Part shown: positions 1 through 64,000 of the stretch, piece after piece
Numbering within the stretch: position 1 is the first letter of the stretch
Layout of the letters: every line of letters begins with the position of its first letter
Source: Stanieria sp. NIES-3757
Lineage (GTDB): Bacteria > Cyanobacteriota > Cyanobacteriia > Cyanobacteriales > Xenococcaceae
Direction of reading: 5' to 3'
Length of the DNA: 64,000 bases
Assembly (NCBI GenBank): GCA_002355455.1
Contig: AP017375.1
Coordinates: forward strand, 248,001-312,000
Position numbers and translations under genes: made by a program
Notes under the pieces: model-generated
Database searches by the model: none
Seen by the model: the letters and a program-made list of their open reading frames with translations, nothing else
What the model was told of the DNA's origin: nothing

Positions 1-170
1 TGTTTAATCAAATAAGCTGGATTTTTTCTTGAACCATCCCTAGTGATTTCGCTACCTTTAATGGTTTTGGTAATTTTTTCTCGAAAAATTTCTTGGACTT
101 TGCCTTCTGCTGTACCTTTTCCCCATTGCCAAGATACACTTGAACCTTTTCTAATTTGTTTTTGTCCCAT
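1..170 (-). CDS. DUF2945 (hypervirulence-associated TUDOR-like) protein, 3' end cut by window
   Basis: Reading the minus strand from the ATG at 168-170 gives MGQKQIRKGSSVSWQWGKG followed by TAEGKV, then TIKGSEITR and NPAYLI. This is the pattern of the small DUF2945 / Hva1-TUDOR family: K-G-D/S-x-V-x-W-x-W-G, GTAxGKV, TIKGSxxTR, PAYLI. Only about 56 residues are visible because the gene runs off the left edge; the family is usually about 65-75 residues, so little is missing. It starts 5 nt after the stop of the DUF4385 gene, so the two are almost surely cotranscribed. The biochemical function is unknown; members often sit with stress-response genes. Confidence 0.85.
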   Translation of the reverse strand, partial: MGQKQIRKGSSVSWQWGKGTAEGKVQEIFREKITKTIKGSEITRDGSRKNPAYLIK

Positions 171-175
171 AGTTG

Positions 176-688
176 CTAATTTCTTTGATTAATTTTTATT
201 TCGTACTGTTGTTTGTGTTTTTGTAAGAGAATTTGATATTTAGGATTAGTTTTAGCTTGCTGCCATTTAGTTTTAAAAATTTCTGCCGATTCAGCTTTAA
301 TTGGATCGAATTCCTCAGGTAAAATATCTTGACGTGCTTGTTTTTCCTCTAATCCAGAAGAAGTTTTTTGAGGATTATTCCTATATTTTTTACCACTTTT
401 ATGATTAGCATAGCGACGAGAGCGAGTATAGCCCATTTGCAAAAATTTTCTTGCCATATCTGCTCCGACAAAATCATCTCTTGCTAAATAATCAAGAAAC
501 AGTTGATAAATTTTTTCGCTCGATTGTTTAGCTATGGCTGGGTTTTTAAATCGCCAATAAGGTAAAATTTCTGATTTATATGGCTCTACTAATAAAACTC
601 CTTGTTCACCTTTACCAACTTTATATAAATCGGGACGGAGACGAAAATTAATTCGATCAAACTTAAGGGAATAATCAAAATTAGTCAT
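176..688 (-). CDS. DUF4385 family protein
   Basis: 170 residues, soluble, no signal peptide. The N-terminal half matches the conserved DUF4385 core: NFDYSLKFDRINFR, then GKGEQGVLLVEPYKSE, LPYWRFKNP, and DFVGADMARKFLQMGYTR followed by a basic YANHKSGKKY stretch. That basic patch and the many aromatic residues would fit nucleic-acid binding, but this is inference; the family has no assigned function. The start is the ATG at 686-688. The last 60 residues are charged and probably less ordered. It is the first gene of a two-gene unit with the DUF2945 protein downstream (5 nt gap). Confidence 0.85.
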   Translation of the reverse strand: MTNFDYSLKFDRINFRLRPDLYKVGKGEQGVLLVEPYKSEILPYWRFKNPAIAKQSSEKIYQLFLDYLARDDFVGADMARKFLQMGYTRSRRYANHKSGKKYRNNPQKTSSGLEEKQARQDILPEEFDPIKAESAEIFKTKWQQAKTNPKYQILLQKHKQQYEIKINQRN

Positions 689-743
689 TATATAAGTAAA
701 ATAACCCTGTCCAAAAATCGCTTCTGAACAGGGAGAAAACTTT

Positions 744-1286
744 TTAAGTTAAATCTGGAAGATTATCTTTTAATCCTTCAGTAGCATTTTTTGCGTTATC
801 AGTAGCTGTGTCTAAATTGCGTTGTAAAACACGTCCTCTTAGTTTAGCTCCCTGAGTCAAATCTTCTCTGGTTTGTTCGAGATTTTTGGCTGCATTATCG
901 GTAACGTTACTAACGTAATCACCTAAACTATCATATTTTTCATCTCTGAATTTTGATTGTTCAACTAAAGATTTAGATTTAGCTTGTACGTTAGGATTGT
1001 CGTAGCGGGGGTCATCATTAAAAAGATTCATTCCGCCTTGGGGAACTTGAGTAGTCTGGGCTTTGAATTGTACGTCACGTTCATCATCAGGAAAAACATC
1101 TCTTCTGTTTTGAGAAACTTGATTAGTGTCGTAATTCTTAGCTAATGATTTTTCTACACCAGTGGAATTACTAGCAACACGACCTTGTCCACAAGCAGTG
1201 CTTAATACTAATAGCGAACCAGCCAGAAAAATAATAAAGATTCGATTTAAATTCCAAGATTTTACTTTTTCAATTAGTTTTTTCAT
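744..1286 (-). CDS. putative lipoprotein, cyanobacterial type
   Basis: 180 residues. The N-terminus has a positive start (KKLIEKVKSWNLNR), a hydrophobic stretch and the lipobox LSTAC at about residues 28-32, so the mature protein should be lipid-anchored at Cys32. The rest is hydrophilic and rich in Asn, Asp, Gln and Lys, with a predicted helical C-terminal third (DYVSNVTDNAAKNLEQTREDL and following) similar to the amphipathic repeats of stress-associated or YtxH-like proteins. No enzyme motif is visible. It resembles short cyanobacterial lipoproteins annotated only as DUF6658-like; I am not certain of that family. It lies 55 nt downstream of the DUF4385 start, on the same strand. Confidence 0.7.
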   Translation of the reverse strand: MKKLIEKVKSWNLNRIFIIFLAGSLLVLSTACGQGRVASNSTGVEKSLAKNYDTNQVSQNRRDVFPDDERDVQFKAQTTQVPQGGMNLFNDDPRYDNPNVQAKSKSLVEQSKFRDEKYDSLGDYVSNVTDNAAKNLEQTREDLTQGAKLRGRVLQRNLDTATDNAKNATEGLKDNLPDLT

Positions 1287-1946
1287 GTCTTAACTCCCTA
1301 ACTTTGAGGTCTTGATTTAAATAATGATTGATTTAACCATTAGCTAGTAATATTAATTACTAAATTACTCATAACCAAACTAGTATCAATCAACAAAAAA
1401 AATTAGAATACATTAAATAATTAGACTACAAAATTTTTTGCTTATATCAACCAATTCTTTGGTTATTTGTCATCACATACTCAATAAGATATGAAAAAAT
1501 ATCTCTTTATGCCTCTATCACAAGTTGAATTTAAATCTAATCAAATCTCTAACTAAATATATATATAAAAAATTTTAAACTGATTAACTATTGATTTAAT
1601 TGATAATTATATTTTTTGCTCAATCCGCCAAGAAAATACTATTTTTATACCAATTTAAGCCAAAATTTTCCTAATTACTTGGCTCTGGCGACTTAATAAA
1701 TAATTGCGATCGCTTTGAAATAAAATCCACATAAAACCAAGCAGAGTAGTAAATGTAGGGATAAAAAGATAACCTAATGATAAAACAAGAATATTAGAAA
1801 CATTACTTATCAATAGCTAGACAAACCATTATTAATAGATCAAACACACTTCAAATAATTTTTCTAAAAATAATACTGACTAAATTTAATTTTACTTAAG
1901 TACTAAATTACTATTATATTTATTTTCAACCTAAGTAAATAGTGAA
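1287..1946. other. 660-nt intergenic region with one weak open frame
   Basis: Strongly AT-rich gap between divergent genes. One HIP1 octamer lies near 1705-1712. The only coding-like signal is a minus-strand frame, 1655-1813, that begins with TTG and gives 52 residues with a hydrophobic stretch (SLGYLFIPTFTTLLGFMWIL) and a polar end (QSDRNYLLSRQSQ). It has no ATG, so it may be a decayed small membrane protein. Nothing else is recognisable. Confidence 0.4.
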
Positions 1947-2363
1947 ATGACGGATCTTGGACTTACTCACATTGCTCTTCCTGTCTCAAATCTTGAGCGG
2001 AGTATCGAATTTTATTCAACCTATGCCCAGATGCAGGTTGTTCATCGCCGTATCGATGCAGAAACTGGTGTTGCGGTAGTTTGGCTGAGTGACCATACTC
2101 GACCATTTGTGATTGTTCTAATTCAAACCGATTCTGTACATCCGATTCTTTCTCCCTTTGCACATTTAGGTGTAGGTTGTCCGAGTCGCGAATATATAGA
2201 TACTTTATGTGAAAAAGCGCGTACTGAAGGTATACTTATTGAACCACCACAAGATTCTGGATATCCAGTTGGTTATTGGGCTTTTCTCCAAGACCCCGAT
2301 GGTCACACCCTTGAACTATCCTATGGACAAGAAATAGGTCGTACCGTAGAAAATGTTAATTAG
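1947..2363 (+). CDS. VOC family (glyoxalase/dioxygenase superfamily) protein
   Basis: 138 residues, a single vicinal-oxygen-chelate module made of two beta-alpha-beta-beta-beta repeats. The first repeat opens with LGLTHIALPVSNLERSIEFY; the second holds FAHLGVGC and ends with FLQDPDGHTLELSYG, the classic end of a VOC metal site. Candidate metal ligands are His8, the His of FAHLG and the Glu of HTLEL. The substrate cannot be read from the sequence; glyoxalase I-like, fosfomycin-resistance-like and dioxygenase-like roles are all possible. Monocistronic, with a long AT-rich upstream region. Confidence 0.85.
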   Translation: MTDLGLTHIALPVSNLERSIEFYSTYAQMQVVHRRIDAETGVAVVWLSDHTRPFVIVLIQTDSVHPILSPFAHLGVGCPSREYIDTLCEKARTEGILIEPPQDSGYPVGYWAFLQDPDGHTLELSYGQEIGRTVENVN

Positions 2364-2516
2364 AGTTTACTGAAGAACTGGGATTGGGAAAGTCAGATTA
2401 AAAAAGCTATTAGCTTTTAGTTTTTGTGTAAATTTGAAGCATTTTTACAAAACCTTTAAGTAAATCACTATGGTTAAACGAAAAACTTTAGATCATTCAT
2501 ACTCTGCTCTTAGGTC

Positions 2517-2993
2517 TCAATAAGGCAAGTAAGCATCTTTATTTAAAATCGAAAGGGCGAGTGCAAATAATCGAGAATCCTGTGTTACTAGTGAGTTTTC
2601 CAATTCTTCAAGGATTACTTTTGGTTTTTTCAAAGATTGGATCATCTTTTTTTGAAGAAGGTTAATAACCCTTTCTAAATCCACACTAGTAATTTTTTCT
2701 AGTAAAATGCGATCGTGATATGGGTATTTGCCTATCTCAAAGTTATCCTTTGCTGCGAATACATAAGGAATTAGTTGATTATTAGAGAATTTGATTGTAG
2801 GATTTACAAGAAGCTTTTTATTATCGTTCCAAGAATATTCTGCAAGTATTGAAGATAACTTGGATTCTTTGAGTTGGATCGGATGGTAATAAAATTCGAT
2901 AATTTCGGGATAGTTAAAAAAATCGCGAAAATAGCTTATACAGATTGCTTCTGTATTTTGTCTCTTATCCCACCCAACAAATAATTCCACCAT
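2517..2993 (-). CDS. hypothetical protein
   Basis: 158 residues, not recognised. No signal peptide or membrane segment. The N-terminus, VELFVGWDKRQNTEAICISY, reads like the start of a Rossmann-like or glycosyltransferase-type alpha/beta fold (a strand followed by a WDKR turn), and the middle contains YPYHDRILLEKI. The C-terminal 50 residues are helical and basic, then SLVTQDSRLFALALSILNKDA. The family is unknown to me. ATG start at 2991-2993. It faces the dnaK gene tail to tail only at a distance (200 nt) and shares its strand. Confidence 0.6.
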   Translation of the reverse strand: MVELFVGWDKRQNTEAICISYFRDFFNYPEIIEFYYHPIQLKESKLSSILAEYSWNDNKKLLVNPTIKFSNNQLIPYVFAAKDNFEIGKYPYHDRILLEKITSVDLERVINLLQKKMIQSLKKPKVILEELENSLVTQDSRLFALALSILNKDAYLPY

Positions 2994-3132
2994 AGTTAAG
3001 ATTGATTGCTCGACTGCTCAATTCTAGCAAGCCAAAGGATAGTTGACTCTATCTCGTAAGAACGTCAAACCCTTACCTCAGTAAGTTGATTTATCAACAG
3101 TTTTCAATAGCTTATGTATGGCTGTTGGGATC

Positions 3133-3170
3133 AAAAAAAATGTAGGAAAATCTTCCCTAGACTCCCTACA
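3133..3170 (-). terminator. Rho-independent terminator of dnaK
   Basis: On the minus strand a stem formed by TGTAGG (3165-3170) and CCTACA (3141-3146), extended by weak pairs, is followed directly by eight U residues (complement of the A run 3133-3140). It lies 24 nt after the dnaK stop codon. Confidence 0.75.
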
Positions 3171-3193
3171 TCAAATCAGTAATTATTTAGAAT

Positions 3194-5104
3194 TTATTTG
3201 GTTTCAGAAAACTCAGCATCGATTACATCGTCGCCACCTTCGCTGGAACTCGAAGAAGCAGCACCATCACCAGGTGTACCTTCGCTTGCAGTTGCACCGC
3301 CAGCTTGTTGATAGATATTGCTACCGATACTGTATAGAGTTTGTTGCAACTCTGGCATTAAAGTTTTGATCTTGTCATCATTTTCGGCAGTTACTGCTTC
3401 TCTGAGATCTTTGATTAAACCTTCTGCCTTAGTTTTATCTGCTGCGGGTACTTTGTCACCGAGTTCAGTGAGTTGTTTTTCAGCTTGGTAAACTAAAGAA
3501 TCAGCTTGGTTCTTACGGTCAATTTTTTCACGACGTTCTTGATCCGCAGCAGCATTAGATTCAGCTTCGCGAACCATTCTGTCTACTTCGTCATCGGGTA
3601 AGGTAGAAGCACCAGTAATACTAATAGATTGCTCTTTACCAGTTCCTTTATCTTTAGCAGTAACGTTGAGGATACCGTTAGCGTCGATATCAAAAGTTAC
3701 TTCAATTTGGGGTACACCACGAGGTGCAGGAGGAATACCATCTAAACGGAAAGTACCTAAACTCTTGTTATCTTTAGCAAATTCCCGTTCCCCTTGGAGA
3801 ACATGAATTTCAACATTAGTTTGACCATCTACCGCAGTAGAGAAAGTTTCCGATTTCTTGGTAGGAATAGTGGTGTTACGAGGAATAATTTTAGTCATGA
3901 CACCGCCAAGAGTTTCCACGCCTAAAGATAGAGGTGTTACGTCTAAGAGCAGAATGTCTTTAACTTCACCAGCTAATACCCCTGCTTGAATAGCTGCGCC
4001 TACTGCTACCACTTCATCAGGGTTAACAGTTTGATTAGGATCTTTAGCTAAGATGCGTTTGACCACATCAACGATCGCAGGAATTCTAGTTGAACCACCA
4101 ACCATTACCACTTCATCGATCGCTTCTTTGTTTAGTTTGGCATCTTTAAGAGCCTGTTCGACAGGAACGCGACAACGGTCGATCAAGTCGGAACAAATTT
4201 CTTCAAATTTAACCCTGGTAAGGGACATATCAAGATGTTTTGGTCCTTCTTGAGTAGCTGTGATGAAGGGGAGGTTGATATCGGTTTGAGTCGCACTAGA
4301 AAGTTCGATTTTAGCTTTTTCCGCTGCTTCGGTGAGTCGTTGTAGTGCTTGAGAGTCTTTTCTTAAATCGATTCCTTCGTTTCTTTGAAATTCTTCTGCT
4401 AAAAAATCAACAATTTTTTTATCAAAGTCGTCACCACCTAAGTGGGTATCACCAGAAGTTGCGAGAACTTCAAATACACCATCACCTACTTCGAGGATGG
4501 AAACGTCAAACGTACCACCACCCAAGTCAAATACTAAAATGGTTTCATTACTCTTTTTATCCAAACCATAAGCTAGAGAAGCAGCAGTAGGTTCGTTAAT
4601 AATCCGCAGTACTTCTACCCCAGCAATTTTACCTGCGTCTTTGGTTGCTTGTCTTTGAGAGTCATTAAAGTAAGCAGGAACGGTAATAACTGCTTGAGTA
4701 ACTGTTTCTCCCAAATATTTGCTTGCGTCTTCAATTAACTTCCGTAAAACTTGAGCCGAAATTTCTTCTGGTGCAAACTGTTTGCCTTGAGAAGGACAAT
4801 CTAATTTAACGTTACCGTTATTGTCGCGCAAAACTTTATAAGCTACTTCTTTTGTCTCATTGGTAACTTCATCGGATCTACGTCCAATGAACCTTTTAAC
4901 TGAGTAAAAAGTATTAGTGGGGTTCATGACGGCTTGACGTTTCGCAATCTGTCCTACCAAGCGATCGCCATTTTTTGCATAAGCTACAACTGAGGGGGTA
5001 GTTCTAAAACCTTCGGCATTAGCAATAACGGTTGGTTTTCCCCCTTCCATTACTGCCACACAAGAGTTAGTAGTTCCTAAATCTATACCAACAACCTTTG
5101 CCAT
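3194..5104 (-). CDS. dnaK: molecular chaperone DnaK (Hsp70)
   Basis: 636 residues. The ATPase domain (about 1-385) starts with [14 protein letters not shown] and contains the [14 protein letters not shown] phosphate loop and the [10 protein letters not shown] motif; the substrate-binding beta domain follows ([17 protein letters not shown]), then the helical lid, and the chaperone ends in a Ser/Gly-rich linker with the conserved acidic tail (DDVIDAEF). Length and sequence match the essential DnaK2-type paralogue of cyanobacteria, which refolds and prevents aggregation of proteins with DnaJ and GrpE. Neither grpE nor dnaJ is beside it here, as is common for cyanobacterial dnaK2. A terminator lies just downstream and a 566-nt upstream region is available for regulation. 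Confidence 0.97.
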
Positions 5105-5629
5105 ATTAAGCGATTCTCCAAATGTAACTACAAAACTAGGAATATGTTTAGAAAATAAAATTACACTTTGATTGAGTTAAATCTGCTGTACTAGCCTTGT
5201 CTTAAAGAAGATCGCGTTACAGATGATTTAATCAAGTGCGAGAAATGTCCTCTTTGTTTATCCTTAATATCTATAGTGCAAGGTAAAGAGATTTCCTAGG
5301 TAGTGTAGTTTTCCGAACCTCTAATGGCGGTTTTGGTAATTGAAGAGAGTATTCTTGAAAATAGCGATCGCTTTTATGGGCTACTCTACAATTTTCGTTA
5401 AATGTTCAAACTAACTAGTCACTAGATAGATTTCTACTTGGGGCGATCGCTTAAAAGCAGATTTGCTGAATGTATTTTGACTAAATTCAATTAAACTTAA
5501 ATTACTCTAAATGTTAAAAAACATTGATAAAAGCTAAAAAAGTCAAATATTTGCAAATGTTTTTATTATAAACGTTATTTCTAGTTGTTGCTTCTAATAA
5601 CTTAAGCTAAAAAGATAATGTGAAATAAA
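5105..5629. other. dnaK upstream region, no gene
   Basis: About 525 nt with no coding frame. It holds HIP1 octamers near 5364 and 5443. No CIRCE-type inverted repeat (TTAGCACTC-N9-GAGTGCTAA) was seen before dnaK, so HrcA control is not supported here. The right part leads into the operator of the next toxin-antitoxin operon. Confidence 0.5.
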
Positions 5630-5648
5630 GTTAACCTTTAGGGTTAAC
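5630..5648 (+). promoter_or_regulatory. palindromic operator of the HigBA-type operon
   Basis: A perfect inverted repeat, GTTAACC (5630-5636), 5-nt spacer, GGTTAAC (5642-5648), ends 22 nt before the toxin start codon. Position and shape are those of an autoregulatory site bound by an XRE-type antitoxin. That the antitoxin encoded at 5999-7123 binds it is inference. Confidence 0.6.
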
Positions 5649-5670
5649 ATTTTTATCCATAGATTGTAAA

Positions 5671-6006
5671 ATGGATATAGTTTTTAAAAATAAAAAATTT
5701 GAACAAGAATGCAATAACCAAAAACTTTTGGAGAAAAAACATGGAACAGATCGTGCAAAAAGAATTCGACGAAGACTAGATAATTTAAGGGCAGCAAACG
5801 TTTTGGAAGATATGCGAAATCTGCCTGGACGCTGCCATGAATTACGGGGAGATCATGCGAAACAACTCTCACTAGACTTAGATCATCCATATCGACTGAT
5901 ATTTGAACCAGCCGATGACCCAATCCCCATAAAGCCCGATGGGGGAATTGACTGGAAAAAGGTAACTTCTATTAGAATTATTGGCGTAGAGGACACTCAT
6001 GAATAG
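5671..6006 (+). CDS. type II toxin, RelE/ParE superfamily (HigB-like killer protein)
   Basis: 111 residues. It has the size and layout of HigB/RelE-type mRNA interferases: a basic middle (RAKRIRRRLDNLRAA), then LPGRCHELRGDHAKQLSLDL, DHPYRLIFEP and a final strand with SIRIIGVEDTH. The GRCHELRGD and PYRLIFEP segments are typical for the killer-protein (HigB) branch. Expected action: ribosome-dependent or free mRNA cleavage, neutralised by the antitoxin encoded immediately downstream. The gene overlaps that antitoxin by 8 nt, which couples their translation. A 19-nt palindrome just upstream suggests autoregulation. Confidence 0.85.
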   Translation: MDIVFKNKKFEQECNNQKLLEKKHGTDRAKRIRRRLDNLRAANVLEDMRNLPGRCHELRGDHAKQLSLDLDHPYRLIFEPADDPIPIKPDGGIDWKKVTSIRIIGVEDTHE

Positions 6007-7123
6007 TACTGTTCAAAATCAATACACGCCTGACTATGTTTCTCCTCCTGGTGAAACTCTTGAGGAAATTTTAGAAGAAAAGGGAATGAGCCAAGCTGAA
6101 CTGGCAGAGCGTACTGGTAGACCAAAGAAAACCATTAGTGAAATTATTAATGGTAAAGCAGCTATTACTCCAGAAACAGCACTACAACTAGAGCGAGTTT
6201 TAGGTGTCCCTGCTGGCTTTTGGAACAATCGTGAAAGACAATATAGAGAAGCTTTAGCGCATCGAGAAGAGCGAAAACGCCTAGAAAGTCAAGTATCATG
6301 GCTCGAACGAATTCCAGTCAGAGACATGGTTAAACAGCAATGGATTCAATCTTATCAAGATAAAGTAGAACAGCTAAGAGAAGTTCTAAATTTTTTCGCC
6401 GTCGCCTCCCCTGAACAATGGGAGGAAATTTGGGGCAAAACATCAATAGTAGACTACAGAAAGTCTAATGCTTTTGAAAGTGATCGTAGTGCTGTTGCAG
6501 CTTGGTTACGTAAAGGAGAAATTGATGCAGAAGAGATTGTTTGTGCTGATTATGATTCCACTAAGTTTAAGAAGGCACTAGAAAAGATTCGTGCATTAAC
6601 TATCGAATCCCCAGAGGTTTTTCAGCCAACAATGGTTCAGTTATGTGCAGAGTCGGGAGTGGCTTTAGTTTTTGTACCTCAACTTACCAAAACTCGAACT
6701 TGTGGAGCAACTCATTGGTTAAGTTCAAAAAAAGCATTAATCCAACTTAGTTTACGTTACAAAACTAACGATCATTTTTGGTTTTCTTTTTTTCACGAAG
6801 CGGGTCATATTCTATTACATGGTAAAAAAGATATTTTTCTTGAAGGAAAAGATATTCAAGATAATTCAAAACAGGATAAAGAAAAAGAAGCAGATAATTT
6901 TGCTGCGGATTTATTGATTCCACCTAATGAATTGGAAAAGTTTGTTAAATCGAGTCAACGATTTAGTAAAGAAGCTATTAAGCAATTTGCATCATTAATT
7001 GGGATTACTCCTGGAATTGTTGTTGACAGACTACAAAATGACAAAAAATTACAACGCTCTCACTGCAATGATTTAAAACAAAGATTTGAATGGACACAAT
7101 ATAACATTATCAAAGTTAAGTAA
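5999..7123 (+). CDS. HigA-type antitoxin fused to an ImmA/IrrE metallopeptidase domain
   Basis: 374 residues. Residues about 15-70 form an XRE helix-turn-helix of the HigA addiction-module type (GETLEEILEEKGMSQAELAE, then RPKKTISEIINGKAAITPET). The C-terminal half carries an ImmA/IrrE zinc peptidase with FFHEAGHILLHG (zinc ligands His266 and His270, catalytic Glu267) and downstream EKEADNFAADLLIP, the usual third-ligand region. The gene follows the toxin with an 8-nt overlap. HigA-type domains bind toxin and operator; ImmA/IrrE domains cleave repressors such as ImmR or DdrO. A fused protease suggests the antitoxin may control its own stability or that of a partner; that is inference. Confidence 0.85.
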   Translation: MNSTVQNQYTPDYVSPPGETLEEILEEKGMSQAELAERTGRPKKTISEIINGKAAITPETALQLERVLGVPAGFWNNRERQYREALAHREERKRLESQVSWLERIPVRDMVKQQWIQSYQDKVEQLREVLNFFAVASPEQWEEIWGKTSIVDYRKSNAFESDRSAVAAWLRKGEIDAEEIVCADYDSTKFKKALEKIRALTIESPEVFQPTMVQLCAESGVALVFVPQLTKTRTCGATHWLSSKKALIQLSLRYKTNDHFWFSFFHEAGHILLHGKKDIFLEGKDIQDNSKQDKEKEADNFAADLLIPPNELEKFVKSSQRFSKEAIKQFASLIGITPGIVVDRLQNDKKLQRSHCNDLKQRFEWTQYNIIKVK

Positions 7124-7294
7124 TGGGTAAAAAAGTTAACGATTAGCAAAGTACTGGTATTGGTCTTGTTGCATTAGGACTTATCGGCTGGATAGTCATT
7201 TCTTTATTTGCTCAAGTACAACACGCTCCTTGGCAATTTTTAGCAATTTTAGTAGCTTTAATTGGCTCTTTTATTACGTTTGCTAGTAACTTAT
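7123..7294 (+). pseudogene. decayed small membrane protein gene
   Basis: The stop of the antitoxin and an ATG overlap as TAATG. The frame reads MGKKVND, then a TAG (7144-7146), then in the same frame QSTGIGLVALGLIGWIVISL and a second hydrophobic helix (WQFLAILVALIGSFITFASN). The homologous-looking part ends where the 422-bp duplicated block begins (7295). A premature stop plus truncation by the duplication boundary mark it as a relic of a two-helix membrane protein that was part of the toxin-antitoxin operon. Confidence 0.6.
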
Positions 7295-7716
7295 CCAATA
7301 GATACAAATATCAGTATCTAGTAAATATTTCACAACAATAATTAGTAATTAAATTGATGTTAAATTATCCTGTGCGACTATCATAAATGTCTTTAATTAT
7401 TTCTTCTTCTTTTCTTTCATCTTCCCATTTCCCAAAAGTAGCTGCTAAAGCTTGAACTTTATTTTCTTGAGCATTAATCGTTTCTTGTTTGATAGTATTT
7501 TGGACAATTTCTTTAATTATTTCTTCTAACTGACCTCTGGTTAAATTGCCTATTTTTTGTCCTAAAGAGGGTTTCTCAGTCATAGTTTGCAATATCTCAA
7601 ATTAGTTTAATTATATGTTTTTAGGGCTTTCTTGCTCGGTTAAGACTGAGCAAGAAAGTGGATAGTGTTGTTTCTAGGTTAAGGCAAGTCCGTACTACCC
7701 ATCAAATAGCGATCGC
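7295..7716. repeat. direct duplication, copy 1 (partner 8264-8685)
   Basis: This 422-nt block matches 8264-8685 at identical length (offset 969 nt) with scattered substitutions. In minus-strand order it holds the last codons of gltD ([10 protein letters not shown] and stop), an intergenic piece with an inverted repeat around CTTGCTCGGTTAAGAC, a small antitoxin gene, and the first 13 codons of a vapC gene (KYLLDTDICIYW). The vapC frame then meets foreign sequence and a stop, so in this copy the toxin is a stub. Confidence 0.85.
7365..7583 (-). CDS. small antitoxin, duplicated copy 1 (truncated end)
   Basis: 72 residues from the ATG at 7581-7583. The protein (TEKPSLGQKIGNLTRGQLEE, then IVQNTIKQETINAQEN, and a KDIYDSRTG end) is nearly the same as the copy at 8307-8552 and as cyanobacterial antitoxins paired with PIN-domain VapC toxins. 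Relative to copy 2 one G-to-T change turns GAA into TAA, so it stops after SRTG and lacks nine C-terminal residues. The toxin frame that should follow is reduced to a stub of about 15 codons (7288-7333), so this antitoxin has no intact partner beside it. Expression is plausible but unproven. Confidence 0.7.
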   Translation of the reverse strand: MTEKPSLGQKIGNLTRGQLEEIIKEIVQNTIKQETINAQENKVQALAATFGKWEDERKEEEIIKDIYDSRTG

Positions 7717-7818
7717 AACAAGAATTAAACAAATATAAATCCCCTGCTTGACCAAATATTTAAGTCAAACTGAGGATAATTGCTTTAAATTATTTTAGGG
7801 TTGATGACAACGATTTCC

Positions 7819-7856
7819 TTAAGGCAAGTCTGTACTCCCCATTAAATAGCGATCGC
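7819..7856. repeat. third copy of the gltD 3' end
   Basis: About 38 nt from TTAAGGCAAGTCTGTACTCC to the HIP1 octamer at 7849-7856 matches the gltD stop region at 8648-8685 and the copy at 7679-7716. It is isolated, with no antitoxin sequence attached, so it records an extra rearrangement between the two large repeats. Confidence 0.7.
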
Positions 7857-7900
7857 TTTTCTTTTGTGTTTTTAGTTATGATGCGATCGCCGAAATCAAA

Positions 7901-8302
7901 TTACTCGGAATTCCAATTCTCTAAAGTCAAACCTGTAATCTTCTGATAATGGCGAATATTGTTAGTAACTAAAATAAGATTATTTGCGATCGCTACAGAA
8001 GCAATAAGTAAATCAAAATCTGCTACGGGTGTTCCTGCTTTACGAAGTTGTGCTTTTAACTGACCAAATTTTTTTAGAGTCTCATTGCTTAAAGGTAAAA
8101 CAGTGATAGATTGAATGAAATTTTCAGCAGTTTTTAGATTTTGTTCGATTTTATTAGAGTTATATGCGCCAAAATAAAGTTCTGTTACCGTAATTACGCA
8201 AATAGCTATTTCCGACCAGTCAACTTGCTATACTTTAGTTCTAACTGTAGATTTTCCTTTTAACCAATAGATACAAATATCAGTATCTAGTAAATATTTC
8301 AC
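7901..8302 (-). pseudogene. vapC-type PIN toxin gene with one in-frame stop
   Basis: The minus strand from the GTG at 8300-8302 reads KYLLDTDICIYWLKGKSTVR, then TAG at codon 25 (8228-8230), then continues in the same frame for 108 codons: WSEIAICVITVTELYFGAYN, PLSNETLKKFGQLKAQLRKA, GTPVADFDLLIASVAIANNL, ILVTNNIRHYQKITGL, and a TAA at 7901-7903. This is a complete VapC/FitB-type PIN domain: Asp in LLDTD, Glu in VTELYFG, Asp in DFDLLIA, and the TNN end. One base (TAG to CAG) would restore it. It starts 4 nt after the antitoxin stop at 8307, the normal VapBC order. Confidence 0.85.
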
Positions 8303-8685
8303 AATATTAATTAGTAATTAAATTGATGTTAAATTCCCCTGTGCGACTATCATAAATGTCTTTAATTATTTCTTCTACTGTTCTGTCATCTTCCCATTTT
8401 CCAAAAGTAGCTGCTAAAGCTTGAGCTTGATTTTCTTGAGCATTAATTGTTTCTTGTTTGATAGTGTTTTGGACAATATCTTTAATTATTTCTTCTAACT
8501 GACCTCTGGTTAAATTGCCTATGTTTTGTTCTAAATAGGGTTGTTCCATCATGGCTTAAAATATCTCAAATTAGTTGAATTATGACTTTTTAGGGCTTTC
8601 TTGCTCGGTTAAGACCGAGCAAGAAAGTGGATAGTGTTGTTTCTATGTTAAGGTAAATCTGTACTCCCCATTAAATAGCGATCGC
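8264..8685. repeat. direct duplication, copy 2 (partner 7295-7716)
   Basis: Second member of the 422-nt duplication. It is the parental arrangement: the real gltD end, the longer antitoxin and the start of the (now broken) vapC are all in natural continuity here, whereas copy 1 is cut off on both sides. Confidence 0.8.
8307..8552 (-). CDS. VapB-like antitoxin, copy 2 (full length)
   Basis: 81 residues. Core segments IGNLTRGQLEEIIKDIVQNT, TINAQENQAQALAATFGKWE and VEEIIKDIYDSRTG are shared with copy 1; this copy adds EFNINLITN at the C-terminus. The gene is followed after 4 nt by the vapC pseudogene, so it is the antitoxin of a former VapBC operon. The family is the short acidic antitoxin group often found before PIN toxins in cyanobacteria; the C-terminal part would wrap the toxin. 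Two ATGs occur at the start (8550-8552 and the next codon). It sits between gltD and its dead toxin, on the same strand, perhaps read from the gltB-gltD transcript. Confidence 0.75.
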   Translation of the reverse strand: MMEQPYLEQNIGNLTRGQLEEIIKDIVQNTIKQETINAQENQAQALAATFGKWEDDRTVEEIIKDIYDSRTGEFNINLITN

Positions 8686-10126
8686 ATTCACGAGCGACAC
8701 CACGACCTTCATTAAATGCCCAAACTACTAAACTCTGTCCGCGACGGCAATCTCCTGCTGCAAAAACGCCAGGGATATTGGTAGTATACTTTTCAAAGTC
8801 GGCTTTGATATTGCTACGGGCATCCTTTTCCAGTCCTAAAGCTTCTAAAAGCGGTTGTTCTGGGCCAAGAAAACCCATTGCTAAGAGAACTAATTGAGCG
8901 GGTATAACTTTTTCTGTACCAGAAACGGGTTGAAAAACAAAGCGACCACTAGCATCTTTTTCCCACTGCACCTGTACGGTGTGAACGGCTTTGACTTGTC
9001 CGTGGTCGTCTCCTTCAAACTTGGTTGCGGTAGTCAAATAACCTCTAGGATCGTCACCGAATTTGGCAGCAGCTTCTTCCTGTCCGTAATCGAGACGATA
9101 AATTTTTGGCCATTCGGGCCAGGGATTATTTGCAGCCCGTTCTTGGGGTGGTTGGGGCATGATTTCCAGTTGCACCAGAGAGCGACAACCGTGACGAACT
9201 GATGTTCCAACGCAGTCTGTCCCCGTGTCACCACCACCAATAATAACTACATCTTTACCAGCAGCAGAAAGACTAGTATCTTTACCATCTAAAATTGCCT
9301 GAGTATTGGCAGTGAGGAAGTCCATCGCGAAGTGAATACCTTTGAGGGAACGTCCTTCAATTGGTAAATCTCTGGGTTTGGTTGCACCAGTACAAAGGAT
9401 TACCGAATCATATTCTTGGAGTAATTGTTCGGCAGGTAAATCCTTACCGATTTCAGTATTGCAGGTAAAGGTAACTCCCTCTGCCTCTAACATCGTGATG
9501 CGACGCATGACGATTTCTTGCTTATCCAGTTTCATATTGGGAATGCCATACATCAACAGACCCCCAGGACGATCCGCCCGTTCAAATACTGTTACCCAAT
9601 GACCAGCTTTATTAAGTTGGGCAGCAGCACACAATCCCGCAGGGCCAGATCCTACCACTGCGACTTTTTTACCCGTGCGTTTTTGGGGTGGTTCGGGGTT
9701 AATCCAACCTGCATCCCAACCTTTTTCGATGATGGAATATTCAATATTTTTAATGGTTACTGGGGGGTTATGGATGCCTAAAACACAAGAACCTTCGCAA
9801 GGGGCAGGACATACTCTACCTGTGAATTCAGGAAAATTATTAGTTTTATGTAAACGGTCTAATGCTTCGCGCCACAGTCCACGATAAATTAGGTCATTCC
9901 ATTCAGGAATTAAATTATTAATTGGGCAACCACTCGCCATTCCACTAATGGTAATACCCGTGTGACAGAAAGGCGTACCGCAATCCATACAACGGGCAGC
10001 CTGAGTTTTAAGTTTATCCTCTGGCATGGGAAGATGAAATTCATCCCAATTACGAATGCGGTCTAAAGGTGATAATTCAGAAGGTTCTTCGCGGAGATAT
10101 TCAATAAAGCCTGTTGGTTTTCCCAT
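8648..10126 (-). CDS. gltD: glutamate synthase small (beta) subunit
   Basis: 492 residues. GltD passes electrons from NAD(P)H through FAD and iron-sulfur clusters to the large subunit, which makes two glutamates from glutamine and 2-oxoglutarate. The N-terminal Cys-rich region is intact ([30 protein letters not shown]), then the FAD fold ([19 protein letters not shown]) and the NAD(P) fold ([17 protein letters not shown]), ending with [18 protein letters not shown]. It lies 165 nt downstream of gltB on the same strand, so a gltB-gltD operon is likely. Its last codons are present three times in the 1-kb region downstream because of local duplications. Confidence 0.96.
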
Positions 10127-10291
10127 ATTTACAAAATGATGAATTATGAATTATGAAGTAAGGCAAAAGGCAGGAGGCAGGAGGCAAGGGGTAGAAGGCA
10201 GGGCAGAAAATTTACAACTTTATTACTTATTACCTATTACCTCTTACCTATTACTTCCTGATAACTGCTCATTGTTAACTGTTAACTGAAA
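10127..10291. repeat. low-complexity spacer between gltB and gltD
   Basis: The 165-nt gap contains a purine-rich run of short AGGCAGG-type repeats (about 10155-10210) followed by ATTACCTATTACCTCTTACC-type heptamer repeats (about 10222-10255) and GTTAACTGTTAACTG. These are the short tandem repeats often seen between cyanobacterial genes. They show no terminator, so cotranscription of gltB and gltD remains possible. Confidence 0.6.
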
Positions 10292-13200
10292 TTAACTGCC
10301 ACCAATACGGGCGACATCGCTGGCGTTGGCTTCAAAGGCAGCCGTTAGGGCATCATCACCGCTCAAACCTTCCGCGAGCGCCTGTTTAATAGCTTGTAGT
10401 ACCCGTTTGTAGTCTCTGGGCATGACTTTGACGAATTTGGAGGCAAATTCCTGCCAATTCGCTAGCACTTTAGCTGCTTTTTGACTCTGGGTGTAATCTT
10501 GATGTTTCTGAATCATTTGGTAAACAATTTCTCTGTCTTCTTCATCTAAAGGTTCGATGTCTGCCATTTGAGTGTTGCAACGAATAGCAAAATCTCCCTG
10601 TTCGTCGAGAATGTAAGCTACTCCGCCACTCATTCCCGCAGCAAAGTTCCGTCCAGTTTTACCGAGAATGACTACTTTGCCACCTGTCATGTATTCGCAA
10701 CCATGATCCCCAATAGCTTCGACTACAGCATTAACACCCGAATTACGGACACAGAATCTTTCTCCTGCAATACCATAGATATAAGCTTCGCCACTGGTTG
10801 CACCATAAAAGGCAACGTTGCCGATAATAATATTTTCCGCTGGTACAAAGGTAGAAGCAGCAGGAGGATAGACAATTATTTTGCCCCCACTCAACCCTTT
10901 ACCTAGATAGTCATTGGCATCGCCTTCTAATTCTAGGGTTACTCCTTTGGGTACAAATGCACCAAAACTTTGTCCCGCACTACCTTGGAAATGGAGATGA
11001 ACTGTATCTTCTGGCAACCCTTCCCAATGACGTTTAGTGATTTCATTGCCCAAAATTGTACCTACTACCCGATTAGTATTTTTAATCGGTAGGGTAGCTT
11101 TGACCTTTTCGCCTTTTTCAATCGCTGGTTTACAAAGATCGAGTAAGGTAGTGAGGTCCAGGGATTTATCCAAACCATGATCCTGGGAAATTTGACAATA
11201 GCGTCCTACTTCTGGGTCTACTTCAGGTTGGTAAAGGATTTTAGAAAGATCGATGCCTTTGGCTTTCCAATGATCCACCGCTTTCTTTGCCTCTAATACA
11301 TCAGTACGTCCTACCATTTCATTGAGGGTACGGAAGCCTAAACTCGCCATAATTTCGCGCACTTCTTGGGCGATAAACTTCATAAAGTTGACGGTGTAAG
11401 CTGGATCGCCAATGAAGTTTTTACGCAATCTGGGGTCTTGGGTAGCGACTCCTGCAGGACAAGTATTGAGATGGCAGACGCGCATCATGATACAACCCAG
11501 AGTAACTAGAGGCGCAGTTGAAAAACCAAATTCTTCAGCACCCAGGAGGGTTGCGATCGCAACATCTCGACCTGTTTTCATCTGTCCGTCGGTTTCTACA
11601 GCAATTCGGCTACGGAGGTTATTTAACACCAGAGTTTGATGGGTTTCAGCTAAACCGAGTTCCCAAGGCAGTCCTGCGTGTTTGATCGAGGTTTGGGGAG
11701 ATGCACCCGTACCGCCATCGAAACCAGAGATTAACACTACATCTGCATGGGCTTTAGCTACGCCAGCAGCGATCGTTCCTACCCCTACTTCCGAAACTAA
11801 TTTAACGCTAATGCGAGCTTCCCGATTAGCATTTTTCAGATCGTGGATCAACTCAGCCAAATCTTCAATCGAGTAAATATCGTGGTGGGGAGGTGGAGAA
11901 ATTAAGCCTACTCCTGGGGTAGAGTGACGGACTTTCGCAATCCAAGGATAGACTTTCTTACCTGGTAATTGTCCTCCTTCTCCTGGTTTTGCCCCTTGTG
12001 CCATTTTGATTTGGAGTTCTCTAGCTTGGGATAAGTATAGACTGGTAACCCCAAACCGTCCCGAAGCAACTTGTTTGATCGCACTGTTTTTAGAATCGCC
12101 CTGTTCGTTTGTCCAAGTATAGCGTTCTGGGTCTTCGCCTCCTTCTCCCGTATTGGATTTACCACCGATCCGATTCATAGCGATCGCTAGAGATTCGTGG
12201 GCTTCTTTGGAAATCGAACCGTAACTCATTGCCCCAGTTTTGAATCGCTTCATAATCGCTTCGATGGGTTCTACCTCTTCGAGGGGAACTGGTTTGCGTT
12301 CTTTAAACCCTAACAATCCTCTGAGGGTAAAGTGTTGCTGATTCTGCTCGTTTACCAGCTTGGCGTATTGCTTGTAAAGCTCATAATCACCTATTCTTAC
12401 TGCCTGTTGTAAAGTATGGATGGTTTGGGGACTGAACAAATGTGCCTCGCCATCTTTGCGCCATTGGTATTCACCGCCCACATCCAAGGTATGTCCGTTA
12501 ACTTCACGGTCGGGAAAAGCATGACTATGACGTAAAATTGTTTCACGGGCGATCGCTTCTAAATCTACTCCTTCAATTCTCGATGCCGTCCAGCTAAAGT
12601 AACGATTTACTATCGACTGATTGAGTCCGATTGCTTCAAAAATTTGCGCTCCGCGATAGCTTTGTAAGGTAGAGATCCCGATCTTGGAAGCAATTTTAAT
12701 CGTTCCCTTAGTCACTGCTTTAATATAATTTTTGCAAGCAGTTTGATAATCGACATCCACCAGTATGCCCTGCTGGATCATCTCATCAATAGTCGTAAAA
12801 GCGAGATAGGGATTAATTGCGCCACAACCGTAGCCAAGTAAGACAGCAAAATGATGAACTTCCCTTGGTTCTCCTGATTCTAAAACAAGTCCTACTCTAG
12901 TACGAGTTCCTTGACGAATTAAGTGGTGATGTAAACCTGCTACTGCAAGTAAGGCAGGAATGGGAGCGTTATCTTTATTAACATCGCGATCGCTTAAAAT
13001 AATGATACTTGTTCCTGATACGATGGCTTGATCTGCCTCACTACAAATGCGATCAATAGCTGCTTCTAAACCCCTCACGCCTTCTTTCGGATTGAATAAA
13101 ATTGGCAGGGTAATGGATTTAAAATCTCCATCCAGGTTTTTGAGTTTTGCCAACTCCTTATTACTAATTACGGGAGTTTTTAATTTAATCAGGTGACAAC

Positions 13201-14890
13201 TTTCTGGTTGAGGAGCGAGTAAGTTTCGTTCTGCACCAATAGTAGTTACGGGAGAGGTAACAATTTCTTCCCGAATCGAATCGATGGGAGGATTGGTTAC
13301 TTGGGCAAATAATTGTTGGAAATAATCATAAAGAAGTTTGGGGCGATCCGACAGCACCGCTAAAGGAGTATCCGAACCCATCGAACCTACTGCTTCCACT
13401 CCATTGAGAGCCATCGGTTTTAATAAGATCCGTAACTCTTCAAAGGTATAACCAAAGGTCATCTGCTGTTGGATGGTGGTGGTTAAATCTTCTGAAGCAA
13501 CAAGAGCGAAATCATTCGTTACTTTTGATTCGGGTAAAGATGCCAAATCTACTAAATAGCGATCCAACCATTCCCGATAGGGATGTTCAGTGACAATTGC
13601 CTGTTTAATTTCCTCGTCGGCAACGATCCTTCCTTCTTCCATATTGACCAGGAACATTCTACCTGGTTCCAAACGCCCCTTCAAAGCGACGTTTTCTGGG
13701 GCAACGGGTAAGACTCCCGCTTCTGATGCCATAATTACCAGATTATCTTTGGTAACGTAGTAGCGAGAAGGACGTAAGCCATTGCGATCCAACACTGCCC
13801 CTACCATTGTGCCATCAGTAAAAGCAATCGATGCAGGGCCATCCCAGGGTTCCATCAAACAGGAATGATACTCATAGAACGCCTTCTTCTTATCGCTCAT
13901 CGACTCGTGGGCAGTCCAGGGTTCGGGGATCATCATCATCATGGCATGAGGAAGCGATCGCCCTGCCAAAACCATTAGTTCAAAAGTATTATCAAAAATA
14001 CTGGAGTCACTGCCATCGATATTAATTAAATTCTGCACTTTCTTCATATCTTGGCCGAATAGCTCCGACTCAAACAGCGATTGTCGGGCGTGCATCCAAT
14101 TAATATTGCCTCTTAGGGTATTAATTTCCCCGTTGTGAGCGATGTAGCGATAAGGATGCGCTCTTTCCCAACTAGGAAAAGTATTGGTACTAAAACGCGA
14201 ATGGACTAAGGCTAAAGCACTTTCGAGATCGGGATCGTGCAGTTCGGGATAATATTGCCCTACCTGCATTGTCATCAACATCCCTTTATATACAATCGTT
14301 CGGCAGGAAACACTCGACTCATACCAAAAAGAATCACCTAACTCCTTACGAATTGCTTTATGAGTCCGTTTGCGAATCACAAAGAGCTTTCGTTCAAAGG
14401 CTGCTTCATCGATATCGCCAGCCCGTTGGATAAACACCTGCTGCATGAAGGGTTCGCTTGATTTAGCCGTGTTACCTAAAGAGGAGTTATCCGTAGGTAC
14501 GTCACGCCAACCCAAGACTTTTTGACCTTCTTCGGCGACAATTTCTTCAAATACTCTTCTTCCCTGTTCTCTCTTGACGGAATCGGGAGAAGAATAAATC
14601 ATGCCAACACCATATTCTCCCACTTCTGGCAAAGTAATATTTTCTTGGGCAGCTACCTTCTTAAAAAACTTATGGGGTATTTGCATTAAAATACCCGCTC
14701 CATCACCTGTATTTGTCTCCGCACCGCAAGCACCACGATGTTCAAGATTAATCAAAATTGTCAGAGCCTGCTCAACAAGCTCGTGAGATTTTTTTCCATT
14801 CATGTGGACGATAAATCCAACACCGCAGGCATCATGCTCGAAGCGAGGATCGTATAGACCCTGTTGGGGTGGCAGTTGATTATTATTCAT
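10292..14890 (-). CDS. gltB: glutamate synthase large (alpha) subunit
   Basis: 1532 residues. The class II amidotransferase domain begins at Cys22 ([12 protein letters not shown]) after a short propeptide; the FMN-binding synthase domain (about 850-1190) includes [12 protein letters not shown] and [11 protein letters not shown]; the Cys cluster [16 protein letters not shown] (about 1132-1147) binds the 3Fe-4S centre; and the C-terminal beta-helix has the repeated G-x-x-x-G-x-x pattern. It converts glutamine plus 2-oxoglutarate to two glutamates. Cyanobacteria have a ferredoxin enzyme (glsF) and an NADH enzyme (gltB); the gltD gene next door argues for gltB. Sequence alone does not fully exclude the ferredoxin type. 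Confidence 0.93.
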
Positions 14891-15082
14891 TTTGATAAAC
14901 TAAATGTTGGCAAAGACAAATTAATTAAAGAAGGTTTGAGCTATCGAGTTTGATTCAGTTGACTCTAGGTTGGCTGCTATAGTTATTTAATTTTACCTGG
15001 AGAGGCTGAGGGAGTAAATTTTTTAAGAAAATGATCACAATCAGATTAGTTAGATTTACTTAATTTACATATAGCAAATGTC

Positions 15083-15505
15083 ATGTATAGTCAAGACTTT
15101 ATCGCTTGGGCTGATCAACAAGCTTTATTGCTAGAACAAAAGCGTTGGGAAGAATTAGATTTGGTGCATTTAATTGAAGAGGTTAAAGATTTGGGAAATC
15201 GCCACAGGGATGCACTAGAAAGTCAGTTAACTCGATTGTTGATGCACTTACTCAAATGGAAATACCAACCTAACTATCGAAGTACTAGCTGGAAGGCAAC
15301 AATCAAAGAAGCGAGAAAACAGATTGAAAGACTGATTAAAAAGCATCCAGTCTTAAAAATTCACTTAGAGATGACTTTTTTAGAATGTTATTTAAATGCC
15401 CGCGAAGATGCTAGCGATGAAACTGAATTAAGTATTGATACTTTTCCTATCAATTGTCCTTTTTCTATAGCTCAAGTTTGTAATCGGGACTTTTTTCCCG
15501 ATTAA
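15083..15505 (+). CDS. DUF29 family protein
   Basis: 140 residues, all-alpha, with the DUF29 signature: DFIAWADQQALLLEQKRWEE, LDLVHLIEEVKDLGNRHRDA, LLMHLLKWKYQP and WKATIKEARKQIERLI. The family is very abundant and multi-copy in cyanobacteria, and no biochemical role is established; links to toxin-antitoxin or mobile DNA have been proposed but are not shown here. Stands alone, with AT-rich spacers on both sides; start is the ATG at 15083 with AAGCAA-type sequence upstream rather than a strong ribosome binding site. Confidence 0.88.
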   Translation: MYSQDFIAWADQQALLLEQKRWEELDLVHLIEEVKDLGNRHRDALESQLTRLLMHLLKWKYQPNYRSTSWKATIKEARKQIERLIKKHPVLKIHLEMTFLECYLNAREDASDETELSIDTFPINCPFSIAQVCNRDFFPD

Positions 15506-15724
15506 ATAAATATTAGGAGCAAAATTTTGAACTAAAGTTAATCACTTAATTTAAAGCGATCGCTTGAGCAAAAAACAACTTAATAGCAATTTTCGTGCCT
15601 TGACTAAATAGATAAGAATTGATTTTTTCTTATAATTAATTGCTAAATACTTTATTAGTTTTAACTTTTTATTTTTGCCCCTTGACTAAATCTGTTATTA
15701 CTTTTGAAAAATAATATAATATTC

Positions 15725-16408
15725 ATGTTTGAACAACAACCTCAAACCCTAAGAGAAAAAGTCAAATCATTAGCGACTGAATCTATTAATCAAGCCAACC
15801 CGTCGGGATGGTTTGAAACTTTATATGCTGAAGCGAATGGAGATTCAAATCAAGTTCCTTGGGCAAAAAATTCACCCCATCCTTATTTACAAAATTGGTT
15901 AGAAATTTATTCTCCTGAAGGGCAAGGAAAGTCGGCTTTAGTAATTGGTTGTGGTTTAGGTGATGATGCAGAAGCTTTGGCAAAATACGGATTTGCTGTA
16001 ACTGCCTTTGATATTTCTCAAAGCGCGATAGCTTGGTGCCAACAAAGATTTCCTGACTCTTCTGTTAACTATCTTGTTGCCGATTTATTTGCTTTAGACT
16101 CAACCTGGCAGCATCGTTTCGATTTAGTTTACGAATGTCGTAATATTCAAGCTTTACCTTTAAATGTTAGGTCACAAGTTATTAATACAGTTGCTTCTTT
16201 GGTGGCAACTGAAGGAACACTATTAATCATTACTCGCTTCCGCGATGATGAAAGCGAACCAGAAGGACCCCCTTGGGCTTTGTCTGAAGGAGAATTAGCT
16301 CAGTTTCAGGAATTAGGTTTAGCAGAAATTCATCGGGATGCTTTTTTAGAAGGGGAGGTAGAACCGATTAAACATTTTAGACTCGAATATCGTAAAGTGA
16401 GCCTATAA
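15725..16408 (+). CDS. class I SAM-dependent methyltransferase
   Basis: 227 residues from the ATG at 15725; an in-frame TTG 21 nt upstream is possible but gives an unlikely Asn/Ile leader. Methyltransferase motif I is SALVIGCGLGDDAEALA, motif II FAVTAFDISQSAIAWC, then VADLFALDSTW and FDLVYECRNIQAL. An upstream region (GWFETLYAEANGDSNQVPWA and NWLEIY) resembles thiopurine-S-methyltransferase-like enzymes, which often act on small thiols, halides or selenium compounds. The substrate is unknown. It is followed closely (21 nt) by the Lin0512 gene and probably heads a three-gene operon with Lin0512 and DUF202 genes. Confidence 0.85.
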   Translation: MFEQQPQTLREKVKSLATESINQANPSGWFETLYAEANGDSNQVPWAKNSPHPYLQNWLEIYSPEGQGKSALVIGCGLGDDAEALAKYGFAVTAFDISQSAIAWCQQRFPDSSVNYLVADLFALDSTWQHRFDLVYECRNIQALPLNVRSQVINTVASLVATEGTLLIITRFRDDESEPEGPPWALSEGELAQFQELGLAEIHRDAFLEGEVEPIKHFRLEYRKVSL

Positions 16409-16429
16409 GCTTAATCAATCTCAAATTAA

Positions 16430-16819
16430 ATGACTGGAGAACGCAAACGTTTAATTATTGAAATGGGGATGGGAATCGATCAACATGGTCAAGATCCTAC
16501 CGTAGCAGCAGCAAGAGCAGTAAGTAATGCGATCGCTCACAATGCCTTACCTGGAGTTTGGGAAGTAGCTGGTTTAACTCATCCTAATCAAATGATTGTG
16601 GAAGTTCAAGTAGCTGTACCTTATCCCGAACAAGTTAGGCAAGAAGAAGTTCTAGCTGTCTTACCCTTTGGGCAGAAAACTCTCACTGTAGAACCAGGTG
16701 GGATGGTAGTTCAAGGGAGAGCGCTCGCTGAATTAGCAGATAAAAATGATGAAATGTTAATTGCTGTGGCAGCCGTAACTGTTTTAATTGAGTCTAGCTC
16801 AAGCATGGCGGAATCATGA
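16430..16819 (+). CDS. Lin0512 family protein
   Basis: 129 residues, one small alpha/beta domain. It carries the family hallmarks: KRLIIEMGMGIDQHGQDPT, AAARAVSNAIAHNALPG, MIVEVQVAVPYPEQV and GMVVQGRALAELAD. The family is conserved in cyanobacteria and firmicutes and has no assigned function. Its stop overlaps the start of the DUF202 gene (ATGA-type overlap of 4 nt), showing translational coupling. The ribosome binding region is weak. Confidence 0.87.
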   Translation: MTGERKRLIIEMGMGIDQHGQDPTVAAARAVSNAIAHNALPGVWEVAGLTHPNQMIVEVQVAVPYPEQVRQEEVLAVLPFGQKTLTVEPGGMVVQGRALAELADKNDEMLIAVAAVTVLIESSSSMAES

Positions 16820-17238
16820 ATAGAATGTCAAAAATTGACCGCCAACGCGAGCATCAAGCTAATGAACGCACTTTTTTAGCTTGGCTGCGTACATCTATTG
16901 CTTTAATCGGTTTTGGTTTTGCGATCGCTCGTTTTGGTTTGTTTTTGCGACAGCTTGATGTAGCTCTTACTCAACATGAATCTAAGGTACATCCTTTTTT
17001 TAATTCACAAAATTTGGGTGTAGCTTTGGTAATCTTTGGAATTGTCGTAATTGCTTTAGCTGCCTGGCGATACAATCGAGTTTTTTGGCAAATCGAACGA
17101 GGAAATTATCGAGCCAACCGTTTGCTAATTTGGATTATGACTGGTGTAGTCATGATTTTGGGTTTGTTAAGTATTCCTTTATTGTTACTGCGAGATCAAG
17201 TACCTTCTGTGCCAAATCGTTTAAATCCTCGCAATTAG
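16816..17238 (+). CDS. DUF202 (YidH-like) membrane protein
   Basis: 140 residues with three predicted membrane helices (about 25-50, 68-90, 105-128). The first part, QREHQANERTFLAWLRTSIA then LIGFGFAIARFGLFL, is the defining DUF202 motif (NERTxLAWxRT). A second ATG four codons downstream (position 16825) is an alternative start. Function unknown. Last gene of the methyltransferase-Lin0512-DUF202 group; it converges with the Slt gene, with only 34 nt between the two stop codons. Confidence 0.88.
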   Translation: MNRMSKIDRQREHQANERTFLAWLRTSIALIGFGFAIARFGLFLRQLDVALTQHESKVHPFFNSQNLGVALVIFGIVVIALAAWRYNRVFWQIERGNYRANRLLIWIMTGVVMILGLLSIPLLLLRDQVPSVPNRLNPRN

Positions 17239-17272
17239 GCTTAATTATCTAAACTTTACGTCAGAAAAATCT

Positions 17273-19381
17273 CTAACTCTTACTAATCTGTTTGTATAAT
17301 TGGGTCACTTCAGGATTGTAAATCAACATATAGTTCCAGTAATTGCCAAATACTGATTCGACGTAGCCTTTAGTTTCTTTATAAGGAATTTGTTCGACAA
17401 ATTCATCAGCATCTTTCAAGTCGTATTTAGCTACCCACTTAGCCACTGCATTGGGTCCAGCATTATAACTAGCTACTGCTAACATCGAATTATTGTTATA
17501 TTTACGATGAGTATAGTCAAGATAAAACGTACCGAGGTTAATATTGTTTTCAGGATTAGTTAAAGAATAATCTTGCAAGCCGATTTGTTGAGCGACATAT
17601 TTACCTGTTTCTGGCATCACTTGCATTAAACCCAATGCACCAGCAGAGGATTCAATTTCAGGTTCAAAACGCGACTCTTGGCGAATTAAAGCAGTTACTA
17701 ACAGAGGGTTGAGTTGTCTTGCTTCAGACCATTTAAGAATCTTATCTTCAAAAGGAAAAGGATATAAAGCTTGCCAATATTCTGAGGTTTGCTGTAATTT
17801 TTCCCATTCTGCTTGGGTTTCTGATTTATCTTTATCTTTTAGCTCACTAATACGATTAATACCTCGTAAATTTTTACCTCTATCGAGTTCCATCAAACCA
17901 TAGGTAAACTCTTCTGCAAGCGAGAGTGTTTCTCGATCAGATAAATCTGCTTTAAATTGATTCCAGGCTTCTGATTTTAAACCTAATTGATATAATTCCT
18001 GGAAAACTTCTGAACCAGCAGGAGGAATAAAATTAGAAGATAATTTGGTTACCTGGGGTTGTAGTTGACGCACTGTGTCAAAATCACCTACATTCCAACC
18101 TAAAGCTACTGCCGATCGCCAGGCGTAGTAAGATTGAGGATAGCGCATGAGAACCGATTCAAAAGCTGTTTTCGCGTCTTCGCTGCGTCCCAGTTTATTT
18201 GCCCATTTCCCAATCCAAAAAGAAGCTTTGGGAGCAAATTCATGATCTGGGTTATTAATCGCAATTTGTTGCGCCCATTGCCAAGCAGCAACTAAATCCT
18301 TATTTTGGGCATATTGTTGAGCGATTTGCCAGCGATATTGGGCTGCTGCCTCAGAGTTGGTATATTTAGTTAAAAGCAATTGACGGGTTTGTTGGGCAGA
18401 TGTATGACTGTTGAGAGAGTCTAAAATTTTTGCTTTTTCAACTAGGGCATCTCCAGCTTGAGTAGGAAATTTATTAATTACTGTATCAAGATAACTAATT
18501 GCTTGTTGCTTATCAACTATCGTGGCTAAACGTCGTAAACCCCAAGCAGTATCTTCTGTATCGGGAAATTGTTGAATTAGTTGTTGATAATATTTTTGGG
18601 CTGTAATTTGATCGCCACTAAGATGATAGCCTCTTCCAGCACGATAGAGGTTTTGAGAGGTAACAGGTGCTTTAGCATAGGCTTTTCCTGCTTTGCCATA
18701 ATCCCATTTTTGCCAATAATTATCGGCAATAGTTTGCCAATCTTGAGGAGTTAATGAATCTGCATATTCTTTTACTAAACGCTCTCTAATTTCGTCTACG
18801 CCTTGAACGTCTGGAGTATATTTAACCAATACCATCATTAACTTGGGTTGATTAGGATTGGCTTCTAATAATTGGTGAATGATTTGATGAGTACGGGGAT
18901 GATAGGGAAATTTTGCGATCGCTTGTTGCCAATAATCAGGATGAGTTTTTCCCAATAAATAGAGTGCTTCGGCTGTGGCAGGAGAATCAGGATAGTTATT
19001 GACCAGTTTTAGCAACTTTGCTTGAGCTTGAGAGTTTTCTTGAGCTAATTCTTGAGCTTGTGCCTGTTTGATCAGAACATAAGGGGCAAGTAAAGGATAA
19101 TCTTGTTCTAAATTTTGTAACTTTTGTAAGGCTGATTGTCCTTGATTTTGGTCGATTAAACGGGCTGCTAATTGAAAACTAGCCCGATTTGCTTCTGGAG
19201 AGGGTGTAGCTTTTGCTGTTACTGGAGAAAAGAATTCGTTGGCGAAAGAAGTTTGCTCGGTGACAAGATTAGTTTGATTCTGTCCGCGCCACCAATGGCT
19301 AATTAATACAGTTGAACCAAAAGCTGAGACCAGTCCTAGAGAAGTTACTAAAGCGATTTTACTACTTAAGGGGTTTGGCAT
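17273..19381 (-). CDS. soluble lytic murein transglycosylase with TPR-like superhelix
   Basis: 702 residues. Residues 8-28 are a signal anchor (ALVTSLGLVSAFGSTVLI). Residues about 70-550 form tetratricopeptide-type alpha hairpins (many A-x-x-x-Y-P-x-S-x-x-A units, e.g. LVNNYPDSPATAEALYLLGK). The C-terminal SLT domain starts near 555 with VTALIRQESRFEPEIESSAG, which contains the catalytic Glu, followed by ALGLMQVMPETGK, INLGTFYLDY and AVASYNAGPNAV. It cleaves peptidoglycan glycan strands in the periplasm, giving anhydromuropeptides. The long helical N-terminus resembles the doughnut domain of E. coli Slt70. Convergent with DUF202 gene. Confidence 0.93.
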   Translation of the reverse strand: MPNPLSSKIALVTSLGLVSAFGSTVLISHWWRGQNQTNLVTEQTSFANEFFSPVTAKATPSPEANRASFQLAARLIDQNQGQSALQKLQNLEQDYPLLAPYVLIKQAQAQELAQENSQAQAKLLKLVNNYPDSPATAEALYLLGKTHPDYWQQAIAKFPYHPRTHQIIHQLLEANPNQPKLMMVLVKYTPDVQGVDEIRERLVKEYADSLTPQDWQTIADNYWQKWDYGKAGKAYAKAPVTSQNLYRAGRGYHLSGDQITAQKYYQQLIQQFPDTEDTAWGLRRLATIVDKQQAISYLDTVINKFPTQAGDALVEKAKILDSLNSHTSAQQTRQLLLTKYTNSEAAAQYRWQIAQQYAQNKDLVAAWQWAQQIAINNPDHEFAPKASFWIGKWANKLGRSEDAKTAFESVLMRYPQSYYAWRSAVALGWNVGDFDTVRQLQPQVTKLSSNFIPPAGSEVFQELYQLGLKSEAWNQFKADLSDRETLSLAEEFTYGLMELDRGKNLRGINRISELKDKDKSETQAEWEKLQQTSEYWQALYPFPFEDKILKWSEARQLNPLLVTALIRQESRFEPEIESSAGALGLMQVMPETGKYVAQQIGLQDYSLTNPENNINLGTFYLDYTHRKYNNNSMLAVASYNAGPNAVAKWVAKYDLKDADEFVEQIPYKETKGYVESVFGNYWNYMLIYNPEVTQLYKQISKS

Positions 19382-19925
19382 TGGTGTTAATTATTGTATG
19401 GGAGCGAGCGAGATATTACTGATATTGTTCCCTAAATAGAATTTTTTCTTGACATTGTGCTTTAACTAGCTCAAAAAAGTGATACAAAACTTAATTTTTT
19501 AGGAACAATATATTTTTTAGCAGATTAATTTAGTCTATCAATCTTTGGTTTTAATAAATTATTGAAGAGTTAAGTTTATATTCTCTTTAATTAAAAGCTT
19601 AAATTTTGATTTTTATTTTATACAAACTTTAAATAGTAGTAAGATATTTTTTTAATGATGGTTATATTTACTTACTCTTTGTTTGCGCTCATTACTTGAG
19701 TCAAATTAAAATTAACATCCACATCAATCACTAGCAAAAAAGCGATCAAGATTACTTTGGTTTATTCAAAAAATAAAATATTTATAGCTTTTAGCTTTAT
19801 AGCTAAGATAAGCTCTCTTAGTTTCTCTTACTAATTAAAAGTCCAGACGTAATAGGTTAGGTTGTGAATTTGGCTTGCTTACACCTAATAATATTGAATC
19901 ATTCATTGCAATTGACCATGAGCAA
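19382..19925. other. 544-nt intergenic region without recognisable feature
   Basis: Very AT-rich spacer upstream of slt and downstream of the 19926-20387 gene. I found no open frame of note, no tRNA-like fold and no strong inverted repeat. Confidence 0.4.
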
Positions 19926-20387
19926 TCATTCAAATCTCACTCGAATATAAGACCTATTAACTCCGGGATTTCTATAAATTCTGGTTTTAGGATTAATAAT
20001 TACAGGATCGATAATTACTGAATCAGAAATATCCGAATTAATAATGGTTGGATTAATTAATGTACTATTGTCAACTCGACCCCGTTTAACTCGAAAATAA
20101 TTTCCTTCATTGTAGTAATAATCAGAATAATAGTAAGGGCTGGAATTGTAATAAGAATCGTAATAATTTTGGCGCAAAGGATTAGGAGTAACGTTTAAAG
20201 AGCTAGGTGGAGTAGGAGAATTAATCCTACCGAAATATATACTTGAGTTAGGATTACTTGCTGGTAATGGGATGTGCGGAGGTCTTGCGTTAGCTACTAA
20301 TTCTGTTCCGATCATTGTACTAAAAAATAAAGCGATCGGAGTACAAGTTTTGAGCAAATTGAGCCAAATTTTTGATTTGCTATTCAT
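19926..20387 (-). CDS. secreted Tyr/Asn-rich hypothetical protein
   Basis: 153 residues. A signal peptide is clear: basic start (NSKSKIWLN), hydrophobic core (TCTPIALFFSTMIGTELV) and ANA-type cleavage near residue 34. The mature part is low-complexity: a tyrosine-rich segment (YYDSYYNSSPYYYSDYYYN, about residues 75-95) and then alternating hydrophobic/polar strands with DNSTLINPTIINSDISDSVI and similar Ile-Asn units that look like short beta repeats. No catalytic motif and no family recognised. Probably an envelope or extracellular structural protein. Divergent from the TPR gene at 20466 with a shared 78-nt promoter gap. Confidence 0.6.
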   Translation of the reverse strand: MNSKSKIWLNLLKTCTPIALFFSTMIGTELVANARPPHIPLPASNPNSSIYFGRINSPTPPSSLNVTPNPLRQNYYDSYYNSSPYYYSDYYYNEGNYFRVKRGRVDNSTLINPTIINSDISDSVIIDPVIINPKTRIYRNPGVNRSYIRVRFE

Positions 20388-20465
20388 TTTTGGTTTTTAA
20401 TAAACTTATATTAATCATGGTATCTCTAATGTAGGGCAACATCAGTAAATACTCCGATAGAAAAA

Positions 20466-20984
20466 ATGACAGCAGAACAACAGGAAAAGTTTCGTCTTCG
20501 TTATCAGGCAGGAAAAAACGCCTTAGAAAAAGGAGAATATAATCTAAGCGTACAATACCTAGAAGAGGCTAAGGAATTAGTTGCTAAATCTACTCGTTTA
20601 GGCGGAGAAACTCAAATTTGGCTAGTTATGGCTTATCAAGCTGCTGGTCAATTAAAAGAAGCGATCGCATTATGCCAAGAATTATCTACTCATCCTCATC
20701 CAGAAATTCGCCAACAAGCTAAACGTGTTCTTTATATTATTCAAGCACCACAATTAAAAAGACCAAAAGAATGGATGAGCGAAATTCCAGATCTGACTGC
20801 GACTAGTAACGACAAATCTCAGTATGTAACAGCAAAAACTCAAAGAAAAAATAATAGCAATCAAACTAACCATTCTGATAAACCAGTCGATTTAAGCCAA
20901 GTAAATACGAAAGATAATCAGTTTATTTGGGTTGCCTTAATAATAATTATTTTAACTTTTGGTGGGTTATTTTTATTGAGATAA
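20466..20984 (+). CDS. TPR-like protein with C-terminal membrane anchor
   Basis: 172 residues. The first 95 residues form two to three TPR-like helical hairpins (QAGKNALEKGEYNLSVQYLE, then QIWLVMAYQAAGQLKEAIAL). A polar, poorly conserved linker with NNSNQTNHSD follows, and residues about 152-171 are a single hydrophobic helix (WVALIIIILTFGGLFLL) at the extreme C-terminus, giving a tail-anchored layout with the TPR in the cytosol. Similar proteins are common in cyanobacteria without an assigned role; protein-protein scaffolding is the likely job. An IS630 element lies 243 nt downstream. Confidence 0.7.
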   Translation: MTAEQQEKFRLRYQAGKNALEKGEYNLSVQYLEEAKELVAKSTRLGGETQIWLVMAYQAAGQLKEAIALCQELSTHPHPEIRQQAKRVLYIIQAPQLKRPKEWMSEIPDLTATSNDKSQYVTAKTQRKNNSNQTNHSDKPVDLSQVNTKDNQFIWVALIIIILTFGGLFLLR

Positions 20985-21229
20985 CTATAGCAATTGTAAA
21001 TAAAATTTGATTAAGTATTAACAAAAAAAGCTAGAGCTTTATTATACGTGATCGCAAAAAAAATTTACGATGTAATCTTATACAAAGATTAAGAGTTTAG
21101 GTTTTACAAACTATCCTTTTACAATAAAAAAAAACGCCAGGAAACTGTATGCCACTGTTTTGAATTTAACAAAATCCAAATAGGCTCTGTTTATTATTCA
21201 TGGCGTAGCTTTGACTTATTCGGAATTTA

Positions 21230-22181
21230 TAGCATTACGCAGTCAGATTAGGACATAATAGACAATGGAAAAAAGTAAAAAACTCAGAAACAAATGCCTT
21301 CTCCATACAGTTACGATTTAAGAGCCAAAGCTATTAACGCAGTTCATAGAGGTGAAAGAAAAACTCAGGTCTGTAACCTATTCAAAATTAGCCGAAATAC
21401 ATTAGATTTATGGCTAAAAAGAGAGCAAGAGACAGGAGATTACAGCGCGAGCGCTGGCTATCAAAAGAGCCAAAATTGTAAGATAAAAGACCTCAATCGA
21501 TTTAAAGAATTTGTTTTGCAACACAATCAGAAAACACAGAAGCAAATAGCTCGACTCTGGGGCGAGAAAGTGACACAACAAAATGTAAGTAGGGCAATGA
21601 AAAAGCTAGGTATAACTAGAAAAAAAAACTTATGGGTATCGGGAGAGGGATGAAGAGCAAAGAAAACAATTTCTGGCTAAACTCAGTCAAATAGAAGCCA
21701 ACAGTATTGTCTATGTCGATGAGGCAGGATTTGACAACCGAGATGATTATGCCTATGGTTACAGTGCCAAAGGAGAAAGATGTTACGCACTTAGCTCAGG
21801 AAAACGAACCGAAAGAATTAGTTGGATTGCCGCTTTAAAATCAGGGAAACTTTTTGCTCCTTTAACCTACGAAGGTTGTTGTAATCATTATGTGTTTGAA
21901 ACCTGGTTAGAACAAAGTTTAATCCCACAATTGAAACCAGGAGATATTATTGTGATTGACAACGCTACCTTTCACAAAGGACAAACTATCAGAGAAGCAG
22001 TAGAAGCAGCACAATGTGAAATTTGGTATTTACCACCTTATTCGCCCGACTTAAATAAAATTGAACGCTGGTGGTCAGTATTGAAGACATGGATGAAACA
22101 AAGAATTCAAGACTTTGAAACTATTAGAGAGTGTGTCGATGCTGCTTTCAAACAATGTCCTAACGTCTATGCGTAACGCTA
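21230..22181 (+). mobile_element. IS630-family insertion sequence (Tc1/mariner-like)
   Basis: 952 nt with imperfect terminal inverted repeats: left TAGCATTACGCA...TTAGGACAT and, as reverse complement of the right end, TAGCGTTACGCA...TTAGGACAT. It is flanked by TA on both sides (21228-21229 and 22182-22183), the TA target duplication of this family. It carries one transposase in two frames. The insertion is between the TPR gene and a GST gene; the GST start codon is 23 nt from the right flank, so its native promoter may have been displaced. Confidence 0.88.
21294..22176 (+). CDS. IS630-family transposase in two frames (frameshift at A9)
   Basis: Frame 1 (21294-21653, 119 residues) has the paired helix-turn-helix (KTQVCNLFKISRNTLDLWLK and QKQIARLWGEKVTQQNVSRA). 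Past the nine-A run at 21620-21628 the coding frame moves by +1 (or -2): YGYRERDEEQ, then the DDE catalytic core with YVDEAGFD, IVIDNATFHKG and SPDLNKIERWW, ending at 22176 inside the right terminal repeat. All three acidic residues are present, so the enzyme would work if the shift occurs. The run could be a programmed slip site or a recent homopolymer indel; removing one A would give a single open frame. Confidence 0.85.
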
Positions 22182-22205
22182 TAGCCTTGCTTAAGGAGAT
22201 TATTA

Positions 22206-22862
22206 ATGCTGAAATTTTACTATTCTCGTCTTTCAGTTAATGCTCGTAGAGTTTGGGTAACATTACTCGAAAAAAATTTAGAATTTGAACCTATTTTGAT
22301 GAAACTGAATGGAGATCAATTTCAACCAGACTTTCTTAAACTTAATCCTTTTCATCATATTCCTGTATTAGTAGATGATGATTTTACTCTATTTGAATCT
22401 TTAGCAATTTTAGATTATTTAGAAGCTAAATATCCCGACTATTCTTTTATGCCGACTGAAGCAAAAGCTATTGCTAAAGTTCGCACAATTGAATTAGTTA
22501 CTGTTAATGAATTGCCACCAGCTTCAATTGTTTTAATGAAGGATATGTTAGATGTACAAGTTGAAGAAAAAAAACTAGAACAAGCTAAACAAACTATGGC
22601 AACAGTTTTAGAATATTTTGAAGACAATTTAGCTGATAATAAGCCTTATTTTATGGGAGAAAAATTAACCTATGCTGATATTGTTGCAGGAACGGCAGTA
22701 GCATCTATTCCTTTTTTAGGTATTCCTTTAGAACCTTATCCAAAAGTCAATCAATGGTGTGAAAATTTACAACAACGAACCAGTTGGCAAAAAACTGCAC
22801 CTACACCAGAAGATATTGAAACTTCTAAAGCAATTATGAAAGCAATCTTACAGAGAAGGTAA
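22206..22862 (+). CDS. glutathione S-transferase family protein
   Basis: 218 residues with a thioredoxin-like N-domain (LKFYYSRLSVNARRVWVTLL, then NPFHHIPVLVDDDFTLFESL with the cis-Pro and the glutathione-binding Glu-Ser) and an all-alpha C-domain (LTYADIVAGTAVA). The catalytic residue near Ser8 or Asn12 fits theta/beta-like bacterial enzymes. Expected activity: conjugation or reduction with glutathione; substrate not predictable. A good ribosome binding site (AAGGAGA) lies 9 nt before the ATG. The IS630 element ends 23 nt upstream. Confidence 0.9.
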   Translation: MLKFYYSRLSVNARRVWVTLLEKNLEFEPILMKLNGDQFQPDFLKLNPFHHIPVLVDDDFTLFESLAILDYLEAKYPDYSFMPTEAKAIAKVRTIELVTVNELPPASIVLMKDMLDVQVEEKKLEQAKQTMATVLEYFEDNLADNKPYFMGEKLTYADIVAGTAVASIPFLGIPLEPYPKVNQWCENLQQRTSWQKTAPTPEDIETSKAIMKAILQRR

Positions 22863-22973
22863 AATCAGTTACTAATTAAACATTAACAATTAACTAACAG
22901 GCAAAATGTTAAACTGTAGCTCGAAAAAATGATAACTGTTGTCTATCTCGATTAACAAAAAAAACTAATAGTT

Positions 22974-24341
22974 ATGAATATCGATCGCCTTACTACTGAA
23001 GCTTGGGAAATTTTAGAACAGTCAATTATCTATTACTATGAAATGCCAATAGGAACAGTAGCTGCTTGCGATCGCGAAACACCTGCTTTAAACTATGACC
23101 AATGCTTTATTCGTGATTTTATTCCCGCAGCTTTAGCATTTTTAATTAAGGGAAAAACTGAGATTGTTCGTAATTTTTTAATCCATACTTTAAAACTACA
23201 AATCAAAGAAAAACAACTAGATTTTTTAGAGCCAGGTAGAGGAGTAATGCCTGCTAGTTTTAAAGTTATTCATCAGAGTAGTGACCAATATTTACAAGCA
23301 GATTTTGGCGATCATGCGATCGGTAGAGTTACACCTGTAGATTCTTGTTTATGGTGGATGTTTTTATTAAGAGCTTATGTCAAAGCAACAGGAGAATTTT
23401 CTTTAGCTCATAGTCCTGAAATGCAAAAAGGCATTCGCTTAATTATGGAACTTTGTTTGTCGGCAAGATTTGATATGTATCCGACTTTATTAGTTCCTGA
23501 TGGAGCTTGTATGATTGACCGTCGTATGGGAATGAATGGACATCCTTTAGAAATTCAATCTCTATTTTATACAGCTTTACGTTGTGCTAAAGAACTTTTA
23601 TTAGATAATAATGAAAATGCTAATACTCATCAAGCAATTGATAATCGGGTATCTCCTTTAGTTAGTCATATTCGTCATCATTATTGGCTAGATTTAGAAA
23701 GATTAAATATTATTTATCGTTATAAAGCAGAAGAATACGGAGAAAATGTTTTAAATCAATTTAACATTTATTCAGAATCAATTCCTTACGCAGATTTGAG
23801 TGAATGGTTACCAGAAGATGGTGGATATTTAGTTGGTAATTTAGGCCCTTCCCAATTAGATTGTCGCTTTTTTTCGTTGGGTAATTTAATGGCAATTTTG
23901 TCTTCTTTAGTAACAGAATTTCAAGCTCAAGCTATTCTCAACACTCTTGAAAAAAAATGGAAAGATTTAATCGGTTTTATGCCGATGAAAATTTGTTTTC
24001 CTGCGCTTAAAGATCGAGATTGGCAACTTTTAACTGGTTGTGACCCTAAAAATCGTCCTTGGTCTTATCATAATGGAGGTAATTGGCCTGTTTTACTTTG
24101 GCAATTAGTAGTAGTAGCCTTAAAATATGACCGTCCTGAAATTGCCAAAAGAGCTTTAGATACTGCTGCCAAACGTTTACCTCAAGATGAATGGGCAGAA
24201 TATTATGATGGTAAAAATGGTCGTTTAATTGGGAAAGAAGCGAGAAAATACCAGATTTGGACAGTTGCGAGTTTTTTACTGTCTCAAGAGTTATTAAGCG
24301 ATCACTCCCGCAAATATTTGGATTGGATTTCTTATGATTAA
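22974..24341 (+). CDS. alkaline/neutral invertase, glycoside hydrolase family 100
   Basis: 455 residues, cytosolic. It matches cyanobacterial/plant neutral invertases along its length: PIGTVAACDRETPALNYDQC, FIRDFIPAALAFL, PGRGVMPASFKV, DFGDHAIGRVTPVDSCLWWM, GACMIDRRMGMNGHPLEIQS, and near the end LLTGCDPKNRPWSYHNGGNW. The DYDQCFIRDF region contains the proposed acid Asp and NRPWSYHNGGNWP the other catalytic part. It hydrolyses sucrose to glucose and fructose at neutral to alkaline pH, feeding sucrose back to central metabolism. No sucrose synthesis gene is nearby. ATG start at 22974; it stands alone. Confidence 0.92.
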   Translation: MNIDRLTTEAWEILEQSIIYYYEMPIGTVAACDRETPALNYDQCFIRDFIPAALAFLIKGKTEIVRNFLIHTLKLQIKEKQLDFLEPGRGVMPASFKVIHQSSDQYLQADFGDHAIGRVTPVDSCLWWMFLLRAYVKATGEFSLAHSPEMQKGIRLIMELCLSARFDMYPTLLVPDGACMIDRRMGMNGHPLEIQSLFYTALRCAKELLLDNNENANTHQAIDNRVSPLVSHIRHHYWLDLERLNIIYRYKAEEYGENVLNQFNIYSESIPYADLSEWLPEDGGYLVGNLGPSQLDCRFFSLGNLMAILSSLVTEFQAQAILNTLEKKWKDLIGFMPMKICFPALKDRDWQLLTGCDPKNRPWSYHNGGNWPVLLWQLVVVALKYDRPEIAKRALDTAAKRLPQDEWAEYYDGKNGRLIGKEARKYQIWTVASFLLSQELLSDHSRKYLDWISYD

Positions 24342-24592
24342 TTCTTGAGGTTGATAAGGAAAAGCCTTTAGTTATTCTTTGGTTGAATGTTTAAATAATT
24401 TAAGAGCGAGTTCTTTCCCAACTTAAAAAATAAAAATTAAATATTTGGTTTAATCGACAAAATTTTTTATAACTAAAGGCTGATTTCTTTGAGTTGAGCT
24501 TGTGTTTAGCTATTTGTTATAGCTTTCTTAAAGTCAAGGAAAAATTTAAAATTAATTTAATTATATTTAGAAGCTGAAAAAGTTTAATCCTT

Positions 24593-24928
24593 ATGAAAAT
24601 TTTACTCACAGGAATATTAATTGTTTTATTAGTTTTTGGTAGCTTTGCTATTAATTCGTTTTTTCCAATAGATAATTTGGCTCTCGCAGAGCAAATAAAT
24701 TCAGAAACAGTTCAAAAAACTCAAGAAGCAGCCGATAAAGTTGTTCAAGATGACCAAGGAGTAAAACAACAGTTTGGTCAAAGTAAAAGTGGCAAACAAT
24801 TGCTAGAACAAGCAAGAACTCATGCCGAAAAAAAACTTGATTCTCTAGCTGAAAAAGCTGATTCTAATCAATCTTTATCAGATCATGAACAAATTTTTCT
24901 TAAGAACGTAGAAGGAAACAACGACTAA
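24593..24928 (+). CDS. small exported hypothetical protein
   Basis: 111 residues. Residues 1-32 are a signal peptide (KILLTGILIVLLVFGSFAIN, then LALAEQ with an Ala-x-Ala site). The mature 78 residues are highly charged and helical (TQEAADKVVQDDQGVKQQFG, RTHAEKKLDSLAEK), without cysteine, so a periplasmic or lumenal helical protein is likely. No family recognised. It follows the invertase gene after 251 nt and has its own probable promoter in the AT-rich gap. Confidence 0.65.
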   Translation: MKILLTGILIVLLVFGSFAINSFFPIDNLALAEQINSETVQKTQEAADKVVQDDQGVKQQFGQSKSGKQLLEQARTHAEKKLDSLAEKADSNQSLSDHEQIFLKNVEGNND

Positions 24929-25256
24929 AAAATCTTGTCAAGCCCGTCAAAATAAAAATATTTAACAGCAAGTTATAGCGTTTCTCGGATTAATGAGGTA
25001 CACTCAACACCTGCCTCCTGCCCTCTGGAGGGGCTATCTTTTGACGTTGGGGGACTCTGAGTTTCCTCAGATTGAAGATGGAATTGGTGTTGCTCAACGA
25101 GGTAAAATGTTCGATTTTTATCTTTAGTTAGAGTTATTTTTAATCCTGCTGGCACTGTTTGATTTCAACTCTCAATTTATCCCATTCTATTTTACTTTTA
25201 TTTAGATGGAGCTACTTATCGGTCTAAAAAGTTTTAAGATGTAACTCTAGACCTCT
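24929..25256. other. intergenic region with inverted repeats
   Basis: About 330 nt without a convincing gene. Between 24990 and 25115 the base composition rises and several complementary segments appear: CAACACC near 25006 with GGTGTTG near 25087, CCTCTGGAGGGG around 25023, and CTGAG...CTCAG around 25060. The block could be a dispersed repeat or a structured RNA. A 60-codon minus-strand frame (24973-25155) overlaps it, but I do not trust it. Confidence 0.35.
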
Positions 25257-25307
25257 ATGACCTCGATCTGCCTAACCACACTGTGGCAGTGATAGGTCAT
25301 TTTTTTA
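25257..25307 (+). terminator. strong hairpin plus U-run, probably a Rho-independent terminator
   Basis: ATGACCT (25257-25263) pairs with AGGTCAT (25294-25300), an inner CCACA...TGTGG pairs around 25276-25286, and eight T residues follow (25300-25307). The nearest upstream plus-strand gene ends 328 nt away, so it may end a small RNA rather than that gene. Confidence 0.6.
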
Positions 25308-25416
25308 TTAATGGATAATTTTTTGATTAATCGATCAATTTTCATTGCATATTTTTCTCCCAACCAACATATCTAGTAATTGAAGAGATTAACAACAACA
25401 ACTCAAGGTAAGTAAG

Positions 25417-25941
25417 ATGAACAAGCTCAATCAAAAACTAACTGCCACCTTCGCTCTAGCTTTAACCATCGGTGCTTCTACCCTCGCTGCACCACAAAGG
25501 GCAGATGCTCAAGTCGTCGAATTAGCTACTGCTGCTTTAGGTGCAATCTTCAACCGTCCACCAAAACCAATCCCCAACCAAAGCTATGCTTTTGGTACAG
25601 GTAACCTCAATAGCAATAATTTAAACTTCTGTCTTTTGCCCTGTACTCCCGGTTTTGGTAGTTCACCTGTTCGTCCTCCCATTCCAGGCGCGACTGGTTT
25701 CGTTCCACCTACAGCAAATATTCCTGGAGTAGCACCAACAGGTATGATTCCTTCACAAAGTTCAATTTCTTCTAGTACTGCGATTAACTCGGTTTCACCT
25801 GGAGTTATTCCTAGTAGTGGAGTTCCTGTTCCTTCTGGAGTTGTTCCTGGGGCAGTTCCTCCTCAAGTATTACAACCAACTCCTCCTCGTCCAACAGTAG
25901 TTATTCCTCCTATTAAACTGCCAATTAATCTTCCTATTTAA
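25417..25941 (+). CDS. secreted Pro/Ser-rich hypothetical protein
   Basis: 174 residues. A signal peptide spans about 1-31 (KLNQKLTATFALALTIGAST, ending ADA before QVVEL). The mature protein has two Cys close together (LNFCLLPCTPG) and then a long proline/serine/valine-rich, repeat-like tail (PGVAPTGMIPSQSSISSS, then SGVPVPSGVVPGAVPPQV), typical of flexible extracellular or wall-spanning linkers. No domain recognised. GGTAAG-type ribosome binding sequence lies before the ATG. The tail makes homology searches unreliable. Confidence 0.65.
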   Translation: MNKLNQKLTATFALALTIGASTLAAPQRADAQVVELATAALGAIFNRPPKPIPNQSYAFGTGNLNSNNLNFCLLPCTPGFGSSPVRPPIPGATGFVPPTANIPGVAPTGMIPSQSSISSSTAINSVSPGVIPSSGVPVPSGVVPGAVPPQVLQPTPPRPTVVIPPIKLPINLPI

Positions 25942-26110
25942 GAAGAATGACAATAAATATTTAAATTTTCTCTTACTTACCTCGATGCGCTATTTACCAT
26001 ATCAGCTAGTAGCGCATTTTTTTGATTTTAATCAGTAATTCTAAAAGTAAGGGTTGAGGTATTTTTTTTGATGGAGAGCATCGGCTAAATGAATAGCACT
26101 ACTTCACTAT

Positions 26111-26289
26111 CGGGACTTAGACATTTTTTAGTTAAAAACAGCCTCAAAGCTATATACAGTAATGCTTTTACTTTGATTAGGTTGTTTTCTTGATATACTT
26201 AAGTTTCGGCGTTTTTTTTACATTTGATGTAAATTCCTTGCCTAATCAGGGTTTGGGGCTTTTTTCTTGTTGTTTTTGCCTAAGTCCCG
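26111..26289. mobile_element. MITE, copy A (CGGGACTTAG termini, CTAT duplication)
   Basis: 179 nt bounded by CGGGACTTAGACA on the left and, inverted, CGGGACTTAGGCA on the right. It is flanked by CTAT on both sides (26107-26110 and 26290-26293). Internal complementary arms (GATTAGG...CCTAATC, AGCCTC...GGGGCT) let the whole unit fold as one hairpin. It has no open frame. A near-identical inverted copy sits at 61566-61743. The two differ by few substitutions and one indel. Confidence 0.85.
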
Positions 26290-26365
26290 CTATTTAAATA
26301 TATAGCGATCGCCTGTTGAAAATAAGCTAGATTTGGTTACAAAACAAAGAGTAATAGATTAATGT

Positions 26366-26578
26366 TTATTTCAATCCTTTGTTTTGTAAGATGTTTTTTA
26401 ATAATGAATAAGCTTCTTGATATTTATAATGTCTTGGTTTACCTTCAATCACAATTTGATATTCATTCTTATATTGACCATGACCATGACCAGAAATTAA
26501 ATGTCGATCAAATGCTTCTTGTGCTAATTGACGTACCTGTTCTTTTAATTCATCATTTGGTTCTGTCTCTGTAATCAT
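26366..26578 (-). CDS. small conserved-looking hypothetical protein
   Basis: 70 residues, acidic N-terminus (TETEPNDELKEQVRQLAQEA) then FDRHLISGHGHGQYKNEYQI and KPRHYKYQEAYSLLKN. It is soluble, helical, with a His/Gly-rich middle (SGHGHG) that might bind metal. I prefer this strand over an overlapping plus-strand frame because the composition is that of a normal soluble protein, while the other is an Ile/Leu/Val-rich shadow. Start ATG at 26576-26578. No family recognised. It lies between MITE copy A and cphA2. Confidence 0.55.
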   Translation of the reverse strand: MITETEPNDELKEQVRQLAQEAFDRHLISGHGHGQYKNEYQIVIEGKPRHYKYQEAYSLLKNILQNKGLK

Positions 26579-26871
26579 TGTTCTTTAGATTTAATTAATT
26601 AAATATTATTTAGGCAAAGTTTAATTTATTAGCTAAATAATGTCATCTGCCAAAAGCAAGAATTATTGTTTGAGTTATCTTCAATTTTTATCTTAGAAAC
26701 CAACTTAAACTTCATATTTGTGGTCATAATTTATCGTTGAACAAATTCAGTAAATCAACAATAAACTAGCAAAAAAAAAGCATTCATTATTACAAAATCC
26801 AGCCTAAAGGTAGAGGAATAAATCTAAAAAAGCTGATAGTTTCTGTAGAGGAGATTTTAGGGAATTTAACC

Positions 26872-28782
26872 ATGTTAACCAAACAAGCTGTCGAACCAGT
26901 TCGGATCAATGCCAGAACAACAGATGTCTTTGATATTTTTAACGTTAAACAATATGTAGGTGCAAATCCTTATTTAAATCAAGCAGCTTTAGTTTTTGAC
27001 TTCGCATTTACAGAATCCTATCAACCGCTACCGATAGAAAATTATTTAGCCGTTGTTGGCGATCGCTATCCTCGCCTCAAAGAAATCGAGTATCAATCTT
27101 ATGCAGAGTTATTTGCGTCTACAGTAGCCGAAGTCAATAAATTGGAAATGGATTTACACCTCAAAGGTTGGAATGTTAAACCAATTGAGGAAATCAATCG
27201 AATTGCGATCGAGTCTCTTCATCACCGAACTACTAAGGAAGTCGTTTATTGTGTTTGGGATTGGTTTGAGTTCATTACTCAAGGTGAAGAATTTGATTTA
27301 TCGAAACAGATTGCTATCTTACAACAATTATTTCGTAACTCGGTTTACGGTGGCCCTACAGTCTATGCACTCTTGCGAACAGCAAATGAAAAACACATTC
27401 CTGCTTTTTATCTTTGGGATGAAGGCTTAATGCAATATGGCTACGGAAAACAACAGGTGCGTGGGATTGCGACTACCTTTGATGTAGATAGTCATATAGA
27501 TTCTGATTTTACTACCCAAAAAGATGATTGCAAAAAATTCCTACAAGAGTTGGGTTTTCCCGTTCCTCAAGGAGATGTAGTCTTTTCTTTAGCAGAAGCA
27601 AAGGAAGTAGCAGCAGAAATTGGTTATCCTGTGGCAGTTAAACCTGTCGCAGGTCATAAAGGTATTGGTGTTACCGCTGACGTACAAGATGAAATAGAAT
27701 TGGAAGCAGCTTACGATCGCGCTGTAGCAGGTATTCCCCTAGAAGAAAAAATTTGTATCATTGTCGAAAATAGTATTGCAGGTCATGATTATCGTTTACT
27801 CTGTGTTAACGGTAGATTTGTCGCAGCCACCGAACGCAAACCAGCTTATGTAGTGGGGGATGGTTATTCAACTATTGCCGAACTAATTGAAAAAGAAAAT
27901 TTTTCGCCTAATCGCAGCGATACTCCTACTTCCCCGATGGGTAAAATTAGAACCGATGAAGCGATGCATCTTTATCTAGAAGAACAAGGATTAGATTTAG
28001 ATAGTGTAATTGATCGCGATCGCACTATTTATTTACGCAAAGTTGCCAATCTATCTTCGGGAGGATTTAGCATTGATGCAACTAACCGAGTTCATCCCGA
28101 TAACATTATTTTGGCGCAGGATATTGCCCAACATTTTCGCCTCACCTGTTTAGGAATTGACATCATTACTAACGATATTGGTCGTTCTTGGAAAGAAACT
28201 AGTTTTGGCATTATCGAGATTAATGCTGCACCTGGGGTTTATATGCACCTTAAACCAGCCATTGGTGAACCAGTCGATGTTACCGCTCGTATTTTGGAAA
28301 CCTTTTTTGAAACAGAGAAAAATGCTCGCATTCCCATTATCACCTTTAATCGCGTTTCAATCCGTCAACTCCAAAAATTAAGCGATCGCATTTTAATGTC
28401 TCATCCCGATTGGACAATTGGCGCAGTTTGTCGTGAAGGCATTTTAATCAACCGTTCTGAAAAGATTCTCAATCGTCATTACAACACCAATGTTCTTAAT
28501 CTGTTACGCAACCCCAAACTAGACTTACTAATTGCTGAATATGATGAAGACGCATTAGAAGCAGAAGGAATGTTTTATCACGGTAGCAACTTAGTAGTAT
28601 TAGAAGACCCTAGTGAAATAGAAATGATCCTAACGCGAGATGTTTTTTCTGATTCTACTGTGATAATCAAACAAGGCAGAGAAATTACGATCAAACGCAA
28701 AGGTTTACTAGAACAATACGAATTAGAAGCAGAAGAATTAATCGAACAAGTTTATTTAAAAGAAATTGGCACTATTTCATAA
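26872..28782 (+). CDS. cphA2: cyanophycin synthetase-like ligase, CphA2 type
   Basis: 636 residues. The N-terminal domain (1-about 200) and ATP-grasp domain (about 215-480) match cyanophycin synthetases: DDCKKFLQELGFPVPQGDVV, YPVAVKPVAGHKGIGVT (ATP-binding), VENSIAGHDYRLLCVNGRFV, LRKVANLSSGGFSIDATNRV and IIEINAAPGVYMHL. The C-terminal Mur-ligase-like domain of CphA1 (about 870-900 residues in total) is reduced to a 150-residue remnant without a P-loop, the layout of CphA2. CphA2 joins beta-aspartyl-arginine dipeptides into cyanophycin with ATP. CphA1 and cyanophycinase are not in this window. AGGAGA lies upstream of the ATG. Confidence 0.9.
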   Translation: MLTKQAVEPVRINARTTDVFDIFNVKQYVGANPYLNQAALVFDFAFTESYQPLPIENYLAVVGDRYPRLKEIEYQSYAELFASTVAEVNKLEMDLHLKGWNVKPIEEINRIAIESLHHRTTKEVVYCVWDWFEFITQGEEFDLSKQIAILQQLFRNSVYGGPTVYALLRTANEKHIPAFYLWDEGLMQYGYGKQQVRGIATTFDVDSHIDSDFTTQKDDCKKFLQELGFPVPQGDVVFSLAEAKEVAAEIGYPVAVKPVAGHKGIGVTADVQDEIELEAAYDRAVAGIPLEEKICIIVENSIAGHDYRLLCVNGRFVAATERKPAYVVGDGYSTIAELIEKENFSPNRSDTPTSPMGKIRTDEAMHLYLEEQGLDLDSVIDRDRTIYLRKVANLSSGGFSIDATNRVHPDNIILAQDIAQHFRLTCLGIDIITNDIGRSWKETSFGIIEINAAPGVYMHLKPAIGEPVDVTARILETFFETEKNARIPIITFNRVSIRQLQKLSDRILMSHPDWTIGAVCREGILINRSEKILNRHYNTNVLNLLRNPKLDLLIAEYDEDALEAEGMFYHGSNLVVLEDPSEIEMILTRDVFSDSTVIIKQGREITIKRKGLLEQYELEAEELIEQVYLKEIGTIS

Positions 28783-28896
28783 ACATTTTTGCTATTTCTT
28801 TCCTCAAGCTGAACTTATTTACAACTAAAGAAAGATTATTCGAGCTAGGTTTTTTTGTTTTCATCAAAATAGTAACAACAATCACAAATAAAAATT

Positions 28897-29145
28897 ATGT
28901 CTTATCAACAAATAGATGATTTACCCGCAGAGGTTAGAGAAAAACTACCTAATGAAGCTCAACAAATTTTTCTAGCTGCTTATAATGCTGCTTCTGACGA
29001 TGGTATGGATGAAAAAAATGCTACTCAAGTAGCATGGAATTCTGTTCGCAATAACTACGAAGAATCTACTGATGGCAGTTGGCAACACAAAGACAAAACA
29101 GGAGGAAATCGCGAAAATCCTACTGGCACTATGCGTGGAGGCTAA
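28897..29145 (+). CDS. ChaB family protein
   Basis: 82 residues. It fits the ChaB domain: DDLPAEVREKLPNEAQQIFL, then AAYNAASDDGMDEKNATQVA, WNSVRNNYEESTDG. ChaB-type proteins are small, soluble and helical; E. coli ChaB is named for proximity to the cation transporter ChaA, but its role is not firmly known. The Gly/Asn-rich end (GGNRENPTGTMRGG) is probably disordered. It follows cphA2 by 114 nt and has its own strong terminator downstream. Confidence 0.85.
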   Translation: MSYQQIDDLPAEVREKLPNEAQQIFLAAYNAASDDGMDEKNATQVAWNSVRNNYEESTDGSWQHKDKTGGNRENPTGTMRGG

Positions 29146-29207
29146 ATAAATATCTTCAAATTTCTGTTGTACCAATAGCAAAAACTATTTAAATGTTTTT
29201 GTGAACC

Positions 29208-29243
29208 AAGTAGGAGAGTAAGTTATTCTCCTACTTATTTTTG
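29208..29243 (+). terminator. Rho-independent terminator after chaB gene
   Basis: A perfect 10-bp stem, AAGTAGGAGA (29208-29217) with TCTCCTACTT (29227-29236), closes a 9-nt loop and is followed by ATTTTT. It lies 62 nt after the chaB-family stop. Confidence 0.85.
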
Positions 29244-29485
29244 GATAAAAGTTTATAATTTTACGTAATTTAATGTCGAGGCGATTAACAAATTACTCTT
29301 ACATAATTTTTGTGTCCTGGAAGCTAATCAGTAATTTTTTGAGAAATTAATAGTAATTTTTGGCTGATTAAGGTATGAATATTTTGTAATAGGCAAGAGA
29401 TAATCATATCCACCAAGTAGGAAACGCTAAATTTTTTAATTCAAAATCGTACCCGCATTCAACCATCATCAATCCAATAAAATTA

Positions 29486-29839
29486 ATGCACAGCCAACAC
29501 ACCAAGATAATTACTAAATTAGATTTTGTAATCTACAAAGCCTTGTTTCAAGGCACAATTATTCTGGCTAGCTTTAGTTTAATTAACCTTGAGGTAAAGG
29601 CATCTTCTCCCGAAGCTTGGGAAAAACATCAACAAGAAGTAATCTCTAAGTGTCTTCAAGCCAGTCAACTGCGTAACCCTCAGCCAGTTGGCAAAATCAC
29701 TCTTTTTGGCGATGAAGTAGGTTATGATGCCCTATCTATAAGAGGTCGCTATCAACAACCTCACATGAACAATCAAAAAACCCAAGTACTTTGTTTATTC
29801 AACCGTAAAACTCGTCAAGCTTATATTGGTGAAACATAG
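29486..29839 (+). CDS. exported hypothetical protein
   Basis: 117 residues. An N-terminal hydrophobic segment (ALFQGTIILASFSLINLEV, about 19-37) ends in KASSPEAW, so it is either a signal peptide or an anchor. The mature part has two Cys (one in ISKCLQASQL, one in QVLCLFNR), likely a disulfide pair in the periplasm, and ends in a basic/aromatic strand pair (KTQVLCLFNRKTRQAYIGE). It looks like a small periplasmic cyanobacterial domain but I do not recognise the family. Start ATG at 29486, preceded by a 340-nt gap after chaB that contains only the chaB terminator. Confidence 0.6.
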   Translation: MHSQHTKIITKLDFVIYKALFQGTIILASFSLINLEVKASSPEAWEKHQQEVISKCLQASQLRNPQPVGKITLFGDEVGYDALSIRGRYQQPHMNNQKTQVLCLFNRKTRQAYIGET

Positions 29840-29900
29840 GTACTTATATTTTCAAAAAACAATTTCAAACAAGAAAAAACTTAATTTTGTTTTATGATCG

Positions 29901-29947
29901 AGGTAGGTCAGTCTCTTCACACGTGAAGGCTAGTCAACAAGCTACCT
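29901..29947 (+). promoter_or_regulatory. nested hairpin in the 5' leader of the 29963 gene
   Basis: AGGTAG (29901-29906) can pair with CTACCT (29942-29947), and inside it CTTCAC (29915-29920) with GTGAAG (29923-29928). The structure ends just before the AAGGGA ribosome binding site of the next gene. It could gate translation or be an operator; the dyad CTTCAC-AC-GTGAAG alone would fit a dimeric DNA-binding protein. Confidence 0.4.
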
Positions 29948-29962
29948 TTAAGGGAAATGCAG

Positions 29963-30334
29963 ATGGGAGAAATACAGTCAGCAGCCGTTCTCACCGTAGA
30001 TACGATATTTACCTGGCAACCAAATGGGTATAGCATCGACTGCCAATGTCGTCTGAGAATTTACAAGCTTTCTTTTGATACAGCTATAGTGATTGTCTCT
30101 ACACTTCCAGAAGATTCGAGTGTAGCATTGAATGGGATGATGCTACAGTTAATTCACGTAGTTTGTTATCGTTTTGGGCTTGCTCCTAACAAGACTATGT
30201 GGGTTGAACACGATCCAGGATGGCATCCCAATAGTCAAGAACATTACTACGAAGTCCTTTTGATTTGGAATGAAGCTAACTGGCAGAAAAGCAGTAAGGA
30301 CAAAATTGAACAACTGCTCGGACAACCCCTGTAA
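29963..30334 (+). CDS. hypothetical protein
   Basis: 123 residues, soluble, unrecognised. Sequence pieces are SAAVLTVDTIFTWQPNG, YSIDCQCRLRIYKLSFDT and a C-terminal HYYEVLLIWNEANW. Alternating hydrophobic residues suggest a beta-rich alpha/beta domain. There are two nearby ATGs, at 29957 and 29963; the AAGGGA site ends only one base before the first, which is too close, and seven bases before the second, so I choose 29963. A hairpin covers the leader. No neighbour suggests a pathway. Confidence 0.55.
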   Translation: MGEIQSAAVLTVDTIFTWQPNGYSIDCQCRLRIYKLSFDTAIVIVSTLPEDSSVALNGMMLQLIHVVCYRFGLAPNKTMWVEHDPGWHPNSQEHYYEVLLIWNEANWQKSSKDKIEQLLGQPL

Positions 30335-30579
30335 AAACAGGAATAATCCCAAGTAATTACATTTTTTCGACGAAATTTAGCAAGTATTTTTTGATTGACT
30401 CTCAATAGATAATCATTAGTTTGGTTCAGCTTTTTCTGCTTCATTGTTACTTGTTTTAGATCAAACGTGGCATCTACTGAAAAAATTTTTTCTAAACCTC
30501 TGCATAAAAAAATGATTACCAACATACTTAGTAATTGAAAGCAAAAATCACGCTAAAAAAACTTTAGAGGTCTAGAACA

Positions 30580-30915
30580 ATGAAAAAAGCTACTTTAATT
30601 ATCTCCACTCTCGCTTTAACTCTCTCTCCCGTAGCTGCATTTGCCCAACAAGCACAAAGTAACGTTCAAGCTGGTTCTAATGCTGCTGTAACTCAAGGTT
30701 ATGGTAACTACACTAACCAAGCTGTTTCTAATGACTTAACTCAAACTCAATTAGGTTTAGATGGTTACAGTATTGATCCTCAAATCCAACAATCCGTACA
30801 AGCAGGTCAAAACCAAAGTGCTACTCTAGGTATCGGTAACGTAACTAATCAGAATGTAACTAACAGTGCCGACCAATTCCAAACTGATATTGATCTTCCT
30901 GTTTATCCTTACTAA
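30580..30915 (+). CDS. secreted curlin-like repeat protein
   Basis: 111 residues. Signal peptide about 1-22 (KKATLIISTLALTLSPVAA, FAQQ). The mature part holds two copies of one unit: SNVQAGSNAAVTQGYGNYTN then Q, and QSVQAGQNQSATLGIGNVTN then Q. Spacing of Gln, Asn and Gly (S-x-x-Q-A-G-x-N-x-A, G-x-G-N-x-T-N-Q) resembles curlin (CsgA/CsgB) amyloid repeats, S-x5-Q-x-G-x2-N-x-A-x3-Q. Role in adhesive fibres or surface coating is inference; no csg genes are adjacent. AGAGG precedes the ATG and a terminator follows the stop. Confidence 0.7.
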   Translation: MKKATLIISTLALTLSPVAAFAQQAQSNVQAGSNAAVTQGYGNYTNQAVSNDLTQTQLGLDGYSIDPQIQQSVQAGQNQSATLGIGNVTNQNVTNSADQFQTDIDLPVYPY

Positions 30916-30953
30916 GTTAAATATTTAAATATCAAGCTAAATCAATTTTTATC

Positions 30954-30977
30954 AGGGGTAAGTTATTATCCCTTTTA
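30954..30977 (+). terminator. Rho-independent terminator after curlin-like gene
   Basis: AGGGGTAA (30954-30961) pairs with TTATCCCT (30966-30973), including one G-T pair, and is followed by TTTT. It is 39 nt after the stop codon. Confidence 0.7.
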
Positions 30978-30994
30978 AATTCTTGGTATTACTC

Positions 30995-31035
30995 AAAAAA
31001 ATAAAAAGTTGGGTTTTAGCAATCTTCAACCCAAC
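30995..31035 (-). terminator. Rho-independent terminator of ndhD
   Basis: Minus strand: GTTGGGTT (complement of 31028-31035) pairs with AACCCAAC (complement of 31008-31015) and is followed by U5-A-U7 (complement of the A-rich stretch 30995-31007). It begins 44 nt after the ndhD stop codon. Confidence 0.8.
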
Positions 31036-31078
31036 CTTTATTTACTTTAAACTAAATCATTTTCATCGAAAATTTCGC

Positions 31079-32677
31079 TTATCTGTGATTGCTTACCTCA
31101 ATGGTTGGTGCAGATAAAGACATCATTGAATATTGATTTGTTGGAGAGATCGATGCTTCTTTTACCAAACTAGGTACAGAATTACGCAGTAATGCGGTTA
31201 ATTGATGAGTAGTAGAGTCATAAATTTGTGTTACTACTTTGGGATACAAACCAATACCAATAATTGGTACTAACAAACAAGCGATAATAAATACTTCTCT
31301 AGGTTCAGCATCAATTAATTTGGTATGGGAGACTAGCTCTTTGTTTTCTGGCCCATAAAGCATTTCTCGCAACATGGAAAGGAGATAAATAGGCGTTAAG
31401 ATTACTCCTACTGCTGCTAAGAAAACAATAATTACTTTGAAAGTAGAATTGTAAGCATCACTAGTAGCAAAACCAACAAATACCATTAATTCTGCCACAA
31501 AACCACTCATTCCAGGTAACGCTAGAGAAGCTAAAGAACAAGTAGTCCACATGGCAAAGATTTTTTTCATCTTCTGCCCAACACCACCCATTTCATCCAG
31601 CATCAGGGTATGGGTGCGGTCATAGGTAGCCCCTACCATAAAGAATAAACTTGCCCCAATCAAACCATGAGAGATCATTTGTAGCATTGCCCCACTGACA
31701 CCTAAATCGGTAAAGGAGGCGATCCCAATTAAGACAAAACCCATGTGAGAAATCGAAGAATAAGCAATTTTGCGTTTCAAATTCCTTTGGGCAAAAGAAG
31801 TTAAAGCTGCATAGATGATATTAACTACACCCAAAATTACCAATACAGGGGCAAAGATGGCATGGGCATCAGGTAGCATTCCAGCATTCATCCGCAGCAA
31901 GGCATAACCACCCATTTTTAATAAGATACCAGCTAGTAACATGTGGGCAGGGGCAGTTGCTTCACCGTGGGCATCAGGTAACCAAGTATGAAGAGGGAAA
32001 ATAGGCAGCTTAACCCCATAGGCAATCAAAAAGCCAGCATACAAGAATAATTGCAGATTAAGAGCATAATCCTTAGCTGCGATCGCACTCATGTCGAAGG
32101 TGACAGTATCACCATAGAATGCCATGGTTAAGCCTGCAACCAAAATAAACAGAGAACCACCTGCGGTATAAAGGATAAATTTAGTCGCAGCGTAAAGACG
32201 TTTTTTCCCGCCCCAAATGGAAAGAATTAGATAAACCGGAACTAGTTCTAATTCCCAGGCGAGGAAAAACAACAACATATCTTGTACGGCAAACACAGCT
32301 ATTTGTCCGCCATACATTGCCAGCATCAGAAAATAAAATAACTTCGGTTTAAAAGTTACTGGCCAAGCTGCCATAATAGCCAAAGTGGTAATAAAGCCAG
32401 TCAGAAGAATCAGAGGCATGGACAAACCATCTGCCCCGAGTGACCACTTTAAATCTAATTGTGGTATCCAAGAATAACTTTCTACTAGTTGTAAGTTAGG
32501 GTTACTCAAGTCGTAGCCAGTGTAAAAAGCGTAGGTAATGATAGCAAAATCAATTAACCCGATAATTAGGGCGTACCATCGTACAGTTTTACCATCTTTA
32601 TCAGGAATAAAAGGAATCGCGAACGAGGCGACGATAGGAAAAAGAATGATTGTCGTTAACCAAGGAAAATTTGCCAT
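31079..32677 (-). CDS. ndhD: NAD(P)H-quinone oxidoreductase subunit 4 (NDH-1 subunit D)
   Basis: 532 residues and about 14 membrane helices. It matches NdhD/Nuo-M type antiporter-like subunits: [20 protein letters not shown] with the conserved proton-path Glu, [20 protein letters not shown] with the conserved Lys and His, [20 protein letters not shown] and [14 protein letters not shown]. NdhD sits in the membrane arm of thylakoid NDH-1, pumping protons during respiration and cyclic electron flow; NdhD1/D2 forms serve respiration, D3/D4 CO2 uptake. The sequence and lone position, without ndhF or cupA, favour a D1/D2 form. A terminator follows. Confidence 0.95.
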
Positions 32678-32802
32678 ATTTTAGGAGAGCGAGAAATTGA
32701 TTTGGTAATTTTACTTATTAAGTCTTTTCCTTTTTCATGATCTAAGGTATTTTCAGTAACTTGGCTCATTCTTAACAAATTGTTTAGAGCAGAAGGGAAA
32801 AA

Positions 32803-32833
32803 CAGTTATCAGTTATCAGTTATCAGTTACCAG
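32803..32833. repeat. short tandem repeat CAGTTAT
   Basis: Three to four direct copies of the heptamer CAGTTAT/CAGTTAC run from 32803 to 32833, a type of short repeat common between cyanobacterial genes. It and the AT-rich sequence after it replace most of a higB toxin gene whose tail survives at 32897-32974. Confidence 0.7.
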
Positions 32834-32896
32834 TAGAGACTACGCGGTGCTATGTCTCTACACCAGTTACCAAGAGATTTTACCAATTTAGTTTAA

Positions 32897-32974
32897 TTGC
32901 CATTTTTTATTAGATACGTTCTTACCCATTCTGAATACGATCAGGAAAAGTGGAAAGATGACTCCTACTTCTAG
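32897..32974 (+). pseudogene. 3' remnant of a HigB-type toxin gene
   Basis: A frame without start reads LPFFIRYVLTHSEYDQEKWK, then DDSYF and a TAG at 32972-32974. The segment RYVLTHSEYDQEKWK is the conserved C-terminus of HigB mRNA interferases of the COG4680 type, and its stop overlaps the start of the higA-like gene by 17 nt as in intact operons. Everything 5' of it is gone, replaced by the repeat-rich spacer. Confidence 0.7.
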
Positions 32975-33377
32975 TCAACCAACCTATACTGATTTACTGA
33001 TTCAGTATCAGCCTAAGCCAATTAAAACAGAACTGGAGTATCAGAGAGCCTTAAAGATAGTAGAGGGGATGATGTCTCTTGAGTTGACAGAGGCTGAAAC
33101 TGCGCTTTTTGAGTTGTTGGTTCTTCTGATTGAGAAATATGAGGAAAGTCATTATCCGATCGGTGAATCTACACCTGTGGCTACTTTGTCATCCCTGATG
33201 CATGAGTTTGATGTGGAGCCAACTTCTTTAGTCGAGGTTTTTGGCTCTGTTGAGCTTGTGAGGGAAGTGGTTAATGGTCAACGGAAAGTTAGTGAATCTC
33301 AAGCGGAGTCCCTAGCTAAGTTTTTTAATGACAATTATTCTGGGCTTTCCTTAACGGCTCTTGACTTTGGAAAGTGA
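32958..33377 (+). CDS. HigA-type (COG5499) antitoxin, orphan
   Basis: 139 residues. The N-terminal half is the toxin-binding part (TYTDLLIQYQPKPIKTELEY, LELTEAETALFELLVLLIEK); the C-terminal half is an XRE helix-turn-helix (PVATLSSLMHEFDVEPTSLV and GQRKVSESQAESLAKFF). This layout matches COG5499 antitoxins that partner HigB. Normally the toxin gene comes first; only a 25-codon toxin tail remains upstream, so this is an orphan antitoxin. It could still act as a DNA-binding regulator or neutralise related HigB toxins such as a homologue elsewhere. No palindromic operator was seen in the eroded upstream region. Confidence 0.85.
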   Translation: MTPTSSQPTYTDLLIQYQPKPIKTELEYQRALKIVEGMMSLELTEAETALFELLVLLIEKYEESHYPIGESTPVATLSSLMHEFDVEPTSLVEVFGSVELVREVVNGQRKVSESQAESLAKFFNDNYSGLSLTALDFGK

Positions 33378-33426
33378 CGAGTTTAAGTCAGTGTTATGAT
33401 ATCAAGCGATCGCAATTCTTAGCCAA

Positions 33427-33526
33427 TTAAAATTTCATTGTTCCTTCTTGTCCATTACCATAAAATTCAACAATAATATCATTTGTTGGTTGTACATAAT
33501 TTTTTTGATACTCATTAGTAGCATTA
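33427..33526 (-). pseudogene. C-terminal piece of the secreted protein split by the IS5-type element
   Basis: Minus-strand codons give NATNEYQKNYVQPTNDIIVE, FYGNGQEGTMKF and a TAA at 33427-33429. If the IS and one TA duplication are removed, this piece joins in frame to the main part at 34512-36047: NPEINPFKP continues directly into NATNEYQKN. It therefore represents the lost last 32 residues. Confidence 0.75.
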
Positions 33527-34516
33527 TATAGAACCCATTTGAGATCTCACGAAGAGACTGAAAGCCGCTTAAGCATTAATCTGACGAAGCAGAGATCGAT
33601 CTTGGCAGTCGCATGAGATAAAGTTCGCTCAACAGCGCGATTCTACAAGCGGAGGAAACCTCCGCGTATCTCGCGCTCAAAGTTTTTAACCAAACTTTTA
33701 CAACGCTCCATCCAAGCGTTTGAGCGTTCAATCACCCAGCGAGCAACAGCAGGAACAAATCCAGATTTCCCTTGCGCTGCCTTCTCTTGTTTCGAGGGTT
33801 TGGTGGACAGTTCAAACTTGATTTTCGTCATGATCTCGGGATAAACTTGCTCCAATTGCTCAGTCAAATGTTCGGGATGATATCCGTGGTCTAGCAAAAT
33901 AGTGAGCTTCGGAAGGTTAACGGGTTTTGACTGGAAATAGTCAATATTTAGCGTCAGCATCTCAATCAATCCTGCATCATCCGAGACATTTGCTGGTGTG
34001 CAGTGGGTAAAGAAAGGAAATCCCAGTGTATCAATTGCCAGATGTCTTTTAATCCCATTCGTGGCTTTGTAAAAACAAAAGCCTTTGGAAGCGACACTGG
34101 CATTACAGGTATTTTTCACGGCTTGAGAGTCAATGATTATTAATGTTGTCCACTTAGGTTTTTTTTAACCTGCTGACGTACTTGTTCATGTAAGGCATTC
34201 ATGAGCTTTTCAAACACCCCTACCTTTCGCCACTGCTTGTAGTGCCAATAGACAGTTGAGTAGGGAGGTAAATCTTTGGGCAAGTCTGCCCAATTACAAC
34301 CATTTTTGAGTTGATAGAGTATTCCGTCAAGGATTTCTCGCCTTGTCCAATTGGCAGGTCGGGTTTGCTTCTTAGTCGGCAATATCTTAACTAACAGGGG
34401 TTCTAGAATTTCCCATTCTTCATCGCTAAGGCTACTGGAATACTTCATGGTCAATGAATTTTGATACTTTCGAGAACTTTAAGTCCATACTTGGAAGATG
34501 TCAAATGGGTTCTATA
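33527..34516 (-). mobile_element. IS5-type insertion sequence
   Basis: 990 nt bounded by inverted repeats TATAGAACCCATTTGA at 33527-33542 and its complement at 34501-34516, then GATCT against CATCT. TA is duplicated on the outside (33525-33526, 34517-34518). The TA assignment is supported by the reading frame of the interrupted host gene, which is restored only if a 2-bp duplication is removed. It carries a transposase in two overlapping frames. The IS lies in the C-terminal part of a secreted-protein gene. Confidence 0.88.
33643..34454 (-). CDS. IS5-family transposase, OrfA + OrfB with -1 frameshift
   Basis: OrfA (34140-34454, 104 residues) is the DUF4096-type N-domain: SSLSDEEWEILEPLL, RREILDGILYQLKNGCNWAD, STVYWHYKQWRKVGVFEK. 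OrfB (to 33643) has the DDE core: TLIIIDSQAVKNT, LTILLDHGYHPEHL and VARWVIERSNAWMERCKSL. The two frames meet at an A8 run (minus strand, 34159-34166) containing A-AAA-AAC, the canonical -1 slippery heptamer, and OrfB is in the -1 frame. All three acidic residues are present, so the element could be active. Confidence 0.88.
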
Positions 34517-36047
34517 TAGGTTTAAATGGATTTATTTCAGGATTATTACTAGTCAATTTATACCATTTCTCAAAAACATCAAAAAACTTATTTGTACGAT
34601 CATGATCGTCTAATTCTCTATAAATATCATTAGGATTACCACCTAATGCAATAACTTCTGTAGCAGCCAAATAGGTTGAAAATAATTTCTTGATATCCAT
34701 TATATTTTTAGTTGAAAAGCTTGAATTAGAACCAATTACGTAAGGCATATCATTAGTAAACTTCAAGGCTTTCTGTAAATCTTTATTATAAAGGGAATCT
34801 AAAGCTATTCTATAAAAACCAATCCAAGAATTTATATTTACATATGAATAACATGACGCTTGAATAACGAATAATGGATTAGTTTTAAGCTCGCTCCTCA
34901 TTATTAGTAGTTTTGGGAAAAACTCTGTACTATTATGCAGTCTGAGCAAGTTGCCGTGAGCAGGAAAAAGCATGGTTATTTTTACTGGTACAACTAATGC
35001 ATTTTGAGTTACGATGTTCTTGCTAAATTGAATTTTTTGACTGTATTCTTTGCCAATATCAAACAAATTAATATTAAGATCGTGAGCACTAGGAATAAAC
35101 AAATCACTTTCTTGAAATAATTTAGAAAATATACTAGTGCTTTCAACGACCTCTTGACCATCGTATTGATATCCTGCATATTGCATAAATGCGATTAGTT
35201 TGTTAAAGTTTGATTTTTCAAGCTTGTCGATAATTGCGAAGGTAACCAGTACATTTAAAGGATTTTTATTTGAATAAATTGTTGAATTATAAGGCTTTGG
35301 TGGCTGAAGAGCAGAAGCAATTTTTGTGTTTAAAATATACGTAATATCATTACAAGTAAGATTTATTTTTCTTGTGTCATTTTTTATGTCATCAACATCC
35401 ATTGGTATAATTTGCAAAAAAGAAGTTAACGATTTTGATATCTTTTCTCCAAGTATATAATTTTCATTTTTAAAAACGTTTTTTTTATCCGCGCAAAAAA
35501 TTAATATATTTCTGTTTGATCTATCATTTAATAAGTTAAATGAGCTTAAGCTATGACCTACATTATTAATATCTTCATTAGAACCAAATAACAAATGTAA
35601 CTTACGATGTATTAAAGTCGAGACAAATATTCTGCTACCACCGTGTCTCAAAATTAAATCACCTTGTAGCTTCATAATTTTTTCTGTAATTGCCCCTTGA
35701 ATTAAATCAAATGGCTCTGTTCTAGACCTAATATCAACAGTATTAGTATTTTTACTAATTATATTTATGACTTGTTTAGGAGATTCTTTCAGTGAAGCGA
35801 TGACAGTTTCTTGATCTCTAAGTAGTGCTTCGGCAATGAAATATATATTTTGTTTCAATTTACTGTCTTTATATACGAATCTTTCATTGGCTCCATCCCA
35901 ATAAACACCATTATTTGTGTAGGCTAGTTGTTCAAGTGCTTCTTTAATGGAGTCTTTGTTTTGAAGCTGAAATTGTATATCTTTTGAGAAACTCAAGGAT
36001 AAAGTAGAGATAGCTAATATCCCGATAATTAAACTTTTATTGATCAT
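34512..36047 (-). CDS. large secreted protein of unknown function, C-terminus cut by IS5-type element
   Basis: 511 residues as it stands. A signal peptide is clear (NKSLIIGILAISTLSLSFS, cleavage near residue 21). No domain is recognised. Features are EALEQLAYTNNGVYWDGANE near the start, a repeated AEALLRDQETVIASLKESPK region, LILRHGGSRIFVSTLIHRKL, and a C-terminal helical part (AATEVIALGGNPNDIYRELD). The present stop codon (TAG, 34512-34514) is IS sequence; the native protein was about 32 residues longer. Composition is richer in Asn, Ile and Lys than the neighbours and AT-rich, which may point to transfer. Whether the shortened protein works is unknown. It lies downstream of a second small unknown gene. 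Confidence 0.65.
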   Translation of the reverse strand: MINKSLIIGILAISTLSLSFSKDIQFQLQNKDSIKEALEQLAYTNNGVYWDGANERFVYKDSKLKQNIYFIAEALLRDQETVIASLKESPKQVINIISKNTNTVDIRSRTEPFDLIQGAITEKIMKLQGDLILRHGGSRIFVSTLIHRKLHLLFGSNEDINNVGHSLSSFNLLNDRSNRNILIFCADKKNVFKNENYILGEKISKSLTSFLQIIPMDVDDIKNDTRKINLTCNDITYILNTKIASALQPPKPYNSTIYSNKNPLNVLVTFAIIDKLEKSNFNKLIAFMQYAGYQYDGQEVVESTSIFSKLFQESDLFIPSAHDLNINLFDIGKEYSQKIQFSKNIVTQNALVVPVKITMLFPAHGNLLRLHNSTEFFPKLLIMRSELKTNPLFVIQASCYSYVNINSWIGFYRIALDSLYNKDLQKALKFTNDMPYVIGSNSSFSTKNIMDIKKLFSTYLAATEVIALGGNPNDIYRELDDHDRTNKFFDVFEKWYKLTSNNPEINPFKPI

Positions 36048-36226
36048 TATTCATACATAATGGAAAGAATATTTTTGTACACAAAAAAACATGGTGAAGT
36101 TTCAGTAATTTTTAGTATTTGATGTTAATTCTTTTAACCAAAATATTTTGAGACTTTGTTAGCCTTATTTTTTGTTTATGTTCTGTTATTTTCCTAAATA
36201 TTTTTAATGAATAGCAATGGCAATTA

Positions 36227-36490
36227 TTATCGTTTGAAATAGATGACTGACGATGAAAAATTACGTGGAAGATCGCAATTTCCATCAGTCCCTTGAATAG
36301 CTATTGTCATTTGGAAGGGTGATGAAGAAGTCATATTTCCGAACATTTTTGTCGTACATGATGGAACACCTCGGTATGTTCGGTATATAGTTACACTTGC
36401 TTGCTCCCGACTGAAATGTGTTCCTTGTAGTTGATGTGTATAAGTTGCTGTATCGAGACTACCATTAATATTTTGACCATTATCTTGCAT
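36227..36490 (-). CDS. small hypothetical protein, probably exported
   Basis: 87 residues from the ATG. It has two Cys (VPSCTTKMFGN, DGNCDLPRN) and a high share of Thr, Ser and Gln, like a small extracellular beta domain. Upstream in the same frame, without a standard start codon, lies a hydrophobic stretch (LLPDLFLFLALNWN) that looks like a signal-peptide core; the real start may be a non-standard codon, or the gene may be damaged. It is 179 nt upstream of the large secreted protein and on the same strand. Function unknown. Confidence 0.4.
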   Translation of the reverse strand: MQDNGQNINGSLDTATYTHQLQGTHFSREQASVTIYRTYRGVPSCTTKMFGNMTSSSPFQMTIAIQGTDGNCDLPRNFSSSVIYFKR

Positions 36491-36789
36491 ATTCCAGTTT
36501 AGAGCTAAGAAAAGAAATAAGTCTGGGAGTAGCCATAATTTTGCTCCTAGATGAATTTATAAATTTTCTTTGGTAGTTTGCTCATAATTTACTCAATTTC
36601 TTCTATCTTCTTTTATGTCTATAACTGCAATTAAAATTGCGTTTTAACGCAAAAAATCTGCTATACATCAGCAAGAAAAAATAGAGCAAATTTAGATATA
36701 ATTTTGGCAACTTATTTAGTTTCAAACATTAAAGTTAAAAGATTTTTAGCTCGCGTTACCTTACCTAACTTCATTCAAATGTAGACAAA

Positions 36790-38733
36790 ATGATCCTCCG
36801 CAAAGCATGGCAACGAACTGCCCTCTGGCTTGGTATTGGCTGGAGCCTTTTGTGGAGCTTGCTTCTATCTGAACTTCCTCTCATTCAACAAATAGACCTC
36901 TCTCAACACGATCGCTCTGTTCGCCTAAATTCTTCCTACACTCCACCCCAAGAAATTGTCTTAGTTACGATTACCGACGCAGACTTAAAAGCCTGGGGAT
37001 TAGCCAATGAACCAATTATTTATAGCAAACTAGTCGATCGCCTTTTCGATGCAGGTGCAGCAGTAACGGTATTAAATCTACTGCCCAATTGGGTACAAAC
37101 ATCAGATCATCCTAATAATCCGATCAAAACATTAGTTCAACGTCATAGCGATCGCGTTGTTCTTGTCCTTCCCACTTCCAGCGCAACCCAACCTTACCCT
37201 ACTGAATGGCGCAGTTACGAATATGTCCTGCCTTCTACTAACCAAGATAAGCCTTTATTTCCACTGCGATCGATTCTAGGCTTTACCGAATATGAACCAG
37301 AAGCCAAACATCCTCAGAGTATCAGCAGTACTGCTCGTCAAGCTAGTTTATCTGGGCAATTTACCCTCACTCAAAAATTAGACCGCAGCCAAACTCTGGA
37401 TTCAGCAGCTTTACTAGCTCTCAAGAAATTTCAACCTCAGCAAAAACTCAAAATATCTCACACTCCAATTCAAATTCATTTTTGGGGAGCAACGGAAACT
37501 TTCCCAACCATTGAAGGGCGATCTCTTTTGAATAACAATTCATTACTATCCCAAGTCCGCAACAAAATCGTTCTAGTGGGATTTTCCGATACAACTAACC
37601 CCGATGCTTTTGCTATTCGCTCTCCTTTTGGCGAACTGATGCCGGCAGTGGAATTACAAGCTAACTTACTGGCGAGTTTGCTAACAAAATCTTTCTATCT
37701 AATAGTTCCAACGTGGCTGCAAAATATCCTAATTGTATTTGGTGGAATTTTAATTAGTAAATGGGTTGTCTTTGGCAAGCTTAACGAACGTGCTAGAAAG
37801 AGATACTGGTATTGGCTCTATCCCATTTTAGGATTGGGTGGGTTTGGTTTTGTAAGCTTCGTGCTGTTTGGACGGGGTTGGATTTTACCAATTACACTTC
37901 CCCTATTCGTCTGGACTGCGACTGGAGTATCTGTATTTATTTCTTTACTGTTAGGTATCCAAAAGGATCTAATAGATCGACAACAGTGTGAAATAGATCG
38001 CCTAAATTCCATCGAACAAACCGCAGCCATTTCTCAAGCGAAAAAAATGCTTCATCGCCTTGCTGCCAATATTCACGAAGGTCCTCTTCAAGAACTCAAA
38101 CTGATCATGGATCGACTGGAAATACTTCAATTTAATGGCGCAGCATCCAACCTTGACCCTATTTTAGATGGACTTGAAAGTTTGGGACATCATCTGCGTC
38201 AACAGCTTAACCAAACTCGTGCCATTACCTTAGAAATTACACCAGAATTAAAAGCAGGGCTAGACGTAGGAATTAAAACTAAGCTACAACAATTGGTTAA
38301 CTCTGGAGAACTCACCCTGCAAGTTATTCAACAATTGGAACATCTAGAAGAAGACGAATTCAACAGCCTTTGGTTAGAAGCTCGCGAGGATATTTACCAT
38401 TTTTTTTGTGAAGCAATTCATAACGTCATTTGCCATGCTCAACCTCCTCACGGAACAGCCACTCAGGTATGGGTAAGTCTACACCAACAAGATACTCGCT
38501 GTATCCTAACCATTGAGAACGATGGCATACAAGTAGAACAATCCCAATTCAAGCGATCTCGCCCTTGGCGAGGCGCGCTGCGATCGCATCTGCCCAGGAC
38601 GAGTAGTGGTTATGGTATGAAATTAATGGAAATGGTTGCCTCGCAGTTGCCCGACGGAACTTTTAAACCCGTTGCTTTACCAGAGGGAGGAATGCGAATA
38701 CAACTTTCTTGGACTCAATCGTTTAATCTCTAA
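36790..38733 (+). CDS. CHASE2-domain sensor histidine kinase
   Basis: 647 residues. An N-terminal membrane helix, then an extracytoplasmic CHASE2 sensor (QEIVLVTITDADLKAWG, GRSLLNNNSLLSQVRNKIVL, SPFGELMPAVELQANLLASL), three further membrane helices (about 300-390), a NarL-type phosphoacceptor helix (LAANIHEGPLQELKL, His429) and an HATPase end (CEAIHNVICHAQ, IENDG, SSGYGMKLMEM). It should sense an extracellular signal and phosphorylate the regulator at 40286. Residues about 588-600 (RSRPWRGALRSHL) are encoded by a HIP1-rich palindrome inserted in frame in the ATP lid. The IS following it has separated it from its regulator. Confidence 0.9.
   Translation: MILRKAWQRTALWLGIGWSLLWSLLLSELPLIQQIDLSQHDRSVRLNSSYTPPQEIVLVTITDADLKAWGLANEPIIYSKLVDRLFDAGAAVTVLNLLPNWVQTSDHPNNPIKTLVQRHSDRVVLVLPTSSATQPYPTEWRSYEYVLPSTNQDKPLFPLRSILGFTEYEPEAKHPQSISSTARQASLSGQFTLTQKLDRSQTLDSAALLALKKFQPQQKLKISHTPIQIHFWGATETFPTIEGRSLLNNNSLLSQVRNKIVLVGFSDTTNPDAFAIRSPFGELMPAVELQANLLASLLTKSFYLIVPTWLQNILIVFGGILISKWVVFGKLNERARKRYWYWLYPILGLGGFGFVSFVLFGRGWILPITLPLFVWTATGVSVFISLLLGIQKDLIDRQQCEIDRLNSIEQTAAISQAKKMLHRLAANIHEGPLQELKLIMDRLEILQFNGAASNLDPILDGLESLGHHLRQQLNQTRAITLEITPELKAGLDVGIKTKLQQLVNSGELTLQVIQQLEHLEEDEFNSLWLEAREDIYHFFCEAIHNVICHAQPPHGTATQVWVSLHQQDTRCILTIENDGIQVEQSQFKRSRPWRGALRSHLPRTSSGYGMKLMEMVASQLPDGTFKPVALPEGGMRIQLSWTQSFNL
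38553..38587. repeat. HIP1-bounded palindromic element inside the kinase gene
   Basis: GCGATCTCGCCCTTGGCGAG leads into GCGCGCTGCGATCGC, starting with GCGATCTCG and ending with the HIP1 octamer; parts of the block form a hairpin. It has the same start and end as the elements at 44247-44281 and 57839-57886. Here it is in frame and translated. Confidence 0.55.
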
Positions 38734-38774
38734 TATTTTTTCCCTCAATTACAAAATTAGGATAATAAAACTTA

Positions 38775-40221
38775 TCCCTCTTTTATGACTATAGGGTGAT
38801 AAAATAATTGAAAATAAAAACCCAATGAAAAATGGTGACACCACGAAGAGAAGCATCATCAACAGTGAGTTTTATCGATCACTATTGTCAAGCCTACCAA
38901 GAGCTATTCTCTGATGTGAGAAATTATGAAGCATTCAAATTAATACATTTAGGAATGCTATCAGAAATACCTAGAAAGTCGCTACCAAAGATAGCAAGAG
39001 CGGTAGGATTAAAAGATAGTCAAGGATTAAATTATTTTCTATCTGAAGCTCATTGGAATGTAGAAAAAATACGAGAAATTAGATTATGGTTGACTAAATT
39101 ATTGATTGGAGAAAGAAAAATAACTCTTTGTATTGATGAAACAGGAGATGTCAAGAAAGGAAAAACAACTGATTATGTAGCCAGACAGTATATTGGTAAT
39201 TTAGGAAAGACAAAAAATGGAATTGTGTCGGTTAATGCTTATGCAGTAGTAGAGGGAATAACATACCCTTTACTTTTTAAAATATTTAAGCCGAACAAAT
39301 GCCTCAAAGCAGAAGATACATATAAAACCAAACCACAACTAGCTGTAGAAATAATCAAGGAATTACAAAAATGGAACTTTAACATCAAGTTAATATTAGC
39401 TGATAGTTTGTATGGAGAAAGTGGAGATGTAATTACAGTTTTGGAGCAATTGAATCTGGAGTATATTGTGGCAATTCGCTCTAACCATAAGGTTTGGATG
39501 TTCGGCGATGAGAAAAAAAAATATAATCGATGGCAAGCTTATCAACAAAAATTATCTCGAAAGAAGAGCGAAACTAGATACATTAGAGAAATTATTTTTG
39601 GCACAAGAAAACATATTCGTTTCTATCAAATAAGTAAACAAGACGACAAAAACCCTGAACCAAAAGATACTTGGTTTATTATGACGAATAAAAAAGGCAA
39701 AATTGCCACCACAATTGCTTCAGAATATAGTTTGAGAAACTGGATTGAATATGCGTTTAAACAAGTCAAAAATGAACTTGGTTGGGCAGATTTTCGAGTT
39801 ACAGATTATCACGGTATAGAACGCTGGTGGGAATTAATTATGAGTACTTATTTTTTAGTAAGTCTTCAAGCTAATTATTTTCAATTAGAGACGATTGTTC
39901 CCGATGCCAATTCTCAAGTCTCTACTCTTAAATCAGTTTCTTCTTTTCCTTTCTCTAATCATCAGGCGTGGGATTCTGGTGCTGGTTGGAAAAGTTCTTT
40001 AAATAACTTGCGCTTAATTATTCAACCATTAATCTTTTTCTCTCTTATTCAACCTTGGCTATCCGTATTTCCTAATCAACATCTTCAACTTGGTTTTTCT
40101 AAGTTAATCAACATTATGAATCGCTTTCGTGGTTCTCCTTTTCCTCAAAGTCAATTTTTAGAGTATTCGTTCTCTGTTGCTTGCTAATTCAATATTTTTC
40201 CCCATAGTCATAAAAGAGGGA
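38775..40221 (+). mobile_element. IS4/IS701-like insertion sequence
   Basis: 1447 nt. The left end TCCCTCTTTTATGACTAT is repeated inverted at the right end (ATAGTCATAAAAGAGGGA, 40204-40221). TTA flanks both sides (38772-38774, 40222-40224), so the target duplication is probably 3 bp; a 4-bp duplication is not matched. It encodes one transposase. It lies exactly between a histidine kinase and its likely response regulator, 42 nt after the kinase stop. Confidence 0.85.
38832..40187 (+). CDS. IS4-superfamily transposase (IS701-like)
   Basis: 451 residues. DDE-type transposase: ITLCIDETGDVKKGKTTDYV (first Asp), KLILADSLYGESGDVI (second Asp), and a Y-REK-like region with WIEYAFKQVKNELGWADF holding the Glu, followed by WWELIMSTYFLVSLQA. 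The DETGDxKKG and DSxYG motifs and the size fit the IS701 branch of the IS4 superfamily. The C-terminal 100 residues are hydrophobic and variable. It is intact, so the element could be mobile. Confidence 0.88.
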   Translation: MVTPRREASSTVSFIDHYCQAYQELFSDVRNYEAFKLIHLGMLSEIPRKSLPKIARAVGLKDSQGLNYFLSEAHWNVEKIREIRLWLTKLLIGERKITLCIDETGDVKKGKTTDYVARQYIGNLGKTKNGIVSVNAYAVVEGITYPLLFKIFKPNKCLKAEDTYKTKPQLAVEIIKELQKWNFNIKLILADSLYGESGDVITVLEQLNLEYIVAIRSNHKVWMFGDEKKKYNRWQAYQQKLSRKKSETRYIREIIFGTRKHIRFYQISKQDDKNPEPKDTWFIMTNKKGKIATTIASEYSLRNWIEYAFKQVKNELGWADFRVTDYHGIERWWELIMSTYFLVSLQANYFQLETIVPDANSQVSTLKSVSSFPFSNHQAWDSGAGWKSSLNNLRLIIQPLIFFSLIQPWLSVFPNQHLQLGFSKLINIMNRFRGSPFPQSQFLEYSFSVAC

Positions 40222-40285
40222 TTATATATCGAAGTAGCTTTGGGAACCAGAAACTATAAACTAGTTCTAGTGAATTTTGGGGATT

Positions 40286-40939
40286 ATGAAGTTTATATTT
40301 TTGATCCTTGAAGATCATCCTGAAGTTGCTCAAAATAACTGTTTATTTCTGCAAAAGTTCAATCCAGAAGCAATTTGTCAAATTGTTGATACTCACATCG
40401 CAGCTTTAGAAAGAATTAACTTAGAAACTCCCGATCTTGTTATCGTCGATTTACTGTTTGGTACATTAACAGGTGAACAATCTGCCCAAGCCAGTTTAAA
40501 TTTTTTACAGCAGGTTTTCCAAGATTATCCAAAGCTGAATATTTTAATCTATACCAGTGAGTATAGCTATTTAAAATCTCTGACTACAGCGATCGCTCAT
40601 CATCAAGGAGGATTTGTCGTCGTTAGTAAGCTAGAACGACGGAGAGCTTTTCTAGAAGGTGTCAAACACGCCTTAGATGGCAAACTAGAAATTCCCAGAG
40701 AACTGCGTTATGACATCGAGCTAGACGAACGAGAATTACAAGTGTTGATCTTGTTATGTCGAGAATCCCTGACCGATAAAGCGATCGCGCAACGAATGAA
40801 TATCTCTTTAAAAACAGTCCAAAATTGTGTCCAACGTCTGAAAGCCAAACTAGGGATCGATTATTTCGACCAAGATAATACTAGCGCTCGTGTTGCCTTA
40901 TGTATGGAAGCAGTTCGCCGTAAATTGATTTTGCCTTAA
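40286..40939 (+). CDS. NarL/FixJ-type response regulator
   Basis: 217 residues from the ATG at 40286; an in-frame TTG at 40277 is less likely. A receiver domain (FIFLILEDHPEVAQN, TPDLVIVDLLFG with the phosphoacceptor Asp, FVVVSKLERRRAFL with the conserved Lys) joins a LuxR-type helix-turn-helix (LDERELQVLILLCRESLTDK, AIAQRMNISLKTVQNCVQRL). It should bind DNA as a phosphorylated dimer. The kinase upstream is its natural partner by type and strand; an IS now separates them. Only 62 nt lie between the IS flank and the start codon, so its expression may depend on the IS or on that short leader. Confidence 0.92.
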   Translation: MKFIFLILEDHPEVAQNNCLFLQKFNPEAICQIVDTHIAALERINLETPDLVIVDLLFGTLTGEQSAQASLNFLQQVFQDYPKLNILIYTSEYSYLKSLTTAIAHHQGGFVVVSKLERRRAFLEGVKHALDGKLEIPRELRYDIELDERELQVLILLCRESLTDKAIAQRMNISLKTVQNCVQRLKAKLGIDYFDQDNTSARVALCMEAVRRKLILP

Positions 40940-41075
40940 GCTTTTTGTTATTTAAATCACGCAAAATTTTTTTAAAGCAAGTTTTGAGAATTTTTTTTCT
41001 CTCTTGCTGGTTACAATTTTTTTTGTACAGATGGATTAATTTATATTTTCAGCAATCAATTAAATTCTAAAATTT

Positions 41076-42044
41076 ATGAGACTCAGACCTAACTGGCTGC
41101 GCCTTAAAAAATTCGATAGCTTTTCCAATCCTATTCGTCTGGCAAAAAGAGATGGCAAGTTTGAGATGGATGGCATGGGAAGTTGGCGTTCTTATTTTGA
41201 CGATCCTTATCATTTAATGCTGGCTATTCCTTGGACTGGTTTTTTTGGAGTAGTTGCCCTGAGTTACATAACTATCAATGCTCTTTTTGCTGTAATGTAT
41301 TTGCTAGGTGGAGATTGCTTAGATTCACCAAGACCAATTAATTTTGAAGATGCGTTCTTTTTTAGTGTTCAAACCTTCGGTTCGATTGGTTATGGCGTAA
41401 TTTCTCCGAAAACCACTTATGCTAATGTCGTTGTTACTTTTGAAGCGATCGCAAGCTTGATAACTATTGCTCTTGTAACAGGGTTGACTTTTGCTCGATT
41501 TGCTAAACCTACTGCCCGTGTTGTCTTTAGTAAACTAGCAGTGATTGCCCCTCATAATGGCGTACCCACTTTGATGTTTCGCATGGCAAATCACCGACGT
41601 AATTATATTTTGGAAACTCAAACCAAAGTTTATTTGTTACGGGATGAAATGACTACTGAAGGGGAGTTTTATTATCGCATTCGTCAATTAAAATTGTTAC
41701 GTTCTCGTTCTCCTAGTTTTAGTCTGACTTGGACTGCGATGCATCCTATTGATGAAAATAGTCCTTTATATGGTTTAAGTCCAGAAATTTTAGAAAAAAC
41801 TCATACTCAGATCATGGTTTCACTCACTGGGATTGATGAGGTTGCTTCTTATAATCTCAACTTACATCATGTTTATGCATCTCATGAAATTTTCTTTAAT
41901 CATCGGTTGATGGATATTATTTATAAATCCCCCAATGGCGATCGCTATTTTCATTATGCTAATTTTCATCAGGTAGTTCCTATCGAACAAGAAAATATAA
42001 TCCCAGCCGAGGAAAAAGAACAAAGACAGTTTGGTTTAAATTGA
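41076..42044 (+). CDS. inward-rectifier potassium channel (KirBac-type)
   Basis: 322 residues. Layout: slide helix/N-terminus (WRSYFDDPYHLMLAIPW), first membrane helix, pore loop with selectivity filter TFGSIGYGV (Gly105-Tyr-Gly107), second helix (ANVVVTFEAIASLITIALVT, then GLTFARFAKP) and a C-terminal immunoglobulin-like cytosolic domain (TLMFRMANHRRNYILETQTK, PIDENSPLYGL, YASHEIFFNHRLMDI). These are all Kir family hallmarks. It conducts K+ at the plasma membrane. The next gene encodes an APC-type transporter on the same strand (272 nt away), so a joint role in cation balance is possible. ATG start at 41076. Confidence 0.93.
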   Translation: MRLRPNWLRLKKFDSFSNPIRLAKRDGKFEMDGMGSWRSYFDDPYHLMLAIPWTGFFGVVALSYITINALFAVMYLLGGDCLDSPRPINFEDAFFFSVQTFGSIGYGVISPKTTYANVVVTFEAIASLITIALVTGLTFARFAKPTARVVFSKLAVIAPHNGVPTLMFRMANHRRNYILETQTKVYLLRDEMTTEGEFYYRIRQLKLLRSRSPSFSLTWTAMHPIDENSPLYGLSPEILEKTHTQIMVSLTGIDEVASYNLNLHHVYASHEIFFNHRLMDIIYKSPNGDRYFHYANFHQVVPIEQENIIPAEEKEQRQFGLN

Positions 42045-42315
42045 GAATAAAAGCAATTTTGGCGTTGCTGATAAGCGAGTATGAAGCCGAAAAAATAATT
42101 CTGTTATAGCTAACAGCTAAAAACTTGAAACGCTTTGAATCCAAGAAAACCTTCAAGTATTTCCTATCAATTGGCATACTACTATTTTGGTTAAAGGCAA
42201 ACCACAATTCACGCTAATTCCAGTTTATTTGTTTGTTGCTCTGACAAATTTAATAATTAATTTGAACCTGATACATAATAATAACAACCAGGACTATACT
42301 ATTTAACCAATCAGT

Positions 42316-44241
42316 ATGTTATCTAAAAGGGACCGCAAGCGGTTTGTCCTCTGGTTACTTAGAGAAGAACGCCACGATATAGAAGGAAAGCATCCGACTC
42401 ATCTCTGGTGGCAAGTGATGTGTTTAACAGGAGTTGATTATTTCTCTACACTCGGTTATCAACCTGGCATTGCTGCTTTGGCAGCAGGCGCACTCTCTCC
42501 CATCGCCACTTTAATCTTAGTTTTACTAACGCTGTTTGGAGCTTTACCTATTTATCGACGAGTGGCAACTCTTAGTCCACATGGAGAAGGCTCGATTGCG
42601 ATGCTTGAAAATCTCCTCCCTTGGTGGCAAGGTAAATTATTGGTTCTTTTTTTATTAGGTTTTGTCGCAACTGACTTTATTATTACTATTACTCTTTCAG
42701 CAGCAGATGCTACCGCACATATTATTGAAAATCCTTTAATACCTGAATTTTTTCACGAACAGACTCTTGGTATTACCATCGTTTTAATTGGTTTACTTGG
42801 TTCAGTTTTTCTGAAAGGCTTTCAAGAAGCGATTGGAATTGCAGTTTTTTTAGTTACTACTTATTTATTTTTAAATCTAATTGTTATTAGTGTTGGGATA
42901 CAACAAGTCTTACAAAACCCTAGTCTAATTAATGATTGGCAGAGAGCTTTATTTCAAGCTCATGGTAATCCTTTAATGATGGTTGGAATTGCTGCTTTAT
43001 TGTTTCCCAAATTAGCTTTGGGTTTGTCTGGGTTTGAGACTGGTGTAGCTGTGATGCCTTTGGTGAAGGGGAATCCTAATGATACAGAGGCAAATCCTCG
43101 GGGGAGAATTCATAATACCTATAATTTACTGACTGCTGCTGCCGTCACTATGAGTTTCTTTTTAATTTTTAGTAGCTTGGTAACAACTTTACTAATTCCA
43201 ACAGCAGAATTTCAACCTGGAGGTGAAGCCAATGGACGTGCTTTAGCTTATCTAAGTCATCATTATTTGGGTAATGTTTTTGGCACAATTTATGATTTGA
43301 GTACAATTTCAATTCTCTGGTTTGCTGGTGCTTCGGCAATGGCAGGACTTTTGAATATTGTTCCGCGCTATTTGCCTCGTTATGGCATGGCTCCAGATTG
43401 GACAAGGACACGAAGACCACTGGTTTTGGTCTACACAGCAATTGCGTTTGTCGTGACAATTTTGTTTAGAGCAAATGTCGATGCTCAAGGTGGAGCGTAC
43501 GCAACAGGGGTACTGGTTTTAATGAGTACTGCTGCTTTCGCTGTAACTTTATCAGTAAGTCGTAGAGGTAGAGGAACACCTTCTAGGCGTGGACAATTAA
43601 TTTTTGGTTTGATTACTTTAGTATTTATTTATACTACTATAGTCAATATTATTGAAAGACCTGATGGGGTTAAAATTGCAGCCTTTTTCATTGGTACAAT
43701 TATTGCTACTTCTCTGATTTCCAGAGTTTGGCGTTCGACTGAACTGCGAGTAGACCGAATTGAAGTGGATGAAGCTGCCTGTAGTTTTATTGATGAGGAA
43801 AGCCAACACGTAATTAGATTAATTGCGAATCGTAGGAACGCAGGAGATGAAGCAGAATATTATTGGAAAGAAAAAGAAGTACGTGAAGACAATCACATTC
43901 CTGCCTCAGCTCCAATTTTGTTTTTAGAAGTAGAAATTGTTGATGCTTCAGAATTTGTTGAGACGATTCGGGTTCGAGGAGCGCAAGTTGGAAATTATCG
44001 GATTTTACGCGCTCAAGGTGCTGCCGTACCTAATACGATTGCAGCTATTCTCCTCCATATTCGCGACCTAACAGGACAATTACCACACGCTTACTTTGGT
44101 TGGGCAGAAGGTAATCCGATTCAGTATTTGTTACGTTTTCTTTTATTTGGTGAAGGAGATACTGCTGTAGTAACCAGGGAAGTGCTTCGTAGAGCCGAAA
44201 GCCAACCCGAAAGACGACCAAGTATTCACGTTGGTGGTTAA
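42316..44241 (+). CDS. APC-superfamily permease with C-terminal cytosolic domain (KimA/KUP-like)
   Basis: 641 residues, about 12 membrane helices (about 35-500) then a 150-residue cytosolic tail. The opening [20 protein letters not shown] with [13 protein letters not shown] is typical of KimA/KUP-like APC proteins, and the later [20 protein letters not shown] fits. The tail ([20 protein letters not shown]) may bind a nucleotide or signal. Such proteins import K+ or amino acids with protons; the preceding KirBac gene makes K+ attractive but not proven. The coding frame is well conserved end to end. Confidence 0.8.
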
Positions 44242-44246
44242 AAAAA

Positions 44247-44281
44247 GCGATCTCGGCGCAGCCTGGAGCGTGCGCGGTCGC
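44247..44281. repeat. HIP1-like palindromic element
   Basis: GCGATCTCGGCGCAG, an inner CCTGGAGCG, and GTGCGCGGTCGC form an imperfect hairpin right after the permease stop codon. Ends match the elements at 38553-38587 and 57839-57886. It might serve as a terminator, but no T run follows. Confidence 0.55.
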
Positions 44282-44348
44282 TCTAGCAACCGAATCAAAT
44301 AACTATACTAAATACAGTGGGTCAAACTAACTTTACTGGAGGTTATCA

Positions 44349-44954
44349 ATGATCGATCTTTATACTTTTACCACTCCCAACGGTCGGAAAATCTCCATTA
44401 TGCTTGAAGAATTGGAATTAGATTACAACGTCCATAAAATTGACATTACCAAGGGCGAACAATTTACACCAGAATATATTGCGATTAATCCTAACAGTAA
44501 AATACCAGCCATTGTTGACCGAGATACTGAGATAACCGTTTTTGAATCTGGTGCAATTTTAATTTATCTAGCAGAAAAAACAGGAAAATTTTTACCAACC
44601 AAGATAAAACAACGTTTTCAAGTCTTGGAATGGCTAATGTTTCAGATGGGAAGTGTAGGCCCTATGTTTGGTCAATATAATCACTTCAATCATTATGCCC
44701 CTGAAAAAATTCCTTATGCTATTGAACGTTATCAAAAAGAAACTCTTCGACTTTATAGCGTATTAGACCGGCAACTTGCTCAAAGAAAATTTGTTGGTGA
44801 AGATTATTCGATTGCTGACATGGCTATTTATCCTTGGGTAGCAGCCTATGAATTTATGGGATTAACTTTAGATAATCATCCTAATTTAAAGCGATGGGTC
44901 GAGACAATGGAACAACGTCCAGCCGTCCAAAAAGGTATGGCAGTACCAGCTTAA
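44349..44954 (+). CDS. glutathione S-transferase (YfcG/Ure2-like)
   Basis: 201 residues. The N-terminal thioredoxin fold is IDLYTFTTPNGRKISIMLEE and NPNSKIPAIVDRDTEITVFE, then SGAILIYLAEKTGKFLP; the alpha domain has FVGEDYSIADMAIYPWVAAY. The TPNG(R/Y)K start and the SGAIL motif are those of YfcG/YghU-type nu-class enzymes, which act as disulfide-bond reductases with glutathione. Substrate unknown. GGAGG lies upstream of the ATG. Convergent with chlN; a symmetric terminator lies between them. Confidence 0.92.
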   Translation: MIDLYTFTTPNGRKISIMLEELELDYNVHKIDITKGEQFTPEYIAINPNSKIPAIVDRDTEITVFESGAILIYLAEKTGKFLPTKIKQRFQVLEWLMFQMGSVGPMFGQYNHFNHYAPEKIPYAIERYQKETLRLYSVLDRQLAQRKFVGEDYSIADMAIYPWVAAYEFMGLTLDNHPNLKRWVETMEQRPAVQKGMAVPA

Positions 44955-45009
44955 ACTAATAATTAGCTAGGCAAAATTAATTTTGGTGTCAATTTAAAAC
45001 CATAACAAA

Positions 45010-45041
45010 AAGAGGAATCTATATTTAATTAAATTCCTCTT
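45010..45041. terminator. bidirectional terminator between GST gene and chlN
   Basis: AAGAGGAAT (45010-45018) pairs with ATTCCTCTT (45033-45041), a perfect 9-bp stem. On the minus strand it is followed by UUUUUG; on the plus strand by CUCUAUUG, so it works better for chlN. Confidence 0.7.
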
Positions 45042-45067
45042 CTCTATTGTTATATTTGTTGATTGGT

Positions 45068-46710
<1,643 letters not shown>

Positions 46711-46730
46711 TTGTATGATTGATTTCTTTT

Positions 46731-46777
46731 GTAGGGGCGATTCGCGAATTGCCCCTACAGACGTGAATCGCCCCTAA
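46731..46777. repeat. dispersed inverted repeat GTAGGGGCGATTC in the chlL-chlN unit
   Basis: GTAGGGGCGATTCGCGAATT followed by GCCCCTAC is a perfect-looking hairpin at 46731-46758; after a few bases CGTGAATCGCCCCTAA (46762-46777) repeats one arm. This is a common cyanobacterial dispersed repeat (TAGGGGCGAT...ATCGCCCCTA). It lies just downstream of chlL and could act as a transcript-processing or mRNA-stability element in the operon. Confidence 0.75.
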
Positions 46778-46781
46778 GGAT

Positions 46782-47654
46782 TTAAACCATCATTAGATCC
46801 AATTCTTCTTCTTGAGTTTTCTTAGGTTGTTGAGGATTGAGATAAAAGTCAGATAATAAAGAGAATAATTCTCGATCCTGTGCATCTTGAGGTACTACAC
46901 CTTCTGGTTGGGCTAAAATTTGGTCGGCAATGTTGAGATAATAATCGCAAACGAACTTGAGAGAAGGATCGCTTTCTGTCATTTCAAATAATGTTTTTCC
47001 TTTGACTCTCGATACGCGAATATCTTCAATCAAAGGTAATACTTCCAGTACTGGCATTGGTACATGAGAAATATACTTATCGATCAAATCTCGTTTAGAA
47101 GTACGATTACCAATTAAACCAGCAAGGCGTAAGGGATGAGTGCGTGCTTTTTCCCTGACAGACGCAGCAATACGATTAGCAGCAAACAAAGCATCAAAAC
47201 CATTATCCGTCACAATTAAACAGTAGTCGGCATAGTTGAGAGGCGCAGCAAAACCACCACACACTACGTCACCTAATACATCAAAGAGAATGACATCGTA
47301 TTCGTCAAAAGCATTTAATTCTTTGAGGAGTTTGACAGTTTCTCCTACTACATAACCACCGCAACCAGCACCAGCAGGAGGACCACCAGCTTCTACACAG
47401 CTAACGCCACCATATCCTTGGTAAATTACATCTTCGGGCCAAATATCTTCGTAGTGAAAGTCCCTTTCTTGTAGCGTGTCAATAATGGTGGGAATTAAGA
47501 AGCCTGTGAGGGTGAAAGTACTGTCGTGTTTGGGATCGCAACCGATTTGGAGTACTTTTTTGCCTCGTTTTGCCAAGGCTGCGGAAATATTGCAGCTAGT
47601 GGTTGATTTACCGATTCCGCCTTTGCCGTAAACTGCTAATCTGATTTGTCCCAC
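46782..47654 (-). CDS. chlL: light-independent protochlorophyllide reductase iron-protein ChlL
   Basis: 290 residues, GTG start at 47652-47654. NifH-like ATPase: [20 protein letters not shown] (P-loop), [11 protein letters not shown] (switch I region), [18 protein letters not shown]-type sequence with one cluster Cys, and [20 protein letters not shown] with the other. The homodimer holds one 4Fe-4S cluster between subunits and passes electrons to ChlN/ChlB upon ATP hydrolysis. Its upstream region is 613 nt and divergent from the toxin-antitoxin operon. It is the first gene of chlL-small gene-chlN. Confidence 0.96.
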
Positions 47655-48202
47655 TGTAATTAATCTCCTCTGAATCTTAGAAATCTCGATTGAAATAAGT
47701 TGTTGTCGTTGTCTGGTCTTTAAATTTGATATGTAGCTTCTTTTAATATCTGTTTGAATTATTGACCAATTAACCAGGAAAATAAAGAGGTATTAAAAAC
47801 GAAATTAGCTTCAAATAAGCATTTAAGTAATTTATGAAAATAAATATAATCTAAAAACGTTTAAAATGATGCTATTAACTAATTTAAGCTTTTATTTAAA
47901 ATTTTTAGTTTTATTTTTCTATAAATAAGAACAAAAAACAAAAATAGGCTTAAACATTACGATCACGCAGTGTCGCTTTGCGATCGCTCTTACTAAGCAT
48001 CTAGGCTAAACACTTTATCTAGCAAGCATTTGGATTGATTTATTTTTCTGCAAAAGAAGCACAATGTCCCCTCAGTTTATTTGGACAGACAAGGTATTTA
48101 GTAAGTAAAGCTGATTTAAGTCAGATTTGTAAAAAATAATTAATTTTTTCCGCAGTAAGTCCGTCAAATCACTGTATGACAAACAACTTAATTAAAATCA
48201 AG
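47655..48202. other. chlL upstream region
   Basis: About 548 nt of AT-rich DNA between the chlL start and the palindromes before the toxin-antitoxin operon. It contains HIP1-like sequence near 47980 (TTTGCGATCGCTC). No open frame was accepted. Confidence 0.4.
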
Positions 48203-48252
48203 CTCTGCAACTTTTACATAATAGGTTATAACTTGTTATAATAATTGCAGAG
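48203..48252 (+). promoter_or_regulatory. two interleaved palindromes upstream of the RHH/PIN operon
   Basis: TTATAAC-TT-GTTATAA (48226-48241) is a perfect 16-bp dyad. It lies inside a longer dyad whose arms are CTCTGCAA (48203-48210) and TTGCAGAG (48245-48252). The operon starts at 48268. Ribbon-helix-helix antitoxins bind short inverted repeats and repress their own operons, so autoregulation is expected; TATAAT-like sequence inside the dyad may also be the -10 box. Confidence 0.6.
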
Positions 48253-48267
48253 TTAAAATTAAAAAGC

Positions 48268-48504
48268 ATGAATTTCAACGTCTATATCAACGACGAGTTA
48301 GGCAAAGAATTGGAAAATCTTGTCAGCAAAACAGGAAAATCTCGCAACTCTTTGATTACTCTTGCGCTTCAACTATTAATCGAGCAAGAATACCAATCTC
48401 AATGGTGTGATGAAATTATCAATTGGAATGGGATAGAAGAGTCTATATCGTTTGAATCTTATCGAGATGAACTCGTTCCTCCGTCAGAAATGGAGATATT
48501 TTGA
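48268..48504 (+). CDS. ribbon-helix-helix antitoxin
   Basis: 78 residues. The first 45 residues fit a CopG/RHH DNA-binding fold: FNVYINDELGKELENLVSKT, then GKSRNSLITLALQLLIEQE (helix A and B with the turn). The acidic C-terminal part (WNGIEESISFESYRDELVPP) should bind and block the PIN toxin. Its stop overlaps the toxin's start codon in TGATG. Interleaved palindromes upstream support autoregulation. It is flanked by chlL and por but belongs to a self-contained module. Confidence 0.8.
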   Translation: MNFNVYINDELGKELENLVSKTGKSRNSLITLALQLLIEQEYQSQWCDEIINWNGIEESISFESYRDELVPPSEMEIF

Positions 48505-48902
48505 TGCGTTATCTACTCGATACTTGCGTTATCAGCGATTTTGTCAAAGGTGAAGTGAACACTCTCCAAAAAATTAAGGCTACTTCTCCCTCTCAATTAT
48601 CGGTTTCTAGTGTCACAGTAATGGAAGTTAAATATGAATTACAACTTAATCCTGCTAAAGCAAAAAAAATCGAATCTATTACAGAAAAATTATTTAGTCA
48701 GATCACAATTATTGACTTTGGAACTAAAGAAGCAACAACTGCTGCTGAGATCAGAACTTATTTAAAAAAGGCAGGTATGCCAATCGGTGCGTATGATTTA
48801 CTGATTGGGGCAACTGCATTAAGTAATCAATTAGGTTTAGTTACTGCCAATATTAAAGAATTTGAAAGAATAACTAACTTATATATTGAAAACTGGCGTT
48901 GA
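48504..48902 (+). CDS. VapC-type PIN-domain toxin
   Basis: 132 residues from the ATG at 48504 (a TTG one codon upstream also fits). It has a complete PIN site: RYLLDTCVISDF (Asp), VTVMEVKYELQLN (Glu), GAYDLLIGATALSNQL (Asp) and TANIKEFERI (end segment). Such toxins are Mg2+-dependent RNases, often cutting tRNA or rRNA. Overlaps the antitoxin by one base. In contrast to the vapC pseudogene at 7901-8302, this copy is intact; both are of the FitB/VapC group, so they could be compared directly. Confidence 0.88.
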   Translation: MRYLLDTCVISDFVKGEVNTLQKIKATSPSQLSVSSVTVMEVKYELQLNPAKAKKIESITEKLFSQITIIDFGTKEATTAAEIRTYLKKAGMPIGAYDLLIGATALSNQLGLVTANIKEFERITNLYIENWR

Positions 48903-50273
<1,371 letters not shown>

Positions 50274-50308
50274 TTTGGCGATTAATTTGCTTACCCATCA
50301 ATAATTTT

Positions 50309-50346
50309 GTAGAGGCGTAACAAGTAAGCTACGTCTTTACTTTTTT
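50309..50346 (+). terminator. Rho-independent terminator of por
   Basis: GTAGAGGCGTA (50309-50319) pairs with TACGTCTTTAC (50330-50340), including wobble pairs, and six T residues follow (50341-50346). Confidence 0.75.
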
Positions 50347-50446
50347 AGCTTAGATATCTTGCCAAGCAGAAGTTTTTTTGGTCTCTGATAATTTTATTAC
50401 TTGTAAAGGGAAATATAAAATTGCAGTTATAAAAATTATTTATTTT

Positions 50447-51244
50447 ATGAGAAAAAAACTTATTGGCTATTATTTTTTAGCAATTTTTTGTGGATTAATA
50501 GTATTTTCCTACTTTTATTTTAATTTAATTAAAAACTTAGCAACTCAATATTTTATTGCCACCATATTCGCTACTTTATTAAGTTTACCTATTGCTTGGT
50601 TTGCTAGCAACATTGTTATTGAAAATTATTTAAAAATAAATTGGCGACCGACAAGATTAGGAAGAATTTCAGGAGGTATATTAGGCTTAATTTATACAAG
50701 TATTATTTTAATTAGTTTAGAACAACGATGGGTTAACTCTAATGGGATTAGTTATGGAATAAATATTTCGTTATATTTAGTTTGTCTTACCTTAATTATT
50801 GGTATTTCTTCTGGTATAGTAGTAGGCATTTATGCAGCAACAATTGGATTTATATCTATTTTGGTGAGTATAGTAACTGGAAGTATTATTGGTGCATTTA
50901 GTTTTGGTGTAACGGGAGTTGTAATGAGTATAGGAAGTAGTTTTCTAGGTAATTGTAGTTTATTTGCAATTTTAATAGCATCAAAAACTATATTTTATAA
51001 AAAAACAAAGCAACCAGCTATTGTTTCTTTTTCCTCAGAAAATAAGCTTTCTTCAGAAATTAAATTCTTATTAGATTTAGCTACAAGAGAAAATAATATT
51101 CTCACTAAAACCAAAGTTGTTAGAGAACTAGAAATTAGTCCAGAAGTAGCAGACGAAATTTCAAAATATGCAGAATTAAATAGTCTTTGTCAAAGCTATT
51201 TAGATGAAGAAAATGGCTCAGTTAAATATAAATTCGATTGTTAA
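50447..51244 (+). CDS. membrane protein with C-terminal helical cytosolic domain
   Basis: 265 residues from the ATG at 50447; an in-frame TTG 69 nt upstream would add a polar leader and is less likely. About six hydrophobic segments fill residues 8-190 (LIGYYFLAIFCGLIVFSYFY, FIATIFATLLSLPIAWFASN, GGILGLIYTSIILISL and a Gly/Ile-rich IISGIVVGI-like part). The last 75 residues are cytosolic (SSEIKFLLDLATRENNILTK, then TKVVRELEISPEVADEISKY), resembling a winged-helix end seen in several cyanobacterial membrane proteins. No family recognised. Its AT content is higher than neighbouring genes. Confidence 0.6.
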   Translation: MRKKLIGYYFLAIFCGLIVFSYFYFNLIKNLATQYFIATIFATLLSLPIAWFASNIVIENYLKINWRPTRLGRISGGILGLIYTSIILISLEQRWVNSNGISYGINISLYLVCLTLIIGISSGIVVGIYAATIGFISILVSIVTGSIIGAFSFGVTGVVMSIGSSFLGNCSLFAILIASKTIFYKKTKQPAIVSFSSENKLSSEIKFLLDLATRENNILTKTKVVRELEISPEVADEISKYAELNSLCQSYLDEENGSVKYKFDC

Positions 51245-51300
51245 TTCTAAAATAATTGATAATAAATATATATATAAAACAGTTTTTACTCAGTTAATCT

Positions 51301-53766
51301 CTAAGTTAAAATATCGCTACCTAGCATTCTCTGATAGCGTATTGCTAATTCTTTTTTCAAAGAAGGAAAACCATTGAGATTTTTGTCAGCTAAGATAATT
51401 TTTTCTGCTGCATTTCTAGCCAAATTTAACACCTCTTGATCCTCAACTAAACTAGCTAAAGCAAAATCTGGTAATCCTGATTGACGAGTACCTAGTACTT
51501 CTCCGGGTCCGCGAAAACGCATATCCATCTCAGAAATAAAAAAGCCATCTTGAGATTGTTCTAGAACTGCTAAACGCTGTTGACTGTCTTGATTAGTACT
51601 ACTACTCATCAAAAAACAAAAAGATTTGTGACTACCTCTACCTACACGTCCTCGTAATTGATGCAATTGGGATAAACCAAAACGTTCCGCATTCTCAATT
51701 AACATTACTGTGGCATTAGGAACATCCACACCAACCTCAATAACAGTAGTTGAAACAATGATTTGAGTTTGGTTATCTCGAAAAGCATTCAATGCTGCAT
51801 CTTTATCAGCCGAACTCATTCTACCGTGGAGTAATCCAACTTGAAATTCAGGGAAAATTACGTCTGATAAACGTTGGTGTTCTTCTACTGCTGCGCGAAC
51901 GTCTAATTTTTCTGACTCTTCAATCAAAGGAAAAATTACATAAGCTTGTTTTCCTTGGGCAATTTCTCGACGAATTAAATCATAAACTTGACTGCGTTGT
52001 TTGCCTGTGACTGCCTTGGTTTGAATTGCTTGTCGTCCAGGAGGTAATTCATCGATTTGACTGACATCTAAGTCTCCGTGTAAAGTTAAAGCCAGAGTAC
52101 GAGGAATTGGCGTTGCTGTCATGGTTAAGACATGAGGTGATTGTCCTTTGGCAAGTAATCTAGCTCGTTGTTGCACTCCAAAACGATGTTGTTCGTCAAT
52201 GACAACTAAACCCAATTTATAAAAATTGACGGGGTCTTGAATTAAAGCATGAGTTCCAACTAATAAAGGTAATTCTCCTGTTTCCAGTTGAGAATGGATT
52301 TCCCTGCGTTTAGCGGTTTTAGTTGAACCAGTTAGTAATTCGACAGGAAGATGTAGAAGATTGAACCAACTAACCAACTTACGATAATGTTGTTCTGCGA
52401 GAACTTCTGTAGGTGACATCAAAGCTGCTTGATAACCAGACTGAATTGCAGCTAAAACGGCAAAGACACCGACAATTGTTTTACCAGAACCTACATCCCC
52501 TTGGACAAGACGATTCATTGGAGTTGAAGAGCTTAAATCTTGCAGAATTTCATTAATTACCCGCTTTTGGGCGTTAGTAAGCTGAAAAGGTAAAATTTCC
52601 CCGCTAAATCTTTGAATAATCTCTCCTTGTGGATTAAAAGTAGCACTAGTTTGAGTTTGTTTAAATTGTTGACGACGTTCGAGAAAACCTAATTGTAAAT
52701 AAAAGAATTCATCAAAAACCAATCTACGCCTAGCATGAGCTAAAATTTCTTGGTTGTCAGGAAAATGAATATTTGCGATCGCATCTCTTAGTTTTATTAA
52801 ACCATATTGTTTGCGAATATTTGCAGGCAGGGGATCTTTGATTTGTTTGGCTACAGGTAAGGTAGCAATGACAGCTTTTCTAACGCTATCGGCTGGCACA
52901 CCTTCGGTTAAAGCATAAACTGGTAAAATTCTTCCAATCTTAATTGATTCAATACTATCACCATGACTATCTAAGACTTCGATTTCTGGTTTTTCTAAGG
53001 TAAAACCGTATTTTTGTTGTTTAACCAAACCTGAAGCAGCGACAACTGAACCAATCGGATATTGACGTTTATATCTTTCTTGCCAAGCACGACTACTATA
53101 ACGATTACCCGTTAAAAAATGATTGAGTCGAATCTTTCCTGTTAAATCTTGTATAACTAACTCAAAAATAGTTAGCTGTTTCTTTTTCGGACTAGTAAAA
53201 CATTTACAACTTTTCACTGTCCCAATGATAGTAACCGTTTCCCCTGGTAAGAGATGAGCAATGGTTACCTGACGAGCATAATCAAGATGATTACGAGGAT
53301 AATAAAACAATAAATCTCTAACTGTAGCTAATCCCAACCTTTCTAAATAACGACTGTTCCGCCCAATTTCAATTACCTGACTGAGAGGCTGTTCTAAACT
53401 GGTAGCCGAACGAGTATAAGATTTAGTTGTGCTGTTAACTAAAGTTTTAGTACGAGGTACTTTAGGTTCAGGTGGTTCAGTAGGCGTTTCGCTGAGTTTT
53501 TGTTGTTGAGAAAGAAAATTCCGCGCATCCGCAACTAAATGCTGTCTTTCACTACGCTCTAATTGAGGATAAACAGCAAATCTCATTGCCATTTCTTGCC
53601 AACGACGACGTTCTCCAAGCGGTAGATTACTTGGTGGTTTACCAAAACTTAGACAGAGAAACTCACTAAAACGATACTCATTTCCCATTAAGTCAGGGTA
53701 ATCTCGTTCTGCTTCTACAGTAAGAGCCTTTTGTAATCTAATCCAATTGGGCTTTGCATCTATCAT
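51301..53766 (-). CDS. recG: ATP-dependent DNA helicase RecG
   Basis: 821 residues. RecG remodels replication forks and Holliday junctions. A cyanobacterial N-terminal extension (about 1-130) precedes the wedge/OB domain (DLLFYYPRNHLDYARQVTIA, GETVTIIGTVKSCK), then the SF2 helicase core: RLVQGDVGSGKTIVGVFAVL (Walker A, about 415-430), VIDEQHRFGVQQRARLLAKG, LTMTATPIPRTLAL, STTVIEVGVDVPNATVM and HQLRGRVGRGSHKSFCFL. The C-terminal RecG hook with MRFRGPGEVLGTRQSGLPDF is present. It is 24 nt downstream of the coiled-coil gene, so both may be one operon. Confidence 0.96.
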   Translation of the reverse strand: MIDAKPNWIRLQKALTVEAERDYPDLMGNEYRFSEFLCLSFGKPPSNLPLGERRRWQEMAMRFAVYPQLERSERQHLVADARNFLSQQQKLSETPTEPPEPKVPRTKTLVNSTTKSYTRSATSLEQPLSQVIEIGRNSRYLERLGLATVRDLLFYYPRNHLDYARQVTIAHLLPGETVTIIGTVKSCKCFTSPKKKQLTIFELVIQDLTGKIRLNHFLTGNRYSSRAWQERYKRQYPIGSVVAASGLVKQQKYGFTLEKPEIEVLDSHGDSIESIKIGRILPVYALTEGVPADSVRKAVIATLPVAKQIKDPLPANIRKQYGLIKLRDAIANIHFPDNQEILAHARRRLVFDEFFYLQLGFLERRQQFKQTQTSATFNPQGEIIQRFSGEILPFQLTNAQKRVINEILQDLSSSTPMNRLVQGDVGSGKTIVGVFAVLAAIQSGYQAALMSPTEVLAEQHYRKLVSWFNLLHLPVELLTGSTKTAKRREIHSQLETGELPLLVGTHALIQDPVNFYKLGLVVIDEQHRFGVQQRARLLAKGQSPHVLTMTATPIPRTLALTLHGDLDVSQIDELPPGRQAIQTKAVTGKQRSQVYDLIRREIAQGKQAYVIFPLIEESEKLDVRAAVEEHQRLSDVIFPEFQVGLLHGRMSSADKDAALNAFRDNQTQIIVSTTVIEVGVDVPNATVMLIENAERFGLSQLHQLRGRVGRGSHKSFCFLMSSSTNQDSQQRLAVLEQSQDGFFISEMDMRFRGPGEVLGTRQSGLPDFALASLVEDQEVLNLARNAAEKIILADKNLNGFPSLKKELAIRYQRMLGSDILT

Positions 53767-53790
53767 TTGTCCCTATCGCACACAATTGAT

Positions 53791-54774
53791 TTATTCTTCA
53801 TACCAACTCGAACGCCAAGCTGCTTCTGCTTCTGCACTAGCATATTCTCGCTGTTTAGCTTGATATTGTTGTTTTAATTTTTGAACTTTTTTCAGTAAAT
53901 TACGAATCTTACCTCGTTCAATATTTAGCAAAGAATCAGCAAATTCAATTTCTGATAAACGTAAACGTAACAAACTAATTTGAGTAATATTAGCTTGAGA
54001 TGATTTTTTATCTTTTTCTGTTTCTACAACTATATTAAGTACGTTAGGAAGATGATGAACTTTATTCCCTCCTAAAGTAGCTTCTTCTGCACCAATAGCT
54101 ACATCCATAATTTTGGTAGGCAAACGACTAGGAATAATATTTGCTTCTTGTAAACATTTATTAGCCTCTCGAGAAACCTCATCTAAACTCTGTTTAATTC
54201 CTTTTTCAACTTGTTGTTGCCAAAGAATCAAATTATAGGGATTATTTAGTTCGAGCTTGGTAGGTTCGTTTAATTCTGATTTTTCTTCAGGTAACGAAAC
54301 CTCGTTTTCTTGTTGGGTTGGATTTGCTATTTCGGGTTGAGATTCTTGCCAGGTTTCGCTGGTGGCAGTATTTAAATCTAGCTCTAAATCTTCATTAACT
54401 TCTTCATTGTTTGCAATGTCTACAAAAGGTAAGTTCTTAATCATTGCCTCAACCAAATCCAAATTTTCTGCTTCTTGATCTTTCTGAGGCGATTGAGAAG
54501 CTTGCAGATGATCGAGTAATTTTGATTTAATATCTTTACCTAGTTGCCTCAAATTTTGTTGTAGCTTTTGACGTTGACTTAAAGATAGCCGTAAAAAAGA
54601 TTCTGGATAAATTTGTGTACAAATCTGATAACTTGCTAATATCAGTTGTTTTTGAGTAGAGTTGCCTAAAGCATCGAAGTAATTAGCATATAATTGCTGA
54701 AGTTCCTCCGATACTTCAGTTACCATCTGTTCCAAAACCTCTAAATCTTGTTTAATTTGCTGAATATAACTCAT
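53791..54774 (-). CDS. coiled-coil hypothetical protein upstream of recG
   Basis: 327 residues from the ATG at 54772-54774; an in-frame TTG 12 nt upstream is the longer alternative. N-terminal helices (IQQIKQDLEVLEQMVTEVSE), a Glu/Asn-rich low-complexity middle, then TKLELNNPYNLILWQQQVEK, GIKQSLDEVSREANKCLQEA, and a C-terminal coiled coil (LLKKVQKLKQQYQAKQREYA). The NPYNLILWQQQVEKGI and SREANKCLQEANIIP pieces look conserved; the middle does not. Found upstream of recG in cyanobacteria as far as I recall; function unknown. Confidence 0.65.
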   Translation of the reverse strand: MSYIQQIKQDLEVLEQMVTEVSEELQQLYANYFDALGNSTQKQLILASYQICTQIYPESFLRLSLSQRQKLQQNLRQLGKDIKSKLLDHLQASQSPQKDQEAENLDLVEAMIKNLPFVDIANNEEVNEDLELDLNTATSETWQESQPEIANPTQQENEVSLPEEKSELNEPTKLELNNPYNLILWQQQVEKGIKQSLDEVSREANKCLQEANIIPSRLPTKIMDVAIGAEEATLGGNKVHHLPNVLNIVVETEKDKKSSQANITQISLLRLRLSEIEFADSLLNIERGKIRNLLKKVQKLKQQYQAKQREYASAEAEAAWRSSWYEE

Positions 54775-55174
54775 ATTAGTTAGCAATTATCAGTTAAGGG
54801 TTGTGCTGAACTATAGGGAGAATTTTTGAATTACCCTTACGCAAGCGGAAACCACTCGTACAAAGTTATCAGTAAGAGTCGAGAGCGAACCAATTAGTCC
54901 AGAATAAAAATTGAGTATAGCTTGAAAACAACAAAAAGACTTTTTAAGTGTCAGGTACTCCCCTTCGGGCGGACGGCACGCACTGATGTTACCCGGTCAA
55001 GTTTGAATAGAGAAGGGGCAATAGTAAAGAGCAAACCTCAAAGCAAATTTTCACAATTCTTTGATGATTAAATTCCTGCCTCTTACAAAGCCCCGTCTTT
55101 TAGAAAAATTTAGTCAAGCAAAAGTTAACTTGAAGCTATTTTTTAACCTGTTACTTTTGCTTTTGATTGAGAAT
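54775..55174. other. spacer with a GC-rich island
   Basis: 400 nt between the coiled-coil gene and tsf. Most is AT-rich, but 54955-55020 is GC-rich: CCCCTTC (54960-54966) can pair with GAAGGGG (55012-55018), enclosing GGCGGACGGCACGC and ACCCGGTC. It could be a structured RNA, a rearranged repeat or a relic of a mobile element. No gene is supported. Confidence 0.35.
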
Positions 55175-55834
55175 CTATTTTTGACCAGTTTGAGCAGCTA
55201 CTTCCTCAGCAAAGTTAGACTCTTGCTTTTCAATGCCTTCCCCTAAAACAAACCGAACAAAACGACGAATTTGGATATTTTCACCGAGTTTAGCCACACT
55301 CTGAGTAACTAATTCTTCGATAGTGATACTTTGGTCTTTAACATAGGGTTGAGGCAGCAAAGACATTTCTTTCAAGCGTTTTTCAATTCTGCCTTGAACG
55401 ATTTTTTCTTTAATATTATCAGGTTTACCTGCCAGGTCGTCTCTACCCATTTCAATTTCTTTTTCTTTGGCTGCTACCTCTTCAGGAATGTCTTCAACTC
55501 TGACGTAGTCAACATTAGGACAAGCAGCAATCTGCATGGCAATATTGCGTACTAATTCTTTAAAATCATCACCACGGGCGACAAAATCAGTTTCGCAATT
55601 TACTTCTACTAAAACCCCAATTCTTCCGCCAGTATGAATATAGCTGTCTACCAAACCTTCAGCAGCTACACGACCTTGCTTTTTGCCGGCAGCGGTGATT
55701 CCTTTTTGGCGTAACCATTCAACTGCTTTAGTCATATCGCCATCGGTTTCAGCCAGAGCTTTTTTACAGTCCATCATCCCCGCGCCTGTTTTTTCACGGA
55801 GTTCTTTGACTAGTTGTGCCGATATTTGCGCCAT
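55175..55834 (-). CDS. tsf: translation elongation factor Ts
   Basis: 219 residues, the short cyanobacterial form. N-domain [51 protein letters not shown](Q) with the conserved UBA-like fold, then [15 protein letters not shown] and a C-terminal core ([33 protein letters not shown]). EF-Ts recycles EF-Tu by GDP/GTP exchange. rpsB lies 102 nt upstream on the same strand, the widely conserved rpsB-tsf operon. ATG at 55832-55834. Confidence 0.96.
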
Positions 55835-55936
55835 TTTAATTAGTACCTATTTCTCAACAATGGTTACAAGTTAATTTTCTATTATTAATGAGGGGCAACT
55901 CAAGGGTTGCCCTGAGATGATTGTGTCGAGAGCTAT

Positions 55937-56746
55937 TTATTCTTCTTCGCTCTCATCTCCTTCGTATTCTTCTTCGTACTCTTCTTCGTATTCAGCATCA
56001 GGATAATCTTCACCATCCATGCCTTCTTCAAACTCTTCGTAATCTTCTTCAGCCGTATCTAATTGACCATGACGACCTTCGTAAATTGCATCAGCTAGTT
56101 TGCCAATAATGAGTTTAATCGAACGAATAGCGTCATCATTAGCAGGGATGGGAATATCCACTAGCTCAGGATCGCAGTTAGTATCGAGAATAGATACGAT
56201 GGGAATGCCTAATTTTTGGCATTCAGAAATCGCGTTGTGTTCCCGTTTTTGGTCGATAATCACAACAATATCAGGAACTTTACGCATCATTTTGATGCCA
56301 CTGAGATATTTTTGGAGTTTACTTAACTCACGGCGCAAAACAGAAGCTTCTTTTTTGGGTCTTTTATCAAGTGCGCCAGTTTCTTCTAGTCGCTCCAATT
56401 CTTTGAGTCTTTCTACTCTGGTTCTGATGGTTTCCCAGTTAGTCAGCATTCCACCTAACCACCGTTGATTAACATAATAGGCTCCACAACGGCTTGCTTC
56501 TTGAGCAATGATTCCTGCTGCTTGGCGTTTAGTTCCTACAAATAAAACTCTTTTACCTTGTTCAGAAGAAGAGCGCATATAGTCGTAAGCTTCTTCGATT
56601 AATTGGGCAGTTTGCACCAAGTCAATAATATGAACACCGTTACGAGCAGTATAAATGTAGGTGGACATTTTGGGATTCCAACGACGGGTTTGATGACCGA
56701 AGTGAACCCCAGATTCTAATAATTCTGCGAGCGATACAACTGGCAT
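55937..56746 (-). CDS. rpsB: 30S ribosomal protein S2 with acidic tail
   Basis: 269 residues. S2 core: [79 protein letters not shown] and [35 protein letters not shown]. From about residue 226 there is a very acidic extension, mostly Glu, Asp and Tyr ([19 protein letters not shown] and onward), seen in cyanobacterial S2 proteins; it may contact S1 or the cytosol. Operon with tsf. The 5' leader holds competing hairpins at 56763-56823. Confidence 0.96.
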
Positions 56747-56762
56747 ATTTTTATTTTTCTCC

Positions 56763-56823
56763 TTTCGGGTTGATCCTCCATTCAGGGGGATTTCCTGGTT
56801 ATGAAAACACCCGAAATCCTGAA
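56763..56823 (-). promoter_or_regulatory. rpsB leader with two mutually exclusive hairpins
   Basis: Minus-strand RNA. Hairpin A: GGATTTC (complement of 56813-56819) pairs with GAAATCC (complement of 56788-56794), extended by TTCA/TGAA (56820-56823 with 56781-56784). Hairpin B: TTTCGGGT (complement of 56809-56816) pairs with ACCCGAAA (complement of 56763-56770), whose 3' end overlaps AAAGGAG, the ribosome binding site. Both use the same TTTC bases, so they exclude each other; B would hide the ribosome binding site. This is a plausible S2 autoregulatory switch. Confidence 0.5.
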
Positions 56824-57237
56824 TGTGCGAATTTAGACAGCCTTTTCAGTTTAACACGCTTGTACATCAAGAGCGAATCAAACCAAAAAAGCCGATTATC
56901 TCTAGTTTGATGAAATATTGACACTTTGATTTTGGGGTTGAGAGGTGAGTCAAGAAAGTAAAAATAAAATAACTTAAAATTTTTCTGTATCTAAAAATAC
57001 TAATATTATTGATTTCAGGGATTTGTTAAGATACTATGACTTTAATGACAAACTTATTAAGCTATCAACATAAAAGTAAACAAGTCACGAGTTGTTTTGG
57101 TGATGGATTAATATCCTTCAATTACAAGCAAATCGCGTTGGGTTTTAGTAATGTTTGAGAGGATGTCTGAAAAGTTTGTGAGATTAATATCTATTTTTCA
57201 AAATAAAAACTTTTAGTTAACTCAATTAATCTGCCCT
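56824..57237. other. rpsB promoter region and HPP upstream region
   Basis: 414 nt AT-rich spacer between the divergent rpsB and HPP genes. No coding frame and no clear operator beyond the rpsB leader. Confidence 0.4.
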
Positions 57238-57828
57238 ATGCAACATCCGATTAGATTTAGATTTAAACGCTCTAGAACAATTACTTTAAAAAAAACTATT
57301 GCATTAGGTCGCAGATTATTTAGAAAAAATAGAACTTCTCTATATATTAATGGCAATCATCAACCACGTTTTTCAATTCAACATATCCTTTTATCGTGGT
57401 TAGGTGCATTTATCGGAATTGCTACTTTGGGTTATTTAACAACCCATACAGCTTATCCTTGTATTGCTGCTCCATTTGGAGCAACAGCAGTTTTAGTCTT
57501 TGGAGTACCGGATAGTCCTTTAGCTCAACCACGCAATGTAATTGGCGGAAATGCGATCGCGGCTATTATTTGTGTTACCTTAGTTCAATTATTTGGAACA
57601 GCACCTTGGGTAATGGCGATCGCTGTGGCAACGACAATTAAAGTAACTCAGTTGACTAGAACTGTACATCCTCCCGCTGGTGCAGTTGCTTTATTAGGTG
57701 TACTAACTCATGCTTCTTGGAGCTATGTGTTTACTCCTGTTCTCGTCGGTTCTGTAGTAATTGTTATCTGTACGGTTCTTTTCAGTAGTGCAGCACCAGG
57801 TAGAGTTTATCCGAAACATTGGTTATGA
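57238..57828 (+). CDS. HPP family membrane protein
   Basis: 196 residues with four to five membrane helices. A basic N-terminus (about 1-45) leads to WLGAFIGIATLGYLTTHTAY, APFGATAVLVFGVPDSPLAQ, PRNVIGGNAIAAII and the signature TVHPPAGAVALLGVL that names the family (His-Pro-Pro). Cyanobacterial and plant HPP proteins have been linked to nitrite transport at the plasma or chloroplast membrane; the specificity here is not proven. The gene stands alone; a HIP1-rich palindrome follows its stop. Confidence 0.88.
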   Translation: MQHPIRFRFKRSRTITLKKTIALGRRLFRKNRTSLYINGNHQPRFSIQHILLSWLGAFIGIATLGYLTTHTAYPCIAAPFGATAVLVFGVPDSPLAQPRNVIGGNAIAAIICVTLVQLFGTAPWVMAIAVATTIKVTQLTRTVHPPAGAVALLGVLTHASWSYVFTPVLVGSVVIVICTVLFSSAAPGRVYPKHWL

Positions 57829-57838
57829 AAGTTAAATC

Positions 57839-57886
57839 GCGATCTCGGCGCAGAGCGAGGAGTTCGCTCCTTGCAGTCGCGATCGC
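57839..57886. repeat. HIP1-bounded palindromic element after HPP gene
   Basis: Starts GCGATCTCGGCGCAGAGCG and ends GTCGCGATCGC. Inside, AGCGAGGAG-TT-CGCTCCTT forms a short hairpin, and the flanking TCGCGATC pairs with GTCGCGATCG. It shares termini with 38553-38587 and 44247-44281. Confidence 0.6.
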
Positions 57887-58071
57887 AAAGTTTTTTCTTT
57901 CTGAGTTTTTAAATTCTAGGGATTGTACTAAATTTATTTTGGGTGGATATTTATATCAGCTTTTTGAAAACCTAAACGTTGCATTAATCTGATGGTATAA
58001 GCCTTAACTGGAGTCTCTTCCGTAAGCATTCCTAATTGTTTCTACCGTTAAAATTCCTAAGCAAAATTGTT

Positions 58072-58791
58072 CTAAAGAGTGCTGTAAAAACTACCATCAG
58101 GCATAATTGCTTCTGTTAAATCCGCATGATCGAGATTTGTTCCTGTTAAGTCTGCGCCTCGCAAATCAGCTTTAGATAAAATCGCACCGTGTAAATCTGC
58201 ATAACTGAGATCGGCGCCTCGCAAGCTGGCTTCAGACAAATCTGTAGCTAAGGAACTTCCTGTCATACCTGCACTCAAATTAGCCCGACAAAATTTAGCT
58301 CCATCTAAATTAGCTTGATATAAAATAGCTTTACTCAAATTGGCGTAACTCAAATCAGCATGACTCAAATCTGCTTGAGCGAGATTAGTGCGATAATCAG
58401 AAGCAGGGCGCAAGTCTACTTCAAACATGAGGGCATGACTAAGTTTAATTCCACTAAGATTTGCTCCTTTTAAGATGGCTTTAATCAGATTGGCTCCTTT
58501 TAGATTAGCTTTAGTTAAAATTGCGCCACTAAGATCGGCTTCTCTTAACAAGGCTCGCTTCAAGTCTGCTTTAGTTAAATCTGTTCCCCAAAGAATTGAC
58601 TCGCTTAAGTCGGCTTCTCGTAGGCAAGCATGGCTTAAATTTGTTCTTCCTAATCTTGCTTGTCGTAAATCTGCTGCGGTTAAATCGATTCTGCTGAGGT
58701 TGAGTTTAATTAATTCGGCTTCTTGTAGATTAATTTTTTGAAAAGCTCTTTCGCCTGCGTTGTATTTTTGGAGAAATTTATTTACTTCCAT
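58072..58791 (-). CDS. pentapeptide repeat protein
   Basis: 239 residues. From about residue 25 nearly the whole protein is A(D/N)L-x-x pentapeptides (LNLSRIDLTAADLRQARLGR, TNLSHACLREADLSE, TKADLKRALLREADLSG, ANLKGANLIKAILKGANLSG), which fold as a right-handed quadrilateral beta-helix. A break near residues 125-145 (KLSHALMFEVDLRPASDYRT) separates two coils. No signal peptide, so it is cytosolic. Such proteins are numerous in cyanobacteria; roles are mostly unknown, some mimic DNA. C-terminal LDHADLTEAIMPDGSF is the usual end. No partner gene is nearby. Confidence 0.93.
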   Translation of the reverse strand: MEVNKFLQKYNAGERAFQKINLQEAELIKLNLSRIDLTAADLRQARLGRTNLSHACLREADLSESILWGTDLTKADLKRALLREADLSGAILTKANLKGANLIKAILKGANLSGIKLSHALMFEVDLRPASDYRTNLAQADLSHADLSYANLSKAILYQANLDGAKFCRANLSAGMTGSSLATDLSEASLRGADLSYADLHGAILSKADLRGADLTGTNLDHADLTEAIMPDGSFYSTL

Positions 58792-59259
58792 CTTAATTTA
58801 GATTTTTAGCATGGATATTTTATAAGTTAGTGCCTTGAGAAACCTTGTCTTGATGCTAGCTTGACAAAAGCGATCGCGCTTAATTGAGCTCTTAGCAAAG
58901 CGTTAAATCATCAAAATTTTGATTAAACATCAAACCTTATAAACTAAAACATTATATAATTATTTTATAATTTAGCAATTTAAAAAATAGTAGGCGATTT
59001 AACCGATTGGTTGTTTTCTTTAGTATTGGCGTTTAGATAGTTAAGACAAGAAAGTGCGATCGCAAAAATAGTAATATCGAGTTGTATATCTTAATGTCAT
59101 TCTGACGGCAGGAAGAATCTTGCAAATTTTTTTCTTGAGATGATTATCATCATTTTATTAATTAGGTTTTATTTTACAATTTTGAAACTAAATCTTTATA
59201 TATCAAGATATTGAGTCGTTGTAACATACAATTACTTAGGACTTAAGACTGTAAAAAAA
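58792..59259. other. 468-nt spacer without gene
   Basis: AT-rich region with HIP1 octamers near 58870 and 59056. No open frame of note. It should hold the promoters of the pentapeptide gene and of the hydrophobic peptide/HNH pair. Confidence 0.4.
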
Positions 59260-59445
59260 ATGGAAATATTATTTTTTGCAGCTACAGGTGCAGTAGTGGG
59301 TGCAGCAGTAGCAGAAACTGTAGGAGGAATGGGTTTAGCCGTAGCTGGTACAGCGATCGCAATTGAAGCTACACCAGTCATAGTAACAGGAGTAGTATTA
59401 GGATTAGCAGCTTACGGTGTTAAATCTGCATTATTTGATTGGTAA
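59260..59445 (+). CDS. glycine-rich hydrophobic peptide coupled to an HNH nuclease
   Basis: 61 residues, almost entirely hydrophobic ([40 protein letters not shown], then [17 protein letters not shown]). Gly and Ala recur every four residues, a glycine-zipper pattern of tightly packed or oligomeric membrane helices; two helices of about 20 residues are likely. The stop overlaps the next start (TAATG). It resembles bacteriocin-, holin- or small pore-like peptides in composition, yet no family is recognised. Coupling to an HNH nuclease is the main clue to its role. Confidence 0.65.
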
Positions 59446-59771
59446 TGGCTAAGAAACCTAATCCCCTGCAAAAATTAGTCAGGGGAACTATTAGAGAATT
59501 TATTAACGAAGTTAATAACTCCCAACTAAATCGGAAAACACAGAAAAAAGTTACGCAACAACGAACTAGGTATATATCTAAATCTGTTCGGGTTGAGGTT
59601 TTTGCAAGAGATAATAATCGCTGCGTTTTTTGTGGACGTACTTCAAGGCAAACCGAATTACAAATAGATCATATAATCCCTTTTTCCAAAGGTGGAAGTA
59701 ATCACATTAATAATCTTCAAACTTTATGTGTAGATTGCAATCAAGGTAAAAGAAATCGCATTTTAAATTAG
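59445..59771 (+). CDS. HNH endonuclease
   Basis: 108 residues from the ATG at 59445 (an in-frame TTG two codons upstream is possible). A basic N-terminus (about 1-50) precedes the HNH core: [18 protein letters not shown], then [20 protein letters not shown] and [15 protein letters not shown]. Four Cys (CVFCGR, CVDCN) bind structural zinc, and the DHIIP His with the SNHINN Asn/His make the metal site. Overlaps the upstream hydrophobic peptide gene by one base. Such short stand-alone HNH genes are frequent in cyanobacteria; the target is unknown. Confidence 0.88.
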
Positions 59772-59794
59772 TAATTTTATAATCAAACTATCAT

Positions 59795-60247
59795 TTAACC
59801 CGTATTTTTTTTTAAAAAGCGATCGCTTTTGGTCAATTTATTGGTATACCATTGATAAGTCAGTGAACCAATAATAAAAGCAATCATAAACAAAACTGGA
59901 TTCCAAATTCCTAATACCAAAGCCGTAATACCGGGACCTGGACAATATCCAGCAATGCCCCAACCAATCCCAAAAATAGCAGCACCAATAATTAATGGTC
60001 GGTCAATCTCTTTCTTGGTAGGTAAATAAAACTTGTCACCAAAAATCGGCTGAGGCAAACGCAACACGAAGCGAAAAGCAATGATTGTAACTCCTACCGC
60101 ACCACCTAAAACAAATAAGAGTGTTGGATCCCAATTTCCTTGAACATCCAAAAATCCTAGCACGCGATCGCGATCAATCATTTGGGATACACTTAAACCA
60201 AGACCGAATAAAAGTCCTGAAAGTAAAGCAATTAAATTCTGTTTCAT
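59795..60247 (-). CDS. YeeE/YedE-type half-transporter (DUF6691)
   Basis: 150 residues, four membrane helices. Starts LIALLSGLLFGLGLSVSQMI and includes the family motif GWGIAGYCPGPGITALVLG with the key Cys. Two-component YeeE/YedE systems of this kind (short halves of about 140-150 residues) are related to the thiosulfate importer TsuA. It lies 43 nt downstream of its partner half gene. Sulfur substrate is likely but not proven. ATG at 60245-60247. Confidence 0.88.
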   Translation of the reverse strand: MKQNLIALLSGLLFGLGLSVSQMIDRDRVLGFLDVQGNWDPTLLFVLGGAVGVTIIAFRFVLRLPQPIFGDKFYLPTKKEIDRPLIIGAAIFGIGWGIAGYCPGPGITALVLGIWNPVLFMIAFIIGSLTYQWYTNKLTKSDRFLKKNTG

Positions 60248-60290
60248 ATTTATTTTTGTTTGAAAAAATGAGTTTTAACAAAAGCTTGGT

Positions 60291-60713
60291 TTAGAGCATT
60301 AGGATATGCCTTGTGATAAACACCGTAATGATGGCAGTTATTATAAAAGTAATTACGGCAACCAAAGAACGAAAAGATAATCTACCCAAGCCACAGACAC
60401 CATGACCACTGGTACATCCGTTAGCCATTCTTGTACCAAAACCAACTAGCAAACCCCCCCAAATCATCGACCAAGGGGCAAAGGAAGAGGTTGGTGTAGG
60501 TTCAAAGGCGAGTAAATATTCATAAACCAAACCCCCTATCAACATCCCAACCAGAAAAAGCGATCGCCAATTTTCTTCTTTAGTAAATTTCATCGCACCG
60601 TTGACAATGCCACTGATGCCGGCAATACGACCATCAAAAGCTAAGAGAATAGTTGCACTCAAACCAATCAGCATCCCCCCAATTAAAGCTGTAACCCAAT
60701 TAAACTCAGTCAT
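60291..60713 (-). CDS. YeeE/YedE-type half-transporter, first half
   Basis: 140 residues, four membrane helices. The motif GTRMANGCTSGHGVCGLGRL holds the two Cys typical of the transport path in TsuA-like proteins, and GRIAGISGIVNGAM is the second conserved loop. The second half gene follows after 43 nt, so together they form one full transporter. petC2 lies upstream on the same strand (107 nt), possibly the same unit. Substrate likely thiosulfate or a related sulfur compound. Confidence 0.9.
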   Translation of the reverse strand: MTEFNWVTALIGGMLIGLSATILLAFDGRIAGISGIVNGAMKFTKEENWRSLFLVGMLIGGLVYEYLLAFEPTPTSSFAPWSMIWGGLLVGFGTRMANGCTSGHGVCGLGRLSFRSLVAVITFIITAIITVFITRHILML

Positions 60714-60820
60714 TAAGATTCCTCCTATAGAATAAAAGTGGAGTTTGTCCGATGTGATTTATTTGTGGATTTTTTTATTGATTCAAATTTTGATGCGACT
60801 TAAAATTGTCAAAGATTTTG

Positions 60821-61354
60821 TTAAATCCACCAAGGTTTTTGACCAGTACGAGGATCGGTTTCTGTCCAGGGAGCAATTCTAATCAAATCTTCTTCAACAG
60901 CAACGCGGACAAGTTTGAGGGGAAGAGGTGCAGGACCCCGTACTACTCTGCCTTCAGCATCATAGCGAGAACCGTGACAAGGACATTGAAATTGATTGTC
61001 ATGAGAATTCCACGGAAAAGTACAACCCAAGTGAGTGCAATTATCGACAATTCCCCAAGGATGAAGTGTTCCATCTTCTCTGACAGTAAGATAAGTTGGT
61101 TCTCCAGCCAAACCGGCAACTAAGGCGCGAGTTTCAGGGACTTCTCCTAAAATTTGACTGGCAGGAATAAGATGACCATGAATATCTTTAGCGAGAATAG
61201 AACCATCTTCACCAACTTCTGTAGGTGGTAAGAAGAATTTAGCAGCAGGATAAAGGGTTGCACTAGCCGTAGTAACAATAACTGCACCTGTAAGAAAGTT
61301 GAGTAGTTGTCGTCGAGATAGGGAAGGACTTTCTATAGGCAAACTCTTTTCCAT
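60821..61354 (-). CDS. petC2: cytochrome b6f Rieske iron-sulfur protein, PetC2 type
   Basis: 177 residues. A twin-arginine-type N-terminus (SLSRRQLLNFLTGAVIVTTA) anchors it in the thylakoid membrane, then the Rieske fold with CTHLGCTF (about residues 106-113) and QCPCHGSRYD (about 122-131) binding the 2Fe-2S cluster through two Cys and two His, and GPAPLPLKLVRVAV near the end. The PASQILGEVPETRALVAGLA and DPRTGQKPWW pieces match the PetC2 paralogue rather than PetC1, which is normally next to petA. It transfers electrons from plastoquinol to cytochrome f. Lone position supports the alternative paralogue. Confidence 0.93.
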   Translation of the reverse strand: MEKSLPIESPSLSRRQLLNFLTGAVIVTTASATLYPAAKFFLPPTEVGEDGSILAKDIHGHLIPASQILGEVPETRALVAGLAGEPTYLTVREDGTLHPWGIVDNCTHLGCTFPWNSHDNQFQCPCHGSRYDAEGRVVRGPAPLPLKLVRVAVEEDLIRIAPWTETDPRTGQKPWWI

Positions 61355-61529
61355 GAAGATGTGTCTCCTTAATGAGTCTGTTGTCAGTAATTAACAGAAG
61401 TTTATAATCTCATTATATAACTTATTGATAATATAGTTAATAATTTAAAAAAAACTTGATTCCAAAACTGATTCTTGAATGGGGATGCAGAGATAACTCG
61501 TTCCGTCAGACCGAGAATTATCCTATATT

Positions 61530-61868
61530 TCTTAAATAAGTTTTGATTCTTCTGATCGAAACTAACGGGACTTAGGCAAAAACAATAAAAAAACAGCCCC
61601 AAACCCTGATTAGGCAAGGAATTTGCATCAAATGTAAAAAAACGCCGAAACTCAAGTATATCAAGAAAACAACCTAATCGAAGTAAAAGCATTACTGTAT
61701 ATAGCTTTGAGGCTGTTTTTAACTAAAAAATGTCTAAGTCCCGCTAATCCTGATTTGGTACAACGTTTTGTTGAGGCTTCAATTAAAGGTTGGTCTAGTT
61801 ATTTAAAAAATCCTCAACCAGGAAATCAACTAATTAAAGAAGCTAATCCAGAAATGACCGATCAATAG
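61530..61868 (+). pseudogene. relic of an ABC transporter substrate-binding protein, split by a MITE
   Basis: After the MITE a frame reads NPDLVQRFVEASIKGWSSYL, KNPQPGNQLIKEANPEMTDQ and TAG (61866-61868); after the stop LYEIEKIM continues in frame. This is a C-terminal segment of NMT1/SsuA-like (thiamine-precursor, nitrate or sulfonate) binding proteins. Before the MITE the frame LLIET joins directly to NPDLV if the 4-bp duplication is removed. No intact gene remains. Confidence 0.55.
61566..61743. mobile_element. MITE, copy B (inverted relative to copy A, CTAA duplication)
   Basis: 178 nt with CGGGACTTAGGCA at the left and inverted CGGGACTTAGACA at the right. Flanked by CTAA on both sides (61562-61565 and 61744-61747). 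It matches copy A (26111-26289) over its full length in inverted orientation with only a few differences. Its transposase must come from another element with the same ends. Confidence 0.85.
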
Positions 61869-61954
61869 TTATATGAAATAGAAAAAATAATGCTACAAAC
61901 AGTATTATTAAAAATAGTATTACAAGTAGAGAAAAAAATATTATTCCAAAACAA

Positions 61955-62000
61955 TGTGCGGGGTCTTAAAAAACTTAAATCCAATTTAAGACCCCGCACA
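61955..62000 (-). terminator. long perfect terminator hairpin of folE
   Basis: TGTGCGGGGTCTTAAA (61955-61970) pairs with TTTAAGACCCCGCACA (61985-62000), a perfect 16-bp stem with a 14-nt loop. It lies 19 nt after the folE stop. Without a long U run on either side, its length still makes it a good stop or RNA-stability element. Confidence 0.75.
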
Positions 62001-62018
62001 GATTTATTTGATTTCAAA

Positions 62019-62747
62019 TTACATGAAACTAGGTTGGTGGCGAATCAAATTTAAAAACTCATCGCGAGTTTTTTGTTCTTCTTGAAATACACCCAACATT
62101 GCGCTGGTAACCGTCCAAGAACCAGGTTTTTCTACACCTCGCATTACCATACACATATGAGTTGCTTCCATGACAACAGCAACTCCTTGAGGTTCTAATA
62201 CCTCTTGAATTGCTTCAGCAATCTGACGGGTAAGACGTTCTTGTACTTGCAAGCGACGAGCATACATTTCGACAATCCGAGCTAGTTTACTTAAACCAAC
62301 TACTTTTTGATTGGGAATATAAGCAACATGCGCTCGACCCATAAAAGGCAACATATGGTGTTCGCAAAGGCTAAAGAAACTGATATCTCTAACCAGCACC
62401 ATTTCATTATGACCCTCATCAAAGATCGCATCGTTGACAATCTTTTCTAAGGATTGATTATAACCTTGAGTCAGAAACTGCATTGCTTCTGCTACTCTTT
62501 TAGGCGTTTTCAGCAGTCCTTCACGCTCTGGATCTTCCCCCACAGACTCCAGCATAACTCGGACAGCATCCATCATTTGGCCTTTAGCTTGTTCGGATGT
62601 TGCATGAATTTGTGCTTGCTGACCATTGTGAGTGTTACGGTCTGGTCTACTGGTAACTTGTTCTACTAAACTGGAATGAAGACTATTAGAACCACTAATG
62701 TTGACAGATTTAGAGCGATTAGAACCGTTTGAAGAAGCTGTTGTCAT
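62019..62747 (-). CDS. folE: GTP cyclohydrolase I
   Basis: 242 residues. Residues 1-55 are a polar Ser/Asn-rich extension. The catalytic domain has [92 protein letters not shown] and [20 protein letters not shown]. Cys and His of LCEHH and the Cys of HMCMVM bind zinc. It opens GTP to dihydroneopterin triphosphate, the first step of folate and pterin synthesis. The SDR gene lies 63 nt upstream; both may be one transcript. Confidence 0.96.
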
Positions 62748-62810
62748 AGTTAAATAAATGTAAGTAAAATTCGTATCTCTTAATAGGTATAGGTCGATGA
62801 CTTTGCAAGC

Positions 62811-63539
62811 TTACAAAGCTCCACCACTGGGCATGATTGTTATTTCCTCAATAGTTGCCTGTTGTGGTAGTAAAGCAGCATGAAGAATCGACTGAGCGAC
62901 AAGCTCTGGTGTTAACATTGCCTCTCGATTAAAATCTGCCTGTACTGTGTTTGTATCCCAGATTGGAGTATTGACAGCACCAGGAGAAATTGTCATAACC
63001 CGAATGCCGTTAGCTCTTTCTTCTACAGCTAAAGTCTTGCTCAAGGCAATGATGCCTGCTTTGCTGACAGCATAAGCTCCCCATTCTGGAAAGGCATTAT
63101 GAGCAGCAATGGAAGCAACGTTAATAATTGTGCCTTGATGACGTTGACGCATCTGAGGCAAAACTCCTTGGATACATTGGAAAACACTGGTCAAATTTAA
63201 ATCGATTACTTGTTGCCAATCAGCTAAAGAAGTTTGGTTTAGTAAATTGGTATATCCAATTCCCGCATTATTAACGAGAAAATCAATTGGTCCAAATTCT
63301 TCTGCGATCGCTTCAAGCTTGGCTTGAACAATATCAACTTGAGCGAGGTCTAATTGATAAACTTGAGCTTCTACCCCCACCGCTCTGACAGCTTCAGCTA
63401 CTGCTTCGAGCTTATCTAGAGAACGACTAACTAAAGCAAGATTAATCCCGGCTTTAGCAAAGGCAAGAGCAGTTGCCTTACCAATACCACTACTAGCTCC
63501 TGTTACAATTGCTCGCAGTTGATTTGGGGGTGAATTCAT
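62811..63539 (-). CDS. short-chain dehydrogenase/reductase
   Basis: 242 residues. Rossmann fold with [20 protein letters not shown] (cofactor Gly motif), FLVNNAGIGYTN (NNAG), INVASIAA (Ser), and catalytic Tyr/Lys in GAYAVSKAGIIAL; then ISPGAVNTPIW. NADP is suggested by LVSRSLDKL after the second strand. The substrate is unknown; typical for classical SDRs such as 3-oxoacyl-ACP reductase-like enzymes. It precedes folE by 63 nt on the same strand. ATG at 63537-63539. Confidence 0.92.
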   Translation of the reverse strand: MNSPPNQLRAIVTGASSGIGKATALAFAKAGINLALVSRSLDKLEAVAEAVRAVGVEAQVYQLDLAQVDIVQAKLEAIAEEFGPIDFLVNNAGIGYTNLLNQTSLADWQQVIDLNLTSVFQCIQGVLPQMRQRHQGTIINVASIAAHNAFPEWGAYAVSKAGIIALSKTLAVEERANGIRVMTISPGAVNTPIWDTNTVQADFNREAMLTPELVAQSILHAALLPQQATIEEITIMPSGGAL

Positions 63540-63588
63540 CAGAGATACTCATCTTGGTTAATAAACGTTACTTTTGGTGGATAATTTC

Positions 63589-63789
63589 TCAGGAAAAAAT
63601 TGTGACAGGGGTTGAAATCTGTGCTTCTCCCTTGACTATCAGTATTTTTTTGATGACAACTAAGCAAGTGCCATCGCTGAGAGATACTTGACGGCGAAAT
63701 AGACCGAATAAACCTCGGCAGATAGAATCGCCGTGTTGATAAGATAAGCCTGTTTTCAGATTGGTTGACTTTGTCTTCCACCAAGACTG
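63589..63789 (-). pseudogene. protein-like frame without a start codon
   Basis: Between TAG (63790-63792) and TGA (63589-63591) 66 codons read like a real protein: SWWKTKSTNLKTGLSYQHGD, SICRGLFGLFRRQVSLSDGT, CLVVIKKILIVKGEAQISTP. No ATG, GTG or TTG start is visible. The overlapping 81-codon frame (63539-63784) that does have a start gives a much less protein-like product. Likely a pseudogene, a frameshifted gene or one with an unusual start. Confidence 0.35.
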
Positions 63790-63946
63790 CTATTTTAATT
63801 AAAATAGGCTGAATGATAATTGGTAAATACCAATCAGAGCAACCAGTTTTTTTTAAGGAATTGTTACAAATTGTTGCCTCAGTTATTATAACACTCTCAG
63901 ATTTTTAAATTAATAGTCTTTTTATATTTCGCTCTCAGCAAAACTC

Positions 63947-64000
63947 TTAGTGATGAACTTCTTCAAACTTGCCCATTTGACGGAATTTTTGATATCGTAA
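63947..64000 (-). CDS. accA: C-terminal end of an acetyl-CoA carboxylase alpha subunit, cut by window
   Basis: The last 17 codons before a TAA (63947-63949) read LRYQKFRQMGKFEEVHH. Cyanobacterial AccA (carboxyltransferase alpha) proteins end in a comparable R-Y-x-K-F-R-x-M-G-x-F-x-E tail. Only this end is inside the window, so the call rests on a short match. The enzyme part transfers CO2 from biotin to acetyl-CoA to start fatty-acid synthesis. Confidence 0.5.
   Translation of the reverse strand, partial: LRYQKFRQMGKFEEVHH

Follow-up and report, generated by a model that had tools for sequence, protein, structure and literature searches.

A HIP1-bounded two-hairpin repeat in frame within a Stanieria histidine kinase gene is a probable copy of a very small SDR5-type mobile element

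What is a palindrome bounded by HIP1 sequence doing inside the reading frame of a sensor histidine kinase? The question is raised by a 35-nt element in a 64,000-nt stretch of Stanieria sp. NIES-3757 (contig AP017375.1, positions 248,001 to 312,000), which was analysed as a whole and is called the window here. Most probably, this 35-nt element belongs to a family of tiny, non-coding, SDR5-like mobile repeats that target HIP1, its 25-nt two-hairpin core being inserted at the centre of the octamer and translated where this is tolerated. The features concerned are the following, in coordinates of the window.

36790-38733, + strand: CHASE2 sensor histidine kinase, 647 aa (Pfam CHASE2 9.7e-21, HATPase_c 2.4e-5; fold matches to VraS and DesK)
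38553-38587, + strand: whole element, GCGAT-hairpin 1-G-hairpin 2-ATCGC, a 27-nt insertion identified by sequence and by 55.1 bits with covariance model R1
38553-38557, + strand: left HIP1 half GCGAT, pairing with the right half (base stem 97.7% paired in 44 distinct copies)
38558-38572, + strand: hairpin 1, CTCGCC-CTT-GGCGAG, 6 bp and a triloop, with compensatory changes at three pairs
38574-38582, + strand: hairpin 2, CGC-GCT-GCG, 3 bp and a triloop, with a compensatory GC/AU change of the middle pair in eight copies
38583-38587, + strand: right HIP1 half ATCGC, its AT duplicated relative to intact GCGATCGC; HIP1 is intact at the empty sites of two other copies
38774-40222, + strand: IS701-family insertion sequence between kinase and regulator (NCBIfam IS701 1.6e-70), with a transposase ORF at 38832-40187 and terminal inverted repeats at 38774-38796 and 40200-40222
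40277-40939, + strand: partner LuxR-type response regulator (Pfam)

The sequence of the element, GCGATCTCGCCCTTGGCGAGGCGCGCTGCGATCGC, lies in frame within the kinase ORF, and sequence, coordinates and reading frame all agree with the preliminary description of a HIP1-bounded palindrome inside a histidine kinase. It consists of a HIP1 octamer, GCGATCGC, split open by 27 nt. The HIP1 target accounts for 8 of the 35 nt, so the net gain is 27 nt or nine residues; the roughly 12 coded residues proposed earlier correspond to the 12-13 codons touched by the element, but overstate the net insertion. The 35-nt motif matches once in the window against 0.00 matches expected from window shuffles.

Further copies, which the preliminary description had suggested looking for, are abundant in the 5.46 Mb of the genome, a plasmid of which matches Stanieria cyanosphaera at 95.7% identity across 93% of a 3-kb stretch. 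A strict pattern found 24 places (control, 0), 20 of which align as one family, and the covariance model recovered at least 84 copies in this genome and 62 in the sister species. Across the order, 22 of 291 genomes match at 1e-4, 17 of them from the same family, and a BLAST search of the 35 nt against plasmids gave no match. Two intergenic elements of the window that had been grouped with the kinase copy did not turn out to be members, scoring 14.3 and 13.1 bits against 55.1. The one at 44247-44281 (ends GCGGTCGC, E 0.14) resembles the family consensus over its first ~17 nt and then diverges, and is perhaps a decayed or composite copy. The other, at 57839-57886, has a different 48-nt interior, and the lower score belongs to its part 57855-57886; it is another HIP1-ended 48-nt repeat, the right part of which, GAGCGAGGAGTTCGCTCCTTGCAGTCGCGATCGC, has three genome copies with up to three mismatches.

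Comparison of 44 distinct 35-nt copies lends support to a structure in which the HIP1 halves enclose two hairpins, each with a triloop. In the arrangement GCGAT-(6 bp, triloop)-G-(3 bp, triloop)-ATCGC, 96.9% of cells are paired, and 36 cells are double-changed as compared to 11.3 in shuffles, none of 500 shuffles reaching 36. The compensatory pairs of hairpin 1 are GC/AU, GC/CG and CG/UA. Pairing of the HIP1 halves is beyond the reach of covariation because they hardly vary. RNAalifold returned a very similar three-way form. The window copy can make each of the 14 base pairs of the three-way structure, which is its minimum-energy fold as DNA; as RNA another fold is preferred, in which GCG pairs with CGC of the core. 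Its folding energy is unremarkable (z -0.8 as RNA, -1.4 as DNA). This pairing of GCG with CGC of the core, initially assumed in R1, also pairs well, but 13 of the 44 copies are unpaired at one pair, and the two-hairpin fold is better.

Nine translated copies (L002, L003, L019, L063, L066, L106, L110, L117 and L123) were compared with their relatives. At L003, 27 nt of this genome are missing from the sister species, where HIP1 is intact (AAAAGCGATCGC). The L106 copy, a 27-nt insert in reverse orientation, corresponds to an intact HIP1, GGCGATCGC, in the sister as well as in two outgroups. For L002, L019 and L123, the difference from the sister amounts to exactly nine residues; altered HIP1-like letters stand at the site, and HIP1 is intact at L019 in two outgroups. 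Thus, five coding sites are polymorphic for presence and absence between the two Stanieria species, two of them with an intact HIP1 in the sister, which is the recent mobility expected of an SDR5-type repeat. The copies at L063 and L066 are common to both species and hence older; together with the polymorphic sites they show that insertion has been ongoing over time. The empty sites of L003 and L106 place the insertion inside the octamer, consistent with the third and fourth nucleotide, the exact break point being ambiguous by a few nucleotides because letters are shared. The L117 alignment has extra indels. L110 and the sister's counterpart of L066 are composites with extra repeat sequence. 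In thiL of this genome (L110, around 1501-1560) and in holA of the sister (L171), the element is joined to another hairpin of the GGACAGCTTCGCTGGCGCGTACGCGATCGC type, which suggests nested repeats.

Elements of the same layout occur elsewhere with a shorter insert. The 250 kb of Nostoc plasmids read contained one clear relative, GCGATGCTCCGAAGGAGCCGCTACGCGATCGC, with a 24-nt insert, and model R1 found no strong match on the Nostoc plasmid stretches (best 22 bits). Sixteen of the 291 genomes of the order contain relatives of GCGATGCTCCGAAGGAGCCGCTACGCGATCGC, which show compensatory changes in hairpin 1; Stanieria yielded none. The genus of CSU_1_1 has a further family, GCGATTGGCNNNGCCAGCGCNNAGCGCATCGC, again with a 24-nt insert and with paired changes in both hairpins; it has other copies in that genus. 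One copy of the GCGATTGGCNNNGCCAGCGCNNAGCGCATCGC family lies within the CSU_1_1 version of this kinase at the corresponding codon position, adding eight residues and leaving the reading frame intact. This coincidence of position is what an old insert would show if the Stanieria and CSU_1_1 kinases both had it from their common ancestor and it had since drifted into two sequences. Such descent is nevertheless unlikely, since the CSU_1_1 insert belongs to a different, 24-nt family that is represented elsewhere in its genus but was not found in Stanieria, the 27-nt family has no match in the CSU_1_1 genome, and, where the inserts differ, both stems show matched changes. The patchy distribution of the kinase, with no match in the sister Stanieria species, likewise fits independent acquisition. 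Independent insertion at one HIP1 is therefore the likelier origin of the two kinase inserts. The HIP1 target in the kinase gene is deduced from the flanks because the insert-free homologues lack HIP1 at the site and have TCTTCGACG-type sequence there.

The preliminary description placed the insert in the ATP lid, between the IENDG and SSGYG motifs, and alignment with homologues bears this out. Proteins from other cyanobacteria, Microseira wollei among them, share 60-78% identity in the kinase region; they are exactly nine residues shorter and lack the additional residues (FESSTMPRTRGGYG against FKRSRPWRGALRSHLPRTSSGYG), and without the 27 nt the kinase has the length of its insert-free homologues. 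In a predicted structure of modest quality (mean pLDDT 58), the insert coincides with a low-confidence loop leading from a strand (185-192) to a helix (221-234); it falls inside fragment residues 203-222, which have pLDDT <50 and are predicted to be disordered. Compared with the nearest homologue, that of CSU_1_1, the kinase region shows dN 0.06 and dS 0.73, a ratio of ~0.08 that points to purifying selection, although it also counts selection from before the insertion. The position in the loop and these values do not indicate a loss of kinase activity, and the earlier suggestion that the insertion alters or abolishes it is not upheld; the nearest homologue itself carries an eight-residue insert there. 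The nine residues added to the predicted disordered ATP-lid loop probably have little effect on the kinase, and we infer that the insert is nearly neutral.

A more pessimistic reading is that the insertion impairs or abolishes the kinase as part of a decaying operon, aided by the IS701-family element that parts the kinase from its regulator. In the relatives L055, L056, L057 and L027, a matching response-regulator ORF follows no more than ~0.7 kb after the kinase. We consider decay improbable given the intact frame and low dN/dS of the kinase, which would be compatible with a recent loss, the retained phospho-acceptor region, N-box and G2 motif, the predicted disorder of the loop and the CSU_1_1 homologue with an intact frame around its own insert. 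Kinase and LuxR-type regulator lie close together in relatives, and the IS701-family element may uncouple their expression here. In CSU_1_1, downstream of 1893 (L058), the response regulator seems to be without its N-terminal part in the frame found.

The kinase is one of many genes that carry a mobile repeat of this kind in frame. About a third of the copies with context (26/71, taken from 3-kb stretches) are held by ORFs of at least 120 aa, in all six reading ways; these ORF calls are mechanical, and translation is known here from ORFs and homology, not from proteomics or expression. The 27-nt form makes up 24 of these 26. Of the full-length copies, 1 of 25 within ORFs has a length that shifts the frame, as compared to 10 of 36 located elsewhere (p 0.02). 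ORFs hold a smaller share of the copies than of HIP1 itself (26/71 versus 30 of the 46 octamers of the window, p 0.004), suggesting that many insertions into coding sequence have been selected against. Carriers include HolA, the delta subunit of DNA polymerase III (181.8 bits, cut-off 80), and ThiL, the thiamine-phosphate kinase (298.3 bits, cut-off 184). Another histidine kinase has the element just ahead of its ATPase domain. As reading frames differ among copies, the encoded peptide is not conserved.

Palindromic elements of Rickettsia, which the preliminary description was reminded of, are ~100-150 nt long, encode 30-50 residues in frame within genes, are translated and are not known to be tied to HIP1. 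The likeness holds for the outcome, palindromic repeats in frame and translated, but neither the length nor the strict HIP1 target of the 27-nt, nine-residue Stanieria element fits, and the closest known kind is SDR5. Elhai and co-workers reportedly described SDR families of 21-27 nt and a stem structure of SDR5 with compensatory changes. The present element commonly has a net length of 27 nt, the two related families have 24 nt, and compensatory changes occur in its stems. In the passage on SDR5 from Nostoc and relatives in PMC4390886, this repeat inserts precisely between HIP1 nucleotides 3 and 4 (citing Elhai et al. 2008); like the Stanieria family it is very short, dispersed and precisely inserted into HIP1 octamers. 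The Stanieria repeats thus look like a lineage-specific, in-frame translated SDR5-type family, an assignment made from features that match the description of SDR5. The family differs in its 27-nt insert and 6-bp hairpin 1 from the one on the Nostoc plasmid and in other families of the order, probably the SDR5 group, with its 24-nt insert and 5-bp hairpin 1. For the Stanieria copies, ORFs and homology show that many genes have the repeat translated.

Other small stem-loop repeats are the REPs and REPINs, which, like the Stanieria element, are non-autonomous, and which are mobilised by RAYT transposases (PMC3116915, PMC3733652). REPs are tagged with GTAG or CGTC, and most of them lie outside genes; some within genes have been reported from other bacteria (PMC3733652), so small palindromes within genes are not new per se. 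The Stanieria genome has two genes for REP-associated tyrosine transposases of 180 aa (L207, 1923-2465; L208, 1859-2401), both without a known REP partner. Unlike REPs, the Stanieria element targets HIP1, has GTAG in just 5 of 71 copies on each strand and shows no conserved tag beside the stems in the alignment of copies. A copy lies ~2.2 kb from one RAYT gene, and the other has none within its 4.5-kb stretch. Although the RAYTs are present, neither a conserved tag nor consistent flanking copies point to them as the mover.

That the element is instead a transcribed or regulatory hairpin (a terminator, an RNA stabiliser or a methylation-linked HIP1 structure) kept for its function is very improbable, for the strong over-representation of HIP1 in the window (46 observed, 0.24 expected) and the conservation of stems by compensation are outweighed by exact presence or absence between sister species, by both orientations and all six reading ways in unrelated genes, and by the lack of any Rfam family at threshold in region 36500-41000.

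For a mobile repeat, the following course would account for the copies. The 25-nt two-hairpin core would insert at the central AT of HIP1, turning GCGATCGC into GCGAT-core-ATCGC with a net gain of 27 nt. HIP1 halves and core may then fold as a single-stranded three-way junction, probably the form recognised during copying, which would imply a single-stranded intermediate and a mobilising enzyme, for which the two RAYTs are present as candidates. Copies at tolerant places in genes would be kept and translated because the gain is nine codons and the element is often stop-free. We tentatively extend this to the possibility that HIP1 is a dedicated landing site for a class of 22-25-nt two-hairpin elements, which differ in sequence, share the three-way-junction layout closed by HIP1 halves and duplicate 2 bp (AT). 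Lineage versions with net lengths of 24 or 27 nt keep the frame, so that such a translatable mobile element might repeatedly enter the same tolerant protein loops, for example that of this kinase.

As far as we have checked, what is new is the Stanieria family and its layout in common with other families, together with the empty sites and the number of copies in frame. The repeat ranks among the smallest mobile elements and offers a clear, countable case of such an element carried in frame by protein genes; two of its carriers, holA and thiL, encode housekeeping enzymes. The purpose of HIP1, a long-standing question, is tied to a concrete event, insertion at the HIP1 centre, which can be dated between sister species. 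With their nine additional residues, the copies provide a ready test set for the tolerance of proteins to insertions of this length.
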